Below, piece by piece: positions 1 to 64,000 of a stretch of DNA of 64,000 bases. Below the pieces are notes generated by a model. That model was not told the DNA's origin and made no database searches. It was given only the letters and a program-made list of their open reading frames with translations. This DNA comes from Chondrosia reniformis (lineage: Eukaryota > Porifera > Demospongiae > Chondrillida > Chondrillidae): the NCBI GenBank assembly GCA_947172415.1, contig OX359195.1, forward strand, positions 124,001-188,000, written 5' to 3'. Every line of letters begins with the position of its first letter. Position 1 is the first letter of the stretch. Both the position numbers and the translations under genes were made by a program.

Positions 1-415
1 ATGCGCAGTACTTCATTACCTGTGAGTGTGATGATGATATATAGAATATCATCTTCTCCACTTCATTCCCCATTCACCACTCTGACCCTAACACTATATT
101 CCCTCATTGCTATATAGCCCTTGTATGTGTATATGAAATGAGTTCCAAGTATATGTAGACAGGATCTGTGAAAGGCTGTGCAGAAGCTACTGACTAGTAT
201 TGCTTCTCAAGTATATGACTTATCTTTGAACCTGTTTAAGTGATAATTTATATGCCTGTCTTATGGCTATCCCATAGTTGGTCTTAGTTGTTCTGCATAC
301 TATCTGTTTATCAGTGAATTTTAAAGTGTTCATTTGAGAAGAGATATCTTGTGTACCTATAGTGCAAATTAGTTCCAATGGTCAATCCTAATGACCAATC
401 AAATCCATTTTACAG

Positions 416-1579
416 AAAGGTTTCACTGATCTTGTTGAATGTGGAGTTGGACAGTGCAGGACACTCAGGAAGGTCACCATGAGAGCTGGTGGACATCAAA
501 AACTGACCTCCAGTATATTGAAGGGAATGATCCAGAATCCTTCTTTGGAACAAGTTAAACTGAAGAAATGTGACTTTAAAGGTAGGTTTTATAACATTAT
601 GTACAGAATGTATTGCCTATGGACTTAATAAGTTTCATCAACTATGAGGATCATGTACTCTATACAGTCATCTCAATAGTCAGAATGGTTGTGTTCAGTA
701 AAGTGTCCCTTTCAAGTGATTAGTAGCCAATGCATATCCTCTCTCTACATTCCCTCTCTATGTTCCACATGCTAGTAGCCATCATAAATACATGGTGTAT
801 TTTAAAACTAATACACAAACATTTATTTTAAAGTTGCAGTGTGTTGATGAACTGTAATCTGATTGGTTCCTTCAACTGACAGGAAATGGAGCATTACTAT
901 TGGAACTGCTACAGAGGAAACAGTTGAAGAGTGTTACACTTGGTGAAGGATCGTGTTACAACATCACACCGAGGATCATTGCTAATGTTATAGTCTGTCT
1001 ACGTGACAATACTTCATTGAAAGAACTCAACATCAGTACTGAAACAAAACAGTCTGAGGTACACTTGACTAGTAAATATAACTTTCTCTTACTTGTTCCA
1101 GTCTATGTGTGTTCCAGTCTGAGTGTTTTAGATTAGGTAATCACTTCATATTGTAGTACATGTATTTAACTGTTCCGGATACATTTGTACAGAATATCCA
1201 GGATGTCACTGAAGAAGATGTCTTGACATCAGTTGAACAAGCTGTCAAGGAGAACACTACACTAGAGAGGTTGGAAGTGAATAGTAGACTGAGTGAAATG
1301 AACTGGAGGAATGTTGCAGAGAGCATTCTAAAGGGAGCAGCAGCCAATCAGAATCTCAGAGAGTTGGAACTGGTGATAAATGAGAAATACAAAAAATATC
1401 CTCCTAAACAGGAAGTGATTGAGATTGTAAGAAAAGACAACAGGAAATTGAGACTCATTGTTAGGATAGGTAAGTGAATGTCTTTGATCATCTGTTTGTA
1501 CATGTAATACGTAGTTTGGTTAACAGTATATAGATTTATAAATTCTTCTCTTTTTGTTCCAGGAACTGATTACTTGTGA
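416..1579 (+). CDS. 3' part of a leucine-rich-repeat protein (four exons seen)
   Basis: The exons I can support are 416-581, 883-1058, 1193-1469 and 1563-1579. All have GT/AG borders, phases agree, and the stop is TGA at 1577-1579. The translation carries leucine-rich-repeat segments of ribonuclease-inhibitor style, for example NPSLEQVKLKKC, NTSLKELNIS, NTTLERLEVNS and NQNLRELELVI. Such repeats form binding surfaces and are common in NLR-type receptors, which are numerous in sponges. No NACHT or other signature domain is in view, so the receptor idea is inference. A possible earlier exon ends at base 21 before gtgagt, so the gene starts to the left of the window. An AATAAA signal lies 56 bases after the stop. 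Its 3' end converges with that of the ADAR gene, about 180 bases away. Confidence 0.72.
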
Positions 1580-1634
1580 AACAGACTGTTATTCTGCAAA
1601 ACTGTTGTTTGAACTATTATATCTATATATATCG

Positions 1635-1640
1635 AATAAA
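1635..1640 (+). terminator. Poly(A) signal of the LRR gene
   Basis: AATAAA lies 56 bases downstream of the LRR stop codon and before the convergent ADAR 3' end. Confidence 0.5.
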
Positions 1641-1817
1641 GGTTATCAATTAACTTTACATGTTAGTTGTAAAGGAACTGAGATAAGAGTATAGGGAACT
1701 GACTAGACTTTTACGTTACTTCATTTCAATTCATTACAGCTTGCAATTACATGTATTCAAAGATAAACCAGATATTAAAGTTTATATATATTATAACTTG
1801 TAAAATAGTACAACTGG

Positions 1818-4800
1818 TCATTGTGTTGAAGGTGTGTCAAATTGACTAGTTTCTCTCGGCTTCCTCATCCACTTTCCAAATCCTCTCTCAGCAGCTCCTT
1901 CTACAAGAGCCTTCTTTGCCAACTGGTACTCCACTGAACTCAACTTGACTTCTCCGTAACACTCTTCTCTCTCTTCAAACTTTCCCAATTTCACAACATT
2001 TTGATAGAGAGAGAAGAGCGAGGACTTGCTGATACGAGATACATCAGTCTTAGAGGAGGGGTGTGGCCTGCCACTCCCACCATCAACCAGCTCCGCCCCC
2101 AGGTCTCCTAGCGACCAGTTGATACTGTAATTGCTAGTTTTCTCAGTGTGTCTCCTCATCTCGTTACCCCCGGTTACACACCCCAAATATGGATGGTTTA
2201 CCTTATAAGGAGCAGGAAGGTTGGGTAATCCCCCAAACCTGCAGCAGACAGCCCTTGACAGATGGCCATGATGGTGGAGACTGCCCAGTATCAGAGAGGA
2301 CAGGTAGATGGGATGGATGAACCTGCTCAGCAGTGCTCCCTGTACTCCCACCACGTTCCACTTTGCCAACTTGTCACTGCAACTCATTGTCCTCAGACGA
2401 CCTCCCAACTGAACTCCATCCCAGGTCTGGTCTGGCTCGTCAGACCTCACTGGTATGGTGCCCTCTCCTCCCTCCATCTTTGTGCGGAGGAGACCCTGCT
2501 GTTTGGTCCTCATGGTGGGCTTGTGTGGGTATCCCATGGCAACCGGGTCCTTCACCTCCCCCTCTGAAATGTCTCCGCGTGAGAACTGCGCACCATCTCC
2601 GCAGGGGGCGGTGCTAATGTACAAGTGGAACGAAATGCCGTCTTTCAATTGGACCTTTTGTGAGGATGAAGCCATAAATATGCTGTCCTGGTTGCCATGG
2701 AGATGGGCTTCCAACTGTTGATAAAAGAATCTAATTAATGATCGCCTAGCAACCACTTCTGCATGTGAGTCATGGACTACTGTTCCCTCCAAACTCAACT
2801 TGTCCCCTTCAACACATCTAGTGCCCGTTCCTATGGTAACCACAGTGGGCGTGGCATTGTCAGAAAAGGTCATCACAAACCCAGCCACCACCTTTCTCCC
2901 AGGTTGCGCAATGGAGAGACTGGCTGAGAGGTGACTGTGTTTCTGGTGTACCAACATTGCCATGTGGTCTGCAAACGAGTCAGAGAGGTTTGGGTCTGGT
3001 ACAGGCAGACCCTCCTGGCAGCCATCTTGTTGAAGGGAGCACTGTATCCTTTGCAGGGCCAGATCAGCAGCTCTTCTCTTTGCCTCCTTCTTACTGGTAG
3101 CTTCCGCCTCAAAGTAGCACTCTCCCAACTTGACTGCCACCACGTAAATGTTCTGACCCTCCAAGTTCTGCTTCTCTCTGACCTCTATGAACTCTAGAGG
3201 AATGCCAATCTTCTGGTTGATCTCGTGGAGAGCACTGACAGGGTTCTTGGACATGTCATTCACTATCTCTGCCACCTGAATCACTGATGAATTGGGAATG
3301 GGAATGGTGAAATCTGAAGTGGAACCTGAGACATCATCAGTTAATTCAGAGTTGTGTTCCATTTCCATGTAATCTTGTTGACCAGTTCTTTGATCTTCAG
3401 ATCTGCCAATCTCATCAGCATTGTAATGTTCAGATGAACCTGTCCAGTGAGTGGGTGTGGCGTCTGTGTTTCCATGGTAACCTACACAAAAACCTTGTAT
3501 AGCTTGACCAAGATCGTCCAAATCTGGACTTGTCTCTGAGGAAGGATTCTGATACCCACTTTCACAATCAAAATTGGGAGTGGAAACACTCCTTGGTGTC
3601 CCAGATGTTCTGTTCATGAATGAGTCCTCAAAAGAGCTGTCACTTTGTGGAGTAGCTCTCAGAGAGATCCTCCACTTGGCAGGGAAGGCTGTACTCATCT
3701 TCTCCACTCTCCCCTCTCCTTCCAACTCGTTGATGGCCTCTAGGATGAGGTCGCGACTACATCTCATCACCTTTCTCAACTCCTCTGCATTCATGGCCAA
3801 GTGGTACTCTTCTAGAACTATAAGAATGTCCCTCTTCAGCATGACCATATTTGGATCATCCTCAACAGGTTCAGAGGTGAGTCCTCCTGTTGAGGTGGAG
3901 GGAGTGAGATGGGAGTGAGTGTCTCGAGGTTGACTGGTATCAACTGTTACATTTTGAAACTGATTTGCCTCTTCTTTATTGTTGTCATGGATACCAGGTT
4001 CTTCAGCTGCATCCCTTATGATTGTAGTATCAGGTTGTGTTGCCATGGAAACTGATGCTGTTGCTATAGAAACTGCTGATGTCTGAACATCCATATCTGT
4101 ATTGTCAGTGGAAGTCTGTTCAGGAGGGAAATCCCCTTCGGGTGGTTGTGGGACACTCTTTTCAGTTGCTGAATTAAGAGCCAACAAGCCACGCCCCCTC
4201 CCCACCCCCCTAGCCTGAGGTAGCTCTGTAATGTTATATTTCCCAGGACCTTTAGTCCTACTCCCACGAGAACTTCTATAGCTGCCCCTGTGAGCACCCC
4301 TGGAGTAGGTTTGGTGTCCCTTGTAGGGACCCCTGGAGTAGTCCAGTTGACGATTTCTCCTTTCGGCTACACTCTTATAGGTTGCACGGCCACGCCCACC
4401 GTTACCACGGTGACTGGCTAGTGACCAATATGGCCGTTGTCCAGTAGGACCAGCTCTGTGAGACATCTGGATCAGCCCCCTCTTCTCCATGGGGTAAAGT
4501 AGAGGGTTTACCTCTTTAGCAGTAGTCAGTCCCAACTCCTTTCCAATAGCAAGAGCACTTAATGGCTCCTCGCTTCTAGTCAGCAGAGAGAGGATCTTGT
4601 TCTCTGCATCTAATAGGGAGTAGGGAGGAGAAAGGTTTCACAAGTCTTCTTGAGGGGAAAGGGAGGAGAGAGGGGAGAGAGGGAGGAGAGAGTGAAAGAG
4701 AGATGGAGAGGAGAGAGGGGGATTGAGAGGGAGATGGAGAGAGGGGGATTGAGAGGGAAAGAGAGATGGAGAGGAGAGAGGGGGATTGAGAGAGAGATGG

Positions 4801-5605
4801 AGAGAGGGGGATTGAGAGGGAAAGAGAGATGGAGAGGAGAGAGGGGGATTGAGAGAGAGATGGAGAGAGGGGGATTGAGAGGGAAAGGGAGATGGAGAGG
4901 AGAGAGGGGGATTGAGAGGGAAAAGGAGAGGGAGATGAAGAGGAGAGAGGGAGGGGAGAGACCCTTATGTAATCCTGTACTTCACACAACAGTGACCACA
5001 GTGCCACCCTTACCATGTCTTTCAGATCCCATCTTTGAGGAGGTCGAGGGGCTGGTCTGTTTCTCCTGTGCCATACTCCACACTGGAGGGCCCTGCCCAC
5101 TTTGAAACATCTTTACACGCCCCCTTTCTCGTAGACCATATAAGGAATTGTTTACATCTGATTTCTTAATGCTTGTCTGTCCTAATGACTTGGCTATTTC
5201 AGTAGCTGTGACAGGCTGACCGGAATGAGCCCCAAGCTGCGAGAGAACATCTCTTTCCAGCTGGGAGAGGCTACCTGAAAGTGGAAGATGGATGGGTGGA
5301 TGGATGGATGGAAGGATGGGTGGATGGATGGATGGATGGGTGGATGGATGGATGGAAGGATGGATGTATGGATGGATGTACTTACTATTCTGCTGGTTAG
5401 GGCTACACAAGCTCCATAAAGGTGCATTTCCTGAGTTTAGAGGTCTTTTAGAGTGAACACGCCCACTTCTTTCCATCCGATACAAAATAGGGTTTACCTC
5501 AGAGGACACAGAGAGCCCCACTCCTTTAGCTATCTGCAGGGCAGTAAAGGACACGCCCACTCTCTTGGATGAGAGAAATGATAAAATCTTTTGTTCCAAA
5601 TCCAT
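1818..5605 (-). CDS. ADAR: ADAR: double-stranded RNA adenosine deaminase with three Z-alpha domains
   Basis: Three exons (5605-5386, 5274-5014, 4603-1818) join in phase into 1088 residues. Order: Z-alpha 1 (about 1-72), Z-alpha 2 (76-140), Z-alpha 3 (161-222), an Arg/Gly-rich stretch (224-299), a fourth degenerate winged helix (411-477), one dsRNA-binding domain (614-681) and the deaminase domain (703-1081). Catalytic residues are intact: HAE at 774-776, PCGD around Cys828 and SCSDK around Cys902. Z-alpha 2 keeps the full contact set (K..N...Y and PPVW); Z-alpha 1 has Ser for the Lys and APLW, and Z-alpha 3 has RPYW. The enzyme converts adenosine to inosine in duplex RNA; Z-alpha domains bind left-handed Z-DNA or Z-RNA. 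All four helix domains lie in the N-terminal half, as in vertebrate ADAR1 p150. One Z-alpha per exon start suggests domain duplication. It is head to head with another Z-alpha gene. First Met is at 5605. Confidence 0.95.
4631..4960. repeat. GA-rich minisatellite in ADAR intron 2
   Basis: Tandem purine-rich units (GGAGAGAGGGGGATTGAGAG core, with longer higher-order units) fill most of the intron between Z-alpha 2 and Z-alpha 3. Open frames across it are repeat artefacts. Confidence 0.9.
5287..5379. repeat. GGAT microsatellite in ADAR intron 1
   Basis: A GGAT/GGGT tetranucleotide array that occupies nearly the whole 111-base intron between Z-alpha 1 and Z-alpha 2. Confidence 0.9.
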
Positions 5606-6209
5606 TCCAATTCCAATGCATTTGTGGATAATACAATAGTCAACAATATGGTATTCAGATCCTTCAAATACCTTCAGAAAGGTTAAAGGTCAGATTAAAT
5701 CCAATGGACCTACATATAGTAATGTAGTAATGCAATAATCTGCATTGAACTATATACTGAACTGTCACATACAATGAGGGCTGGGGTGAAATGGAACATT
5801 AATATTATTTACACAATTCAATTAAAATAACACAACAGAGGAATATATGAAACCTTTTCTTCTACACACTGTTAATACACAACAATTGAGCACAATTGTG
5901 TAATTAACAGTACATGTATACGTACAACTTACCGCGATCAATTTTGACAATAAAAGACGTTTAAGAACTTACTGAATCGTCCTATCTCCTAATCCGCTCC
6001 TCTACACTTGTGAACAGTTTGGATTTCTAATCACACACTGGACTTAGTATTTCTGGGAAATTTGTCGGGACAATCCCGTCACGTGCATGCCATATATGGC
6101 AGTTCTACTCGGCGTTCCTGGAAAGGCTTCGGTTTTCGAGATTCTCAACCAAACAAGAGAAACTGATCGCTGCTCGCTGGTTAAAGGTTTCACAACTACA
6201 GGTTACAGA
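5606..6209. promoter_or_regulatory. Shared head-to-head promoter of ADAR and the Z-alpha gene
   Basis: The divergent start codons are about 600 bases apart with no other gene between. Near the right-hand gene lie a STAT-type palindrome TTCTGGGAA (6051-6059), an E-box CACGTG (6080-6085) and a perfect CArG box CCATATATGG (6090-6099). No TATA box is evident on either side. The motifs are seen directly; binding by STAT, USF/MYC or SRF factors is inferred. Confidence 0.5.
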
Positions 6210-7052
6210 ATGGCCGCTCGACCCGCTACGGAAGAGGAAATCTTGGATTTTTTGGGACAACAGACAACATCTCTAACGGGAAAGGAGATCGGACAGAAGA
6301 TGGGATATCAAGGGAGAAAAGATGTCAATAGACAGTTACATAATCTCGAAAAGGCGGGAAGGGTTCGAAAAGATTCCACTAAACAGCCTCCCGAGTGGAG
6401 CCTTGTGGGACCGCGGCCACACCCACAGAGTGCCACGCCTCCAACCCTCCTGCAGCACCAGAAAAGTGATCCAGTCACTTTGGAGGGTAGACCCCTGTAC
6501 ACATTAGAAGAGAGATATGATGGCACGAAAGTGATGACGCCAGTTTGTGACAATGACCTCACCTCCAAACCCGCTCCTACGCAGGCAGAGGGTGAGCAAG
6601 AGCTGAGAGGAAGGTCTGAACTGGAGGCCCCAAACCTCAACCCTCCCAAGCTGGAACAAGTAATTACAGCTCCAGTGAGGGAACAGGGAGGTATTGAGCA
6701 ATCTGTAGGTGGTGTTGCACAAGGCCTTGGAGATTTGACTGTATCTACCAACCAACAAGAGAGCAGTGATATTGCACAACATAGCAGTGATATTGCGCAA
6801 CAGAGTGGCCATGTTGAGTCATCAGAGTCCCAACCACCAATTCCTAAGCCAAGGTCAAAATTGACACCAACTGAAGAAGACAAACAAAATCATTTGAAGT
6901 TTTTGAAAGAGAACCGACAACAGTATCTGTCAACTGAAGAAATATTTAATACATTGGGCACTAATCGAGTGCTGACACTCAGAATATTGCAAGACTTTAA
7001 ATCTTCAGATTTAGTGGAACAAAAGGACAAAGATCAGTGGAAGCTAAAGTAG
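6210..7052 (+). CDS. Z-alpha domain protein, second winged helix at C-terminus
   Basis: Single exon. From the Met at 6210 the product has 280 residues. The N-terminal domain (about 5-67) is a clear Z-alpha: LTGKEIGQKMGY, then KDVNRQLHNL with the DNA-contacting Lys and Asn, then PPEW with the Pro-Pro-x-Trp wing. The Tyr of the KxxNxxxY motif is His. A low-complexity Ser/Gln/Pro middle follows, and the last 55 residues form a second helix-turn-helix with a wing Trp (DQWKL) but no Lys/Asn contacts. That layout matches the N-terminal half of the adjacent ADAR without its dsRNA-binding and deaminase domains. An in-frame ATG at 6087 would add 41 residues, but it sits in a poor context and overlaps the CArG box, so I prefer 6210 (A at -3, G at +4). 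Likely role: Z-form nucleic acid recognition; function otherwise unknown. Confidence 0.85.
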   Translation: MAARPATEEEILDFLGQQTTSLTGKEIGQKMGYQGRKDVNRQLHNLEKAGRVRKDSTKQPPEWSLVGPRPHPQSATPPTLLQHQKSDPVTLEGRPLYTLEERYDGTKVMTPVCDNDLTSKPAPTQAEGEQELRGRSELEAPNLNPPKLEQVITAPVREQGGIEQSVGGVAQGLGDLTVSTNQQESSDIAQHSSDIAQQSGHVESSESQPPIPKPRSKLTPTEEDKQNHLKFLKENRQQYLSTEEIFNTLGTNRVLTLRILQDFKSSDLVEQKDKDQWKLK

Positions 7053-7647
7053 AGTGTATATGTATATAGGTATGCGTCTCCTTATATGCACAATTGTAAT
7101 ATTATGGAAACAATATAGGAATTTATACAGAAATACTTGACTTTCAACAATTTATAGTCATACATATGTATAATTTTGTAATTGTATAGTGTCTATTTCT
7201 GTAGTAGTAACTAAAGTGCAGTCACATCTATATAGTCACAGAGTGCTAGCATGTGGTGGTATATATACTAATTGTACATGTGTAGTTTAACTTCCTCCAA
7301 ACATCCAACTAACAGTCATGTGCATTGTGTAAATATAATTGTAAATTGTAAAAAATCATGTTTCCATCTTGGATGACTGGGAGGCAATCACTGGTTGCCA
7401 ATTTAATAGACCTTCAGTCCCCCAGCCAAGATTAGACTGTGGTCACTTGGCTGGTTTGGTGTAATATTTTCCAGTGAATATATTATCACAGCCTTTGCAC
7501 ATTATAATTGATTCACTTCACTGACCATTCAACACATTTACTCTTTTGATTAAAAATAATTTACAGAAATAGACTATGATTGCAAACAGGTATAGTGTTA
7601 ATGAAATGCTATCACTTCAGCTCCTCTGCAAGAGAATGATCTGTATA
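7053..7647. other. Intergenic, AT-rich
   Basis: Space between the 3' ends of the Z-alpha gene and CRIP. I see no coding exon or structured RNA here. Confidence 0.6.
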
Positions 7648-8485
7648 TCAGTACTTGTGGGATTCGGTGCCTCCTCGACCAAACCCACCTGGGCCAAAGA
7701 GGGCGGAGTAGCAGGGCTTGTTACAATATGGCTTCCCTTCATGCTGGAAAGAGAGAACAAAATATGAACAATTTATATTTGACACATACAGAGGTACCTC
7801 TCAATAGTATATGTATAGCATACTACATAGAACTCCCCATATTGGGTGCTCTGCGTATGACACATTACAGTAATGGACTATTCTTTGAAGTGTTATTAGA
7901 GTAAGCCCACTGTATATTCTTCTGTTGTCAAAATAACATTTTCAAGTTGACTAGTAAAGAGTGTGTCAATTGTGTCTTCTGAATCATCCCTTCGCAAATG
8001 GAAGAGTGGACATGAGTAAGTTGTCGAGAACAATATTGCGAACATTCCAGTCGTCTTGTCTACTCCAAAATGATATGGAAAACATTTATATAACTTAGAT
8101 GTTTTATATTTAAGTTTGCAAGTGAATAATACGAGCTAATTTTTAAACTATTGCATTCTCGCATCTCAGACACTCTACCTCAAAGCGAATCGAATGTATG
8201 TTTGCATGAAATGCTTTCTCTCTATAACTCCCTAATGAATTTAACGGATTTGTTATCAAAAGTGGTGCAATATGGCTAATAGCTCACTTCAGCGTGTCCA
8301 CCAGGAGAAAGTGTTTTCTTACATTTTGCGCACTTTAAACACGCTTTATGCCAATCCTTTCCGAGTGAAGTCACCTTCTCCGCTACAAAAGGGATCGAGA
8401 GGAGTCAAAGTCAGTGTTAAAGCTATATATTTGCTTTCAACTCACCGAAATATACTTCTTTTGAACACGTTGGACACTTTGGCAT
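7648..8485 (-). CDS. CRIP1: Cysteine-rich protein of the CRIP family, single LIM domain
   Basis: Three short exons (8485-8446, 8382-8288, 7743-7648) splice in phase into 76 residues; vertebrate CRIP1 has 77. The protein opens [13 protein letters not shown], continues [15 protein letters not shown] and ends with YCNKPCY and [14 protein letters not shown], near-identical to vertebrate CRIP1. The eight LIM zinc ligands are in place (C4, C7, H25, C28, C31, C34, C52, C56). LIM domains are protein-binding zinc fingers; CRIP proteins are small cytosolic or nuclear adaptors with loosely defined roles. The exons are too short to appear as long open frames. The donors are gtgagt and gtgagc and the acceptors are ttttgtag and tttccag. 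The symbol is by homology; orthology to CRIP1 rather than CRIP2/3 is untested. Confidence 0.95.
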
Positions 8486-9112
8486 TGCGAGAACGTTTCC
8501 TTGTGAGATAGAATTAGCAACTAAACTATTCATATAGAGAATTTCCTACTTTTATGGGTTTACCTTATCTATCGGAAGTTATGCAACCACAACTATTGAA
8601 AACTAATATAGGAAGATAATGTATGGTGAGAGATATATGTGAAATTTAACTGGAACTCATTGCTTCTTTTACGTATAACATTATAGAGTTACAGTTCTAA
8701 AAGTACAATAATTGCAAGTGGAATATGTACGTATATTGCCATACATTTATATTCTGGAACTTGTCTATGTAATTATGGCATGCAGTTCTATATATGATGG
8801 AGTAAAAGTTCATTCTAATTGATCATTGGCTGAGGAAGGTCCACAGACCGAAACATCCCTACTAATTGTTCAAGTTGCAGTAAAACACTCAACGAATAAT
8901 TAACAGTTATATACTATATATATCCAATGAAATGTAAAACTTGTATCACTTCATATACATTAAAGTTTTAACTTCTAAGGTTAATTAATTATAATAATTT
9001 GAGTAAGTTTATTAGTATATACAACAGACATATAGTACAGAACAAGGAAAATATACATTTCTGAATAAGATCCTAATAAATATTAAAATACAGTTTCTGA
9101 ACGACGCATAAC
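8486..9112. other. Intergenic between CRIP and the MAP3K 3' end
   Basis: AT-rich. A TTTATT (AATAAA on the minus strand) near 9008 is a plausible poly(A) signal for the MAP3K gene. No other feature recognised. Confidence 0.5.
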
Positions 9113-12100
9113 TTATTTTTTTCTTGAAGAAGTTAAACACTTAAACAGTGGATGATGCAACAACTGTTCAGCAGTTGGTCTGTTAGTCTGGTCTCTATGG
9201 CCACAAGGAAAAGAGGGACAGTGAAGAAGGAACATATATCAATAATAACAGTTGAAGTAATAATTCACCTGATGAGGCATTGTGAGTAGAAATCCTTGAG
9301 GTTCTCTGACACTTCACTTGGTAGTTCAGGGGCACTCTTGCCGATGCCAATCTGAAACATGGCAGCCTCTGGTACCAGCCCTCCCCATGGTGGCTTACCC
9401 ACGACCATCTCATGCACTGTAGCACCAAGACTCCTGCAGACAGCACAGACAGCACTTAACAAAATTGAGTACATGAGCTGCAGACTTGTGTAGTTGCAGA
9501 AATGACTATCAAGATCACTGAGGAGGCCAGTGGAGGTAAAAGAATCCTTATCGAAATCCCTATAGTTTGTGTATGTATACTTTTTCTACGTACTTCTCTA
9601 GTCATTACAACACAACATAAAGTGGAGCTGACAAACCAGGCTATGCGTTCTTTACTAACCAAATATCTGACAGAAGCCCATAGCCCTGTCCCAGGATGAC
9701 TTCTGGTGCCATCCAGTAGGGGGTTCCCCTCACTGAGTGTATGATCATGCCCTTATCCAGCTCCTGAACAAACCTCTTGGCACATCCAAAGTCAATCAGC
9801 TTGATGAGCCCCTTTGGAGTGACCATGATGTTGGCTCCTTTGATGTCTCTGTGGGTAAGGGAGCAGATATCCATTAAGAGCCCATGGTCTCTTATCAGAA
9901 TAGGGGCTCCTATTGTAAACTCTTGCAAAATTATTATACATATATTACGGGTTCTTATAGTGTATGGGTACTTAAAATAGAGTGCTCTTATAGTGAGGTA
10001 CGTAGGTTCTTATATTAGGGTAGGCACTTAAAGTAGGGTAGGCTCTTATAGTAGGGTGAGTTCTTATACGTAGTAGGGTGGGCTCTTATAGTGGGGTGGG
10101 CTCTTATAGTAGGGTGGGCTCTTACCTGTGCACAATCATGTTGAAGTGCAGATAGTTAAGTGCTTTCAATATTTGCTTTGTGTATACACAAACTGACCTC
10201 TCCTGCAGAGGACCAAACCTGACAAGGAGGGAGACAGAGAGCATGAAACACCACGTATGTACGCATGGTACACACAAGTACGTACGTAATAAGGTACATA
10301 CATATGTATACATGTACATTACTCCTACTAGCAATTTCTACTTTAGAGTATAGGCCTATAGGGAACTAAACCTAGTGAGAGTTTGGATGAGGATACAAGG
10401 GTTTTCTCCTTCTTCTTCTTATACGTACAAACACACAAATAATAAGGTACGTATTTAATATACATTGTGTGAACCTTTTGAGGATATTCTGCAGAGATCC
10501 GCCTGCCACATACTCCATAAATATGAAGACTATTCCATTCTCCATACAAGCACCCAAATAACTGACAATGTTGCGATGATCAAGACTTCTCAATATTCCC
10601 ACTTCCAATTGCAGCTTCTCAAATTGCTACAGAAAAGAGGAATTGAATAAAGACTATATAACAGACTTGTGAGCAATCTCTCTACATCCTACACACGCTT
10701 CCATACATATTATCTACCTATGTATGTACGTACGAATACACAGTTGCCATGGTAACCCACTATTTCTGCCTTTTCCTGACTTTCAGTGTCCAATTCCACT
10801 TCTTTAATGGCAATCATTCGGGTGGAGTCCATAAGCCCCTCCCACACTCGTCCAAAGGCGCCTCTTCCCAAAAGCTTTCCCTTCTTCCACTTGATGACCA
10901 GGTCCAGATCAGGATCAATCACACGATTGTCACATGAGTCATCCGACTCCTCACCATGTTTGTCGCTGTCACTCTCGCCTTGCCCCGAGTCTCCGTGGTG
11001 AACACTGGCGGGTGACTCAGGTTCTCGTAGGCGTGGCCCTGGTGTTTGTCGTCCAAGGTTGGAGGTGATGTAATCAGGGGAGGAGTCTCCCTCAGTTGAG
11101 CTGAACTGTCGCTGCATCCAAATGGGAGAGAGGGGACTGTCAGATTCTCTCGGTCCAGCATGGTTGATCACAATGTTCCCTGCACGAATCTGGTTACAGG
11201 GTGTGGTCTGGGTGACCATGGGCGTGGCATTTACTGGAGGTAGGTTGGGTATGTTGGTTTTGTCTCCATGGCAACTGTCTTGATTGGACTCGGATGAGCT
11301 TGTAGCTTTTAGTGTGTTCTCTAAACTGTCTGAAGAAAAGCGACAAGTGATGGAAGAGGATTCACTGTGAGAGGAGATGTCACTTTTTGAAGAGAGGTCT
11401 GACTGAGGAGATTTATCATTGTGAGGTGTAGATGTTCCGATTGGAGGAGAGAGGTGGCTGGTGGGCGGAGTTTTGGGTGAGGAGCTACGAGACTCTGACA
11501 CTTCTAACACGGAAGAGAGAGGAGATCCAGCTGGTATGGCTCTTGTTTTACTAGCCTGGGTGACATTGGGAGACTTGTTGAGTGGAGTTACCTTCAACAT
11601 CACCGGGAGGTTGGCCACTTTCTGAAGAGGCAAGTATATGTTACATGTGATAGCATTAATGGGTGGATGGATGGGTGGATGGATGGATGGATGGATGGAT
11701 GGATGGGTGGGTGGATGGATGGGTGGATGGATGGATGGCTGGCTTACATTCTGTTTTGAAGGTGTATAGTTGCCCTGCGATGTCTTCTTGGGGGTAACAG
11801 AGGACAGGTTGTTACATGGAAGGGATCCTGTACTTTTCCTGTAGACTCTACCACTTCCAGGTGCGGGTCTGATCAATCTCTCATTTTCCAGTCTACCAAG
11901 AACGACAGATTTAAAAATGGTGCAAAAACTTAAATATATAGTGTTAGCCTAGTCTATATACGTATAAGAGCCCAAAGACTCTTATTAATAGCCTCCCCCA
12001 TTGTATAAGAGTGTGTGTATATGCATGTATTATATACCCTTTAACTTCAGAGTGTGACTTGGCCTTTTTCATCTTCTTCCCTGACTGCTGTCTTTGCAGT

Positions 12101-15100
12101 TCATTTGGAGGCTCCATGTTTGAGTAGTGTTGGTAGTACATTGTCTCCTTGTCCATCTCCACGGCAACCATGGCAAGGGGAAGGGCATTCTTGGGTAGTT
12201 GAGGTAGTCGTACCTTGGACTGGGAGGCCGGAGGGGGAGCACGGCTCACTGGGTCACTTTTCTGTGTCTTCTTTGGTTTGGAGGACGACACTTTTGATAC
12301 TATTTTTGGAAGCACATTAAGATCCTCCTCCACAGATGAATGTGATTGGCTGTGCTGTTTCCATAGCAACCTATGGTGGTTATCCACACCTCCCTGCACC
12401 TGCTGATGAACATTCTCTGTGGTCACCATCTTTGGGAGCGTGGTACCCTTTCTTGAGCTCAACTGAGAACTTTGATACTTTTAATGGAGAGGAAGTAGGC
12501 AATGTTAAAGACTGAGATTAATGCTTTTGGGGCTATATACTTACAGTATAGGCTACAGTATATACTCACAGTATAGGCTACAGTATATACTTACAACTGC
12601 TTTCTTCAACATTGTTGAGGAATTAGCTTCAATTAAGCTATGAGCTCGACTGCGTTGCCGTGACAACAACCCATCCCCCACACTGCTGCACCTACTTGAT
12701 GCATGAGACTCTTCCTCATGTTCCCTTACTAATGCTAATCACAGAAGAGCAAATATAATATAACAACATACGTACATACTACATATAATATATAAATGTA
12801 CATACATACGTACTACATACGTACGTATAATATATATAAGTATGTTGTGACCTACGTACGTATATACGTATGTATGTACGTATATGGCATTTTGGGAACT
12901 TACCACTCCTCAGGTTTCTATGGTTACCAGTCTGGTTTGTCTCTATGGAGATCCTTTCTGCTACAGCCGAGGCCAAAGTGGGGTCGCTCAGACTGCGAGA
13001 GCCAAGCAGAGGACTTTGCTACAGAAACAAACACAATAGTGTACGTAATATGAGACACAATTGGACCGGCTGATACTGATCAGGGGGGAGACACTGAAAT
13101 GTAACTATATAATTGTGCAATATCCACCATGTTAATACATGACCAACCAAGTGATCAAAGTCTTCTCTTAGCTGGGAGAGACCATACGTAGATCTAATAA
13201 TGGCATCATTCTCAAGTGACTTACTATGTTACAGAGGGTGCTTTACTCACTTCAGTTATGAAGACACTCTTCTTCCTATACTCTTCTGGGTTGTCATGAA
13301 ACACATCATCTGCATCAGAGGGCGTGTCCATCATATGAGTAGGCGTGTAGAACTCAGATTCACTGTCAAAGTCATCCTCGGTGGTAATGTCCAGATTTGA
13401 CAAACTCTGATCCTGACTCCCCAAAATGTCTCTACACTCTGCTGAAAGGTCTGGAGTGGGAGGATTACCTTTAACATCAGTTGCCTCTGTCCATGCCTCT
13501 TTGAGAATCTGGACCATGCTGGTTGTCTTGGCAACGGAAAGGGCCGTGTCTCCATCTTCGTTGATAGCTGTCACATCTGCTCCTTGTGACAACAAGTACT
13601 TTGCTGCCTGACTGTGGCCACTCCTTGCAGACATAATTAGAGGGGTGTCCCCCCTTTCTCCCCCTGGGTCATTAACAGTGGCTCCGCCCTCTTCCACCAG
13701 AGCAATGATGATTGCCGTGTTTCCTTTATCAGCTGCTTGGTGAAGAGGCTTGTACAGATTGCGATCAGCTGCATCTAAACACGTGAATAGTTGGATTTGT
13801 GGTTTGTGGTCCATTGATACCACCTACCAAAAGACTAGATCTAACTTACAATAAGCTACCATACAACCACTACTTATACGTACATACATACAGTTCACAA
13901 GTTTCCCACAACATATGTACATACGTATGTAGTCCACATTCAGACTAATATGTACAAATACCAGTTTACCATGAAGAGGTTTCTCCAGGATCAGTGACAC
14001 AAATAATATAAAACTGTAATTTTTCTTGAATTAACAACAAAAGTCTGTGTAAATCCATATTTGCACATTAAATGTTTGTTGCTCATAAAATACAATTAAA
14101 GTGTAAATGACCTCTGCACCTAAAGCAGGTAAGCACTGTATACTGGTAATAGGCACACATACCAACATCTGATCCATGTGACATTAGGAGGGAGACCATT
14201 CTAGTTGCGTGCACACTTCTGTTGTTGGCAATCAGGTGGAGGGCATTTCTACCTTGACTGTCCTGGACATTGGGATTCCTGCAAGAAAGGTAGGCACAAT
14301 ATAATAGCTAAAGAGATTCATTTGCCATTCAATTGTGATGTACGTACGTATATATAGTATAATATACGTATGTATGTATAGATAGGTGCTTTACAAGTTC
14401 TACTGAAGACTTACGCATGCTTCTCCAATATTTCCTCCAAGGCTAGTACTGGATTATAGTCCTTCTGAATAGCAGTGTGGACTGGACAGAGAAGCATACA
14501 CAAATACGTTGATGAAACAGCAGCTATTGACAATTGCAAATCAGTATATACTACGTAAATATGTACTTAGGGTCACAGTATATCATGTGTGCAAATATAA
14601 GAGTATACATACATATTTACCCTTTTCAAATAGTTCTATATCTCTGGTAACCAATAGCAACGGTGTCATTGAGTCACTGTTGATGCAGTTGACATCAATA
14701 TACTTTTGTCCATCCTGTGGGGGGGTGTGGTGGGGAATGATAGTTACAACAATTTCACTATCCTGCTGATGATATACGTGCATACAACCATATACATATG
14801 TATGTGCGTACACTTACTAGACAGTTTTTGACCTTTAAAGCATTGCCCATCCATGCAGCCTGCAGGAGTGTTCTGTCAATGGATTCCTCCAAATCATCCA
14901 AAATGTCTACAAAGAAAGAGTTAATACGTACTTCATATAACTATGCCTACCCTCCCAGCTTGAGTTGGTAAGGTTTGGCTTCTTAAAGTCAATATATACC
15001 CCTATATACCCCCCATAGTCACTTTCCCCTGTCCCTATATCCCCCCATAGTCACTTTTCCCTGTCCCTATATACCCCCATAGTCACTTTTCCCTGCCCCT

Positions 15101-17237
15101 CTATACCCCCATAGTCACTTTTCCCTGTCCCTATATACCCCCATAGTCACTTTTCCCTGCCCCTCTATACCCCCATAGTCACTTTTCCCTGTCCCTATAT
15201 ACCCCCATAGTCACTTTTCCCTGCCCCTCTATACCCCCATAGTCACTTTTCCCTGTCCCTATATACCCCCATAGTCACTTTTCCCTGTCCCTATATACCC
15301 CCATAGTCACTTTTCCCTGTCCCTATATACCTCCCATAGTCACTTTTCCCTGTCCCTATATACCCCCATAGTCACTGTTCCCTGCCCCTATATACCCCCA
15401 TAGTCACTTTTCCCTGTCCCTATATACCCCCATAGTCACTTTTCTCTGTCCCTATATCCCCCCATAGTCACTTTTCTCTGTCCCTATATACCCCCCATAG
15501 TCACTTTTCCCTGTCCCTATATACCCCCCATAGTCACTTTTCTCTGTCCCTATACCCCCCATAGTCACTTTTCCCTGCCCCTATACGTACGTATATCCCC
15601 TAGAGCCACTTAATCACTGTACTTACCGGCTATGAGTTTTCTAATGTTGTGAGAGGCAATATCCATCACAGTCTCTCCATTATCATTCTGCAGGGTGCAG
15701 TCTGCTCCGTATCTTAGCAACAGGGCCACTGCCTCCTTGTTCCCACACAAGGCTGCAAACATTAGAGGGGTATCCCCTGTCTTTTTGTCGTGACTATTAA
15801 CAGCTCCCTACAGACCGCATACACAAGTACGTAACACTTACTGTACTATCCCTATCCACTAACACAATAGATAATCTACAAAATAATCTACTAACAACAG
15901 AATAAGAATATATCAGTATAATGATCTGTTGCTAGGCAACATTATTATATTGAATATATTTACATATCAATTGTATAATATTTCTAGGAAAAGCTGAAAA
16001 TGTATATATATTAGTAGCACTACATGCACTTGTTTAGAATATATGGAAATGAGGTCCTCCAGGTCTGATAGTACAGCAGAGACACATTTGAATAATCTCA
16101 CACTATTCAGAATCTGCGAGGTGCTAATTGTACAAAGCACAGGTCAACAAAATATATAAAAAATAAAAAGTTGAATTTTAAAAGAGGAGGAAGTGTCATG
16201 CGCAAGTGTACTGAAGCAATTGCAAGCTTCCAATCTGAGAAATGATATTCTATGTTGACAGTTATCATGTATATTAAGAGGTAAATATAGAATCAAACTA
16301 TTTTTACACACTTGGAATTTCAATCACTAAATGTAATGTGCACTTGGGGGATGGTAAAGTTGTTTAATTAATAGAATACACTTGGTTTGAAACTTTATTA
16401 TTATTCCTGTATCAGGAAAAGGATAAAATTAGTGATCAGTTTACTGGAAAATACAGTCAAAATTCAGAGGGTGTGCTTCAAAACTCAGAGCACCTCTCCT
16501 TCCTAATTCTACAACCAGAGACCTCAGTCTACAACCAGAGACCTCAGTCTAAGGCTGAGCAGTACTTCTATTGTGATGTTTCACTTGCAACAAGTCGGTA
16601 TGTATTACCAGATCTGGTTAAGGAGCTAGAAGGATTGAGCTCCTCTGAGGAAGAGGGGGGTTGGTGAAGCAGACCGCACTATGAAGACACTTACTGGTCC
16701 TTGAGACGACTTGAGAAAGTTTTCCAGTCGATCATTCTGTCCGTTCTCAATCATATACTGTAGCGCTTCAGGTACTCCTGCAGATCTGAGCACGTTAAAG
16801 CAAACATGACATGTGTCAAAATTGCTTCCTATCAGATGAAATTACGTTTTTGCTAAAATCTTTAAGAGGCTAGAATGGATTGACTGTTACCAAGCGCGCA
16901 GCGGTAACAGTAACCCTAACTACGCTACAACATCTGATCGAAGCCTCAAAACTTTAAGTAATGAGGATTGGAACAATTAATAATGTAGCTACCGGTTGGA
17001 CATGCGATAGAGACACTGACGTTTAGAGTTAAAATTAAATTTATTTCCTTATAACTTCATCTTTGACCTTAAACTTGAATTTTTTTACTAAATGCGAATG
17101 TAGTGTAGTGTGACTTACTTTTCTGTGAATATATTTCCTGCGATGCGATGATATTGCGTCAAAAGGCTGCGTCTCCTCCTATGACCTTGCGGCCGAGATT
17201 CCTTCTTCTTCGCTTTCCCGATCACCCCTTTCTCCAT
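9113..17237 (-). CDS. Ankyrin-repeat MAP kinase kinase kinase (STE11/MEKK type)
   Basis: Eighteen exons run from ATG 17237 to TAA 9113: 17237-17119, 16785-16695, 15807-15627, 14906-14818, 14714-14621, 14481-14415, 14278-14163, 13774-13251, 13018-12904, 12734-12595, 12462-12038, 11892-11748, 11621-10761, 10626-10475, 10218-10126, 9848-9660, 9433-9269 and 9194-9113. They sum to exactly 1216 codons with all phases closing. Residues about 60-400 hold ankyrin repeats ([50 protein letters not shown]). Residues 420-940 are Ser/Pro/Lys-rich and probably disordered. The kinase domain starts near 945: GRGAFGRV loop, AIK lysine 975, HRDIKGAN 1070-1077, DFG 1090-1092, APE 1118-1120, so it should be active. 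FGPL and [11 protein letters not shown] resemble MEKK2/3 and MAP3K19 kinases. It presumably phosphorylates a MAP2K; ankyrin repeats would select partners. I know of no common animal MAP3K with this architecture. Confidence 0.93.
10005..10125. repeat. Short minisatellite in a MAP3K intron
   Basis: Imperfect units of GGGCTCTTATAGTAGGGT run up to the donor of exon 15. Confidence 0.8.
11655..11745. repeat. GGAT microsatellite in a MAP3K intron
   Basis: A GGAT/GGGT array fills the 126-base intron between exons 12 and 13, the same motif as in ADAR intron 1. Confidence 0.9.
14990..15595. repeat. 32-base minisatellite in MAP3K intron 3
   Basis: About 18 units of CCCCATAGTCACTTTTCCCT plus CCTATATA. 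The unique lead-in (14930-14990) plus first units reappear, degenerate, at 22929-23072. Confidence 0.9.
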
Positions 17238-17523
17238 AGTAGCAGCGAAGGGGACACTGATCGATGGCGATGTGATATTAGAGCCCAAGTGACTAGTAGC
17301 TAATATAGGTTCCTGTTCAGATAACAAAACAAACTCAAATGTGATGATCTTCCTCACGAAAACAAAGATTCCCAACACGCCCAGGTGGGTTGGGCCGCAA
17401 TTCATGAATATAATTAACAAAAACAATGAATTTAATTACAAACTCCAATTGAAACACTTTAACATGCCTGCATGTTTTAAGTACATATATAAATAACAAT
17501 AACCCTCCACTTATATAGCCTCC

Positions 17524-20500
17524 TTATAGGAAACATAGTATAACGGTTGCCATGACAACCAGTAGGTTAGCAAAGAGTCCAAGACCTCTTAGTGAAAGTG
17601 CTGTATTAGGGTTATTGATAATGTTGAGCTGCTGAAGGATGACAGTAGTATTCTGGTGATCATTCTTTGAATCTAAAACGGCTTGCAACACCTCTTCAAT
17701 GTCTCCATCCCCCTTTGATCTCAAGTAAGGATTTTCCTTGATACTTGGGAGTCCAGGGGGCACCACTACACTAGTGTCTCCGCCCACACTCTGCTGGTTC
17801 CAGCAGTTGGACTGTGGGAGACCAGCGCACATCAGATCAGCTGATCTCTGAGACAGACCGTCCAACAGCCGGTAATGGGACTCTTCCAGTTCCTTAAAGG
17901 CCTACAGAATTTTATAGTAATACATAAAAGGATGAGTACATTGTGAAGAAATGAGTTATTGATAAAGATTACTTGACTTTGGGTATTAAAGGACACACCC
18001 ATCTCTCTCCTCTCCTATTAGATGACACACCCATCTCTCTCCTCTCCTATTAGATGACACACCCATCTCTCTCCTCTCCTATTAGATGACACACCCATCT
18101 CTCTCCTCTCCTATTAGATGACACACCCATCTCTCTCCTCTCCTATTAGATGACACACCCATCTCTCTCCTCTCCTATTAGATGACACACCCATCTCTCT
18201 CCTCTCCTATTAGATGACTCACCCATCTCTCTCCTCTCCTATAAATACTCTATTAGATGACACACCCATCTCTCTCCTAATGTGAACACAGACATGCAAC
18301 TGGAGCAGCAACTTACAGTTGTGTAGAGAGTGTTGGTCAAGGAGTCTGGAATTGGTCCAGTTTGTCTGCGAAGTCTTCTCCTCAAATGAGAGGTCCTTGT
18401 GACAGTCCTTACAGATCTCTTTCTGTTGACAGACCCGCCCACATTCTCCTCACTGACACACCTACCAAGCTACAGGGGGAGGTGCACCAGTAATATACAC
18501 ACTCACCAAGCTACAGGGGGAGGTGCACCAGTAATATACACACCCACCCAGCTACAGGGGGAGGGGCACCAGTAATATACACACCCACCCAGCTACAGGG
18601 GGAGGTGCACCAGTAATATACACACTCACCCAGCTACAGGGGGAGGGGCACCAGTAATATGGCTGGCTGGAGCAATTAGTGACACTTTCCCTAAAATACT
18701 GCTTCAAAGATGCCTAATTTTAAGGTGCTTGGTATACCTTAACTAGGAAATCCTTTTCTGTCAGTTCGTCCAAAGTGGTAATTTTACCAATTTCTTCAAT
18801 CAAACTGTTTATGGCACTGTTAAGGCTTCTCTCAGCAGCCATTTTGTTCAAGAGAAGAGCTATTCCCTGTAGAGAGTACACCAGAAATATAGTCATTGCT
18901 ATTCTATGAATGAGTCACTTTTGTGTCAAATACTCCAAACAGTATATCATCTGCATTAGTCTACATATTAACATTAGTATATACGTACATATGTATATTA
19001 ACAAAAGAATTTACATTTCATAGATAAATTTAACGTCATCTATAGAAAGGTAGTGAGTGTTTTAGATTACTCATGTATACAGAAATAGTCTTAGCAATCA
19101 TGGGTATTGAATACTTTTAATAGTCTGTACTGCCTAATGTACGTAATGTAATGTCGTGCTATTCTGATTAAACGAATTCGATTTATCATACGCAATACAG
19201 AATATAACATGTTCTTACAGCAGAAGAGACTTCAAACTGTCTAAAGTCTTCATAAAAGGCAGTACATCCAAACATGACATTTCGGCACACGTTCCTGCAC
19301 GGTTTACTGGAGGGTTGGTTGGGCTGGGTGCTGCAGACCTGACAGTGGAACAGCTCTGCATGTGCCCGTACACACTCCCTCAGAGGAGACAAGTCTAAGC
19401 CAGCGTTGAAGGCATAGTTGAAGATGTGCAGTGCCAAATTTCTCATCAGATGAAGAGCCTTAAAATGAAAGTTTACGATGGAAATGTGTTTCTCCAAATC
19501 AAAGAGGGGCCTTTGAATGGCTGTGCGTGCAACACAGTCAAACATAAAGTCGGTGTAACTGTCTTCTACACCAAGTTCTTCTCTGTAGTGGTTGAGTGCA
19601 ATACCGGCCACATATCTGTTGATTAATGTGGTCACCATCTCATCAGAGTCACCGATGTCATGGGCAAAGAGCAACTGTTGTTCCAGAGGCCGCAACACAT
19701 CGACATCCACACTTCCAAGAGGTTCTGGAGCTTGATCACGCAGAACACTAGCTATGCTTGCAGCCACATTATCTCCTTGGTCTACAGAGGGAGTGAGGAG
19801 GTGAGGGAGTGAGGAGGTGAGGGAGTGAGGAGGTGAGGGAGTGAGGAGGTGAGGGAGTGAGGAGGTGAGGGAGTGAGGAGGTGAGGGAGTGAGGAGGTGA
19901 GGGAGTGAGGAGGTGAGGGAGTGAGGAGGTGAGGGAGAGAGGAGGTGAGGGAGTGATGAGGTGAGGGAGTGAGGAGGTGAGGGAGTGAGGAGGTGAGGGA
20001 GTGAGGAGGTGAGGGAGTGAGGAGGTGAGGGAGAGAGGAGGTGAGGGAGAGAGGAGGTGAGGGAGTGAGGAGGTGAGGGAGTGAGGAGGTGAGGGAGTGA
20101 GGAGGTGAGGGAGTGAGGAGGTGAGGGAGAGAGGAGGTGAGGGAGAGAGGAGGTGAGGGATAGAGGAGGTGAGGGAGTTAGGAGGTGAGGGAGTTAGGGG
20201 AGTGAGGGAGTGAGGGAGTAAGGGGAGTGAGGGAGTGAGGGAGTAAAAATCTTTGTAATAAATACAATACTTGTAGCGATAAAGATATTTCTGGTATTTT
20301 AATGAGCATGACATCTCAAAAGGTACATTGAGCTAGTCCAATAATAAAACTTGTGTAATGAAGCTCTTGGCAGTTTGCATACATGGGCAAAGAGAAAATG
20401 GACAATATCCTGAAGCCATACTTGTTCATCATGTGACAGTCAATTAGTTTAAGAAGTGCAAAATCAAAGAAGTCTGTCTCACTTCCATATAAGGTAACAC

Positions 20501-21991
20501 CTCTTTGCCTTTATATTTGGTCATGTAAATACCCCACATCCCACAATGTGTCCCCAAGAGGACGGTTGTGGTCTGTTATGTAAACCATATGCCTCTAAAG
20601 GAGAGTGCTCCCTAATGTGGCCAGTTGCTAAACATTACTAAATAGGGCTAGTGATTAACATATTTGGGAAATTCTTTTTATGCTACCAAAGTCCCCTCAT
20701 ATGGTCTGACCCTCTGAAAGGACTGATTGAGTGAGAACAAGCTACTGTACTGTACATTGATAGATCAAGTTAGCTCCTACCATGAGACGTCACATTATTA
20801 CATGAAGACCTGATCAAATGACTATATATACTGCCTTTTCATTTAAAGCATTATTGGCTATATGTACATGTATGAAAAATCTAAGATACCATTTTCCTAC
20901 ATGCTGTGCCTATTCTGTAAAAGAGCCTATAGGGGAACTAAACCTGAAGAGAGCTTTGGATGAAGATACAGGAATCTTTTCTTCCTTTTCTTCTCCACTG
21001 GGTCAGACAGACATGTATGTGTGACACAGAGAGAGGATGTAGGCCCATGTGTGTGTGTGTGTGTGTGTGTTTGAAGACTCACCATAACTGTCCAAAATGC
21101 TGCTCCTGAGGAGATCTATCATCTCCCCGGCATAGGAGGGAGGAATAAAGTTGGCCAGAGCATCACGAGTTGTATTTTCCAAGAGCTGCTCAATATGACT
21201 GTTACAGCAAGTCTCTGTAACCTCTGGGCACAGCTGAAGGAACTGACCTGGAGGAGAACGAGAGGGATTGTCAACAGGACAGTAAAAGTAACAATATATT
21301 GGACAAACACTCTTAGACTAGTCGTATATACTGAACTTGAAATGGTTTAGCTGAACACTTTCAGTGCAACATCATCTATTTCTGTGCAAGGGAATTACAG
21401 GCATATACCATATAAATGTGACTATAGTTTGATGCATATATAGATCTTATATGGAGATGACATGTAGATTAAATATAAAATATATAATATGTAGATAAAT
21501 TATATGTTCTGATATATTACAATTTTTGCAGGGGCAGTGTCATACCTTGATAAATAGTTTACCTAAATCCAAGGCAACCTCGCCCCCCTGAATGAAACCC
21601 TGATTTATAGACCTTATATGGAGACCATGCGTAAGATTATCTATATGTACGCATACTAGGTGCACTCTCATACATATCACACTGTACATACATTGTAATA
21701 TATCAGAGAATATATCTATAACATATTATATATTTAATCTACATGTATATTAAACCGATACAGTACGTCAACTAAAATTGTTTACTACCTATTAATGCTA
21801 GGGGGCGTTCCACACACATTTTTAGATCTCTATATATTTCGCTCACCATTTACTGGAGATTCTGGTATCAGTGTCTCGTCATATCCTCTTTCTCGAAACA
21901 CCTGAGCAGTTTGCTGACAGTTGTCCTGCGCTCGCACTAAACAGGACCCGAAGAGTACCAGTAGACACACTCTTGAGAACATCGATATCAT
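17524..21991 (-). CDS. Glypican, copy A
   Basis: Six exons (21991-21847, 21247-21083, 19781-19219, 18866-18738, 18469-18317, 17901-17524) encode 510 residues. A signal peptide (about 1-24, ending VRAQ) precedes exactly 14 mature cysteines, the glypican family number, including LCPEVTETCC, HCQVC and KPCRNVCRNVMFGC. Exon 5 has basic convertase-type sites (NRKR at 349-352, RLRR at 366-369), where vertebrate glypicans are cut by furin-like enzymes. The last exon has CWNQQSVGGDT and VVVPPGLPS, then a hydrophobic tail (FANLLVVMATVILCFL) expected to be replaced by a GPI anchor. Glypicans are cell-surface co-receptors for Wnt, Hedgehog, BMP and FGF ligands. I find no Ser-Gly dipeptide, so canonical heparan sulphate attachment looks absent. 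Confidence 0.93.
17990..18272. repeat. 32-base minisatellite, glypican A intron 5
   Basis: About nine units of GACACACCCATCTCTCTCCT plus CTCCTATTAGAT. The same site in copy B (23928-24033) has only three, so the array has changed size since the duplication. Confidence 0.95.
18470..18660. repeat. 41-base minisatellite carrying a splice acceptor, glypican A intron 4
   Basis: Five units spaced 41 bases apart (18470, 18511, 18552, 18593, 18634), each containing GCTACAGGGGGAGG, which on the gene strand is a polypyrimidine tract plus tag acceptor. The unit at 18470 supplies the acceptor of exon 5. Copy B (24225-24310) has about two units. Confidence 0.9.
19789..20245. repeat. 16-base minisatellite, glypican A intron 2
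   Basis: Nearly 30 units of GAGGGAGTGAGGAGGT beside the exon 3 acceptor. The equivalent array in copy B (25447-25612) is about one third as long. Long open frames here are artefacts. Confidence 0.95.
20871..21015 (-). mobile_element. Interspersed repeat R1 inside glypican A intron 2
   Basis: Matches, in reverse orientation, the repeats at 43651-43874 and 44581-44816: shared TATGAAAAATCTAAGATACC, the CCTATAGGGGAACTAAACCT core and CCACTGGGTCAGACAG. It is absent from copy B, so it was inserted after the duplication or lost from B. Fragments of the same family lie at 10335-10425, 22905-22928, 27300-27370 and 38755-38775. The class (SINE or MITE) is not resolved. Confidence 0.65.
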
Positions 21992-22424
21992 AGCAGTGGA
22001 TCGATCGAAGGGATTCAGTAGCGAGTTCGAGGGGATTAGAAGTACGTAAGAGTATATACAACAGCAAGTTCACCTATCAGACCAGCTGAGTTAGACGGGA
22101 TACAGATTGCAGTTGGTTTCGAAAAGTAACCCTATTTATAGAATAGGTTCACTTCCGGTTTCCGGTTTCTCGAACTGGAGCACCTAATATGACCTAATAT
22201 GCAGACAGACTCGACCGCATATTAAAATTGTTGTGTCAATTAAAACCATATACGTATTTTATATATTATTATATTAATTATATTTATAGTTTAATATATA
22301 TGTAAAAGAAAAATGTGTTAGGTATATACACATAATTATGTATATAAAATATCGTGACTTTCTAATCACATTCATCAAACATTTGAGAGAGATGATACAA
22401 ATTGTGAAAATACATTCAAAGTCA

Positions 22425-22816
22425 TTAAAAGTAGGACACAGTCGAAGGTAATATAGTCATTGCAGTAGTAGATGAGATTTGTCCATTAGGTATACTGTAG
22501 GGGGAGGGGGCCACGTACCCAAGCATCTGGACCGGGTGGACCCCGCCCCCTGGGTTCTGGGCCATCATGGGAAGTATGGGCTGACTGGAGGCCACTTGGA
22601 GGTGGGAGGGGCTACCTGCAAGCGGTCCCGACACCAGTGGCTGTCTGAAAAAGAAGGGGGCGGGAGGCAGAGCCACGCCCACTGGAGGAAGAGTGGATGC
22701 ATCAGCCAAAGTCATCTGAGAGCTAGGGAATGCCATATTTGGAGTCTGACTTGATGCCATGGCAACAGACAATGCAGGATCCAGCCTATTCACTCCGGAG
22801 AGACTCAATTGAGCAC
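22425..22816 (-). pseudogene. Duplicated RFX terminal exon (copy A), reading frame intact
   Basis: 392 bases, the same length as the true terminal RFX exon at 26828-27219. It keeps the CTCTGCAG acceptor, the open frame and the stop, and I see one clear amino-acid difference (YVAPSP against YVGPSP). It was carried along with the glypican duplication and now lies downstream of glypican B, detached from the rest of RFX. It could serve as an alternative last exon only if RFX transcription ran through glypican B. Otherwise it is a passenger. Confidence 0.8.
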
Positions 22817-22928
22817 CTGCAGAGCATTGAATACACTTTACATACTAGAGTAGGAATATAATATAATCTGACACACCATTTTCAACATGCTACATCTACT
22901 ATAGAGTAAAGGCCTATAGGGAAATAAA

Positions 22929-23072
22929 CCTAAACTTCATATAACTATGCCTGCCCTCCCCTTGAGTTGGGAAGGTTTGGCCTTCTAAAGTCAATGTATA
23001 CCCCTATATAACTCACTTTCACCTGCCCCTATACGTATACCCCCCAGGGTCACTTTTCCCTGACCAAGTGAC
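22929..23072. repeat. Junction sequence between the two duplication copies
   Basis: About 144 bases resembling the start of the MAP3K intron 3 minisatellite: ACTTCATATAACTATGCCT, TTGAGTTGG, AAGTCAAT and GGTCACTTTTCCCTG all recur near 14930-15060. Confidence 0.7.
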
Positions 23073-23305
23073 TAGTAGCTAATATAGGTTCCTGTTCAGA
23101 TAACAAAACAATCTCAAAGTGATGATCTTCCTCACAAAAACAAAGATTCCCAACACACCCAGGTGGGATGGGCCGCAAATCATGAATATAATTAACAAAA
23201 ACAATGAATTTAATTACAAACTCCAATTGAGTAAAAGAAACATTTTAACATGCCTGCATGTTTTAGGTACATATATAAATAACAATAACCACTTATATAG
23301 TCTCC

Positions 23306-26300
23306 TTATAGGAAATACAGTATAACGGTTGCCATGACAACCAGTAGGTTAGCAAAGAGTCCAAGACCTCTTAGTGAAAGTGCTGCATTAGGGTCATCAA
23401 TATTGACGTTGATAGGGTCGTCGGTAGGGTCGCCGGTAGGGTCGCCGGTTGGGTCGCCGGTAGGGTCGCCGGTAGGGTCGCCGGTAGGGTCGTCGGTAGG
23501 GTCGTCAGTAGGGTCGTCGGTAGGGTCGTCGGTAATGTTGAGCTGCTGAAGGATGACAGTAGTATTCTGGTGATCATTCTTTGAATCTAAAACGGTTTGC
23601 AACACCTCTTCAATGTCTCCATCTCCCTTGGATCTCAAGTAAGGATTTTCCTTGATGCTTTGGAGTCCAGGGGGCACCACTACACTAGTGTCTCCGCCCA
23701 CACTCTGCTGGTTCCAGCAGTTGGACTGCGGGAGACCAGCGCACATCAGATCAGCTGATCTCTGAGACAGACCATCCAACAGCCGGTAATGGGACTCTTC
23801 CAGTTCCTTAAAGGCCTACAGAATTGTATAGCAATATATTATATAAATACGTACTCATACATAAAAGGATGAGTAAAGAAATGAGTGATTGATAAAGATT
23901 ACTTGACTTTGGGTATGGGTATTAAAGGACACACCCATCTCTCTCCTCTCCTATAAATACTCTATTAGATGACACACCCATCTCTCTCCTCTCCTATAAA
24001 TACTCTATTAGATGACACACCCATCTCTCTCCTAATGTGAACACAGACATGCAACTGGAGCAGCAACTTACAGTTGTGTAGAGAGTGTTGGTCATGGAGT
24101 CTGGAATTGGTCCAGTTTGTCTGCGAAGTCTTCTCCTCAAACGAGAGGTCCTTGTGACAGTCCTTACAGATCTCTTTCTGTTGACAGACCCGCCCACATT
24201 CTCCTCACTGACACACTCACCCAGCTACAGGGGGAGGGGCACCAGTAATATACACACCCACCCAGCTACAGGGGGAGGGGCACCAGTAATATACACACCC
24301 ACCCAGCTGGAGCAATTAGTGATGCCTATATTTTAAGGTGAATGGTTTCTTAACAACATTTCATACCTTAACTAGGAAATCCTTTTCTGTCAGTTCCTCC
24401 AAAGCAGTAATTTTACCAACTTCTTCAATTAAACTGTTTATGGCATCGTTAAGGCTTCTATTCTTAGCAGCCATTTTGTCCAAGACAAGAGCTATTCCCT
24501 GTAGAGGAGTACAAAAGAAATATAGTCATTGCTATTCTATGAATGAGTCACTATTCTGTCACAGTATATATTAACATTAGTATATACATTGTATATTAAC
24601 AAATTCACATTTCATAGATAAATTTAACCTCATAATCATGTCTATAGAAAGGTAGTGTTTTAGATTACTCATGTATACAGAAATAGTCTTAGAAATCACA
24701 GGTATTTTAAAAGGCTGTAAAGGCTATTGAATACTTTTAATAGTCTGTACTGCCTAATGTAATGTAATGCAGTGCTATCCTGATTAAACAGATTCAATTT
24801 GTCATAAAAGGTAAGTCACATGTATGTCCTCAATATGTGGACAGTAGAATACACACAAAAGTCTAACACGTTCTTACAGCAGAAGAGACTTCAAACTGTC
24901 TAAAGTCTTCATAAAAGGCAGTACATCCAAACATGACATTTCGACACACGTTCCTGCACGGTTTACTGGAGGTTTGGTTGGGCTGGGTGCTGCAGACCTG
25001 ACAGTGGAACAGCTCTGCATGCGCCCGTACACACTCCCTCAGAGGAGACAAGTCTAAGCCAGCGTTGAAGGCATAGTTGAAGATGTGCAGTGCCAAATTT
25101 CTCATCAGATGAAGAGCCTTAAAATGAAAGTTTATGATGGAAATGTGTTTCTCCACATCAAAGAGGGGCTTTTGAATGGCTGTGCGTGCAACACAGTCAA
25201 GCATGAAATCGGTGTAACTGTCTTCTACTCCGAGTTCTTCTCTGTAGTGGTTGAGTGCAATACCGGCCACATATCTGTTGATTAATGTGGTCACCATCTC
25301 ATCAGAGTCACCGATGTCATGGGCAAAGAGCAACTGTTGTTCCAGAGGTTGCAACACATCGACATCCACACTTCCAAGAGGTTCTGGAGCTTGATCACGC
25401 AGAACACTAGCTATGCTTGCAGCCACATTATCTCCTTGGTCTAAAGAGGGAGTGAGGAGGTGAGGGAGTGAGGGAGTGAGGGAGTGAGCGAGTGAGGAGG
25501 TGAGGGAGTGAGGAGGTGAGGGAGTGAGGAGGTGAGGGAGTGAGGAGGTGAGGGAGTGAGGAGGTGAGGGAGTGAGGAGGTGAGGGAGTGAGGGAGAGAG
25601 GAGGTGAGAAAATGAGAGTACGTAGGCCCGTGTGTGTGTGTGTGTGTGTGTTTGAAGACTGACCATAACTGTCCAAAATGCTGTTCCTCAGGAGATCTAT
25701 CATCTCCCCGGCATAGGAGGGAGGAATGAAGTTGGCCAGAGCATCGCGAGTTGTGTTTTCCAAGAGCTGCTCAATATGACTGTTACAGCAAGTCTCTGTA
25801 ACCTCTGGGCACAGCTGAAGGAACTGACCTGGAGGAGAATGAGAGGGATTGTCAACAGGACAGTAAAAGTAACAATATATTGGACAAACACTCTTAGACT
25901 AGTCGTATATATTGAACTTGAAATGGTTTAACTGTACACTTTCAGGACAACATCATCTATTTCTGTGCAAGGGAATTACAGGTACGTATATACCATATAT
26001 AGTTTGATGCATATACTAGGTGCACTCTCACACATAAAAATATATCTATAACATATTATATATTTAATTTACATGTATATTCCAGTTTATTAAACCGATA
26101 CAGTACGTCAACTAAAATCGTTTATATATATACTACTTATTAATGCTGCATGTATATAGCCTATATGTGTATATAGCCTATATATGAACGCCCCCTAGCC
26201 TAGGCTAGGGGGCGTTCCACACACATTTTTAGATCTCTATATATACTTCGCTCACCATTTACTGGAGATTCTGGTATCAGTGTCCCGTCATATCCTCTTT

Positions 26301-26394
26301 CTTGAAACACCTGAGCAGTTTGCTGACAGTTGTCCTGCGCTCGCACTAAACAGGACCCGAAGAGTACCAGTAGACACACTCTTGAGAACATCAT
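23306..26394 (-). CDS. Glypican, copy B
   Basis: Six exons (26394-26256, 25828-25664, 25440-24878, 24498-24367, 24224-24072, 23815-23306) encode 553 residues. The gene is intact: signal peptide (MMFSRVCLLVLFGSCLVRAQ), the same 14 cysteines, the basic convertase sites of exon 5 and a hydrophobic GPI tail. Differences from copy A: the exon 2 donor is gtcagt instead of gtgagt, exon 4 is one codon longer, and the last exon holds an in-frame array of about ten (D/G)DPT units (23400-23530) just before the GPI signal. As in copy A, no Ser-Gly dipeptide is present. The array lengthens the stalk next to the membrane and adds many acidic residues. The two genes are otherwise so alike that the duplication is recent or maintained by gene conversion. 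Confidence 0.93.
23400..23530 (-). repeat. Coding 12-base minisatellite in glypican B (DDPT/GDPT)
   Basis: Tandem GTAGGGTCGCCG or GTAGGGTCGTCG units, in frame, giving about ten DPT repeats. Copy A has unique sequence at this position, so the array arose in copy B or was lost from A. Confidence 0.95.
26186..26217. repeat. Perfect 32-base palindrome, glypican B intron 1
   Basis: Both arms read GAACGCCCCCTAGCCT on opposite strands with no spacer. Copy A has only the right arm (CTAGGGGGCGTTCC near 21799). Confidence 0.9.
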
Positions 26395-26827
26395 AGCAGT
26401 GGATCGATCGAAGGGATTCAGTAGCGAGTTCGAGGGGATTAGAGGTACGTAAGAGTATATACAACAGCAAGTTCACCTATATATCAGACCAGCTGAGTGA
26501 GTTAGACGCGGTACAGATTGTAATTTGTTTCGTAAATTAAAGTAATCATATTTATGGAATAGGTTCACTTCCGGTTTCCGGTTTCTCGAACTGGAGCACC
26601 TAAAATATGTAATATGCATACAGATCTAGACTCGCCACATATTAAAATTGTTGTTTCTTGTGTCAATTAATATTATTATATTAATTATATTTATAGTTAT
26701 ATATGTAAAAGAAAAATGTGTTAAGTATACACACATAATTATGTATATAAAATATCGTGACTTTCTAATCACATTCATCAAACATTTGAGAGAGATGATA
26801 CAAATTGTGAAAATACATTCAAAGTCA

Positions 26828-29800
26828 TTAAAAGTAGGACACAGTCGAAGGTAATATAGTCATTGCAGTAGTAGATGAGATTTGTCCATTAGGTATACTG
26901 TAGGGGGAGGGGCCCACGTACCCAAGCATCTGGACCGGGTGGACCCCGCCCCCTGGGTTCTGGGCCATCATGGGAAGTATGGGCTGACTGGAGGCCACTT
27001 GGAGGTGGGAGGGGCTACCTGCAAGCGGTCCCGACACCAGTGGCTGTCTGAAAAAGAAGGGGGCGGGAGGCAGAGCCACGCCCACTGGAGGAAGAGTGGA
27101 TGCATCAGCCAAAGTCATCTGAGAGCTAGGGAATGCCATATTTGGAGTCTGACTTGATGCCATGGCAACAGACAATGCAGGATCCAGTCTATTCACTCCG
27201 GAGAGACTTAATTGAGCACCTGCAGAGCATTGAACACATACTAGAGTAGGAATATAATATAATCTGACACACCATTTTCAACATGCTACATGCTACATCT
27301 ACCTTTACAGCCTATAGGGAAATAAACCTAGTGAGAGCTTTGGATGAGGATACAAGAGTTTCCTCCTTCTACTTCTCTTTGTATGGTACCACATATGTCA
27401 ATTTAAAGTTCTCTTAATTGTAAATATAGATTTCTATATTTATCCTTATTATCAAAGTGCAAGGGGAGAATTATATGAGATACGTTTATGACAAAAAGGG
27501 AGTAATTGTACAAAGCCAAAGGTTACGATGAAAATGAATAGATAATAAATGTATGGTAATATTAACATGTTGGAGTTTGGAACTGTATGTAACAGATCGT
27601 ATGACCGTGTGTACTTGTAACTATTGTAACGTAATTTATAGTAATTACATCATGTGAATTCCTTTATAATAGTACACTATACAGATATATCACACTTCAG
27701 AGGAGCTATGAGTGGGATGGAAGATGATCTAATGGCCCATGTAGGACCAAATATATTGGGATACCTTATAAGAAGGTGAATTATGTGAGCCAGTTGAGGT
27801 CATAATTGACACTGTACACACTTGCCAAGATAACCTCTGATAACTTTGAGGAGTAAGAAGCCATCGACTGACAAATATGCTTGATAACAAGTTAACCACA
27901 TTCTCATGGAAGGGGAATTTGAGACATTTCTAACAATATCCTCATTGAAGAGAATTTTGGAGATTGTCAAAGTAGCCTTACTACAAAATAGCTCATCATT
28001 TTATCATTCAATGTACTTCAAAGACGACACTATAACACTGATAAGCACTGCTTGCCTGTAACCATGGTAACTATATTGGACTAAGATTGTACTTTTAACT
28101 ATGTGTGGAGCTGCCATTCTGTTCAACTACTGTAGTGTCACCTTGGAGATGGAGTGCAAGCAAGTTTCACATTTACAAGTACAACCAAACAAAAATAACA
28201 TACTGTATGTATGTACATATTATATTAACTTTATATTATAAGGAACATGTAGGATTACATATTAATTTATATCCCCCAGTACAGAGTATATGGTACCTTG
28301 TAGAGTGGATCCATAGTTGAAAGGAGCTTGAATGTTTGAGGAAGAATCCACAGGGAATGCCATACTTGTGATGGCTGGGCTGACTGGTGGGTGGGGCTTG
28401 GAGGATTCACCTAGCGTTTGGATCTTGCCTGCTTCTAGCTGTGGGTGTGGCTGATTAGGATGTTGTGGGTGTGGCTGATTAGGAAGCTGTGGGTGTGGCT
28501 GACTCGGATGTTGTGGGTGTGGCTGACTCGGATGTTGTGGGTGTGGCTGATTAGGAAGCTGTGGGTGTGGCTGGTCTGCTGTGTTAGTAATTTTTGTAGT
28601 TTCATCTGATACATCATCAGGAGGAGGAGGTACAGCTTTCTCTATCAGAGACCAAAAGAGACATGCCAGGTGGAGATGGAGGGTGTGTCAGGTGGAGATG
28701 GAGGGTGTGTCAGGTGGAGATGGAGGGTGTGTCAGGTGGAGATGGAGGGTGTGTCAGGTGGAGATGGAGGGTGTGTCAGGTAGAGATGGAGGGTGTGTCT
28801 ATTAATGGATAATGCTAACCTTCAACTATGAAGCTTGCATGAACCTTTTCCAAGTATGTTTTTCCTAAATAGTGACTCCTCCTGTTCTCAATCGCATGTA
28901 TGATGTAATAATCCAAAAGATTGCTCAATAACTGAAAAACACCTAAGAAATAGAGCAAGGCGAGTGGGCAGTGGATTGATGGGTGGATGGGTTAATTAAT
29001 GTACAGAACATGGACTTGACTCCATAGTACTGCTGGTACTCCTGCCAGCCATGCACTGCAGCATCTATGTATTCAGTTTGCTCCGGAGATGGGCTGTCTA
29101 GTTTTCCCATGTTATGTATGTTATGGGAAGACTCTCTAATTTCTTTCAATTTGACAGTATCATGTTATCTACTCTGTAAGCTAATACACAGAGAAAGCCA
29201 TACAAGAACAGGATATCGAGGATGGCTTCCTCCACTGATGGCAAAACCATTTAAGGTCATAGCAGTATACTGGTTTGAGCTAATTTAGTCAAAATATAGC
29301 ATCTCTACGTATGATGGCTGGAGGATGTTATGAGTGTATATGCAAACAGATGAAGCAATCAATGATAATCAGGTATCTAACAGAAGATTGTGTGTACACG
29401 CTTTAATTGCTGATGAAGACCTACATATCAAGTGTCCTTATATCTGTCTCAGGTGTTCAACAACCCACCCACCTACCTATAATCTTCACAGCAAACAGGC
29501 CTATTTCTATGTCCTTACTACATACATAGCTGAAGCTGAAAACAAGCTAAATCTTGGTATATATTTTGGTATACAAACTTGTAATCTTTCTAGTAATCTT
29601 TCTAGTAATCTTAATGCTTGTGTAACAATCTAAAGGCGTTCCAGAGGTGTGATTTAAGGGGTACTACTTACTCATTGACGAAGCATTGAGGTAGACCAGC
29701 TCTCTAATGACCTTGGCACTCATAAAGGTCCACATTTGACAGAACACACCCAGACTTGTGTCACCTTCACTGAACATCAGATCACCGTCCTGCGGTAGTG

Positions 29801-32800
29801 AACAGGTAGTGTTCCATCAATAGTTCACATATGTACAGTAAATATTCACAGTGATAACCAAACCACAAGTGTAGTGGCTGGAGATGAAACATGTACATAT
29901 TCACAGTGATAACCAAACCACAAGTGTAGTGGCTGGAGATGAAACATGTACATATTCACAGTGATAACCAAACCACAAGTGGAGTGGCTGGAGATGAAAC
30001 ATGTACATATTCACAGTGATAACCAAACCACAAGTGTAGTGGCTGGAGATGAAACATGTACATATTCACAGTGATAACCAAACCACAAGTGTAGTGGCTG
30101 GAGATGAAACATGTAAATATTCACAGTGATAACCAAACCACAAGTGTAGTGGCTGGAGATGTAACATGTACATTCACAGTGATAACCAAACCACAAGTGC
30201 TACAAATGCATGCAACACATTAAGGGTGACCATACAGGTAGTACTAGAGACCTTTGTCATAAAACATTTACAATGTCACCACGGCTTAAGAACTAGGCAA
30301 CATGGTAAAAGTGAAGAAGTTGAGGAAATTTCACGTTTAACAATACAATTGCTATGTACATATTCACCAACCTCAAACCTTTGCCAAAATACACTAACAC
30401 AGGAGTAATATTATCAACGCAACATTCAAGAGGTTTTGTGGTATGTTTGGTTACCTTGGTTACCAGTCTGTCTACTATGGATTCTATCCACTCTATGCTG
30501 TCCTCCAAGGTCAGTCCTGAGGACACCAAATGACCATACTCATCCAGCACTACAAGTGGAGACAGAACAACACTAGGGGTATGTGGTCTCAAAAGAGGAT
30601 GGGTTCAGAGAGGGGGTGTGGTCACAGAAAAGGGGTGTGGTCTCAAAAGAGGGGTGTGGTCTCAAAAGAGGAGGTGTGGTTTCAAAAGAGGGGGTGTGGT
30701 CTCAAAAGAGGGGTGTGGTTTCAAAAAGGAGGGGGTCAGAGAGGAGGGGGTGTGGTCACAGAAGAGTGGGGCGGGAAAAGAGGATATCCGATGAAAAGTG
30801 CAAACAAAATCAATAATAGCTACTGTAAATCCCTTATTATTAGCGTGCTTTTAAATTTAGCTATATTAGCGATTTGACATTTACCGCTAAAATTAGAGTT
30901 CGCTAAATATAGTACTAGTACTAAATAGAGTACTACTGTAATTATTTATTACTGTAATTAACTAACAAAACTTCCATGCATTTTGTAAGTCGCCAATATT
31001 AAATTCCGCTATGTAGGGGTAAAATCCAGTTTCGCTAACTTTTGGTTCCGCTTAAATAAAGGGATTTACAGTAATCATCTCAACTGCCCTTCCCAGGTCA
31101 CACCTCCTCCCACTTAGAGTTTTCAGTCATTTATTAACTCACAAATATTAATCATGTCCTGAAGATGCTGTGGTAAACTGTGTGATTGTGCTATCCACAT
31201 GGTGTGTGAAGCAATCATTTTTAGATCAAGCTGCTTCCAGTCTCTCCTCATTTGGTCTTGAGAGTCCAGACCCTTAATGGCCACCCTGGTGGCATTGGAG
31301 AGTTGGGCCAGTGAGGTCAACCTCTTTAAAGTGCTACACATTCCATTCAACACTACGACCAGTACACAATCATTTAATACACATACACTGCCTATTATTT
31401 ATATACACATACACTGCCTATTATTTATATATTGTTAATATTAATATACTAAAGAACAGTCTTCAGTAATATATTAGAACTATTAATGAGTGCAAGCAAA
31501 CATGAACTTCACAGCAGACACAGTCTTACACTAACAATACTATTGTTAACATCAAGTGACTAATGTAATTACAACTCTACTCTACAATACATATAACACC
31601 ACGAGATCTCTGATATAATTGTACCAGTTCATTAGGCATATACTTAAATAGTTCCAGTCAAAGTTATATCCTCTGTATATATAGCACTTGGTATGCATCA
31701 CTTTGAAGTTTAAATTTGTTACCTCTTCCTGGAAAGGTTAATCAACTAAACTAAAGTTAATGTTGTTGATGATACAATTGCCAATTCTTTGTGTACATAT
31801 AGCACAAATCAACTGTAATTCTACAGATACATATTGCTATCATTAAGTGAATTGGAAACATTTCAACACTCACAATCTAAACTTGCACCATCACATAATA
31901 AAGTACATAAAACAAGATCACACGAATTAATGCTATTACAGATCACATATACTGTACATACATTGTGTATGCTACATACTGTATGGTATATGATGAGCAA
32001 GCTAATCAATTTAGTTATTACAGGAAATGCTTTAAAGTGAAGCAACATTGTTAAGAAGATGTGGATGAAGGAATCTGTCTCATGGCAACACATTTAGAAC
32101 AACTATAAATACAACCTCAAGCTGCTCACATAGTCAGCTAATAGTTACTGCTGCAGCTACCACAATGACCTCACTAAAGTGTATCCCCACTGTTCTGTTG
32201 CTGGTAGCTCTTCTAACTATGATGGTCTTTCAAATAACATCTCTTGGACTACACATTGCAGACCTTATAGGGAAAAGAGAAGATCAACAGAACGGTCAAG
32301 TGGGAAGGAATGAGAGTGTTACTCAGTTTACAACTAGTGAACTGAAACAACATTCAGAAGAAAGGAAATATTTACAAGAGGAGCTGAACAGATTAAAGGA
32401 TATAATAGCAGAAGTCAAAGAGAACACTACTGAACTTATTCAGAATGGTGAAGTGAAACAGCTTTTGGAAGAAGATAGGAACAGCACTCATGAGGAGCTG
32501 AACAGATTGAAGGATATAATAGCAGAAGTCAAAGAGAACACTACTGAACTTATTCAGAATGGTGAAGTGAAACAGCTCTTGGAAGAAAATAGGAACCGTA
32601 CTCAAGAGGAGCTGAACAGATTGAAGGATATAATAGCAGAAGTCAAAGAGAACACTACCGAACTTATTCAGAATGGTGAAGTAAAACAGCTCTTGGAAGA
32701 AGATAGGAACCGCACTCAAGAGGAGCTGAACAGATTGAAGGATATAATAGCAGAAGTCAAAGAGAACACTACTGAACTTATTCAGAATGGTGAAGTGAAA

Positions 32801-35800
32801 CAGCTCTTGGAAGAAGATAGGAACCGCACTCAAGAGGAGCTGAACAGATTGAAGGATATAATAGCAGAAGTCAAAGAGAACACTACTGAACTTATTCAGA
32901 ATGGTGAAGTCAAACAGCTTTTGGAAGAAGATAGGAACCGCACTCAAGAGGAGCTGAACAGATTGAAGAATATAATAGCAGAAGTCAAAGAGAACACTAC
33001 TGAACTTATTCAGAATGGTGAAGTGAAACAGCTTTTGGAAGAAGATAGGAACCGCACTCAAGAGGAGCTGAACAGATTGAAGGATATAATAGCAGAAGTC
33101 AAAGAGAACACTACTGAACTTATTCAGAATGGTGAAGTCAAACAACTCTTGGAAGAAGAAAAGAACCACACTCAAGAGGAGCTGAACAGATTGAAGGATA
33201 TAATAGCAGAAGTCAAAGAGAACACTACTGAACTTATTCAGAATGATAAAGTGGAACGGCTCTTGGAAGAAGAAAGGAACCGCACTCAAGAGGAGCTGAA
33301 CAGATTGAAGGATATAATAGCAGAAGTCAAAGAGAACACTACTGAACTTATTCAGAATGGTGAAGTCAAACAGCTTTTGGAAGAAGAAAAGAACCACACT
33401 CAAGAGGAGCTGAACAGATTAAAGGATATAATAGCAGAAGTCAAAGAGAACACTACTGAACTTATTCAGAATGGTGAAGTGAAACAGCTCTTGGAAGAAG
33501 AAAAGAACAGCACTCAAGAGGAGCTGAACAGATTAAAGGATATAATAGCAGAAGTCAAAGAGAACACTACCGAACTTATTCAGAAAGATAAAGTGAAACA
33601 GCTCTTGGAAGAAGATAGGAACCGCACGCAAGAGGAGCTGAACAGATTAAAGGATATAATAGCAGAAGTCAAAGAGAACACTACTAAAGAGATTGAGAAT
33701 GAGCTAAACTCTTTTGCTGCTAAACTTCAAGTAACTGAATTAACTCTTTGTAACATTTCTAGTTTCAATTGGAGAAGAGTGGCCTACATCAATATGACTG
33801 ATCCAGAAGAAGAGTGTCCAAGTGGTCTTAATGAAGTCACTGACAGCACCACAGGACAAAGAGCTTGTGGAAGGAGTGTTGATGGAGCAGGCTTCACAAT
33901 TGCAGCTTCTAGAGGATGCTCTTCAGTGACCTTTCCTGTGAATACTACTTACTCTCATGTATGTGGTATTGCTAGAGGATACCAGTACTATTCAATGGAT
34001 GCATTCACAAAGTCGCCAATAAGAACTATAGATGATGCATATGTTGATGGCCTCTCCATCACCCATGGCAACCCAAGGAAGCATCTGTGGACACTGGTAG
34101 TAGGTCTTAATGAAGTAACCTTTCATTCATTAGCAAGATGCCCTCTAGACCTGGACACATATGACATCAGCTTAATTCCTGACTTTGTTAAAAACAATTA
34201 TTATTGTGAAACTGGCTATGAGACAAGAGATGAGGCGAGGATTGCTTGGGAGGATCCTCTGTGGGATGGACAGCAGTGTGTCTCAAGTACTGCACAGTCT
34301 TGTTCAAGATATGGCTGGTTTCATCGTGAAATTGCACCAAGTCAAGAAGACATAGAAGTCAGGTGGTGTGCTGATGAACCAAGGAGTACTGAAGACTTCT
34401 ACACTGACCATTTGGAGATCTGGGTCCTTTGAATTACAACAGTCAACATAGCTAAGCAAGGCAAACTGTTGGAACTATTATAGTTACTAAACATTTCATT
34501 AGGAAATTGTTTACTCATTTATTAATCTTATAGCTAAAAGGTGTGTGTGCTAAATACACAACTAGTCAAAGTGATAATCAAACCACAAGTATAATATAGT
34601 CAGTCTAAAACATCATGAAGGGGGAAAAACAGAAAAGAAGCAATTGCTTGGAATTGAACCCAGGTCACACCATAATTCAACCAACCCACCAAATATTATT
34701 CCTGCCAAAATACGGCTATAAGGTATAAATATATATTATGTCTGTCACTAAAATGGCAGACACTTATTTGCACACATTTGGTTTATAACTTAAGTTGTGC
34801 CAACAATTGATGAGTCTATCAAACTGACAACTAAATCTAGCAAGTAGTTGAGTTCAGGGAACCCAAAAGTTTTAGGGGGACAGGCAGCCCCTTAAATTGT
34901 TTTAATTTGCCGATTCCATTGAATGGCTTCATGTGTTATCTACTGTCCGTAACTGTCCGTAACATGAGTGATCACATAATATGTCAGTAACTGAGGTGCT
35001 ATTAGGGAGTCCGGGTGTGTGGATACTGGTGTGAGTGATCATTACGTGGTTTATGTGATATGGAAGGAGTTGGGTACTCAATATAATGGTCATAGAATGA
35101 GGAAAGTCAGGATATTTACAAGTGGCTATGAGGATCAGTTGCTCACTGATCTTAGGCAGGTGCAGTGGGAGGATATTATGAATAGTGGAGGCACCTTTCA
35201 ATTTAGGCCTGAAGATGAAGAAGGGATTGCACATGTTTTGGGTAATCTCAATGTTTCCAAAGCTACAGGAGTGGATGGCATTAGTGCAGGAATGCTCAAG
35301 CTAACTGCCCCTGCCATTAGTAGTAGCATGTGTGGCATTTTCAATGAGACTTTGATGATGGCAGAGATTCCGGTTCAATGGAAAGCAGCCAGGATCGTAC
35401 CTATCCCTAAGTCTACCCATGCTAAGTGTGTAGAGGACTTCCGCCCAGTGTCTGTCCTTCTGTAGTAGTAAAGGTATTTGAGAGCTTGGCATCCACATGG
35501 AAGTGCTACACATTCCATTCAACACTATGGCCAGAACATAATCATTTAATACACATACACTACCTATATTAATATACTAAAGAACTGTCTTCAGTGTAAT
35601 ATTAGAACTATTAATGAGTACAAGCTTGTATAAGGTGGTGGTAGGCTTTAAACAACTAACCTCTACTTAATAACACATCACCAAATAAAATACTTATGGT
35701 TTTATAAGAACCTTCAAATGAGTGCCAGATTTGTAAGCATTTACATTCATTGAATGTAGCCTTCAACCTATTAGATTATAAAACCACAAGTATTTTATTT

Positions 35801-38800
35801 GGTGATGTGTTATTAAGTAGAGGTTAGTCGTTAGATTCTAAACTAGAGGAGTGGTTTCAATGTAATACAGTCAAGTAACTATCATTTCTGACTTGTTTAT
35901 CACATTAAATTAATGTTCAAATGCTGATACATTCCTTGTGCATGGTAACAAAACTGGTTTTATCAAATGAGAATAACATGCCTTTGATATACAGTTCATT
36001 AGACAAAGCTCAAGTCAACTGTAGCTCCTTTGAAGATGTTGTCCCACAACCTTCTTAACATTCAGTTACTTATTTTTCAAATTGCTACCACATTGTAACT
36101 TATACTGATGTACTTTCCTATGAGAATTAAGGAGTTATCACTATAAATTGATATCTACTGTGTGACCTCTCGCTATCAGCAGTGTGATACAATAAATAAA
36201 ACAGTTGTGGTTGTACTATTACATCACATGATAACAGACATGTTCCATCACTTGTCCAAACAGTCTCAGGTAAACTTTAAAGTGCAAACTGTAACCATTT
36301 CAATATTGCACAACAAACTAGCTCAATAACATGACTTTGATACAATTGGTAGATCATTTAGAACTTATAGCTCAAGTCGACTATAAATGTATTTTGTACT
36401 GAACGTAAACATTTCCTTTAACTTTCCTATTAAATTGAAAACTGTATTATCTTCCTATGAGATTGACAGGATATTAAATAGTATAAATTCAAACTACACA
36501 AGCATTGGATGGTATTTCAAAGTAATATTTCTCATAAAAAACATGAATCTTAAAACCACACACTGTTTTGTTGGAAGGAGTAAAAAACAAACTGCAAAAA
36601 GGTGTCCAAGAGATAAAAAAACCTTTTAACTTTGACAATGTTCCTGACTTTGTGGGTGACCATTTTTACTGTGAATCCGGATTTGCTACTTTCACATCTG
36701 GTGTAACTGCCTGGTCTGATCCACTTTGGGATGGAGCTGGTTGTGTTGCTGATACAGCTCATTCTTGTGACAGACATGGTTGGTTTCACAGAGAGACTGA
36801 ACCAACACAGGATGACATAGAAGTCAGGTGGTGTTCAAATTGGAAAAGAACTGATGAAGATGGTGTGGAAATGGGCTAAGAAGTAAGGAAGATATCTACA
36901 CTGATTTGCTGGAGATTTGGGTTTTGTAACTAAGCTAACTATTAAAACTGCAGTTTGAACAGTATAATCAAATACAGTTGCATACAGTTACTTTGTAATA
37001 CTTTACTAAAGATGTAGAAAAGGGATTCCTATAAAGACATTCAAAATTCATACTCATCTGTCATTAATGATATTCATAGACTCATTTTTGTAAGCAGGAA
37101 AAAATTTCAAATGTAATCAAGTTTCAGTAAAGTGGTGCCTCTAAAGAAGCTTCTAAATGATTGAAAATCCACATTTCATTCAATATTGTAATTAATAACC
37201 TGTAGTTGTAAGAAGGAAAAGGGGAAATTCACAAATATTTACTGCACTAGACTAATAATGTGTTCATTTGACATTCTAAATAATAATTCTTGCATACATA
37301 TAAAGGTTTGATAACAAATTGAAAACGTATATATCTTAGAGAACCTGTGGCCGCCTTCATCAGTGAATGATTAACACTTACAAGCACATATGTATAAATA
37401 CAAATGTGCAGACAAGTAATGATGTAATCATGTGAGGCATACAAAAAGCAAGAGTTCAGTCTGGTAGTGCTGCGTAAAGTTCTGACATGATGCCACTTCC
37501 TCTGTTGAGGCTGGCTTTGTGATGCTGAATGTGCTATGACTCCAAAGATCCGTAGGATGCCAAAACGGTTGATTAAGTTTTGTGATTAAGTTTTGTGATT
37601 TAGCTAGCGTTTTCCGCAAAGTTCTCTAGGATGAGTCTTTAGGCCTTTATTGTATGTCTTAAAATAATGGATTGATTATACAGTACACTTTGGGGAGCAT
37701 GCATGTGCCGTTTTAACTTATTTTCTTGTTGACTGCATGGAAATCTATAGTTACATAGATGATCTATCTTCCATGTTAATTGATAATGTAAGGTCATGGC
37801 ATTGAAGCGCCTTATGTTTATCATTTGTACAGTCCAGAGGCCTACATTAAGTGCTTGAAAGAGCTGCTCGTAGACAGGGTTGGCGACACTTCATAGGGAA
37901 TGTCGCAGTGTGAAGACCTACGTAGAGAAACTTTCACACTCTGCATGTCCTTGACATTGATTCTTGAGCTGTCAGCATTAATAAGCTACGTACCATTAAA
38001 ATATTAAACACGTATGTTTTATGGAATATGGGGTTTTCACATTTCAGGTATTTAGTATGTATGCTAGTTAATGTATGTAATTTCATTTGGGAACTGACAT
38101 AGCGGTCAGTATACAGTTGATGGCCACTTTTCAGGTGTGTTCACTGAGAGGGGGTCAATTGTAACATGCTTTTAAAATACAGTTCATTGTATATAGCTCA
38201 AGTCAACTGCAACTCCTTTGAAGATGTTTACTTGTTTTCCAATAATCTTTGATCTTGCCTTACAATCCCTAATAATTCAGCTACCTATTTAACAATACAT
38301 TGACAAATCAGGCTAAAAAGCGGAAGAATCTAGAAAATATCTTATAAACTCAATATGATTAGTTCTGCAACAATCCAACATTAAGGTCTCAACGGTACTA
38401 TACACAATTAAAATATTTAATAAATACATTGACAAATCAGGCAAATGCTAAAAAGCGGAAGAATCTAGAAAACACAATTAGTTCTGCAAATAAACAATCT
38501 AGTGTACAATGTTAGACTCTCACAGCTCCAACTGTACTATACACAATTAAAATACTGCCATAGCAATGAATATAAAACAACTACAACATACAGTGATGTG
38601 ACCAGTGATGTGATGAAAAACTTTGAAATTCATGAAAAGTTTGATATATGTACGTAAAAACATCAAACCTCTATGGGCAAGGATACATAAAAATACGTTT
38701 TATCAAAAATTGATTAAACACTTAGATTTAGAGACTTAGTGTTAAACATTATTATAAAGCACTCGCTAGGTTTAGTTCCCTACGCATGTGGCTTTAGTAT

Positions 38801-41800
38801 GCTGAAGAATAGTGTGTTATTCATGGGTCGCCTCCCTCTGGCCCCTCAAATAGCCTTTATCCATATGGTCAGAGTCCAGACCCTTAATGGCCACCCTGGT
38901 GGCATTGGAGAGTTGGGCCAGTGAGGTCAACCTCTTTAAAGTGCTACACATTCCATTCAACACTATGGTCGCAACACAATCATTTAATACACATACACTG
39001 CCTATTATTTATATATTATTAATATTAATATACTAAAGAACAGTCTTCAGTAAAATATTAGAACTATTAATGAGTGCAAGCAAACATGAACTTCACAGCT
39101 GACACAGTCTTACACTAACAATACTAGTTGCTAAGATCAAGTGACTAATGTAATTACAACTTTACTCTACAATACATATAACACCACGAGATCTCTGATA
39201 TAATTGTACCAGTTCATTAGGCATATACTTAAATAGTTCCAGTCAACGTTATATCCTCTGTATATATAGCACTTGGTATGCATCACTTTGAAGTTTAAAT
39301 TTGTTACCTCTTCCTGGAAAGGTTAATCAACTAAACTAAAGTTAATGTTGTTGATGATACAATTGCCAATTCTTTGTGTACATATAGCACAAATCAACTG
39401 TAATTCTACAGATACATATTGCTATCATTAAGTGAATTGGAAACATTTCAACACTCACAATCTGAACTTGCACCATCACATAATAAAGTACATAAAACAA
39501 GATCACACGAATTAATGCTATTACAGATCACATATACTGTACATACACTGTGTATGCTACATACTGTATGGTATATGATGAGCAAGCTAATCAATTTAGT
39601 TAATACAGGAAATGCTTTAAAGTGAAGCAACACTGCTAAGAAGATGTGGATGAAGGAATCTGTCTCATGGCAACACATTTAGAACAACTATAAATACAAC
39701 CTCAAGCTGCTCACATAGTCAGCTAATAGTTACTGCTGCAGCTACCACAATGACCTCACTAAAGTGTATCCCCACTGTTCTGTTGCTGGTAGCTCTTCTA
39801 ACTATGATGGTCTTTCAAATAACATCTCTTGGACTACACATTGCAGACCTTATAGGGAAAAGAGAAGATCAACAGAACGGTCAAGTGGGAAGGAATGAGA
39901 GTGTTACTCAGTTTACAACTAGTGAACTGAAACAACTTTCAGAAGAAAGGAAATATTTACAAGAGGAGCTGAACAGATTGAAGGATATAATAGCAGAAGT
40001 CAAAGAGAACACTACTGAACTTATTCAGAATTTGGAAGTGAAACAGCTTTTGGAAGAAGATAGGAACAGCACTCATGAGGAGCTGAACAGATTGAAGGAT
40101 ATAATAGCAGAAGTCAAAGAGAACACTACTGAACTTATTCAGAATGGTGAAGTCAAACAGCTCTTGGAAGAAAATAGGAACCGCACTCAAGAGGAGCTGA
40201 ACAGATTGAAGGATATAATAGCAGAAGTCAAAGAGAACACTACTGAAATTATTCAGAATGGTGAAGTGAAACAGGTTTTGGAAGAAGATAGGAACCGCAC
40301 TCAAGAGGAGCTGAACAGATTGAAGGATATAATAGCAGAAGTCAAAGAGAACACTACTGAACTTATTCATAATGGTGAAGTGAAACAGCTCTTGGAAGAA
40401 GATAGGAACCGCACTCATGAGGAGCTGAACAGATTGAAGGATATAATAGCAGAAGTCAAAGAGAACACTACTGAACTTATTCAGAATGGTGAAGTGAAAC
40501 AGCTTTTGGAAGAAGATAGGAACCGCACTCAAGAGGAGCTGAACAGATTGAAGGATATAATAGCAGAAGTCAAAGAGAACACTACTGAACTTATTCAGAA
40601 TGGTGAAGTTAAACAGCTTTTGGGAGAAGCAAGGAACCGCACTCAAGAGGAGCTGAACAGATTGAAGAATATAATAGCAGAAGTCAAAGAGAACACTTCT
40701 AAAGAGATTGAGAATGAGTTAAACTCTTTTGCTGCTAAACTTCAAGTAACTGAATTAACTCTTTGTAACATTTCCAGTTTCAATTGGAGAAGAGTGGCCT
40801 ACATCAATATGACTGATCCAGAAGCAGAGTGTCCAAGTGGTCTTAATGAGACCTCTAACAGCACCACAGGACAGAGAGCTTGTGGAAGGAGTGTTGATGG
40901 AGCAGGCTACACGCATGCAGCTCCTGGAGGATGCTCTTCTGTGACCTTTCCTGTGAATACTACTTACTCTCATGTATGTGGTTATGCAAGAGGTTATCAG
41001 TACAGGTCAATGGATGCATTCTGGAGGTCATATTTAAGAACTATAAATGATGCATATGTTGATGGCCTGTCCATCACCCATGGCAACCCCAGGAAGCATC
41101 TCTGGACACTGGCAGCTGGTGTTAGTGAACTTCATAGTACTTTAGCATTACAGTGCCCAAGAGATACTGATCCATTTGACTTCACTAGAGTACCTGACTT
41201 TGTTGGCAGTAACTTTTATTGTGAAACTGGATTCATTGGAACTGAATGGGAAGAGAGAACTGCTTGGGAGGACCCTTTGTGGGATGGACAGCAGTGTGTC
41301 TCAAGTACTGCACAGTCTTGTACAAGATATGGCTGGTTTCACCGTGACATTGAACCAAGTCAAGAAGACATAGAAGTCAGGTGGTGTGGTGATCAAGTAA
41401 GGAGTGATGAAGACTTCTACACTGACCTTTTGGAGATCTGGGTCCTTTGAATTATATATAACAGATTTTGGAGGTCCTTTGAAATACAACAGACAACATA
41501 GTTAAGCAAGGCAAACTGTTGTAACTACTAAATATATCATTAGGAAATTGTTTAGTCTTCATTAATTATTCATTAATCTTATAGCTAAAAGGTGTGTGCT
41601 AAATACATACACAACTAGTCAAAGTGATAATCAAACCACAAGTATAATATAGTCAGTCTAAAACATCATGAAGGGGGAAAAACATGAAAGAAGCAATTGC
41701 TTGGAATTGAACCCAGGACACACCATAATTCAACCAACCCACCAAATATTATTCCTGCCAAAATACCGGCTATAAGGTATAAATATATATTATGTCTGTC

Positions 41801-44800
41801 ACTAAAATGGCAGACACTCATTTGCACACATTTGGTTTATAACTTTAGTTGCGCCAACAATTGATGAGTCTATCAAACTGACAACTAAAACTAGCAAGTA
41901 GTTGAGTTCAGGGAAGTTTTAGGGGCACAGGCAGCCCCTTATATTGTTTTTACTTGCCGATTCCGTTGTATGGCTTCATGTTACGGAAGGATATATATGT
42001 ATAATACAGGTTGATACGCAACAATTATAACACTTAATTCATACGTCGATACATTAAAGTCCAACGAAGTGGCCAAGTAGTTTGAGTGCGGGGCTCAAAA
42101 TACTAAACTTGAAATGTATGTACTTGTTTTGAATCACTTTTCAATACCCCATTTAAATTCCTGGATCCACCCATATAAAAGTCATGTACTTTGGCATATG
42201 TGAAAGGTTATACAGGAGATATAGATACCTAGATATAGATACTTAGATATAGATACTTAGATATAGATACCTAGATATAGATACTTAGATATAGATACCT
42301 AGATATAAAGTAAATAAACCAAATACCTTCCATTTTCAGTGTAATAAGACTTTGGGGACACTCCCCTAGAGCAGTCTCCGCCCACCCAAGAAAGTTTTCA
42401 GTCAGTTCAAAGATATCCTTTGCTAGACTAGCAATGTCAAGAAGAACTTCATGTTACAAATCAGAGGATATGACAAGATATGGCATATAAATGAAAAGCA
42501 TGCAAATGAAATTATTGGCATGAATACTATTTTTGATAGTCAGATTTAGCATTTGGTGTACATGTTTGATCATTTATTCAACAAATAACACATCAAAATA
42601 TAAATTTCCTACCAACACTTACTACTACCTACATACCTACGTACCTACGTACCTCCAGTAATACAATTCATCAATACACACATCCTTTAAAATTAGAATA
42701 GACATGGTATTTCATATACAGTGCAATCCACATAATTCGAATCCGCTTTCAATGAATATGCTTATTTCAAATAAAACCCTAGTTCCCTGTATAGTACTAG
42801 TACGTACATCATTTTCGTTGAAAATATTTGTTTATTTCGAAGAGAATACGGAAGGAAGAGTATGAAGAACACAAGTTAAAGTTAATTAGGTAGGAATCAC
42901 ACCTTTAACGGTTATGAATTTTAGTTAAATTGTCATTAATCATTCTCTAGCTATGCAACGTTCATGGTACCAATCACTTACTGTCAAAAGAAAACTAAAT
43001 TAAACTTATCAATCTCATGGACAACGCTCCACCAAGAGGAAAAAGGACACTGCTACTGAAGTAGGAATTCTAGCTAGTACCCTCAGTACCCTCAAGAGGA
43101 AAAGTACTATTCTGAAAAACAGGGATACTCTACAGACACGTATATTTCACTTGTATTTTGCTGTTTAGACATTTTTTGCTATTTTGTACATAATCCTACA
43201 ATTCCTGTTATTTCAAATTTTTCCTGATTCCCTAGAGATTTGAATTAAGTGGATTACACTGTAATTCTGAACCATTTTCATTATTATATTTTTGTTATAT
43301 TACTGGGCCTCTGAAATGTAGCCAATGGGACCCCCAGTTTAAATACGAATACTGAATTGAATTGAATTGAATGTATGCCCTCACCTATCGGGCACATTGT
43401 GCAGTGGTGTGATGATGAGGACGTTAGCGATGCTGGTGTAGAGGACATGGTCGCAGTAAGCTATCAAGTTGAGCACTCCCTCGTCCTCCAGAATGGACAT
43501 CATGTGAGGAGGCATAGCCTGCCAGAAGTGGAGCAGGAAGTTACCAATCTACAGGAAACAGGAAGTAGTATAGGTTTTAGGAAGTAGTTAAATAAAAAGT
43601 TAAAGCAGAGTCCCTTTGATTGGGTTATCATATAGCACAATGTATTCACAAAATTCACAGAAGGTCAAGATCAAGAAAATACAGATTCCCAGGGTCACTG
43701 ATGAAGGGTGAAATTCCCAGAAACAGCTGTCTGACCCAGCGGAGCAGAAGAAGAAAGAAAAGACAAGACTCCAGTATCTTTATCCAAAGCTCTCTCCAGA
43801 TTTAGTTCCCTATAGACTTTTTACAGAGTAGGCATAGCATGTAGGAAAAGTGTGTATATATTAGATTTTTCATATGTTCCAATTCATGTAGACTTCACAT
43901 GACTGTAGTCCTAATATGTATGCACACATACATGTACTAAATGTATATAATTATGTGTACTATATTGTGTGGACTTACTTCAGAAAAGTTTGCACGTATA
44001 ATTGAGTCGTATATCCTTTGGCAGTGTGCTTGGTACATTACTATAAATGTACGAACCTGTAGAGGGGGAGGGATACTTAAGTGGGAGGGGCATACAGACA
44101 ATAGGGGCGTGGTTTATATAATATGGAGAAATACGTAAGTAGCAGACAAATAACTAGATGATAGTGATTTATTCTAAGATGGTTCATCTTTAGTCAGATA
44201 CTCAAAAGATAAATATATAAGAGGTAGAGGTAGGACTAAGTTACTGAATGTAATCAGATATATATAGTGTATTATCACTTACTCGATCCAAAGACAGCTC
44301 TGGAACAGAACACTCTTTAATTTCTTGGATGCTTGGGAAGGGGGGCAGAACTGAGCTCGGCTTCTCCTTTGTCTTATAGTGCTTGTGTGACTACAGAAAA
44401 GGAAAATGGACAAGCAGTGGTAGATACCTTGCTGGTAAACACTTGTGGTTAGATGTTATCTGTCTGGTATCTGATTAGGTATGCTCAGTCATGTATCACA
44501 ACTTACAAATCTCCCTCCTCCCTCCTTTCTTCCGTTGCTATACAAAATAATATATAGAAAGTACCATACATACATAGAGGATTCACAGAAGATCAAGACA
44601 AAGAAAAAGACAGACTCCCAGGATCACTGATGAAGGGTGGAATTCCCAGAAACGGCTGTCTGACCCAGTGGAGAAGAAGATGAAAGAAGGGAAAAGAAGG
44701 AAGAAAAGACTACTGTATCTTCATCTAAAGCTCTCTTTAGGTTTAGTTCCCCTATAGGCTCTTTTTACAGAATAGGCATATAGCATGTAGGAAAATGGTA

Positions 44801-47800
44801 TCTTAGATTTTTCATAGGTGGTACAGTTCTAGAGGTCAAAGGTCAAGATGATGAAATAAACAAACTTTTGCTGAGATTTCTGTTGATAGGAGTTGTCATA
44901 GTAACGAGAAGTCTTTTTTATTCCCAATCCAAAATAATGGTATCTGAAATGGAAAACAAACAGTTGCTTCAAAATGTAGTATAGTTATCAGATAGCACCA
45001 TCATACAATGAATTATTGGTTGCTATGGTAACAAAGCTGGTGCTATGGTGACATAGTAATGTTGCTAGGATACAATTAATAGACAAGATCTCCAATTAGA
45101 TATTTAATCAAATTGCTGAGATATGTTGTTTTTACTAATTTGGTTGCTAAGAAACTGCATAGCAACCACTTAGTGCATAGCAACCATATGACTCACTTTG
45201 ACTGTCCTCTAGTTCCCAGTCTCCGTGTTGTGATGTTGGGAAACTGCTGGTGGACCAGCTGTGGAGAAGGAGGTAACCATGGCAACATAAGGTTGGCAGT
45301 AGTAAAGTTAAATTATAAACCTTGTGACAGTCATGTGATTAAATAGCAATTGGAAATGATTTTTTTCCATCCAGGCAGCATCTCTACGTACATCACAAAC
45401 ATGCTACCTCTATGGAGTATACACATTCTCTAGGCAGGATGGCCTAAAAATATGGCCGTCCTATTCAATGTATTATCAACTATAACCGCATAATTCAACA
45501 AAAATTAATTTTGGTCACAGTGGAATTATTTAAGTCATTTATATACACTTTTCTAATTAACTGTCGAAACATGCGAGGAACTTTCCTAGTGTTGGGCACT
45601 AACTTTGCCAAAGCTTGCAGCATTGATGGGGGAGAGAGAGTTCCTCTGACAGTGGTCACTGTAGTGTTCGTAGATGAGACACCTCGGGAGACAAATGTCA
45701 TCTTCATAGCAGTAGTTCTCTTCCAACCTGATAAAATGGGAATCGGGATGTATATCTGATACGGGAATCTTGACAGTCCAGACAAACAGTATACAGAAAT
45801 GCACTGTGACATAAGTTTTAAAGGTCAAAGGTCAAAGGTCGCAGAGTTCCTGACCATCAGAGAGCACATCTCTCCTAGTCACTCCTTCTCTTTATAGGCT
45901 CATCAGGAGCAATAGACGGGCTTGATTAAGTGTTTACTCTCAAATAGAGAGATTGCATTAGGAGAGTGATTGATTTAGAGAAATTGGACAGTTATTTAAT
46001 TGAAGAAAACACTCTACAGGACTAATAATTTAAAAACATTCTTTGTCAAGACTTAATCAAATCGTTTAGAACAATTGTTGTTCAGTAATTGTTTACTTTG
46101 TGTCAGTTGCATTGAATTACACTTTACAGTAGCAATCCTTGTCTAACCGTCAATCATCTCCTAGGAGACTGGTTGCCTAGGAGACTGGTTGCCTAGGAGA
46201 CATACGCACTTGGACTGGTTACCTAGGTGAAGATTGGGGTCCAGCCACTACATATCATTCCAGGTTCACCACATGGCTAACAGGACAGGCATACATCCTT
46301 TAGCCAACTACCTATTGCAATTCTACTTTCAATTCAACATATACTTCTATTAACTAATTCATAAATACTGTCATTTTATAGACTACAAACAGATCTATTA
46401 AACAAGAATACTTAAAATTGCAAAAAATAAAATGAAGCCTTTTAAAGTCAAGGCATTTTACTCAAAAATTATACAACATGTACGTATATATAGTGTTCTG
46501 TATATTCTAATGAGTGTTTCTTCCAACTGCGACTAATGATTGAACAGATCAATCTTTCCATTACCTGAGAGTCCAAAGACAGTTTTAAAACATATTCTTT
46601 CATATGTTGACTCACATGGTTGCCAAATACAATTTTGTCTTTGGATGTTCAAAAAGTTCAAAGAGGAACAGGTTGAAGTGTATAATGAAATCGCCCGTCT
46701 TATAATACATCACTGTAATATAATCACTAACTGATGGTGAATAACTATTAGCTAATTTGAATGCACTAAAGAGCGTCAACCTTATGTGATGCCATTTGTA
46801 CAGAAAAGGGCTCTTATTAGGAGCTTTATGCACCACTTAGAAACCTGTATAGCTAAAGGACTCTTATTAGGAGCTTCATGCACCACTTAGAAACCTGTAT
46901 AGCTAAAGGGCTCTTATTAGGAGTTTCATGCCCCACTTATAATTAAAGGGCTCTTATTAGGAGCTCATGTACCACTTATAATTAAAGGGCTCTTATTAGG
47001 AGCTTCATGTACCACTTAAAAACCTGTATAGCTAAAGGGCTCTTATTAGGAGCTTCATGTACCACTTATAATTAAAGGGCTCTTATTAGGAGCTTCATGT
47101 ACCACTTAAAAACCTGTATAGCTAAAGGGCTCTTATTTAAAGGCTTACCATCTCATAATCTTGTATGTAGGGAAAGCCTTGAGTTGTTCATCTGAATTTG
47201 GAGAGTCCGCTAGACCATCTACAGAGATCAGCAAGGATATTATACACATGTCTATGACAGTGTTTGCATATATATGGATAAATGTGTAAATATAATCACA
47301 ACAAAATAGTACTAACATTTCAAAAAAAAACAACTAAAAACATTTGAATGAGTTGTTGATGTTGAAATATGACGTATCATGTGGGAATAACCAGCCGGTT
47401 TATATTAACTGTACAACTAATTAAAAAGGTACATCTCAGCAATTTCTTGTTAGCACTGCCCAAGAACTTGGCAGTACAGCACTAACTCCACACAATACAG
47501 TCTCCCTTGTTACCAAAACAATGGACAAACTAATAACCTAGTTACGTACATTAATTTACCACACTCATCACTCGGAGCAAAAATCTTATTAGAAAATGTG
47601 TAATTTGAAGAAACTGTTTACACAACTTTCATAGAGTATCTCTCTGATGAACCTTTGACCTCTTAGTAGTAAGTGACGCTAACATTAAATGAGTGTAGCA
47701 TATCATCTCAATTATAAGAGTAGCAGTAACAGAAATCATTTACTGAGTGGAGCATATACTAGCTGAGTCGAGTGACGAATGATCTAATTTATTACAGGAA

Positions 47801-47916
47801 TGACTATACACAGTCTTCCATATTCCCACACTAGCATTCACAATCACTAACACAAGAATAAGAATTATATCAAAATTTTAGTTACAAATGAAACACTTAC
47901 ATCTTTCCTGCTCCAT
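26828..47916 (-). CDS. RFX-family transcription factor, RFX4/6-like
   Basis: Sixteen exons: 47916-47901, 47218-47149, 45727-45604, 45258-45197, 44943-44862, 44390-44283, 44056-43979, 43548-43385, 42427-42327, 31352-31143, 30549-30455, 29789-29672, 29097-29021, 28931-28820, 28641-28297, 27219-26828; 717 residues. The winged-helix DNA-binding domain (about 26-97) is unmistakable: [42 protein letters not shown] domains B, C and dimerisation follow ([51 protein letters not shown]). WLEEN and LPPFPSI favour RFX4/6 over RFX1-3. The tail from 473 is Pro/Gln-rich with a coding minisatellite. RFX factors bind X-boxes and drive ciliary and other programmes. Soft points: the exon 5 donor (gtttat, chosen by phase; gtttgt alternative) and the exon 13 donor (gtcaag). 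The N-terminus before the domain is very short, so a further 5' exon may exist. Confidence 0.9.
28436..28580 (-). repeat. Coding 24-base minisatellite in RFX exon 15
   Basis: Six in-frame units encoding variants of QPHPQLPN (QHPN, QHPS), forming a Pro/His/Gln-rich tract in the RFX tail. Confidence 0.9.
28668..28800. repeat. 23-base minisatellite in RFX intron 14
   Basis: Six units of GTGTGTCAGGTGGAGATGG plus AGGG between exons 14 and 15. Confidence 0.9.
29840..30195. repeat. 55-base minisatellite in RFX intron 11
   Basis: Six to seven units starting GTGATAACCAAACCACAAGT, spaced 55 bases. The same core appears singly at 34571 and 41624 downstream of the nested genes. Confidence 0.9.
30588..30768. 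repeat. Minisatellite in RFX intron 10
   Basis: Units of GGGTGTGGTCTCAAAAGAG with length variants. Confidence 0.9.
30821..31073. mobile_element. MITE with TA target site (mariner-like ends)
   Basis: Inverted ends CTGTAAATCCCTTATTATTA and its complement (AAATAAAGGGATTTACAG), flanked by TA on both sides. About 253 bases, with no coding capacity. Lies in RFX intron 10. Confidence 0.75.
32104..32110 (+). promoter_or_regulatory. TATA box of coiled-coil gene 1
   Basis: TATAAAT lies 61 bases before the start codon. The same element is conserved before the second intact copy (39689-39695). Confidence 0.6.
32165..34432 (+). CDS. Membrane-anchored coiled-coil stalk protein with Cys-rich head, copy 1
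   Basis: Single exon, 755 residues, nested in RFX intron 9 on the opposite strand. Residues about 9-31 are a hydrophobic segment ([20 protein letters not shown]), a signal anchor or signal peptide. Residues 62-518 hold 12 tandem 38-residue repeats ([20 protein letters not shown] core) with heptad-like spacing, expected to form a long coiled coil. Each unit carries two N-glycosylation sequons (ENTT and N-R/S/H-T). The last about 240 residues are a Cys-rich head starting [19 protein letters not shown] and ending HLEIWVL. The layout parallels collectin- or scavenger-receptor-like oligomers: anchor, trimerising stalk, binding head. I do not recognise the head as a named domain; similar predicted sponge and cnidarian proteins are a memory, not a search. 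Role unknown; adhesion or recognition is inference. Confidence 0.88.
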   Translation: MTSLKCIPTVLLLVALLTMMVFQITSLGLHIADLIGKREDQQNGQVGRNESVTQFTTSELKQHSEERKYLQEELNRLKDIIAEVKENTTELIQNGEVKQLLEEDRNSTHEELNRLKDIIAEVKENTTELIQNGEVKQLLEENRNRTQEELNRLKDIIAEVKENTTELIQNGEVKQLLEEDRNRTQEELNRLKDIIAEVKENTTELIQNGEVKQLLEEDRNRTQEELNRLKDIIAEVKENTTELIQNGEVKQLLEEDRNRTQEELNRLKNIIAEVKENTTELIQNGEVKQLLEEDRNRTQEELNRLKDIIAEVKENTTELIQNGEVKQLLEEEKNHTQEELNRLKDIIAEVKENTTELIQNDKVERLLEEERNRTQEELNRLKDIIAEVKENTTELIQNGEVKQLLEEEKNHTQEELNRLKDIIAEVKENTTELIQNGEVKQLLEEEKNSTQEELNRLKDIIAEVKENTTELIQKDKVKQLLEEDRNRTQEELNRLKDIIAEVKENTTKEIENELNSFAAKLQVTELTLCNISSFNWRRVAYINMTDPEEECPSGLNEVTDSTTGQRACGRSVDGAGFTIAASRGCSSVTFPVNTTYSHVCGIARGYQYYSMDAFTKSPIRTIDDAYVDGLSITHGNPRKHLWTLVVGLNEVTFHSLARCPLDLDTYDISLIPDFVKNNYYCETGYETRDEARIAWEDPLWDGQQCVSSTAQSCSRYGWFHREIAPSQEDIEVRWCADEPRSTEDFYTDHLEIWVL
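34965..35475 (+). mobile_element. LINE (non-LTR retrotransposon) fragment, reverse transcriptase part
   Basis: The translation shows [10 protein letters not shown] (end of an endonuclease domain) and then reverse-transcriptase start motifs: [26 protein letters not shown] and EDFRPVSVL. It is truncated at both ends and interrupted by stops near 35463. It lies exactly between duplication copy 1 and the decayed copy 2. Confidence 0.85.
35654..35830. mobile_element. Foldback (MITE-like) element
   Basis: Inverted arms of about 55 bases: AACTAACCTCTACTTAATAA at the left and its complement near 35810-35830, including CATCACCAAATAAAATACTT on both arms. The loop is about 65 bases. No coding capacity. 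Confidence 0.7.
36590..36929 (+). pseudogene. Broken third copy of the coiled-coil/Cys-rich gene
   Basis: Only the end of the Cys-rich head survives: CPRDKKTF, then [46 protein letters not shown] and [12 protein letters not shown], in order but in changing frames. At least two frameshifts (near 36629 and 36870) break it, and no stalk repeats or start precede it. It is more diverged from both intact copies than they are from each other. Confidence 0.85.
38872..41985. repeat. Intron segmental duplication, copy 3
   Basis: Starts with about 85 bases of RFX exon 10 sequence (GAGTCCAGACCCTTAATGGC to AGTGCTACACATTCC), followed by flank and gene nearly identical to 31265-34920. Confidence 0.88.
39750..41450 (+). 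CDS. Membrane-anchored coiled-coil stalk protein with Cys-rich head, copy 3
   Basis: Single exon, 566 residues, same plan as the gene at 32165. The first about 60 residues and the 5' flank are nearly identical to it. The stalk has 7 repeats of 38 residues instead of 12, which explains almost all of the length difference. The Cys-rich head (about 330-566) is clearly more diverged ([35 protein letters not shown]) than the anchor and stalk, while all cysteines are kept. That pattern suggests the head is where the copies differ in function. TATAAAT lies at 39689-39695. It is transcribed opposite to the RFX gene that hosts it. Confidence 0.88.
   Translation: MTSLKCIPTVLLLVALLTMMVFQITSLGLHIADLIGKREDQQNGQVGRNESVTQFTTSELKQLSEERKYLQEELNRLKDIIAEVKENTTELIQNLEVKQLLEEDRNSTHEELNRLKDIIAEVKENTTELIQNGEVKQLLEENRNRTQEELNRLKDIIAEVKENTTEIIQNGEVKQVLEEDRNRTQEELNRLKDIIAEVKENTTELIHNGEVKQLLEEDRNRTHEELNRLKDIIAEVKENTTELIQNGEVKQLLEEDRNRTQEELNRLKDIIAEVKENTTELIQNGEVKQLLGEARNRTQEELNRLKNIIAEVKENTSKEIENELNSFAAKLQVTELTLCNISSFNWRRVAYINMTDPEAECPSGLNETSNSTTGQRACGRSVDGAGYTHAAPGGCSSVTFPVNTTYSHVCGYARGYQYRSMDAFWRSYLRTINDAYVDGLSITHGNPRKHLWTLAAGVSELHSTLALQCPRDTDPFDFTRVPDFVGSNFYCETGFIGTEWEERTAWEDPLWDGQQCVSSTAQSCTRYGWFHRDIEPSQEDIEVRWCGDQVRSDEDFYTDLLEIWVL
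42216..42305. repeat. 14-base minisatellite
   Basis: AGATATAGATACTT/AGATATAGATACCT units, ending 22 bases before RFX exon 9 on its intron side. Confidence 0.9.
42719..43261. mobile_element. Non-autonomous DNA transposon with TA target site
   Basis: Ends CAGTGCAATCCACATAATTC and its imperfect complement (GAATTAAGTGGATTACACTG), each next to TA. About 543 bases. The ends resemble pogo/Tigger-type elements; no transposase frame is present. It lies in RFX intron 8. Confidence 0.7.
43651..43874 (+). mobile_element. Interspersed repeat R1, copy in RFX intron 7
   Basis: Shares AATTCACAGAAG, GGTCACTGATGAAGGGTG, AATTCCCAGAAAC, GCTGTCTGACCCAG and the GTTTAGTTCCC-TATAG end with the copy at 44581. Confidence 0.7.
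44581..44816 (+). mobile_element. Interspersed repeat R1, copy in RFX intron 5
   Basis: Most complete copy: ATTCACAGAAGATCAAGAC at the left, TCTTAGATTTTTCATAG at the right. Two copies sit in neighbouring introns of the same gene in the same orientation. Confidence 0.7.
44833..45834. promoter_or_regulatory. Cluster of DR1 and X-box motifs around the RFX DNA-binding exons
   Basis: Two perfect DR1 sites, AGGTCAAAGGTCA, at 44833-44845 and 45822-45834 (the second extended by another half-site). Two perfect RFX X-boxes: GTTACCATAGCAAC on the minus strand at 45019-45032 and GTAACCATGGCAAC at 45273-45286. All lie in introns within 1 kb. Sequence is seen directly; enhancer function is inferred. Confidence 0.4.
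46795..47140. repeat. Irregular minisatellite in RFX intron 2
   Basis: About eight units of GGCTCTTATTAGGAGCTTCA plus TGTACCACTTA, alternating with an AACCTGTATAGCTAAA spacer. It ends just before exon 2. Confidence 0.9.
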
Positions 47917-50900
47917 GACCTTTCACTTGAAAAAGTTTTTCTCTGCAAGTGTCACAGCTCTGCAGTGAAGAAGACTTGAGATAAAGCACTTGGGACAAGT
48001 ACACAGGACAGTTATCAAAGTTATGCCATAGGTGGCGTACAGTGGTGACATCTAACAGTGGTGTAGTGACATCTAACAGTGGTGTAGTGACATCTAACAG
48101 TGGTGTAGTGACATCTAACAGTGGTGTAGTGACATCTAACAGTGGTGTAGTGACATCTAACAGTGGTATAGTGACATCTAACAGTGGTGTAGTGACATCT
48201 AACAGTGGTGTAGTGACATCTAACAGTGGTGTAGTGACATCTAACAGTGGTGTAGTGACATCTAAGTCACCTATATGACATTAGGGGATATTGACAGAGA
48301 ATGTGGCTGAAACTGAAGTGAAGACTGAGACAATCAGAAGGTATAACAGGGACCGCTTACATCTCGTAACTAAAATGGCGAAGTCTACTCACACAACGAA
48401 TATTTTTGGTATTCCAAAAGAACTGATCTACTGAGAACGCGATAGGTCACTCTTTAATATTGATTACTCGTCTTCTCCAGTGGTTCTGCTCGGGGTAGGG
48501 AGGACGGTAGCCGGGCAACTACAGTAGCTACGGGAAGAATGTGATGTGGTCAGATTCCTTTCCTAGTCTCGTACAAAACCCAGGCAACTGAACAGCAACG
48601 CTGATAATAAACAAACCACAACCGTTTGAAAACATGCTTGTAAAGCAATAATTTACAAGAGTATACTGAATGCTTAAATACATTGTGATACGCTGGGCTA
48701 ATATCTTTTTAGCTAAATATCATTCTCATTATGAATTCAACAATATCAGCATTTGGGATTAGATAAAAAAAACTACACAATTACATTATTGTTTGACAAT
48801 TTCTGAAATCTAAAAAGAGAAAAATGTTCAAACAATTTGGTTCCAATTCTTTGCTTTCTTTCTTTCTTTCTCTTTTTGAGTGGTTACTGGATTGCTGCTG
48901 TAGTACTTCGCTTTGCATCGCTTTACTGAGTGTAAAGTCGATCCCAGGGCACACCACGAGGAGGTAGAAGTACTTCGTGCCCCAAAAATTGTTTACAACT
49001 CTGTTTGACACTTCCACTACTGGCGTCGTAAGAGAAGCTGCTCGGGAACGGTCCGGCGTACCTGACCGACCTGTGACCAGTTACTAGTCTTGCCCTGCCA
49101 CGCTACGAACAGAACAAGCCCGACCCTGGCGGACCACAAACTCCCTCCAATGAGAATCATCATGTGCACACAACGTAGCTTGGGAACACTGCACACAGAC
49201 TTTAGCTCATTGGGATCGGCCAGGCGCTTTAGAGTAGGGACCCATCAGTTCAATGAACTGCAAGAAAAGAATTGAAAATACATGAAATACAATCAAATAC
49301 TGCATAGATGCATGGATAGGAAAACTGAATACATGCATGCAAATCCAAATGCAAATGCCTTCCATGCAAACCAACCTGAAGCTGCAGCCTACAACAGGGG
49401 TTCCTGACCGACTACGTAGTGGCACTGGACCCACGCTCCTCCAGGTACGGGTCGTATAGCAAGAATCCGCAAGTGCCAATTTAAACACACAAGCAAGATT
49501 AATAGTGAGATACATCTCCAGGCACTAACCCATAGGTAGAGAGACCACCCCACTATACGAACACCGATGACCCTTTGTCGCATGGTACCATGGTCGTGCT
49601 CCTACCACGGTTGGCGCATCGATCTACGCAAGCATAGACCTCCAGAGTTGATGGCCCGGAGGCCAAAGACTGAAAATTTCCTTGCCTATTTATAAGAAAT
49701 TGTGAGCGGGAAATGTCATGAACTTGGCGGAAAATCGTGGAATCAAAATTTTGTTTATTGCTTTTCGAGGTCATGTTCGAGAACAATAGATAATATGTAG
49801 TACATGCCCCGGCCTATTCAGCAAGTTGTTATTGTTGCTGAGTTTAGACTCGAGAACATGCATGGCTATTCAGCGAAGCAAATCATAACACGTCCATTGA
49901 TCCTTTGAGTAGAAGCGAACCTCTAATTGTTTCAGCAGTAATTAATATTTATTTTAAACATATGCACAATCTCTTGCGACCGCATGAATTGACATGTCAA
50001 GCGACATGCAGAATAGAACACAGATGTACTAGTTAACGTGGCTTATAACTCTCATCATAGATTGAGGAGAATAACTCGTTGATCTCCTGTATGTCAATTC
50101 AATTGCTCAATCAATTTGTGAATCCAAAATGGCCGGTGCTATATACTGTATTACCTTGCACTTGACGTTGTACAAGCCATAATCTACACCGATTGGTAGG
50201 TCATCTTGTTTAGCAAATCATACTAACTATAGCGCCGCTTCAAAAAAACTATTGTTGCAAACAGTACAAATAAAGCACATTGAATCATACAGCCTTTCGA
50301 AATAATCCCTCGGGCGTGCATTTCAAACTCGAATGCTCAACATTATAACACGCGTGTACTTTAATGAAGGTTAACGTTGGCACCGCATATCGTGTACACT
50401 CTAATGTGCAATTATGGATATCAGATGTGAAGCGAATTGATGAACAAAATGGCTGCTGTTAAGTTGTTTGCTTTTGAAGACCAATCTTTATATTACAGTT
50501 TGTTGTTTCCTTAAAGATTGTACCACCCATACTACCCATGCAGCTTTATTTGCCTAAATGTTTTCACTGATTCTTTATGAACCTTTAACACTCTTTTCAG
50601 ACTACATGTGCTGTACACACCAATTGCAAGTTGAATGAGGAGGTTGACTAAGAAATTGTATGACAGCTATAGCACAGATACATGGACAAGATGATGGGAG
50701 ATGCTACATATGTACAGCAGTGAAACTGCAGCTTGTGAGTTTTTATTGTATATCAACAAAATTTAAACAGTAAATTAGTTGCAATTGGCCCGTCTAATTT
50801 GATGAATGCTTGGAAAAATGCAGAAACTTGGTGACTGTACATTTTGTTTGTTTACATGTTAACTATACTTTAGGAGAATTTGATTTGATGTGCCCCCAGG

Positions 50901-52958
50901 GAGACCTTGTACTTTAGAGCAATTTAAATTGCTGTATAGACTACAAACACTACTAGTCAGTAGTCCAGCTGTTATTAGTTTAAAAGGAGTACACAGTGAA
51001 GGCTACATCTCAGCAAATGTTCATATTACCTAACTAAATCTAGTTTGACATTGAATCATGCAGTTTTAATTTAAGCTAATAACAATCGATTCATTGCCAT
51101 TGCATAGATGAACTTAAATGCTCATCTATATTGACACCACAATCTATTATGAGGAAGAGAAAGTTTAATGTACAAAGATTCAGTGTCTACAAAAGATGGC
51201 TGAATAAAATGGTAGCCCTTAAAGCAAGACTTTATTACATCATTGGCTATTAAGCTTAAGGTTGTTTAGCTCCAATCCTGTGAATTCACTTTAAGGTTCA
51301 GTGTCCCACACCTCTAGCCTTGCATATGCTTTTCTGTCTTGTTAAATGTTGACAACTTGATTGCTATTCCATTTGAATTCAGAGCACTTATCAGAAAGCA
51401 CAGTACATTATCAGGGATGACTAGTTTGACAATTGGACAAGATTCTACATGCACGACTCTGCGAGGCTTTGTTACATGGAAATGGCAACAATTATCTTAA
51501 TTTAGTGGTAGCTGCGTACTTTATAAAGTTACTCTGTAGACAACTTTATAAAAATAGACATACGTACACAGTTTAATTTGAATTTCCAAGTACCTGTGTT
51601 ATATATTGTGAGTTTATGGCATGCATATGGCTTCTAGACCTACGACCTTTTTGTACATGTTCTTAAATGCCATGTTTTTCCTCAAGTCTGACTAGAGTGA
51701 ATTTTCTTGTAGTTGTTTATATCAGTCCAGTCCATTAAAGGTACATTTTCAGTATTCCCAGATTCGAACATGCTACTGTAAGTTTCAGCTTTTGTTTCTA
51801 TAGAACTAGCTATATATACTGTAGTTGTGTCTTAAAGTGATTAGGTCAATGAAAGTAATGTGAGGTTATAATTAACCAAAGGAATCCTCAACTTGTGTTT
51901 CATGCAGTTTATTCCTCTCCCAGCTCTCAGCTAATGTTCTCCAGCCAAACCAGAAATGTGGCAGTGCTCAGCTGGAGAGCTCCTTGACCATGTAGAAGCC
52001 ATTAAAAGGTCATCAATAATTAGTTCAAGTGTCTCTATGCCCTGGAGCAGCTGTTCCTGTTAAGTCTAAACTAATTGGGTTTCATATATAGTGATCCTTG
52101 CAATTGCCTTTTAGAAGTTACAATTCCTTAAAAAGTAGGGCATGTCAGTTTGTATTCTTTGTGTGATAACCATTTCATGGTCAGATTATTTGTGACTATT
52201 ACTTAGAGAACTTTGTTAGAATGTTCTAGTCCAGATTATTGTTATGAACAGTTATGGGGAATAACAAAGAACAATGGCAGGTCTAGTTCAAAGCATTGTC
52301 CTATGACAGGGAATGATATTTGTTACAATAGCAGCAGTTCAATAACAACTACAGTATATAGCAAAGTAGTTGCCATGGAAAAACCATTTTATTGGCATGT
52401 ACATATTTATGAATGTCTGTTAGTGCTGACACAATTTCTTAGCTTCATATATATGTACCTATTTGCTAGAGATTCAGTACAAAATTTACATTATTACTAG
52501 CATCTAGAATTAGTGTCAATTTATATGTATATAATACGTATATTTGTGATGACAGATTTGTATTTATATAGGGAAAATGTCCATGCAGTATGTAATTTGT
52601 TTGAAAGATGCAATGTTCCAAGTGGGCACTCCAAGATATATAGGCTTCTGAAAACACAACCTGAGGACCACTTGTATGACATTTTAAAGTTTTAATTAAA
52701 TTTGTTATCTTTCCTTAGAAATGGCTAATCAAGTAAAATAATACAATTATTTGTGTGCACTAATCAATTATTCTACAAAATTCACATTGCATGCATTGGT
52801 TAAATGAATTGGAAACATTTCAATACAAACAGCATAAACAAAACCAATCACACAATATGTCAACCATATATGTACATCTATTCACTATAGTAAGAATACC
52901 ATATAGCAGTTTGCACAAAAAATGTAAAATAATGTTCACATGCAGCAATGTCCATTTA
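47917..52958. other. Gene-poor interval between RFX and the Roco kinase gene
   Basis: No supported coding exon. It holds the RFX 5' flank, a possible noncoding RFX exon ending before gtaagc near 48371, a minisatellite at 48042, and a less AT-rich patch at about 48900-49660. The remainder to 52900 is unique AT-rich sequence with only short open frames that match no family I know. Confidence 0.5.
48042..48268. repeat. 21-base minisatellite upstream of RFX
   Basis: Eleven units of GTAGTGACATCTAACAGTGG plus T. Because the unit is a multiple of three it gives an open VTSNSG-type frame, which I do not regard as a gene. Confidence 0.95.
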
Positions 52959-55900
52959 TTACAAGTGGGTAAGATCCCATAATAATAATTTGGGTGGAGC
53001 CAATGTATCTGGAAGATCTGGATATTTTTCCTTTTGAAGTGAAAAGTCTCCAAATGATTTATAGCCTAGGCCACAACTAACGAGTTTCCTGTCACATGAC
53101 ACCTCTTGGCCCCTAACCACAGGAGGTAGTGACAATAGTGTCTTCACTTGTTGTACATGACAAGAGAAGGTAGTCACCAGTGAAAGGGCATCAGCTTGGA
53201 GGAGAAGGATCTCCCCATTTGTTAAGCCCAGGAGTAAAATCTCCTCACAAATGGAAAGGCTCGAAATCCAAGAACTTATATCTAAATATTCATAAAAGTA
53301 TCATTTCAATAGAGTTTGTATATACGCATACAATTACACTGTAAACTAGGAACACTAATATATACTTTGTCTTACCTGGGAGACTAAATCTATTACACAC
53401 TTGATAATTTTCTGCATTCCATTGGATGACAGTTTGGCCTGAAAGGTGGGCTGAATACACAAATCTGCCACGCCCACTTTCACCTTCTGGCTCCCAACTG
53501 ACTAGATGCTTAATGTACGCATCTGATATGTACTTGGGAAAGCTGTCCATTTCTTGATCGTACTTTAGGTATCTCTTCACAGTGAGTGTCACAGCGTCCA
53601 TGACAGCTATTGTGGAGTCACTCTGACCTACCCAAAGCTCGTGTGTGCTGGAGGTGTGCTCTCCATTTGAGTGGGTGTGGTCTCCATTTGAGTGGGTGTG
53701 GTCTCCATTTGAGTGGGTGTGGTCATCATTTGAGTGGGTGGGGCTTGTTTCTGAAGGGATGATTTCAACTTGGGTAGTGTGGCTAGATATAACTCTTCCT
53801 TGAGTATCTTGGGGTGGGTCATAATGGGTGTGTCCTTGAGCAGTAGTGGTGATTGCCAGCATACTAGCTATAGAAGTGGATGGATTGGAAAATTCAACCT
53901 TTGGGGTAATAGAGAGTGTCACCATGGTGATGGCATCAGTGGCTAATATTTCACTGGAAATTCCCCAAATTGTCCCATTATGAAATCCTACGTAGACTGT
54001 ATTTAATTCCTCAATAAAGGTCATGCATTGAGCAGTGAGGGCTTTACCCCTTGGCCAAAGTTGCATTTTGAGACAATGATTCTCTGTGGAATACACCAAT
54101 ATGTATCCATGTTCAAACCCCACCCACACTGTATCCATGACAACTGTCATACTCAGCACTGAACTGGCTCCTGCACTGATGTCCTAAAGGAAAATACACT
54201 AAATAGTAACTTTATAACTCTTTTGAGCATCTAAGCACTGAACTGGCTCCTGCACTGATGTCCTAAAGGAAAATACACTAAATAGTAACTTTATAACTCT
54301 TTTGAGCATCTAAGCACTGAACCTTTTCAAAGAATTACAGTATATTACTTTAGTATGTATTATTTATTAATACTGTCGATGCAAATATTGTAATATTTAA
54401 TGTGTAGAGTTATTTAACTAAAATAATGTTATGCAACTTTTCACCATACAATAATGAATTACAGGGTGAAAAGTATGTTACACCTAATGTTATACAAGTG
54501 GCACTGTGTCTAATGGAATGTGCTCAGGAGTGCCTCACATCTGCTCTGGTTAGGTTTCCATTGCTGAAACTCAAAACCAAAATGGAACTGGAATACAAGT
54601 TGGCACAGGAGATCCACACTTGCTGAAGGACTTCAGACTGTGAATGCTTCGGAAAGGTAGAGTACAAAACCTCCTGAAACATACAAAGAGATTGCTATCA
54701 ACTACATCAACTACATGGGTGTGTGGCAGAGGAGTGGCAGGAGATCTTACTATAACAGCCACTCACTTTTAAGGAGGGTGATGCTGGTTGCTGTGGTGAT
54801 GCTGGTTGCTGTGGTGATGCTGGTTGCTGTGGTGATGCTGGTTGCTGTGGTGATGCTGGTTGCTGTGGCGATGCTGGTTGCTGTGGTGATGTTGACCTTG
54901 ATCCACTTGTCTTCTGATTCCAAATTACCCCACAAACTGGATATTGGTGTTCAACTAGATCAAGTCCAACCTAGGGAGGATGGAAGTACAAGTAAAGCCG
55001 CTGGAGGTGGGAGTGGCTTAAAATATGGGCGTGGCTTACGATATGGGTGTGGCTTATAATATGGGAGTGGCTTACGATATGGGTGTGGCTTATAATATGG
55101 GAGTGGCTTACGATATGGGTGTGGCTTACGATATGGGTGTGGCTTACGATATGGGTGTGGCTTATGATATGGGTGTGGCTTATAATATGGGTGTGGCTTA
55201 TAATATGGGCGTGGCTTCTAATATGGGCGTGACTTCTAATATGGGCGTGACTTCTAATATGGGCGTGTCTTATAGTATGGGCGTGTCTCATAGTATGGGC
55301 GTGGTTTAGAACTACTTGGCTTGTGTATGCTTGGCATAATTTTTAAAGTCCCTAATACAGCCATATTCATTGCAATACTAAAGTCCTCAGATAATGCGAA
55401 ACAGATAGAGTGAAAATTCACGTTAACATGAAATAAATTTCAATTAAGTACTTGGTTTGTGTATGCTTTGTATAAAGTACTAACTTGAAGGGCTGTAAAC
55501 TGCTTGTGCAGTAGAGTCTTTAAAACCTGCTTAGCATCAGGTCGGACTTCACATTTAGGCTCCCAACACCAGAACATTAGATCCAATAACAGGACTGGAT
55601 AGCTACGATGCTGTGAGAAGAAGCAGTGATAAAGGAGAGGGGGAGGGAAGTGAGAAAGAGGGGGAGGGAGGTGAGGAAGGGGGGAGGGAGGTGAGAGAGA
55701 GGGGGGAGGGAGGTGAGAGGGAGGGGAAGGGAGGTGAGAGGGAGGGGGAGGGAGGCGAGAGGGAGGGGAAGGGAGGTGAGAGGGAGGGGAAGGGAGGTGA
55801 GAGAGAGGGGGGAGGGAGGTGAGAGGGAGGGGAAGGGAGGTGAGAGGGAGGGGAAGGGAGGTGAGAGAGGGTGAGGGATAACAAGATTTTCTGACTGGGA

Positions 55901-58900
55901 GAACCATATATGATAGTGCAAAATAAAAAAATATTTTTCTGAGTATACATACAGAGTGAATAAGTATTCTAATTTATTGAGACTCAGCAACAATTGTATT
56001 TAAAACAAAACTGAACGTTTCAACCCGGAGGTCTTTATCAGAAACATTCAGTTTCGTTTTAAATACAATTGTTGCCGAGTCTCAATAAATTTAGGATACT
56101 TGTTACGTATGAATGCAACAAAAAACCTTATCACTTAATACAAAGTGAAGTATGTTAAAGAATGTTTACATCTTACACATTTCCATAAATAACAATTGCT
56201 ATGTTTAAATACCTTTTTGTATAAGCGTGGTCTCACCCCCTTGCTAATTAGCTCAGGGGCTCCCTCCTTTTCAAACGGAATCCTGAGAGCAATCAGCTCA
56301 TGTATGACAGACCCTAATGAGAAAATGTCTACCTATAAGGACAAAACAAACAACGCCATATACACTTGCAATGTCCTATAGTAAATTCATTGGTTAAAAG
56401 ACATTAGTACAATGTTCATCTGCTTAACCGCTTACTTTGTTAGAGTAGAGACCTTTCTTATTCCAAATTAGTTCAGGAGCAATAAAGCCTTGCGTTCCCT
56501 TCTCCTGCAGAATCTTGTTGAACTGATTGACTCTAGTGATTATGTTGAAATCTCCTAGCTTTACCATGACTACCTCGTCACCTAGGATACCTTGAGTGTT
56601 GCTAACTAGTGGTTGCCCTGGCAACGGATATCGCCAAACTAGAATATTGTCACATTTCAGGTCATGATAAATGATATTGTTTCTATGGAGATAGACCAGC
56701 CCGCGGGCTACCTAGGATACAGTAAAAATAGAGACAGTTGGCTGCCTACAGAGGTAGTCACTATAGAGAGGTGGTCACTATAGAGAGGTAGTCACACTAG
56801 AGAGGTGGTCACACTAGAGAGGTAGTCACACTAGAGAGGTGGTCACCCTAGAGAGGTGGTCACATTAGAGAGGTGGTCACTATAGAGAGGCTTACATCAA
56901 TGAGTGTCTTGTGAATGACTTTGGTATGGATCAGTTGATCTGCTCTGTAGTATTCTGTGTACACAGAACGGAGACTGCCAAGTGGGGCCAGCTCCAAAAT
57001 GGCCGTCAGACTTTCCACCACAATTCCAAGAAGTTTGATAATATTAGGATGATTCAGCTCATTAAGTGCTGTCAACTCTGTCTGTAGCTGAAGGTGTAGA
57101 TCGGCTCGATCAGCTTGAGAGGCCATCTTCTTGGAGGCCACCTCCTCTCTAGTCACCATCTATTGGAGGAAGGTCACATGAAGGTCACATGAAGGTCACA
57201 TGAAGGTCACATGAAGGCCACATGAAGGCCACATGAAGGTCACATGAAGGTCACATGAAGGTCACATGAAGGTCACATGAAGGCCACATGAAGGTCACAT
57301 GAAGGTCACATGAAGGTCACATGAAGGCCACATGAAGGTCACATGAAGGCCACATGAATATTATATCATATTAATTCTCAAACTATCTAAAACGCGGAAT
57401 GAGTCCCATAGGCTATGTCCACCACAGTTCTACCACACATCTAAACTACCAAGGAAAACTAAGGAAAGTCTCTCAAGTCCCTCTCATACAATAGCAAGCA
57501 AATCTCATTTAACCAAAACAGTTGAGCCCAAAGGGCGGGCTACCGCTCTATAGATAACATACATTTCCAGTCTCTCTCCTCCACATGACTCTGTACACAC
57601 GAGAGAACCGTCCCTTTCCCAGCAGCTCTTCACTGCCAAGAGAAGACTTTGAGATTAACTTTGATTCCAAACTCTGAAAAGTCTGTTAAGGGGAAGAAAA
57701 CGTGATCTCTCACTTATCATATGATAACCACATGACGATCACATGACGATCACATGACGATCACATGACAAGAGTGCAGTTTTAGCTTACAGCATCAGGT
57801 GCAATGTACTGAAGAGGTAGAAGATGGTGGCGTGGGCAGAACTGGTACAGTGAAGTTGGAACTATGTTCAGACAGTCCTGCGGAACAAATAAGAGATGCA
57901 GCACTTGGATAATGGGTGGAGAGATAAAAGTGGGCGGAGTTTTAACTCACTTCAAAGATGTGCATGTAGTAATTCTGTGTGTCCCAACAGGGAGGGGATT
58001 TCCCTGCAATTCCCTTCGGGAGACCCGTCGGATCAGCTCGTTCATCACTTAATGACGCAGTTGTACAAGAGCTCTCAAAGGTGCACTCTTAACAGTATAA
58101 CAGTTAAATATATGTAATAATTACAAAACCTTCTACATTTGATAACTACCTAATTTGTTTCACATATTTTTTTTCATTCAGTGAAAGTAAAATAAGTGAT
58201 AAAAGTGAAAATATAAAGAGAAAAAAAAGAACAAATAAATCGGAAGGAAACTTGAACTTTTTTCCATTTTAACGACTAATTAATTACACACTATGTATTT
58301 GTTATACCATTTCATGCCTCCAAAACACATCATTGCATTTGACAAACATATTGTTATACTTAGAAAAGACTTTGATAGTTGTAGACATTCATCAAAAGAT
58401 TGCACAACTCACCTCCAGTTGCCATGACAACCAGCTTTACATTATCGTCTAGTTCTGGTTTTTCTGAAAAACTTCTTGTAAGCTTTTGTCTGAAGTGGGC
58501 CCTGTCTTCATAGCAAAATGGACAAGGTATAATCTCTGTCTTTTCCCTCATTCCCAAGCTTTCAAAGTACCAATTATCCCACACACTTCGGATGTGGTCT
58601 AGGAGACGTGAAAAAATGGCTGCTCTCTTCATGTCATAGACAGTCTCTTCCAAAGGGGCCTTATATACAGAGCTGGGAGACCTACATATTTGAACACAAT
58701 TAAGTGGTTCTATAGGTTTGATTATATGGAGGTGGGCTCTTATTTAAGAAGGGCCCTTAATTTAGGAGGACCTTAAAAGTACTAAAAACTATCTGTCTGC
58801 TTGATGTCGATAACTAGCTTTCAAGACTACACTAGCACTAAGAGTCTCTTTCAAAAGGATAAGAGATTTAAGGGCCCTAATTAAGAAGATCCTAGCACTA

Positions 58901-61900
58901 AGAGTCTCTTTCAAAAGGATACTAGATTTTAAGGGCCCTAATTAAGAAGATCCTAGCACTAAGAGGCTCTTATACAAACCTTCCCACGGAAACTGCTGGA
59001 CTTGAGCAATTATCAAGAGTAGACACTTGTCTGGTTATCCTATTTCTCGGGGCTGGCAGATCCTCAGAGAATGAGGAGGAGGAGGAGGAGTGGGAGCTTG
59101 ATCTTTGTGATAGGCTTAGCTGGGACAGGGAGAGCAAAGGGGAACTATTAGAGGCTGTCATGGCAACAGTTTCTATGGTAACATTTTTTCTCTGAGTGAG
59201 ATCAATGGTGAGTGTCTCTTGCCGGCTGTTCTTAACAGCAATACTTGGTAGGAGCAGCTGAGTGGGCGTGGGAGGGGGTGTGGTCATGGCCTCATGTGAC
59301 AGCTCCATTGAAGTATACAAGTCTGGTTCTGGAGACACAAAAGAAAACTTTGTTAAGCCATCAAAACCCAAGTTTTCATAAGCTTGTTGGACCTCCTGGA
59401 CCTTGAGCACCGGTAACAGGTCATTTACTATCACTTCAATGCCATGTCTATTCTGGTTGCTACTGGTAACCCAGTTCAATGTAATGGAATCCAGGTAGTG
59501 AAAGTCCTTGCAGTGCTGAAAAGGGAAGAACTCCCCATCTGGTAACTCCCTCAGAGTAAACACAGGAAATTCCCCAAATTTTAACATAAGACCTTTCTTT
59601 ACAGTTACCCATTTAAATTGGCACTTTGAAAGAGAATAACTGAAACCAATTGTTGCCATGGAGATGAGGTCTGAATCTCCTCGTATCCTAGCAATGAGTC
59701 TGGTCCAAAAGCCACTTGGAACATGGCTCTTGTGTGGCATTGCAAAGAAGTGATGATAAGGCGGCAGAGAGGACTAGTATGGGAATGAGAATAGGGATAA
59801 GAATTGGAATGGAATTACCACATTACATTTACGGTACAGGTACTGATGTGTTTGAGTCCCAATATAGTGAGTGTACATGTCTCTTTGTATAGTTACCAGA
59901 CTGTATCTCACTAGTATAGCATCATATGGAAGAAATCAACATTAAGCAATCAGTGGTGGATATTACGCAATAATAAAGTAACTACACAAGGATCTAAGAC
60001 ACACTTTCACAAGTGTGTTCTTACCAAGGGTGGTTGAAGGTTGACTACTGGATCTGCGAGGGGCTGGTCTGGGAGGTGGGAGGGGATGAGGTAATGGCTC
60101 TTATCTATGGCAACCACAACTTCAAAAATGGTCATCAGACGAATGTACTCCTCTTTCCATTGAAGTGGAAATTCATTTTCTTCAAACAATTGATCAAATG
60201 CACTTTTTGTGATCACGCCTGTTTCAGAGATTAGTGGGAAATATATTATTTAAAGTACTTACTTAACCAAAATTAAAAACTACTTATTTAAGAGCCCACA
60301 TACAAAATTAAAGTCCATTTAGCAACTTAAATAAGAGTTCAAGCACTCATGTATGAAAATAAGTGAATCAAAAAGTTAAAGAGCCCATTACTTTATAAAT
60401 TAGAGCCCCTTGGCTATAAGTTAATGTTTTCTAACCTTTATCAATCCACTTCTTGTCTGGTTCAATGGTAACCACGTGTGAAAAGAGATCAACCAGCCAT
60501 TGAGGATCAATAAAGTACAAGTTTGATAAAAGAGGATCGCTATGGTGTACCAGGGACCCTGAACGAGGAGACACCAATCATACAATAATGATTAGTATTG
60601 AAGGATAATAAGATGTGAGGGAGGTGACTGTGTGTATGGTAATGTAGTGGGAGGGAGGTGACTGTGTGTATGGTAATGTAGTGGGAGGGGAGGTGACTGT
60701 GTGTATGGTAATGTAGTGGGAGGGAGGTGACTGTGTGTATGGTAATGTAGTGGGAGGGGAAGTGACTGTGTGTATGGTAATGTAGTGGGAGGGGAGGTGA
60801 CTGTGTGTATGGTAATGTAGTGGGAGGGGAGGTGACTGTGTGTATGGTAATGTAGTGGGAGGGGAGGTGACTGTGTGTATGGTAATGTAGTGGGAGGGGA
60901 GGTGACTGTGTGTATGGTAATGTAGTGGGAGGGGAGGTGACTGTGTGTATGGTAATGTAGTGGGAGGGAGGTGACTGTGTGTATGGTAATGTAGTGGGAG
61001 GGGAGGTGACTGTGTGTATGGTAATGTAGTGGGAGGGAGGTGATAGTATAATACCTGTAGCATGTAAGAAGTTGACGGCACTGTCAAGATCTCTTTCAGC
61101 ATTCTCTCCTACAAACAGGTTCTCTGGTTGTGACAGAACCTCTTCCCTACGGAAACAGGAAGTGTTAAGGCAAGGTGCATGTATATGAGAGTATGTAGTA
61201 CTCTCTAAGAAGGGTTGGCCTAAAGGCATATGTATATGTAACAACTATATAATATGTATGCACAACTACGTATATAATATGTATGCACAACTACGTATAT
61301 AATATGTATGCACAACTACGTATATAATATGTATGCAGAACTACGTATATATAATATGTATGTACATTCTCAATGAATAATGACAGAGTGTAAATGTGCA
61401 TTTTGCATACTTGAATTGCTTAGCAGTCAGTACTGGGGACCTCCTCTCTCTCCTGTACTTGGTGACCAGCCCCTGGATGCAGTCCTCCAGCCAGAGCCAG
61501 CTTGCCGGGTACAGCTGCTTCAGGACCAACCTAGCTCTGGTGAGGGGCGGGTTGTCTGAAGAGGGCACTGAAGGGCGGGGCAGATGGGACATGAGTGATC
61601 ATCATATTAATCTTAAATGTTCAAAAACAAGTATTTCGAGTTTAAAAAACTCGTGGGGCGCCAAGTAGTTCAAGTTTACGCCCCTAAGTAAACTTGAACT
61701 ACTTGGCTGGTACAAATTACGTAGATGTCCGGTTCTAGTTAGTGTGGAACCATTTCACATTGCAAAATTATCATACTCTTTAAGAGTCAGTATGATTAAT
61801 ATTCATTTTGGAACAGTAAAATACTCTTCAATATCAACCCTGATATCTTTCAATGTGAAATAATGTCGACATCTACTCTAACTGGTTGTGCAATGCTAGA

Positions 61901-64000
61901 ACTGGTTGTGCAATGCTAGAACTACTCACGAGGCTTTTCTCTGAAGGTACAGGAGACCTCATAAATGATATCCTTTAATAGACTGATATTGTAACCAGTT
62001 TTTGAACTGATGACAACATTGCCCATGATTAAGGGAAAACCTGAAGCAAAGAGAAGATATTCCATCATCACTCCATTTAATGACTTCAAATGTAACATAA
62101 ACTGACCATGGTCAAATGTAGCTAGACTTCATATACTTATAATAGGACACATACAGGATAGTTGCTATTGGAAAGTTGTAAGTATAATTTAATTCAGCAT
62201 ATTATCTCCATCTAATGCCCACTCCCACTGCCCCTCCCCCCAGCCCTACCCACCTTGTTGAGGCTTGACCTTAGCTGAATACAGTGTCCCAGGTCTGAAA
62301 GGTGGAATATTGAAGAAAGCATTAACTTCTTGCATAATGACCTGCAAATCCTCCCTTTCATTCTTTGGCAGCTGATCGTAATGTGTCCCAATAATCACTA
62401 CTGGAGCTCTGTGTACCCGGGCCTATTAGAGAAATATAAATTTGAAACAAGCTACTCCCATCAGGTACAAGCTGCTCCCATCAGGTACAAGCTGCTCCCA
62501 TCGGGTACAAGCTACTCCCATCGGGTACAAGCTGCTCCCATCGGGTACAAGCTACTCCCATCGGGTACAAGCTACTCCCATCGGGTACAAGCTGCTCCCA
62601 TCGGGTACAAGCTGCTCCCATCGGGTACAAGCTGCTCCCATCGGGTACAAGCTGCTCTCATCGGGTACAAGCTGCTCCCATTGGGTAAAAAATATTAAAA
62701 TTCACCTCAATGTTCTGTAGCCAAGGTTTTAACATCTCAATTCCATTTCTTTTGTCAGTAACCTTCCAGACTGCGAGATATAGTGCTTTTGAAGTGATGA
62801 AGATCTGATGGGAAGCATTAAAACCATCCTGCAAGGAAAAGGAGGTGTGATATCATATGATGACCGCACCCACATGTAAAAATGCATTACATATAACAAA
62901 ACTATACTTTGCATCACTCTAATCAAGACGACACACCCATCCTTTCACTCTTCAAGATGACACACCCATCCTTTCACTCTTCAAGACGACACACCCATCC
63001 TTTCACTCTTCAAGACGAAACACCCATCCTTTCACTCTTCAAGATGACACACCCATCCTTTCACTCTTCAAGACGACACACCCATCCTTTCACTCTTCAA
63101 GACGACACACCCATCCTTTCACTCTTCATATACTGAGACAGCTAAATATTTCCTAATAAGGTACGTAACATAGATCCTACCTGACCACCAAAGTCCCAAA
63201 CTTTGTATGTTATATTTTTAATTTCCTCCAACACATTGCTGGTCCTTTTGTACTCCCAGCAAAACTGGTTAATAATGGTCTTTCTGTTTCTTGACCTTCC
63301 TCTGACTGAGCTAGACAGAGAAGTGTCCTCTTGTTGAGCCGCCCGACCAGCTAGCTTTGTTAATAGAGAGGTTTTACCCTTCTTCTGGCAGCCAACAACC
63401 ATAAGTTTCAAGCAGTGGTACGGCTGAGCTCTGTAAGAAATAAAATGCAAACAAATGTCAGTTTAATGATATTCATTGTACAATCTAGTCTAAATAATGA
63501 TAGTTAACTTGTAAAATAATACACATGTACTAAATATGAAATATTTAGTACATGTGTATTATATACGTAACTTATATGGGCAAAAACAGCATTGAAAAAG
63601 TTGTAGAAACTAAACATCAGCGTGGGAAAAGAATGGGTGTGTCTTCTATCTAAATGGGTGTGTCTTCTATCTAAATGGGTGTGTCTTCTATCTAAATGGG
63701 TGTGTCTTCTATCTAAATGGGTGTGTCTTCTATCTAAATCGGTGTGTCTTCTATCTAAATGGGTGTGTCTTCTATCTAAATGGGTGTGTCTTCTATCTAA
63801 ATGGGTGTGTCTTCTATCTAAATGGGTGTGTCTATGAACATGGCCTGTGAGTTAGGTGGAGGGTCTACACTGACCTGTGGAAGACGGACGAGAGGTAACC
63901 GATGATGTCATCAGATCTCCCCAACATGTCCATTGAAGGGTTAATAAGCTGCAGTCCTCTAATGTGGATCTCCTTGAGGTTCCTCAACCCTCCCAACCCA
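52959..64000 (-). CDS. LRRK-like Roco kinase (LRR-Roc-COR-kinase-WD), 5' truncated by window
   Basis: Twenty-two exons, in phase, give at least 1665 residues: 64000-63875, 63430-63181, 62828-62706, 62422-62254, 62040-61930, 61567-61411, 61146-61055, 60558-60436, 60218-60025, 59773-58980, 58681-58413, 58087-57951, 57877-57791, 57673-57563, 57159-56896, 56711-56436, 56332-56213, 55610-55485, 54970-54767, 54673-54539, 54183-53376 and 53281-52959. The first is a leucine-rich repeat end. Roc GTPase: P-loop GCQKKGKTSLL, DFGGQ, GTHYD. COR: YFIDPQWLVDLFSHVV and HKSHVPSGFWTRLIARI. Kinase: LLGKGRFSRVY, lysine in VASKKM, IIYHDLKCDN, DFN in place of DFG, GFIAPEL. WD-like end: VWVGFEHGYILVYS, LWVGQSDSTIAVMD, LVSCGLGYKSFGDF, LLLWDL. 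Roco proteins couple GTPase dimerisation to a kinase; LRRK1/2 are relatives. LRRK identity follows from domain order; orthology is untested. Confidence 0.92.
53648..53738 (-). repeat. Coding 21-base minisatellite in the WD region of the Roco gene
   Basis: Four in-frame units encoding HTHSNGD variants, forming a His/Asn-rich loop between two WD-like blades. Confidence 0.9.
54157..54310. repeat. Tandem duplication of an exon edge and splice acceptor
   Basis: A 77-base unit (starting AGCACTGAACTGGCTCCTGC) occurs twice in a row. It includes the first 27 bases of the 54183-53376 exon and its acceptor cctttag, so an identical acceptor lies 77 bases upstream. Confidence 0.9.
54780..54895 (-). repeat. 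Coding 18-base minisatellite after the Roco kinase domain
   Basis: Six to seven in-frame units of GCTGGTTGCTGTGGTGAT encoding SPQQPA repeats, between the kinase and WD-like parts. Confidence 0.92.
55022..55310. repeat. 18-base minisatellite in a Roco intron
   Basis: About 16 units of GGCTTATAATATGGGTGT and variants. Confidence 0.92.
55625..55872. repeat. Purine-rich minisatellite in a Roco intron
   Basis: GGGAGGGAGGTGAGAG units adjoining the acceptor of exon 55610-55485, where they form a long pyrimidine tract on the gene strand. Confidence 0.92.
55962..56100. mobile_element. Foldback (MITE-like) element
   Basis: Inverted arms of about 55 bases containing TTATTGAGACTCAGCAACAA and ATTGTATTTAAAAC, complemented on the right by TTTTAAATACAATTGTTGCC and TCTCAATAAAT. 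The loop carries a CAACCCGGAGGTCTTTATC motif. Confidence 0.75.
56753..56888. repeat. 17-base minisatellite in a Roco intron
   Basis: Units of GAGAGGTGGTCACACTA and close variants, ending 8 bases before the exon edge at 56896. Confidence 0.9.
57165..57356. repeat. 11-base array of AGGTCA half-sites in a Roco intron
   Basis: About 17 units of AGGTCACATGA (some AGGCCACATGA). The spacing places AGGTCA hexamers as direct repeats with five-base gaps. Confidence 0.95.
58833..58976. repeat. Tandem duplication in a Roco intron
   Basis: A roughly 65-base unit beginning CTAGCACTAAGAGTCTCTTT occurs twice, plus a partial third, next to the exon edge at 58980. Confidence 0.85.
60612..61045. repeat. 37-base minisatellite in a Roco intron
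   Basis: About 12 units of TGACTGTGTGTATGGTAATG plus TAGTGGGAGGGGAGG. Confidence 0.95.
61240..61360. repeat. Short tandem array in a Roco intron
   Basis: Four to five units of AATATGTATGCACAACTACG plus TATAT. Confidence 0.9.
62445..62692. repeat. 20-base minisatellite in a Roco intron
   Basis: Twelve units of GGGTACAAGCTGCTCCCATC. Confidence 0.95.
62928..63130. repeat. 29-base minisatellite in a Roco intron
   Basis: Seven units of GACACACCCATCCTTTCACT plus CTTCAAGAC. The CACACCCATC core recalls the glypican intron array. Confidence 0.93.
63630..63835. repeat. 21-base minisatellite in a Roco intron
   Basis: Nine to ten units of GGGTGTGTCTTCTATCTAAA plus T. Confidence 0.95.

What the first reader, a model, noticed from the sequence alone, without database searches (positions are those of the whole stretch)
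1818..7052. Head-to-head Z-alpha locus: ADAR with three Z-alpha domains beside a deaminase-free Z-alpha protein
The two divergent genes hold four Z-alpha domains with recognisable contact residues plus two degenerate winged helices. Each protein has the same order, Z-alpha first and a Trp-bearing degenerate helix domain later. In vertebrates the best known Z-form sensors are ADAR1 and ZBP1, on separate loci. Here an ADAR and a ZBP1-like adaptor-sized protein are physically paired in an animal without interferon. The simplest reading is an inverted duplication of the ADAR 5' half that freed a stand-alone Z-form sensor.
Basis: partly seen in the sequence, partly recalled or inferred. Interest (0 to 1): 0.78.

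Follow-up and report, generated by a model that had tools for sequence, protein, structure and literature searches.

The report
Sponge ADAR beside lone Z-alpha gene
In a sponge genome, the RNA-editing enzyme that recognises left-handed nucleic acid lies head to head with a small second gene carrying the only other such recognition domain found there, a pairing worth testing as an early animal Z-form sensing module, although the small protein's job and origin are unproven.

Summary
The minus-strand gene (1818-5605) is a 1090-aa ADAR1-type enzyme: three Pfam Z-alpha domains, a fourth winged helix, one dsRBD and a deaminase domain with its catalytic motifs. The divergent gene (6210-7052) is an intronless 280-aa protein with one Pfam Z-alpha (30 bits, cut-off 21) and a C-terminal winged helix. 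A six-frame search of the genome (lengths match Chondrosia reniformis) finds only these four Z-alpha domains. A three-Z-alpha sponge ADAR is already in print; my searches showed no report of the paired gene.

The stand-alone Z-alpha keeps N173, P192, P193 and W195 but has His for Tyr177. It is 32-34% identical to the ADAR domains, about as far as from human ADAR1 (32%) or goldfish PKZ (35%). The tree neither groups it with them nor rejects that. No DNA similarity or shared intron remains. No RHIM, kinase, dsRBD or deaminase was found in it, so 'ZBP1-like' is unsupported. Both degenerate helices score like ordinary bacterial winged helices. Adjacency favours shared origin or co-regulation. Best reading: a co-regulated, non-catalytic Z-form binder that tunes ADAR.

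The parts
5386..5605 (-). ADAR coding exon 1, ATG at 5605, Z-alpha 1 (Pfam match 5408-5602)
   Evidence: (37.5 bits)
5014..5274 (-). ADAR coding exon 2, Z-alpha 2 (Pfam match 5063-5221), flanked by phase-1 introns
   Evidence: (29.7 bits)
1818..4609 (-). ADAR coding exon 3 with stop codon: Z-alpha 3, RG-rich stretch, winged helix 4, dsRBD, deaminase
4416..4610 (-). Z-alpha 3 (Pfam match)
   Evidence: 38.8 bits, best in the genome
4226..4409 (-). Arg/Gly-rich stretch after Z-alpha 3 (limits approximate)
   Evidence: read from the translation
3639..3863 (-). Degenerate winged helix 4 of ADAR; keeps the wing Trp, lacks Asn173 and Tyr177 equivalents in the alignment
   Evidence: not separable from generic winged helices
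3045..3245 (-). Double-stranded RNA binding domain (limits approximate)
   Evidence: PF00035 37.7 bits; coordinates
1857..2834 (-). Adenosine deaminase (editase) domain with HDSHAE, PCGDG and SCSDK motifs
   Evidence: (338 bits); best PDB match human ADAR1
5606..6209 (.). 604-bp divergent intergenic region, candidate shared promoter
   Evidence: sequence; promoter role inferred
6210..7052 (+). Stand-alone Z-alpha gene, single open frame, 280 aa
   Evidence: codon bias, (near tie with another frame in the last third)
6228..6407 (+). Z-alpha of the stand-alone protein (N173 kept, Y177 is His, PPxW kept)
6834..7049 (+). C-terminal winged helix of the stand-alone protein, generic type

Best explanation
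A conventional sponge ADAR1 (three Z-alpha, one dsRBD, deaminase) sits head to head with the only other Z-alpha gene found in the genome. The small protein has a Z-alpha-type winged helix, a linker likely to be disordered (inferred), and a second winged helix, and no catalytic or signalling domain that Pfam recognises. Most likely (inferred) both are transcribed from the shared 604-bp region and act on the same class of ligand: ADAR is recruited by Z-prone double-stranded RNA and edits it, so that RIG-I-like sensors do not read self RNA as foreign, while the small protein binds Z- or A-form duplex without editing and so competes with, or helps load, ADAR. The gene may descend from an old copy of an ADAR Z-alpha segment that diverged until only the fold and most contact residues remain. 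Shown: anatomy, uniqueness in a genome-wide search, presence of RIG-I C-RD domains. Inferred: co-expression, ligand binding, competition, descent.
For: The four Z-alpha domains found in the genome lie within 2.0 kb (4416-6407), and a genome search with the 280-aa protein finds, besides itself, only two of the ADAR Z-alphas. With about 17,340 genes (PMC12181767, passages), two given genes are neighbours by chance about 1 time in 8,700, and divergent neighbours about 1 in 35,000 (my arithmetic, made after the pair was seen). The Z-alpha scores above the Pfam cut-off and at 98% against a profile made only of non-window Z-alphas. N173, P192, P193 and W195 are kept, and so are K170 and R174 (the last two contacts recalled). 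The frame is intact; codon bias puts it first of six in each third, in the last third only just (0.100 v 0.098). The deaminase motifs are intact, with human ADAR1 the best solved match (303 bits v 288 for human ADAR2). Seven RIG-I C-RD matches give ADAR something to guard against. No effector domain in the 280-aa protein.
Against: No expression, binding or editing data. His for Tyr177 may weaken Z binding: the N-x-x-x-Y motif is reported essential, and the double change of N173 and Y177 abolishes binding (PMC11298590, passages). The Z-alpha is no closer to its ADAR neighbours than to other families, and no intron or DNA trace of a duplication is left. The codon-bias control is imperfect: it picks the right frame for ADAR exons 2 and 3 but not exon 1. 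I had no other sponge genome in which to see whether the pair is conserved.
Confidence: 0.42

Rival explanations
1. The small protein is a signalling adaptor that works like ZBP1: Z-alpha binds Z-RNA and the linker or C-terminal helix recruits an unknown sponge effector.
For: Adaptor-like size and layout; a NACHT frame lies just upstream of the window and RIG-I C-RD domains exist in the genome.
Against: The eight Pfam families listed for it at E<=10 include no RHIM, kinase, CARD, TIR or death domain, and only z-alpha is over its cut-off; no RHIM over the cut-off in the genome; ZBP1 Z-alphas only 21% (human) and 28% (mouse) identical.
Confidence: 0.2
2. The small gene is a member of an independent, old stand-alone Z-alpha family (compare the Z-alpha protein predicted in Anthozoa) or came from a virus, and its place beside ADAR reflects co-regulation, not descent.
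For: Highest pairwise identities are to cyprinid herpesvirus ORF112 (39%) and goldfish PKZ (35%), slightly above the ADAR neighbours; the free tree puts it with ORF112 (support 57/76, weak); intronless.
Against: The differences are within noise for about 60 columns, and the AU test rejects none of the five groupings tried. Scans of the viral contigs (37 pattern matches) and of the prokaryote contigs (102) with a three-domain alignment gave 0 relatives confirmed by tblastn; these scans use exact peptide patterns and could miss distant ones.
Confidence: 0.22
3. The stand-alone Z-alpha is degenerate (His for Tyr177) and does not bind Z-form; the protein is an ordinary winged-helix nucleic-acid binder and its link to ADAR is historical only.
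For: Tyr177 belongs to the motif reported essential; human Z-beta regained part of its function when Ile335 was changed to Tyr (PMC11298590, passages). The C-terminal helix scores like generic regulators.
Against: N173, P192, P193 and W195 are kept, as are K170 (among the ADAR domains only Z-alpha 3 has it) and R174 (none of the three has it); some coral Z-alphas have Phe at 177.
Confidence: 0.16

Closest known systems
ADAR1-like genes of sponges (Amphimedon queenslandica: 3 ZB, 1 dsRB, 1 AD; Grice and Degnan 2015, PMC4323055)
   Same: Same count of recognised domains as the window ADAR
   Different: Here a further winged helix lies between the Z-alpha cluster and the dsRBD, and a Z-alpha gene lies head to head; neither is mentioned in the parts of the text I read (1 and 2 of 3)
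ZBP1
   Same: Deaminase-free protein with N-terminal Z-alpha
   Different: No second recognised Z-alpha, no RHIM; Z-alpha identity 21% (human) and 28% (mouse)
PKZ
   Same: Goldfish PKZ is the best solved match of the stand-alone protein (E 0.00017)
   Different: No kinase domain
Poxvirus E3 and cyprinid herpesvirus ORF112 type Z-alpha proteins
   Same: Small Z-alpha protein without deaminase; the ORF112 domain is the closest by identity (39%)
   Different: No dsRBD detected, whereas E3 has one (PMC11293857, passage); cellular gene with a second winged helix
Anthozoan Z-alpha protein predicted by Romero and others 2024 (PMC11298590)
   Same: Additional Z-alpha protein in an early-branching animal; in some coral families Tyr177 is replaced (by Phe)
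   Different: Architecture and genomic place not given in the passages I read

Membership tests
ADAR1-like (window 1818-5605) | One or more Z-DNA binding domains, dsRBD, adenosine deaminase domain | tested here: met
   Pfam z-alpha x3, dsrm x1, A_deamin x1; definition from PMC4323055
ADAR1-like (window 1818-5605) | Catalytic His-Ala-Glu and the two zinc Cys motifs (recalled) | tested here: met
   HDSHAE, PCGDG, SCSDK read from the translation and aligned with two paralogues
ADAR1-like (window 1818-5605) | Deaminase closer to ADAR1 than ADAR2 | tested here: inconclusive
   303 bits to human ADAR1, 288 to human ADAR2; no tree made
Z-alpha domain (stand-alone protein) | Profile match over the curated cut-off | tested here: met
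   30.3 bits v 21
Z-alpha domain (stand-alone protein) | N-x-x-x-Y in the recognition helix | tested here: not met
   N kept, Tyr is His
Z-alpha domain (stand-alone protein) | P-x-W in the wing | tested here: met
   QPPEW
Z-alpha domain (stand-alone protein) | Binds or converts nucleic acid to Z form | not testable with these tools
   needs expressed protein
ZBP1 | RHIM | tested here: not met
   No RHIM in the protein at E<=10
ZBP1 | Tandem Z-alpha and Z-beta | tested here: not met
   One Pfam Z-alpha; the second helix scores like generic winged helices
PKZ | eIF2-alpha kinase domain | tested here: not met
   No kinase in 280 aa
E3-type Z-alpha plus dsRBD protein | dsRBD | tested here: not met
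   No dsrm in 280 aa

The most novel reading that the evidence does not exclude
A two-gene Z-form module at the base of animals: from one bidirectional promoter the sponge makes an editing Z-binder (ADAR) and a non-editing Z-binder that antagonises or licenses it, a self/non-self switch for left-handed RNA that predates interferon and evolved apart from ZBP1.
Probability: 0.22. Interest if true: 0.78.

Novelty: new variant of a known kind. Interest (0 to 1): 0.5.

Why it matters
If the pair is conserved and co-expressed, it puts a dedicated non-editing Z-form binder next to ADAR in a sponge, so that the question of what Z-alpha domains did before interferon and ZBP1 could be tested in one small locus. 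It would also mean that the split between an editing and a non-editing Z-form protein arose more than once, or very early.

Tried and rejected
Inverted duplication as shown fact: rejected as unproven. blastn between the two genes gave only short words (best E 0.15 for this pair); the 12-domain tree has one starred branch of nine (the two ZBP1 Z-alphas) and groups the stand-alone domain weakly with ORF112; forcing all four window domains together costs 7.4 log units, AU p 0.138.

Degenerate helices as Z-alpha relics: at first ADAR helix 4 looked Z-alpha-like (hhalign 82%, 0 of 200 shuffles) and the other did not (8.7%, 1 of 200 shuffles). With a profile free of window sequences both gave 48-49%, and three E. 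coli winged helices gave 49, 52 and 85% there, and 95, 18 and 88% (LexA, BirA, Lrp) against the first profile, so the claim was dropped. In its favour, the two window helices align over 56-57 columns with the wing Trp, the controls over 40-47 (free profile). Single-sequence AlphaFold models are weak (pLDDT 69.7 and 59.1); a Foldseek search with the first gave 592 matches at E<=10 and none at E<=0.001, bacterial regulators first, Z-alpha chains first at ranks 10 and 20. The second model was not searched.

Search for other sponges: deaminase queries to viral contigs (3 and 55 pattern matches) and prokaryote contigs (66), and a Z-alpha query to both (37 and 102), gave 0 relatives confirmed by tblastn. 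Synteny is therefore untested.
Full report
What was checked. The window is C7:124001-188000 of a 117,379,552-base genome in 15 contigs. Total size, 14 chromosomes plus a mitochondrion, and the lengths of C2, C5, C7, C10 and C12 match the Chondrosia reniformis assembly odChoReni1 (117.37 Mb; PMC12181767, passages). The species name is my inference from these numbers.

ADAR gene. Three exons on the minus strand, 5605-5386, 5274-5014 and 4609-1821 with the stop at 1818-1820, splice at GT..AG sites with phase-1 introns and give 1090 aa. Pfam finds three z-alpha stretches (91.4 bits in total), one dsrm (37.7) and A_deamin (334). Against solved structures, the best match of the deaminase is human ADAR1 (303 bits), then human ADAR2 (288). 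The enzyme motifs HDSHAE, PCGDG and SCSDK are present. An Arg/Gly-rich stretch follows Z-alpha 3.

Stand-alone gene. One open frame, 6210-7052 on the plus strand, 280 aa, with no intron. Its Z-alpha scores 30.3 bits against a cut-off of 21. Codon bias, trained on long frames of other loci and of the window beyond base 8000, puts this frame first of six in each third (0.143, 0.139, 0.100), in the last third only just (next frame 0.098, with six stops). The whole frame scores 0.130; the 95th percentile of 1,458 frames of window tiles, which overlap the training set and hold some coding sequence, is 0.058 and the 99th 0.183. As a control the measure picks the right frame for ADAR exons 2 and 3 but not for exon 1 (0.024 v 0.086 for another frame) (all). 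A genome search with the protein finds itself and, at E<=10, only two ADAR Z-alpha domains.

How many Z-alphas. A six-frame search with PF02295 gives four matches, all in this locus, at E<=0.001 and again at E<=10. A domain split by an intron could be missed, and the assembly's BUSCO is 71.1% complete.

Contact residues (N173, Y177, P192, P193 and W195 as in PMC11298590, passages; K169, K170 and R174 recalled). Stand-alone: Arg at 169, K170, N173, R174, His at 177, P192, P193, W195. Z-alpha 1: N173, Y177, P193 and W195 kept. Z-alpha 2: K169, N173, Y177, P192, P193 and W195 kept. Z-alpha 3: K170, N173, Y177, P193 and W195 kept. Z-alpha 1 and 3 have Pro right after N173.

Relationship. Identity of the stand-alone Z-alpha: ADAR Z-alpha 1, 2 and 3 33, 32 and 34%; human ADAR1 Z-alpha 32% and Z-beta 27%; goldfish PKZ 35%, a second PKZ (zebrafish, species recalled) 30%; ORF112 39%; ZBP1 Z-alpha 21% (human) and 28% (mouse); a 42-residue piece of human ZBP1 Z-beta 26%. 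ADAR Z-alpha 1 and 3 are 44% identical to each other, and so are ADAR Z-alpha 1 and goldfish PKZ (all; human and mouse labels of PDB chains recalled). The tree of these 12 domains has 1 starred branch of 9; it weakly separates a side with ADAR Z-alpha 1 and 3, human ADAR1 Z-beta and ZBP1 Z-beta from a side with the stand-alone domain, ADAR Z-alpha 2, PKZ, ORF112, human ADAR1 Z-alpha and ZBP1 Z-alpha (40/88). Held-together tests: four window domains p 0.138; three ADAR domains p 0.231; stand-alone with ORF112 and PKZ p 0.53; stand-alone with Z-alpha 2 p 0.242; stand-alone with Z-alpha 1 p 0.226. The tree decides nothing.

Degenerate helices. Against a Z-alpha profile free of window sequences, the four Z-alphas score 98% probability or more (63.7-74.5) and the two other helices 48-49% (24.4). 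0 of 218 real-protein tiles and 0 of 200 shuffles of each reach 24.3, but LexA, Lrp and BirA score 24.3, 30.8 and 24.4. They are winged helices of undecided kin. They do not resemble each other (no BLASTP alignment at E<=100; hhalign 0.5%, 6 of 100 shuffles as high).

Setting. The genome has seven RIG-I C-RD matches over the cut-off, six of them on C9, and four RHIM matches at E<=10, none over the cut-off. A NACHT frame lies 2.5 kb before the window (C7:119787-121517). That sponges lack interferon is recalled, not tested.

Literature. [quoted passage not shown] so the ADAR here is not new in kind. Herbert 2024 (PMC11293857, passages) places Z-alpha in ADAR from sponges on. Romero 2024 (PMC11298590, passages) predicts a further Z-alpha protein in Anthozoa. 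A 2023 paper on metazoan editing (PMC9989829, passages) finds editing mainly in repeats in almost all animals studied, sponge included, in line with a role on self dsRNA. Titles and abstract starts listed by my searches for sponge or invertebrate Z-alpha and ADAR papers showed no stand-alone Z-alpha gene beside ADAR: 25 of 29 papers, 20 of 26, 5 of 17,376 (uninformative), 20 of 21, 15 of 63, 15 of 18. Supplements and closed journals were not seen.

Verdict. A real, tidy and probably non-random gene pair whose partner protein is a small Z-alpha protein of unknown action. Chance adjacency of two given genes among about 17,340 is about 1 in 8,700, and in divergent order about 1 in 35,000; this treats gene order as random and was worked out after the pair was seen. 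It argues for common descent or co-regulation but does not tell which.

Noticed in passing
G000 C10:1716925-1727352 and 1287160-1290409 (L016-L018); C2:431478-461209 (L019-L022); C12 (L024); C5 (L023): The genome gives 19 A_deamin matches (one over the cut-off only with its neighbours), among them seven single-frame copies on C10 (five in tandem), which show H-A-E and Cys motifs in the printed frames; no Pfam dsRBD in the two copies scanned. Five more lie on C2 among TRIM/NHL-like frames, only one near full length: a marked expansion of ADAR-like deaminases.
   Followed up: partly
G000 C9:4756125-4959255: Six RIG-I C-terminal domain matches lie within about 200 kb, suggesting a cluster of RIG-I-like receptors.
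   Followed up: no
L031:5787-7517 (C7:119787-121517) and window 1-1480: A NACHT-domain frame just upstream of the window; the exons at the window start that look leucine-rich by eye may be its 3' part, but Pfam gave no match at E<=0.01 for the two frames scanned.
   Followed up: partly
window 4610-5013 and 5275-5385: ADAR intron 2 is largely a purine-rich GA repeat and intron 1 a GGAT repeat on the plus strand.
   Followed up: no
window 32069-34432 and 39654-41450: Two near-duplicate frames encode proteins with a hydrophobic N-terminal stretch and differing numbers of a coiled-coil-like repeat.
   Followed up: no
window 19186-20193 and 24863-25687: Two near-duplicate minus-strand frames; the one scanned has a Pfam Glypican match just over the cut-off (30.1 v 26.4 bits).
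   Followed up: no
window 5408-5602 and 4416-4610: ADAR Z-alpha 1 and 3 share Pro right after the key Asn in the recognition helix (E-V-N-P-x-L-Y), unlike the other ten Z-alphas in the alignment.
   Followed up: no
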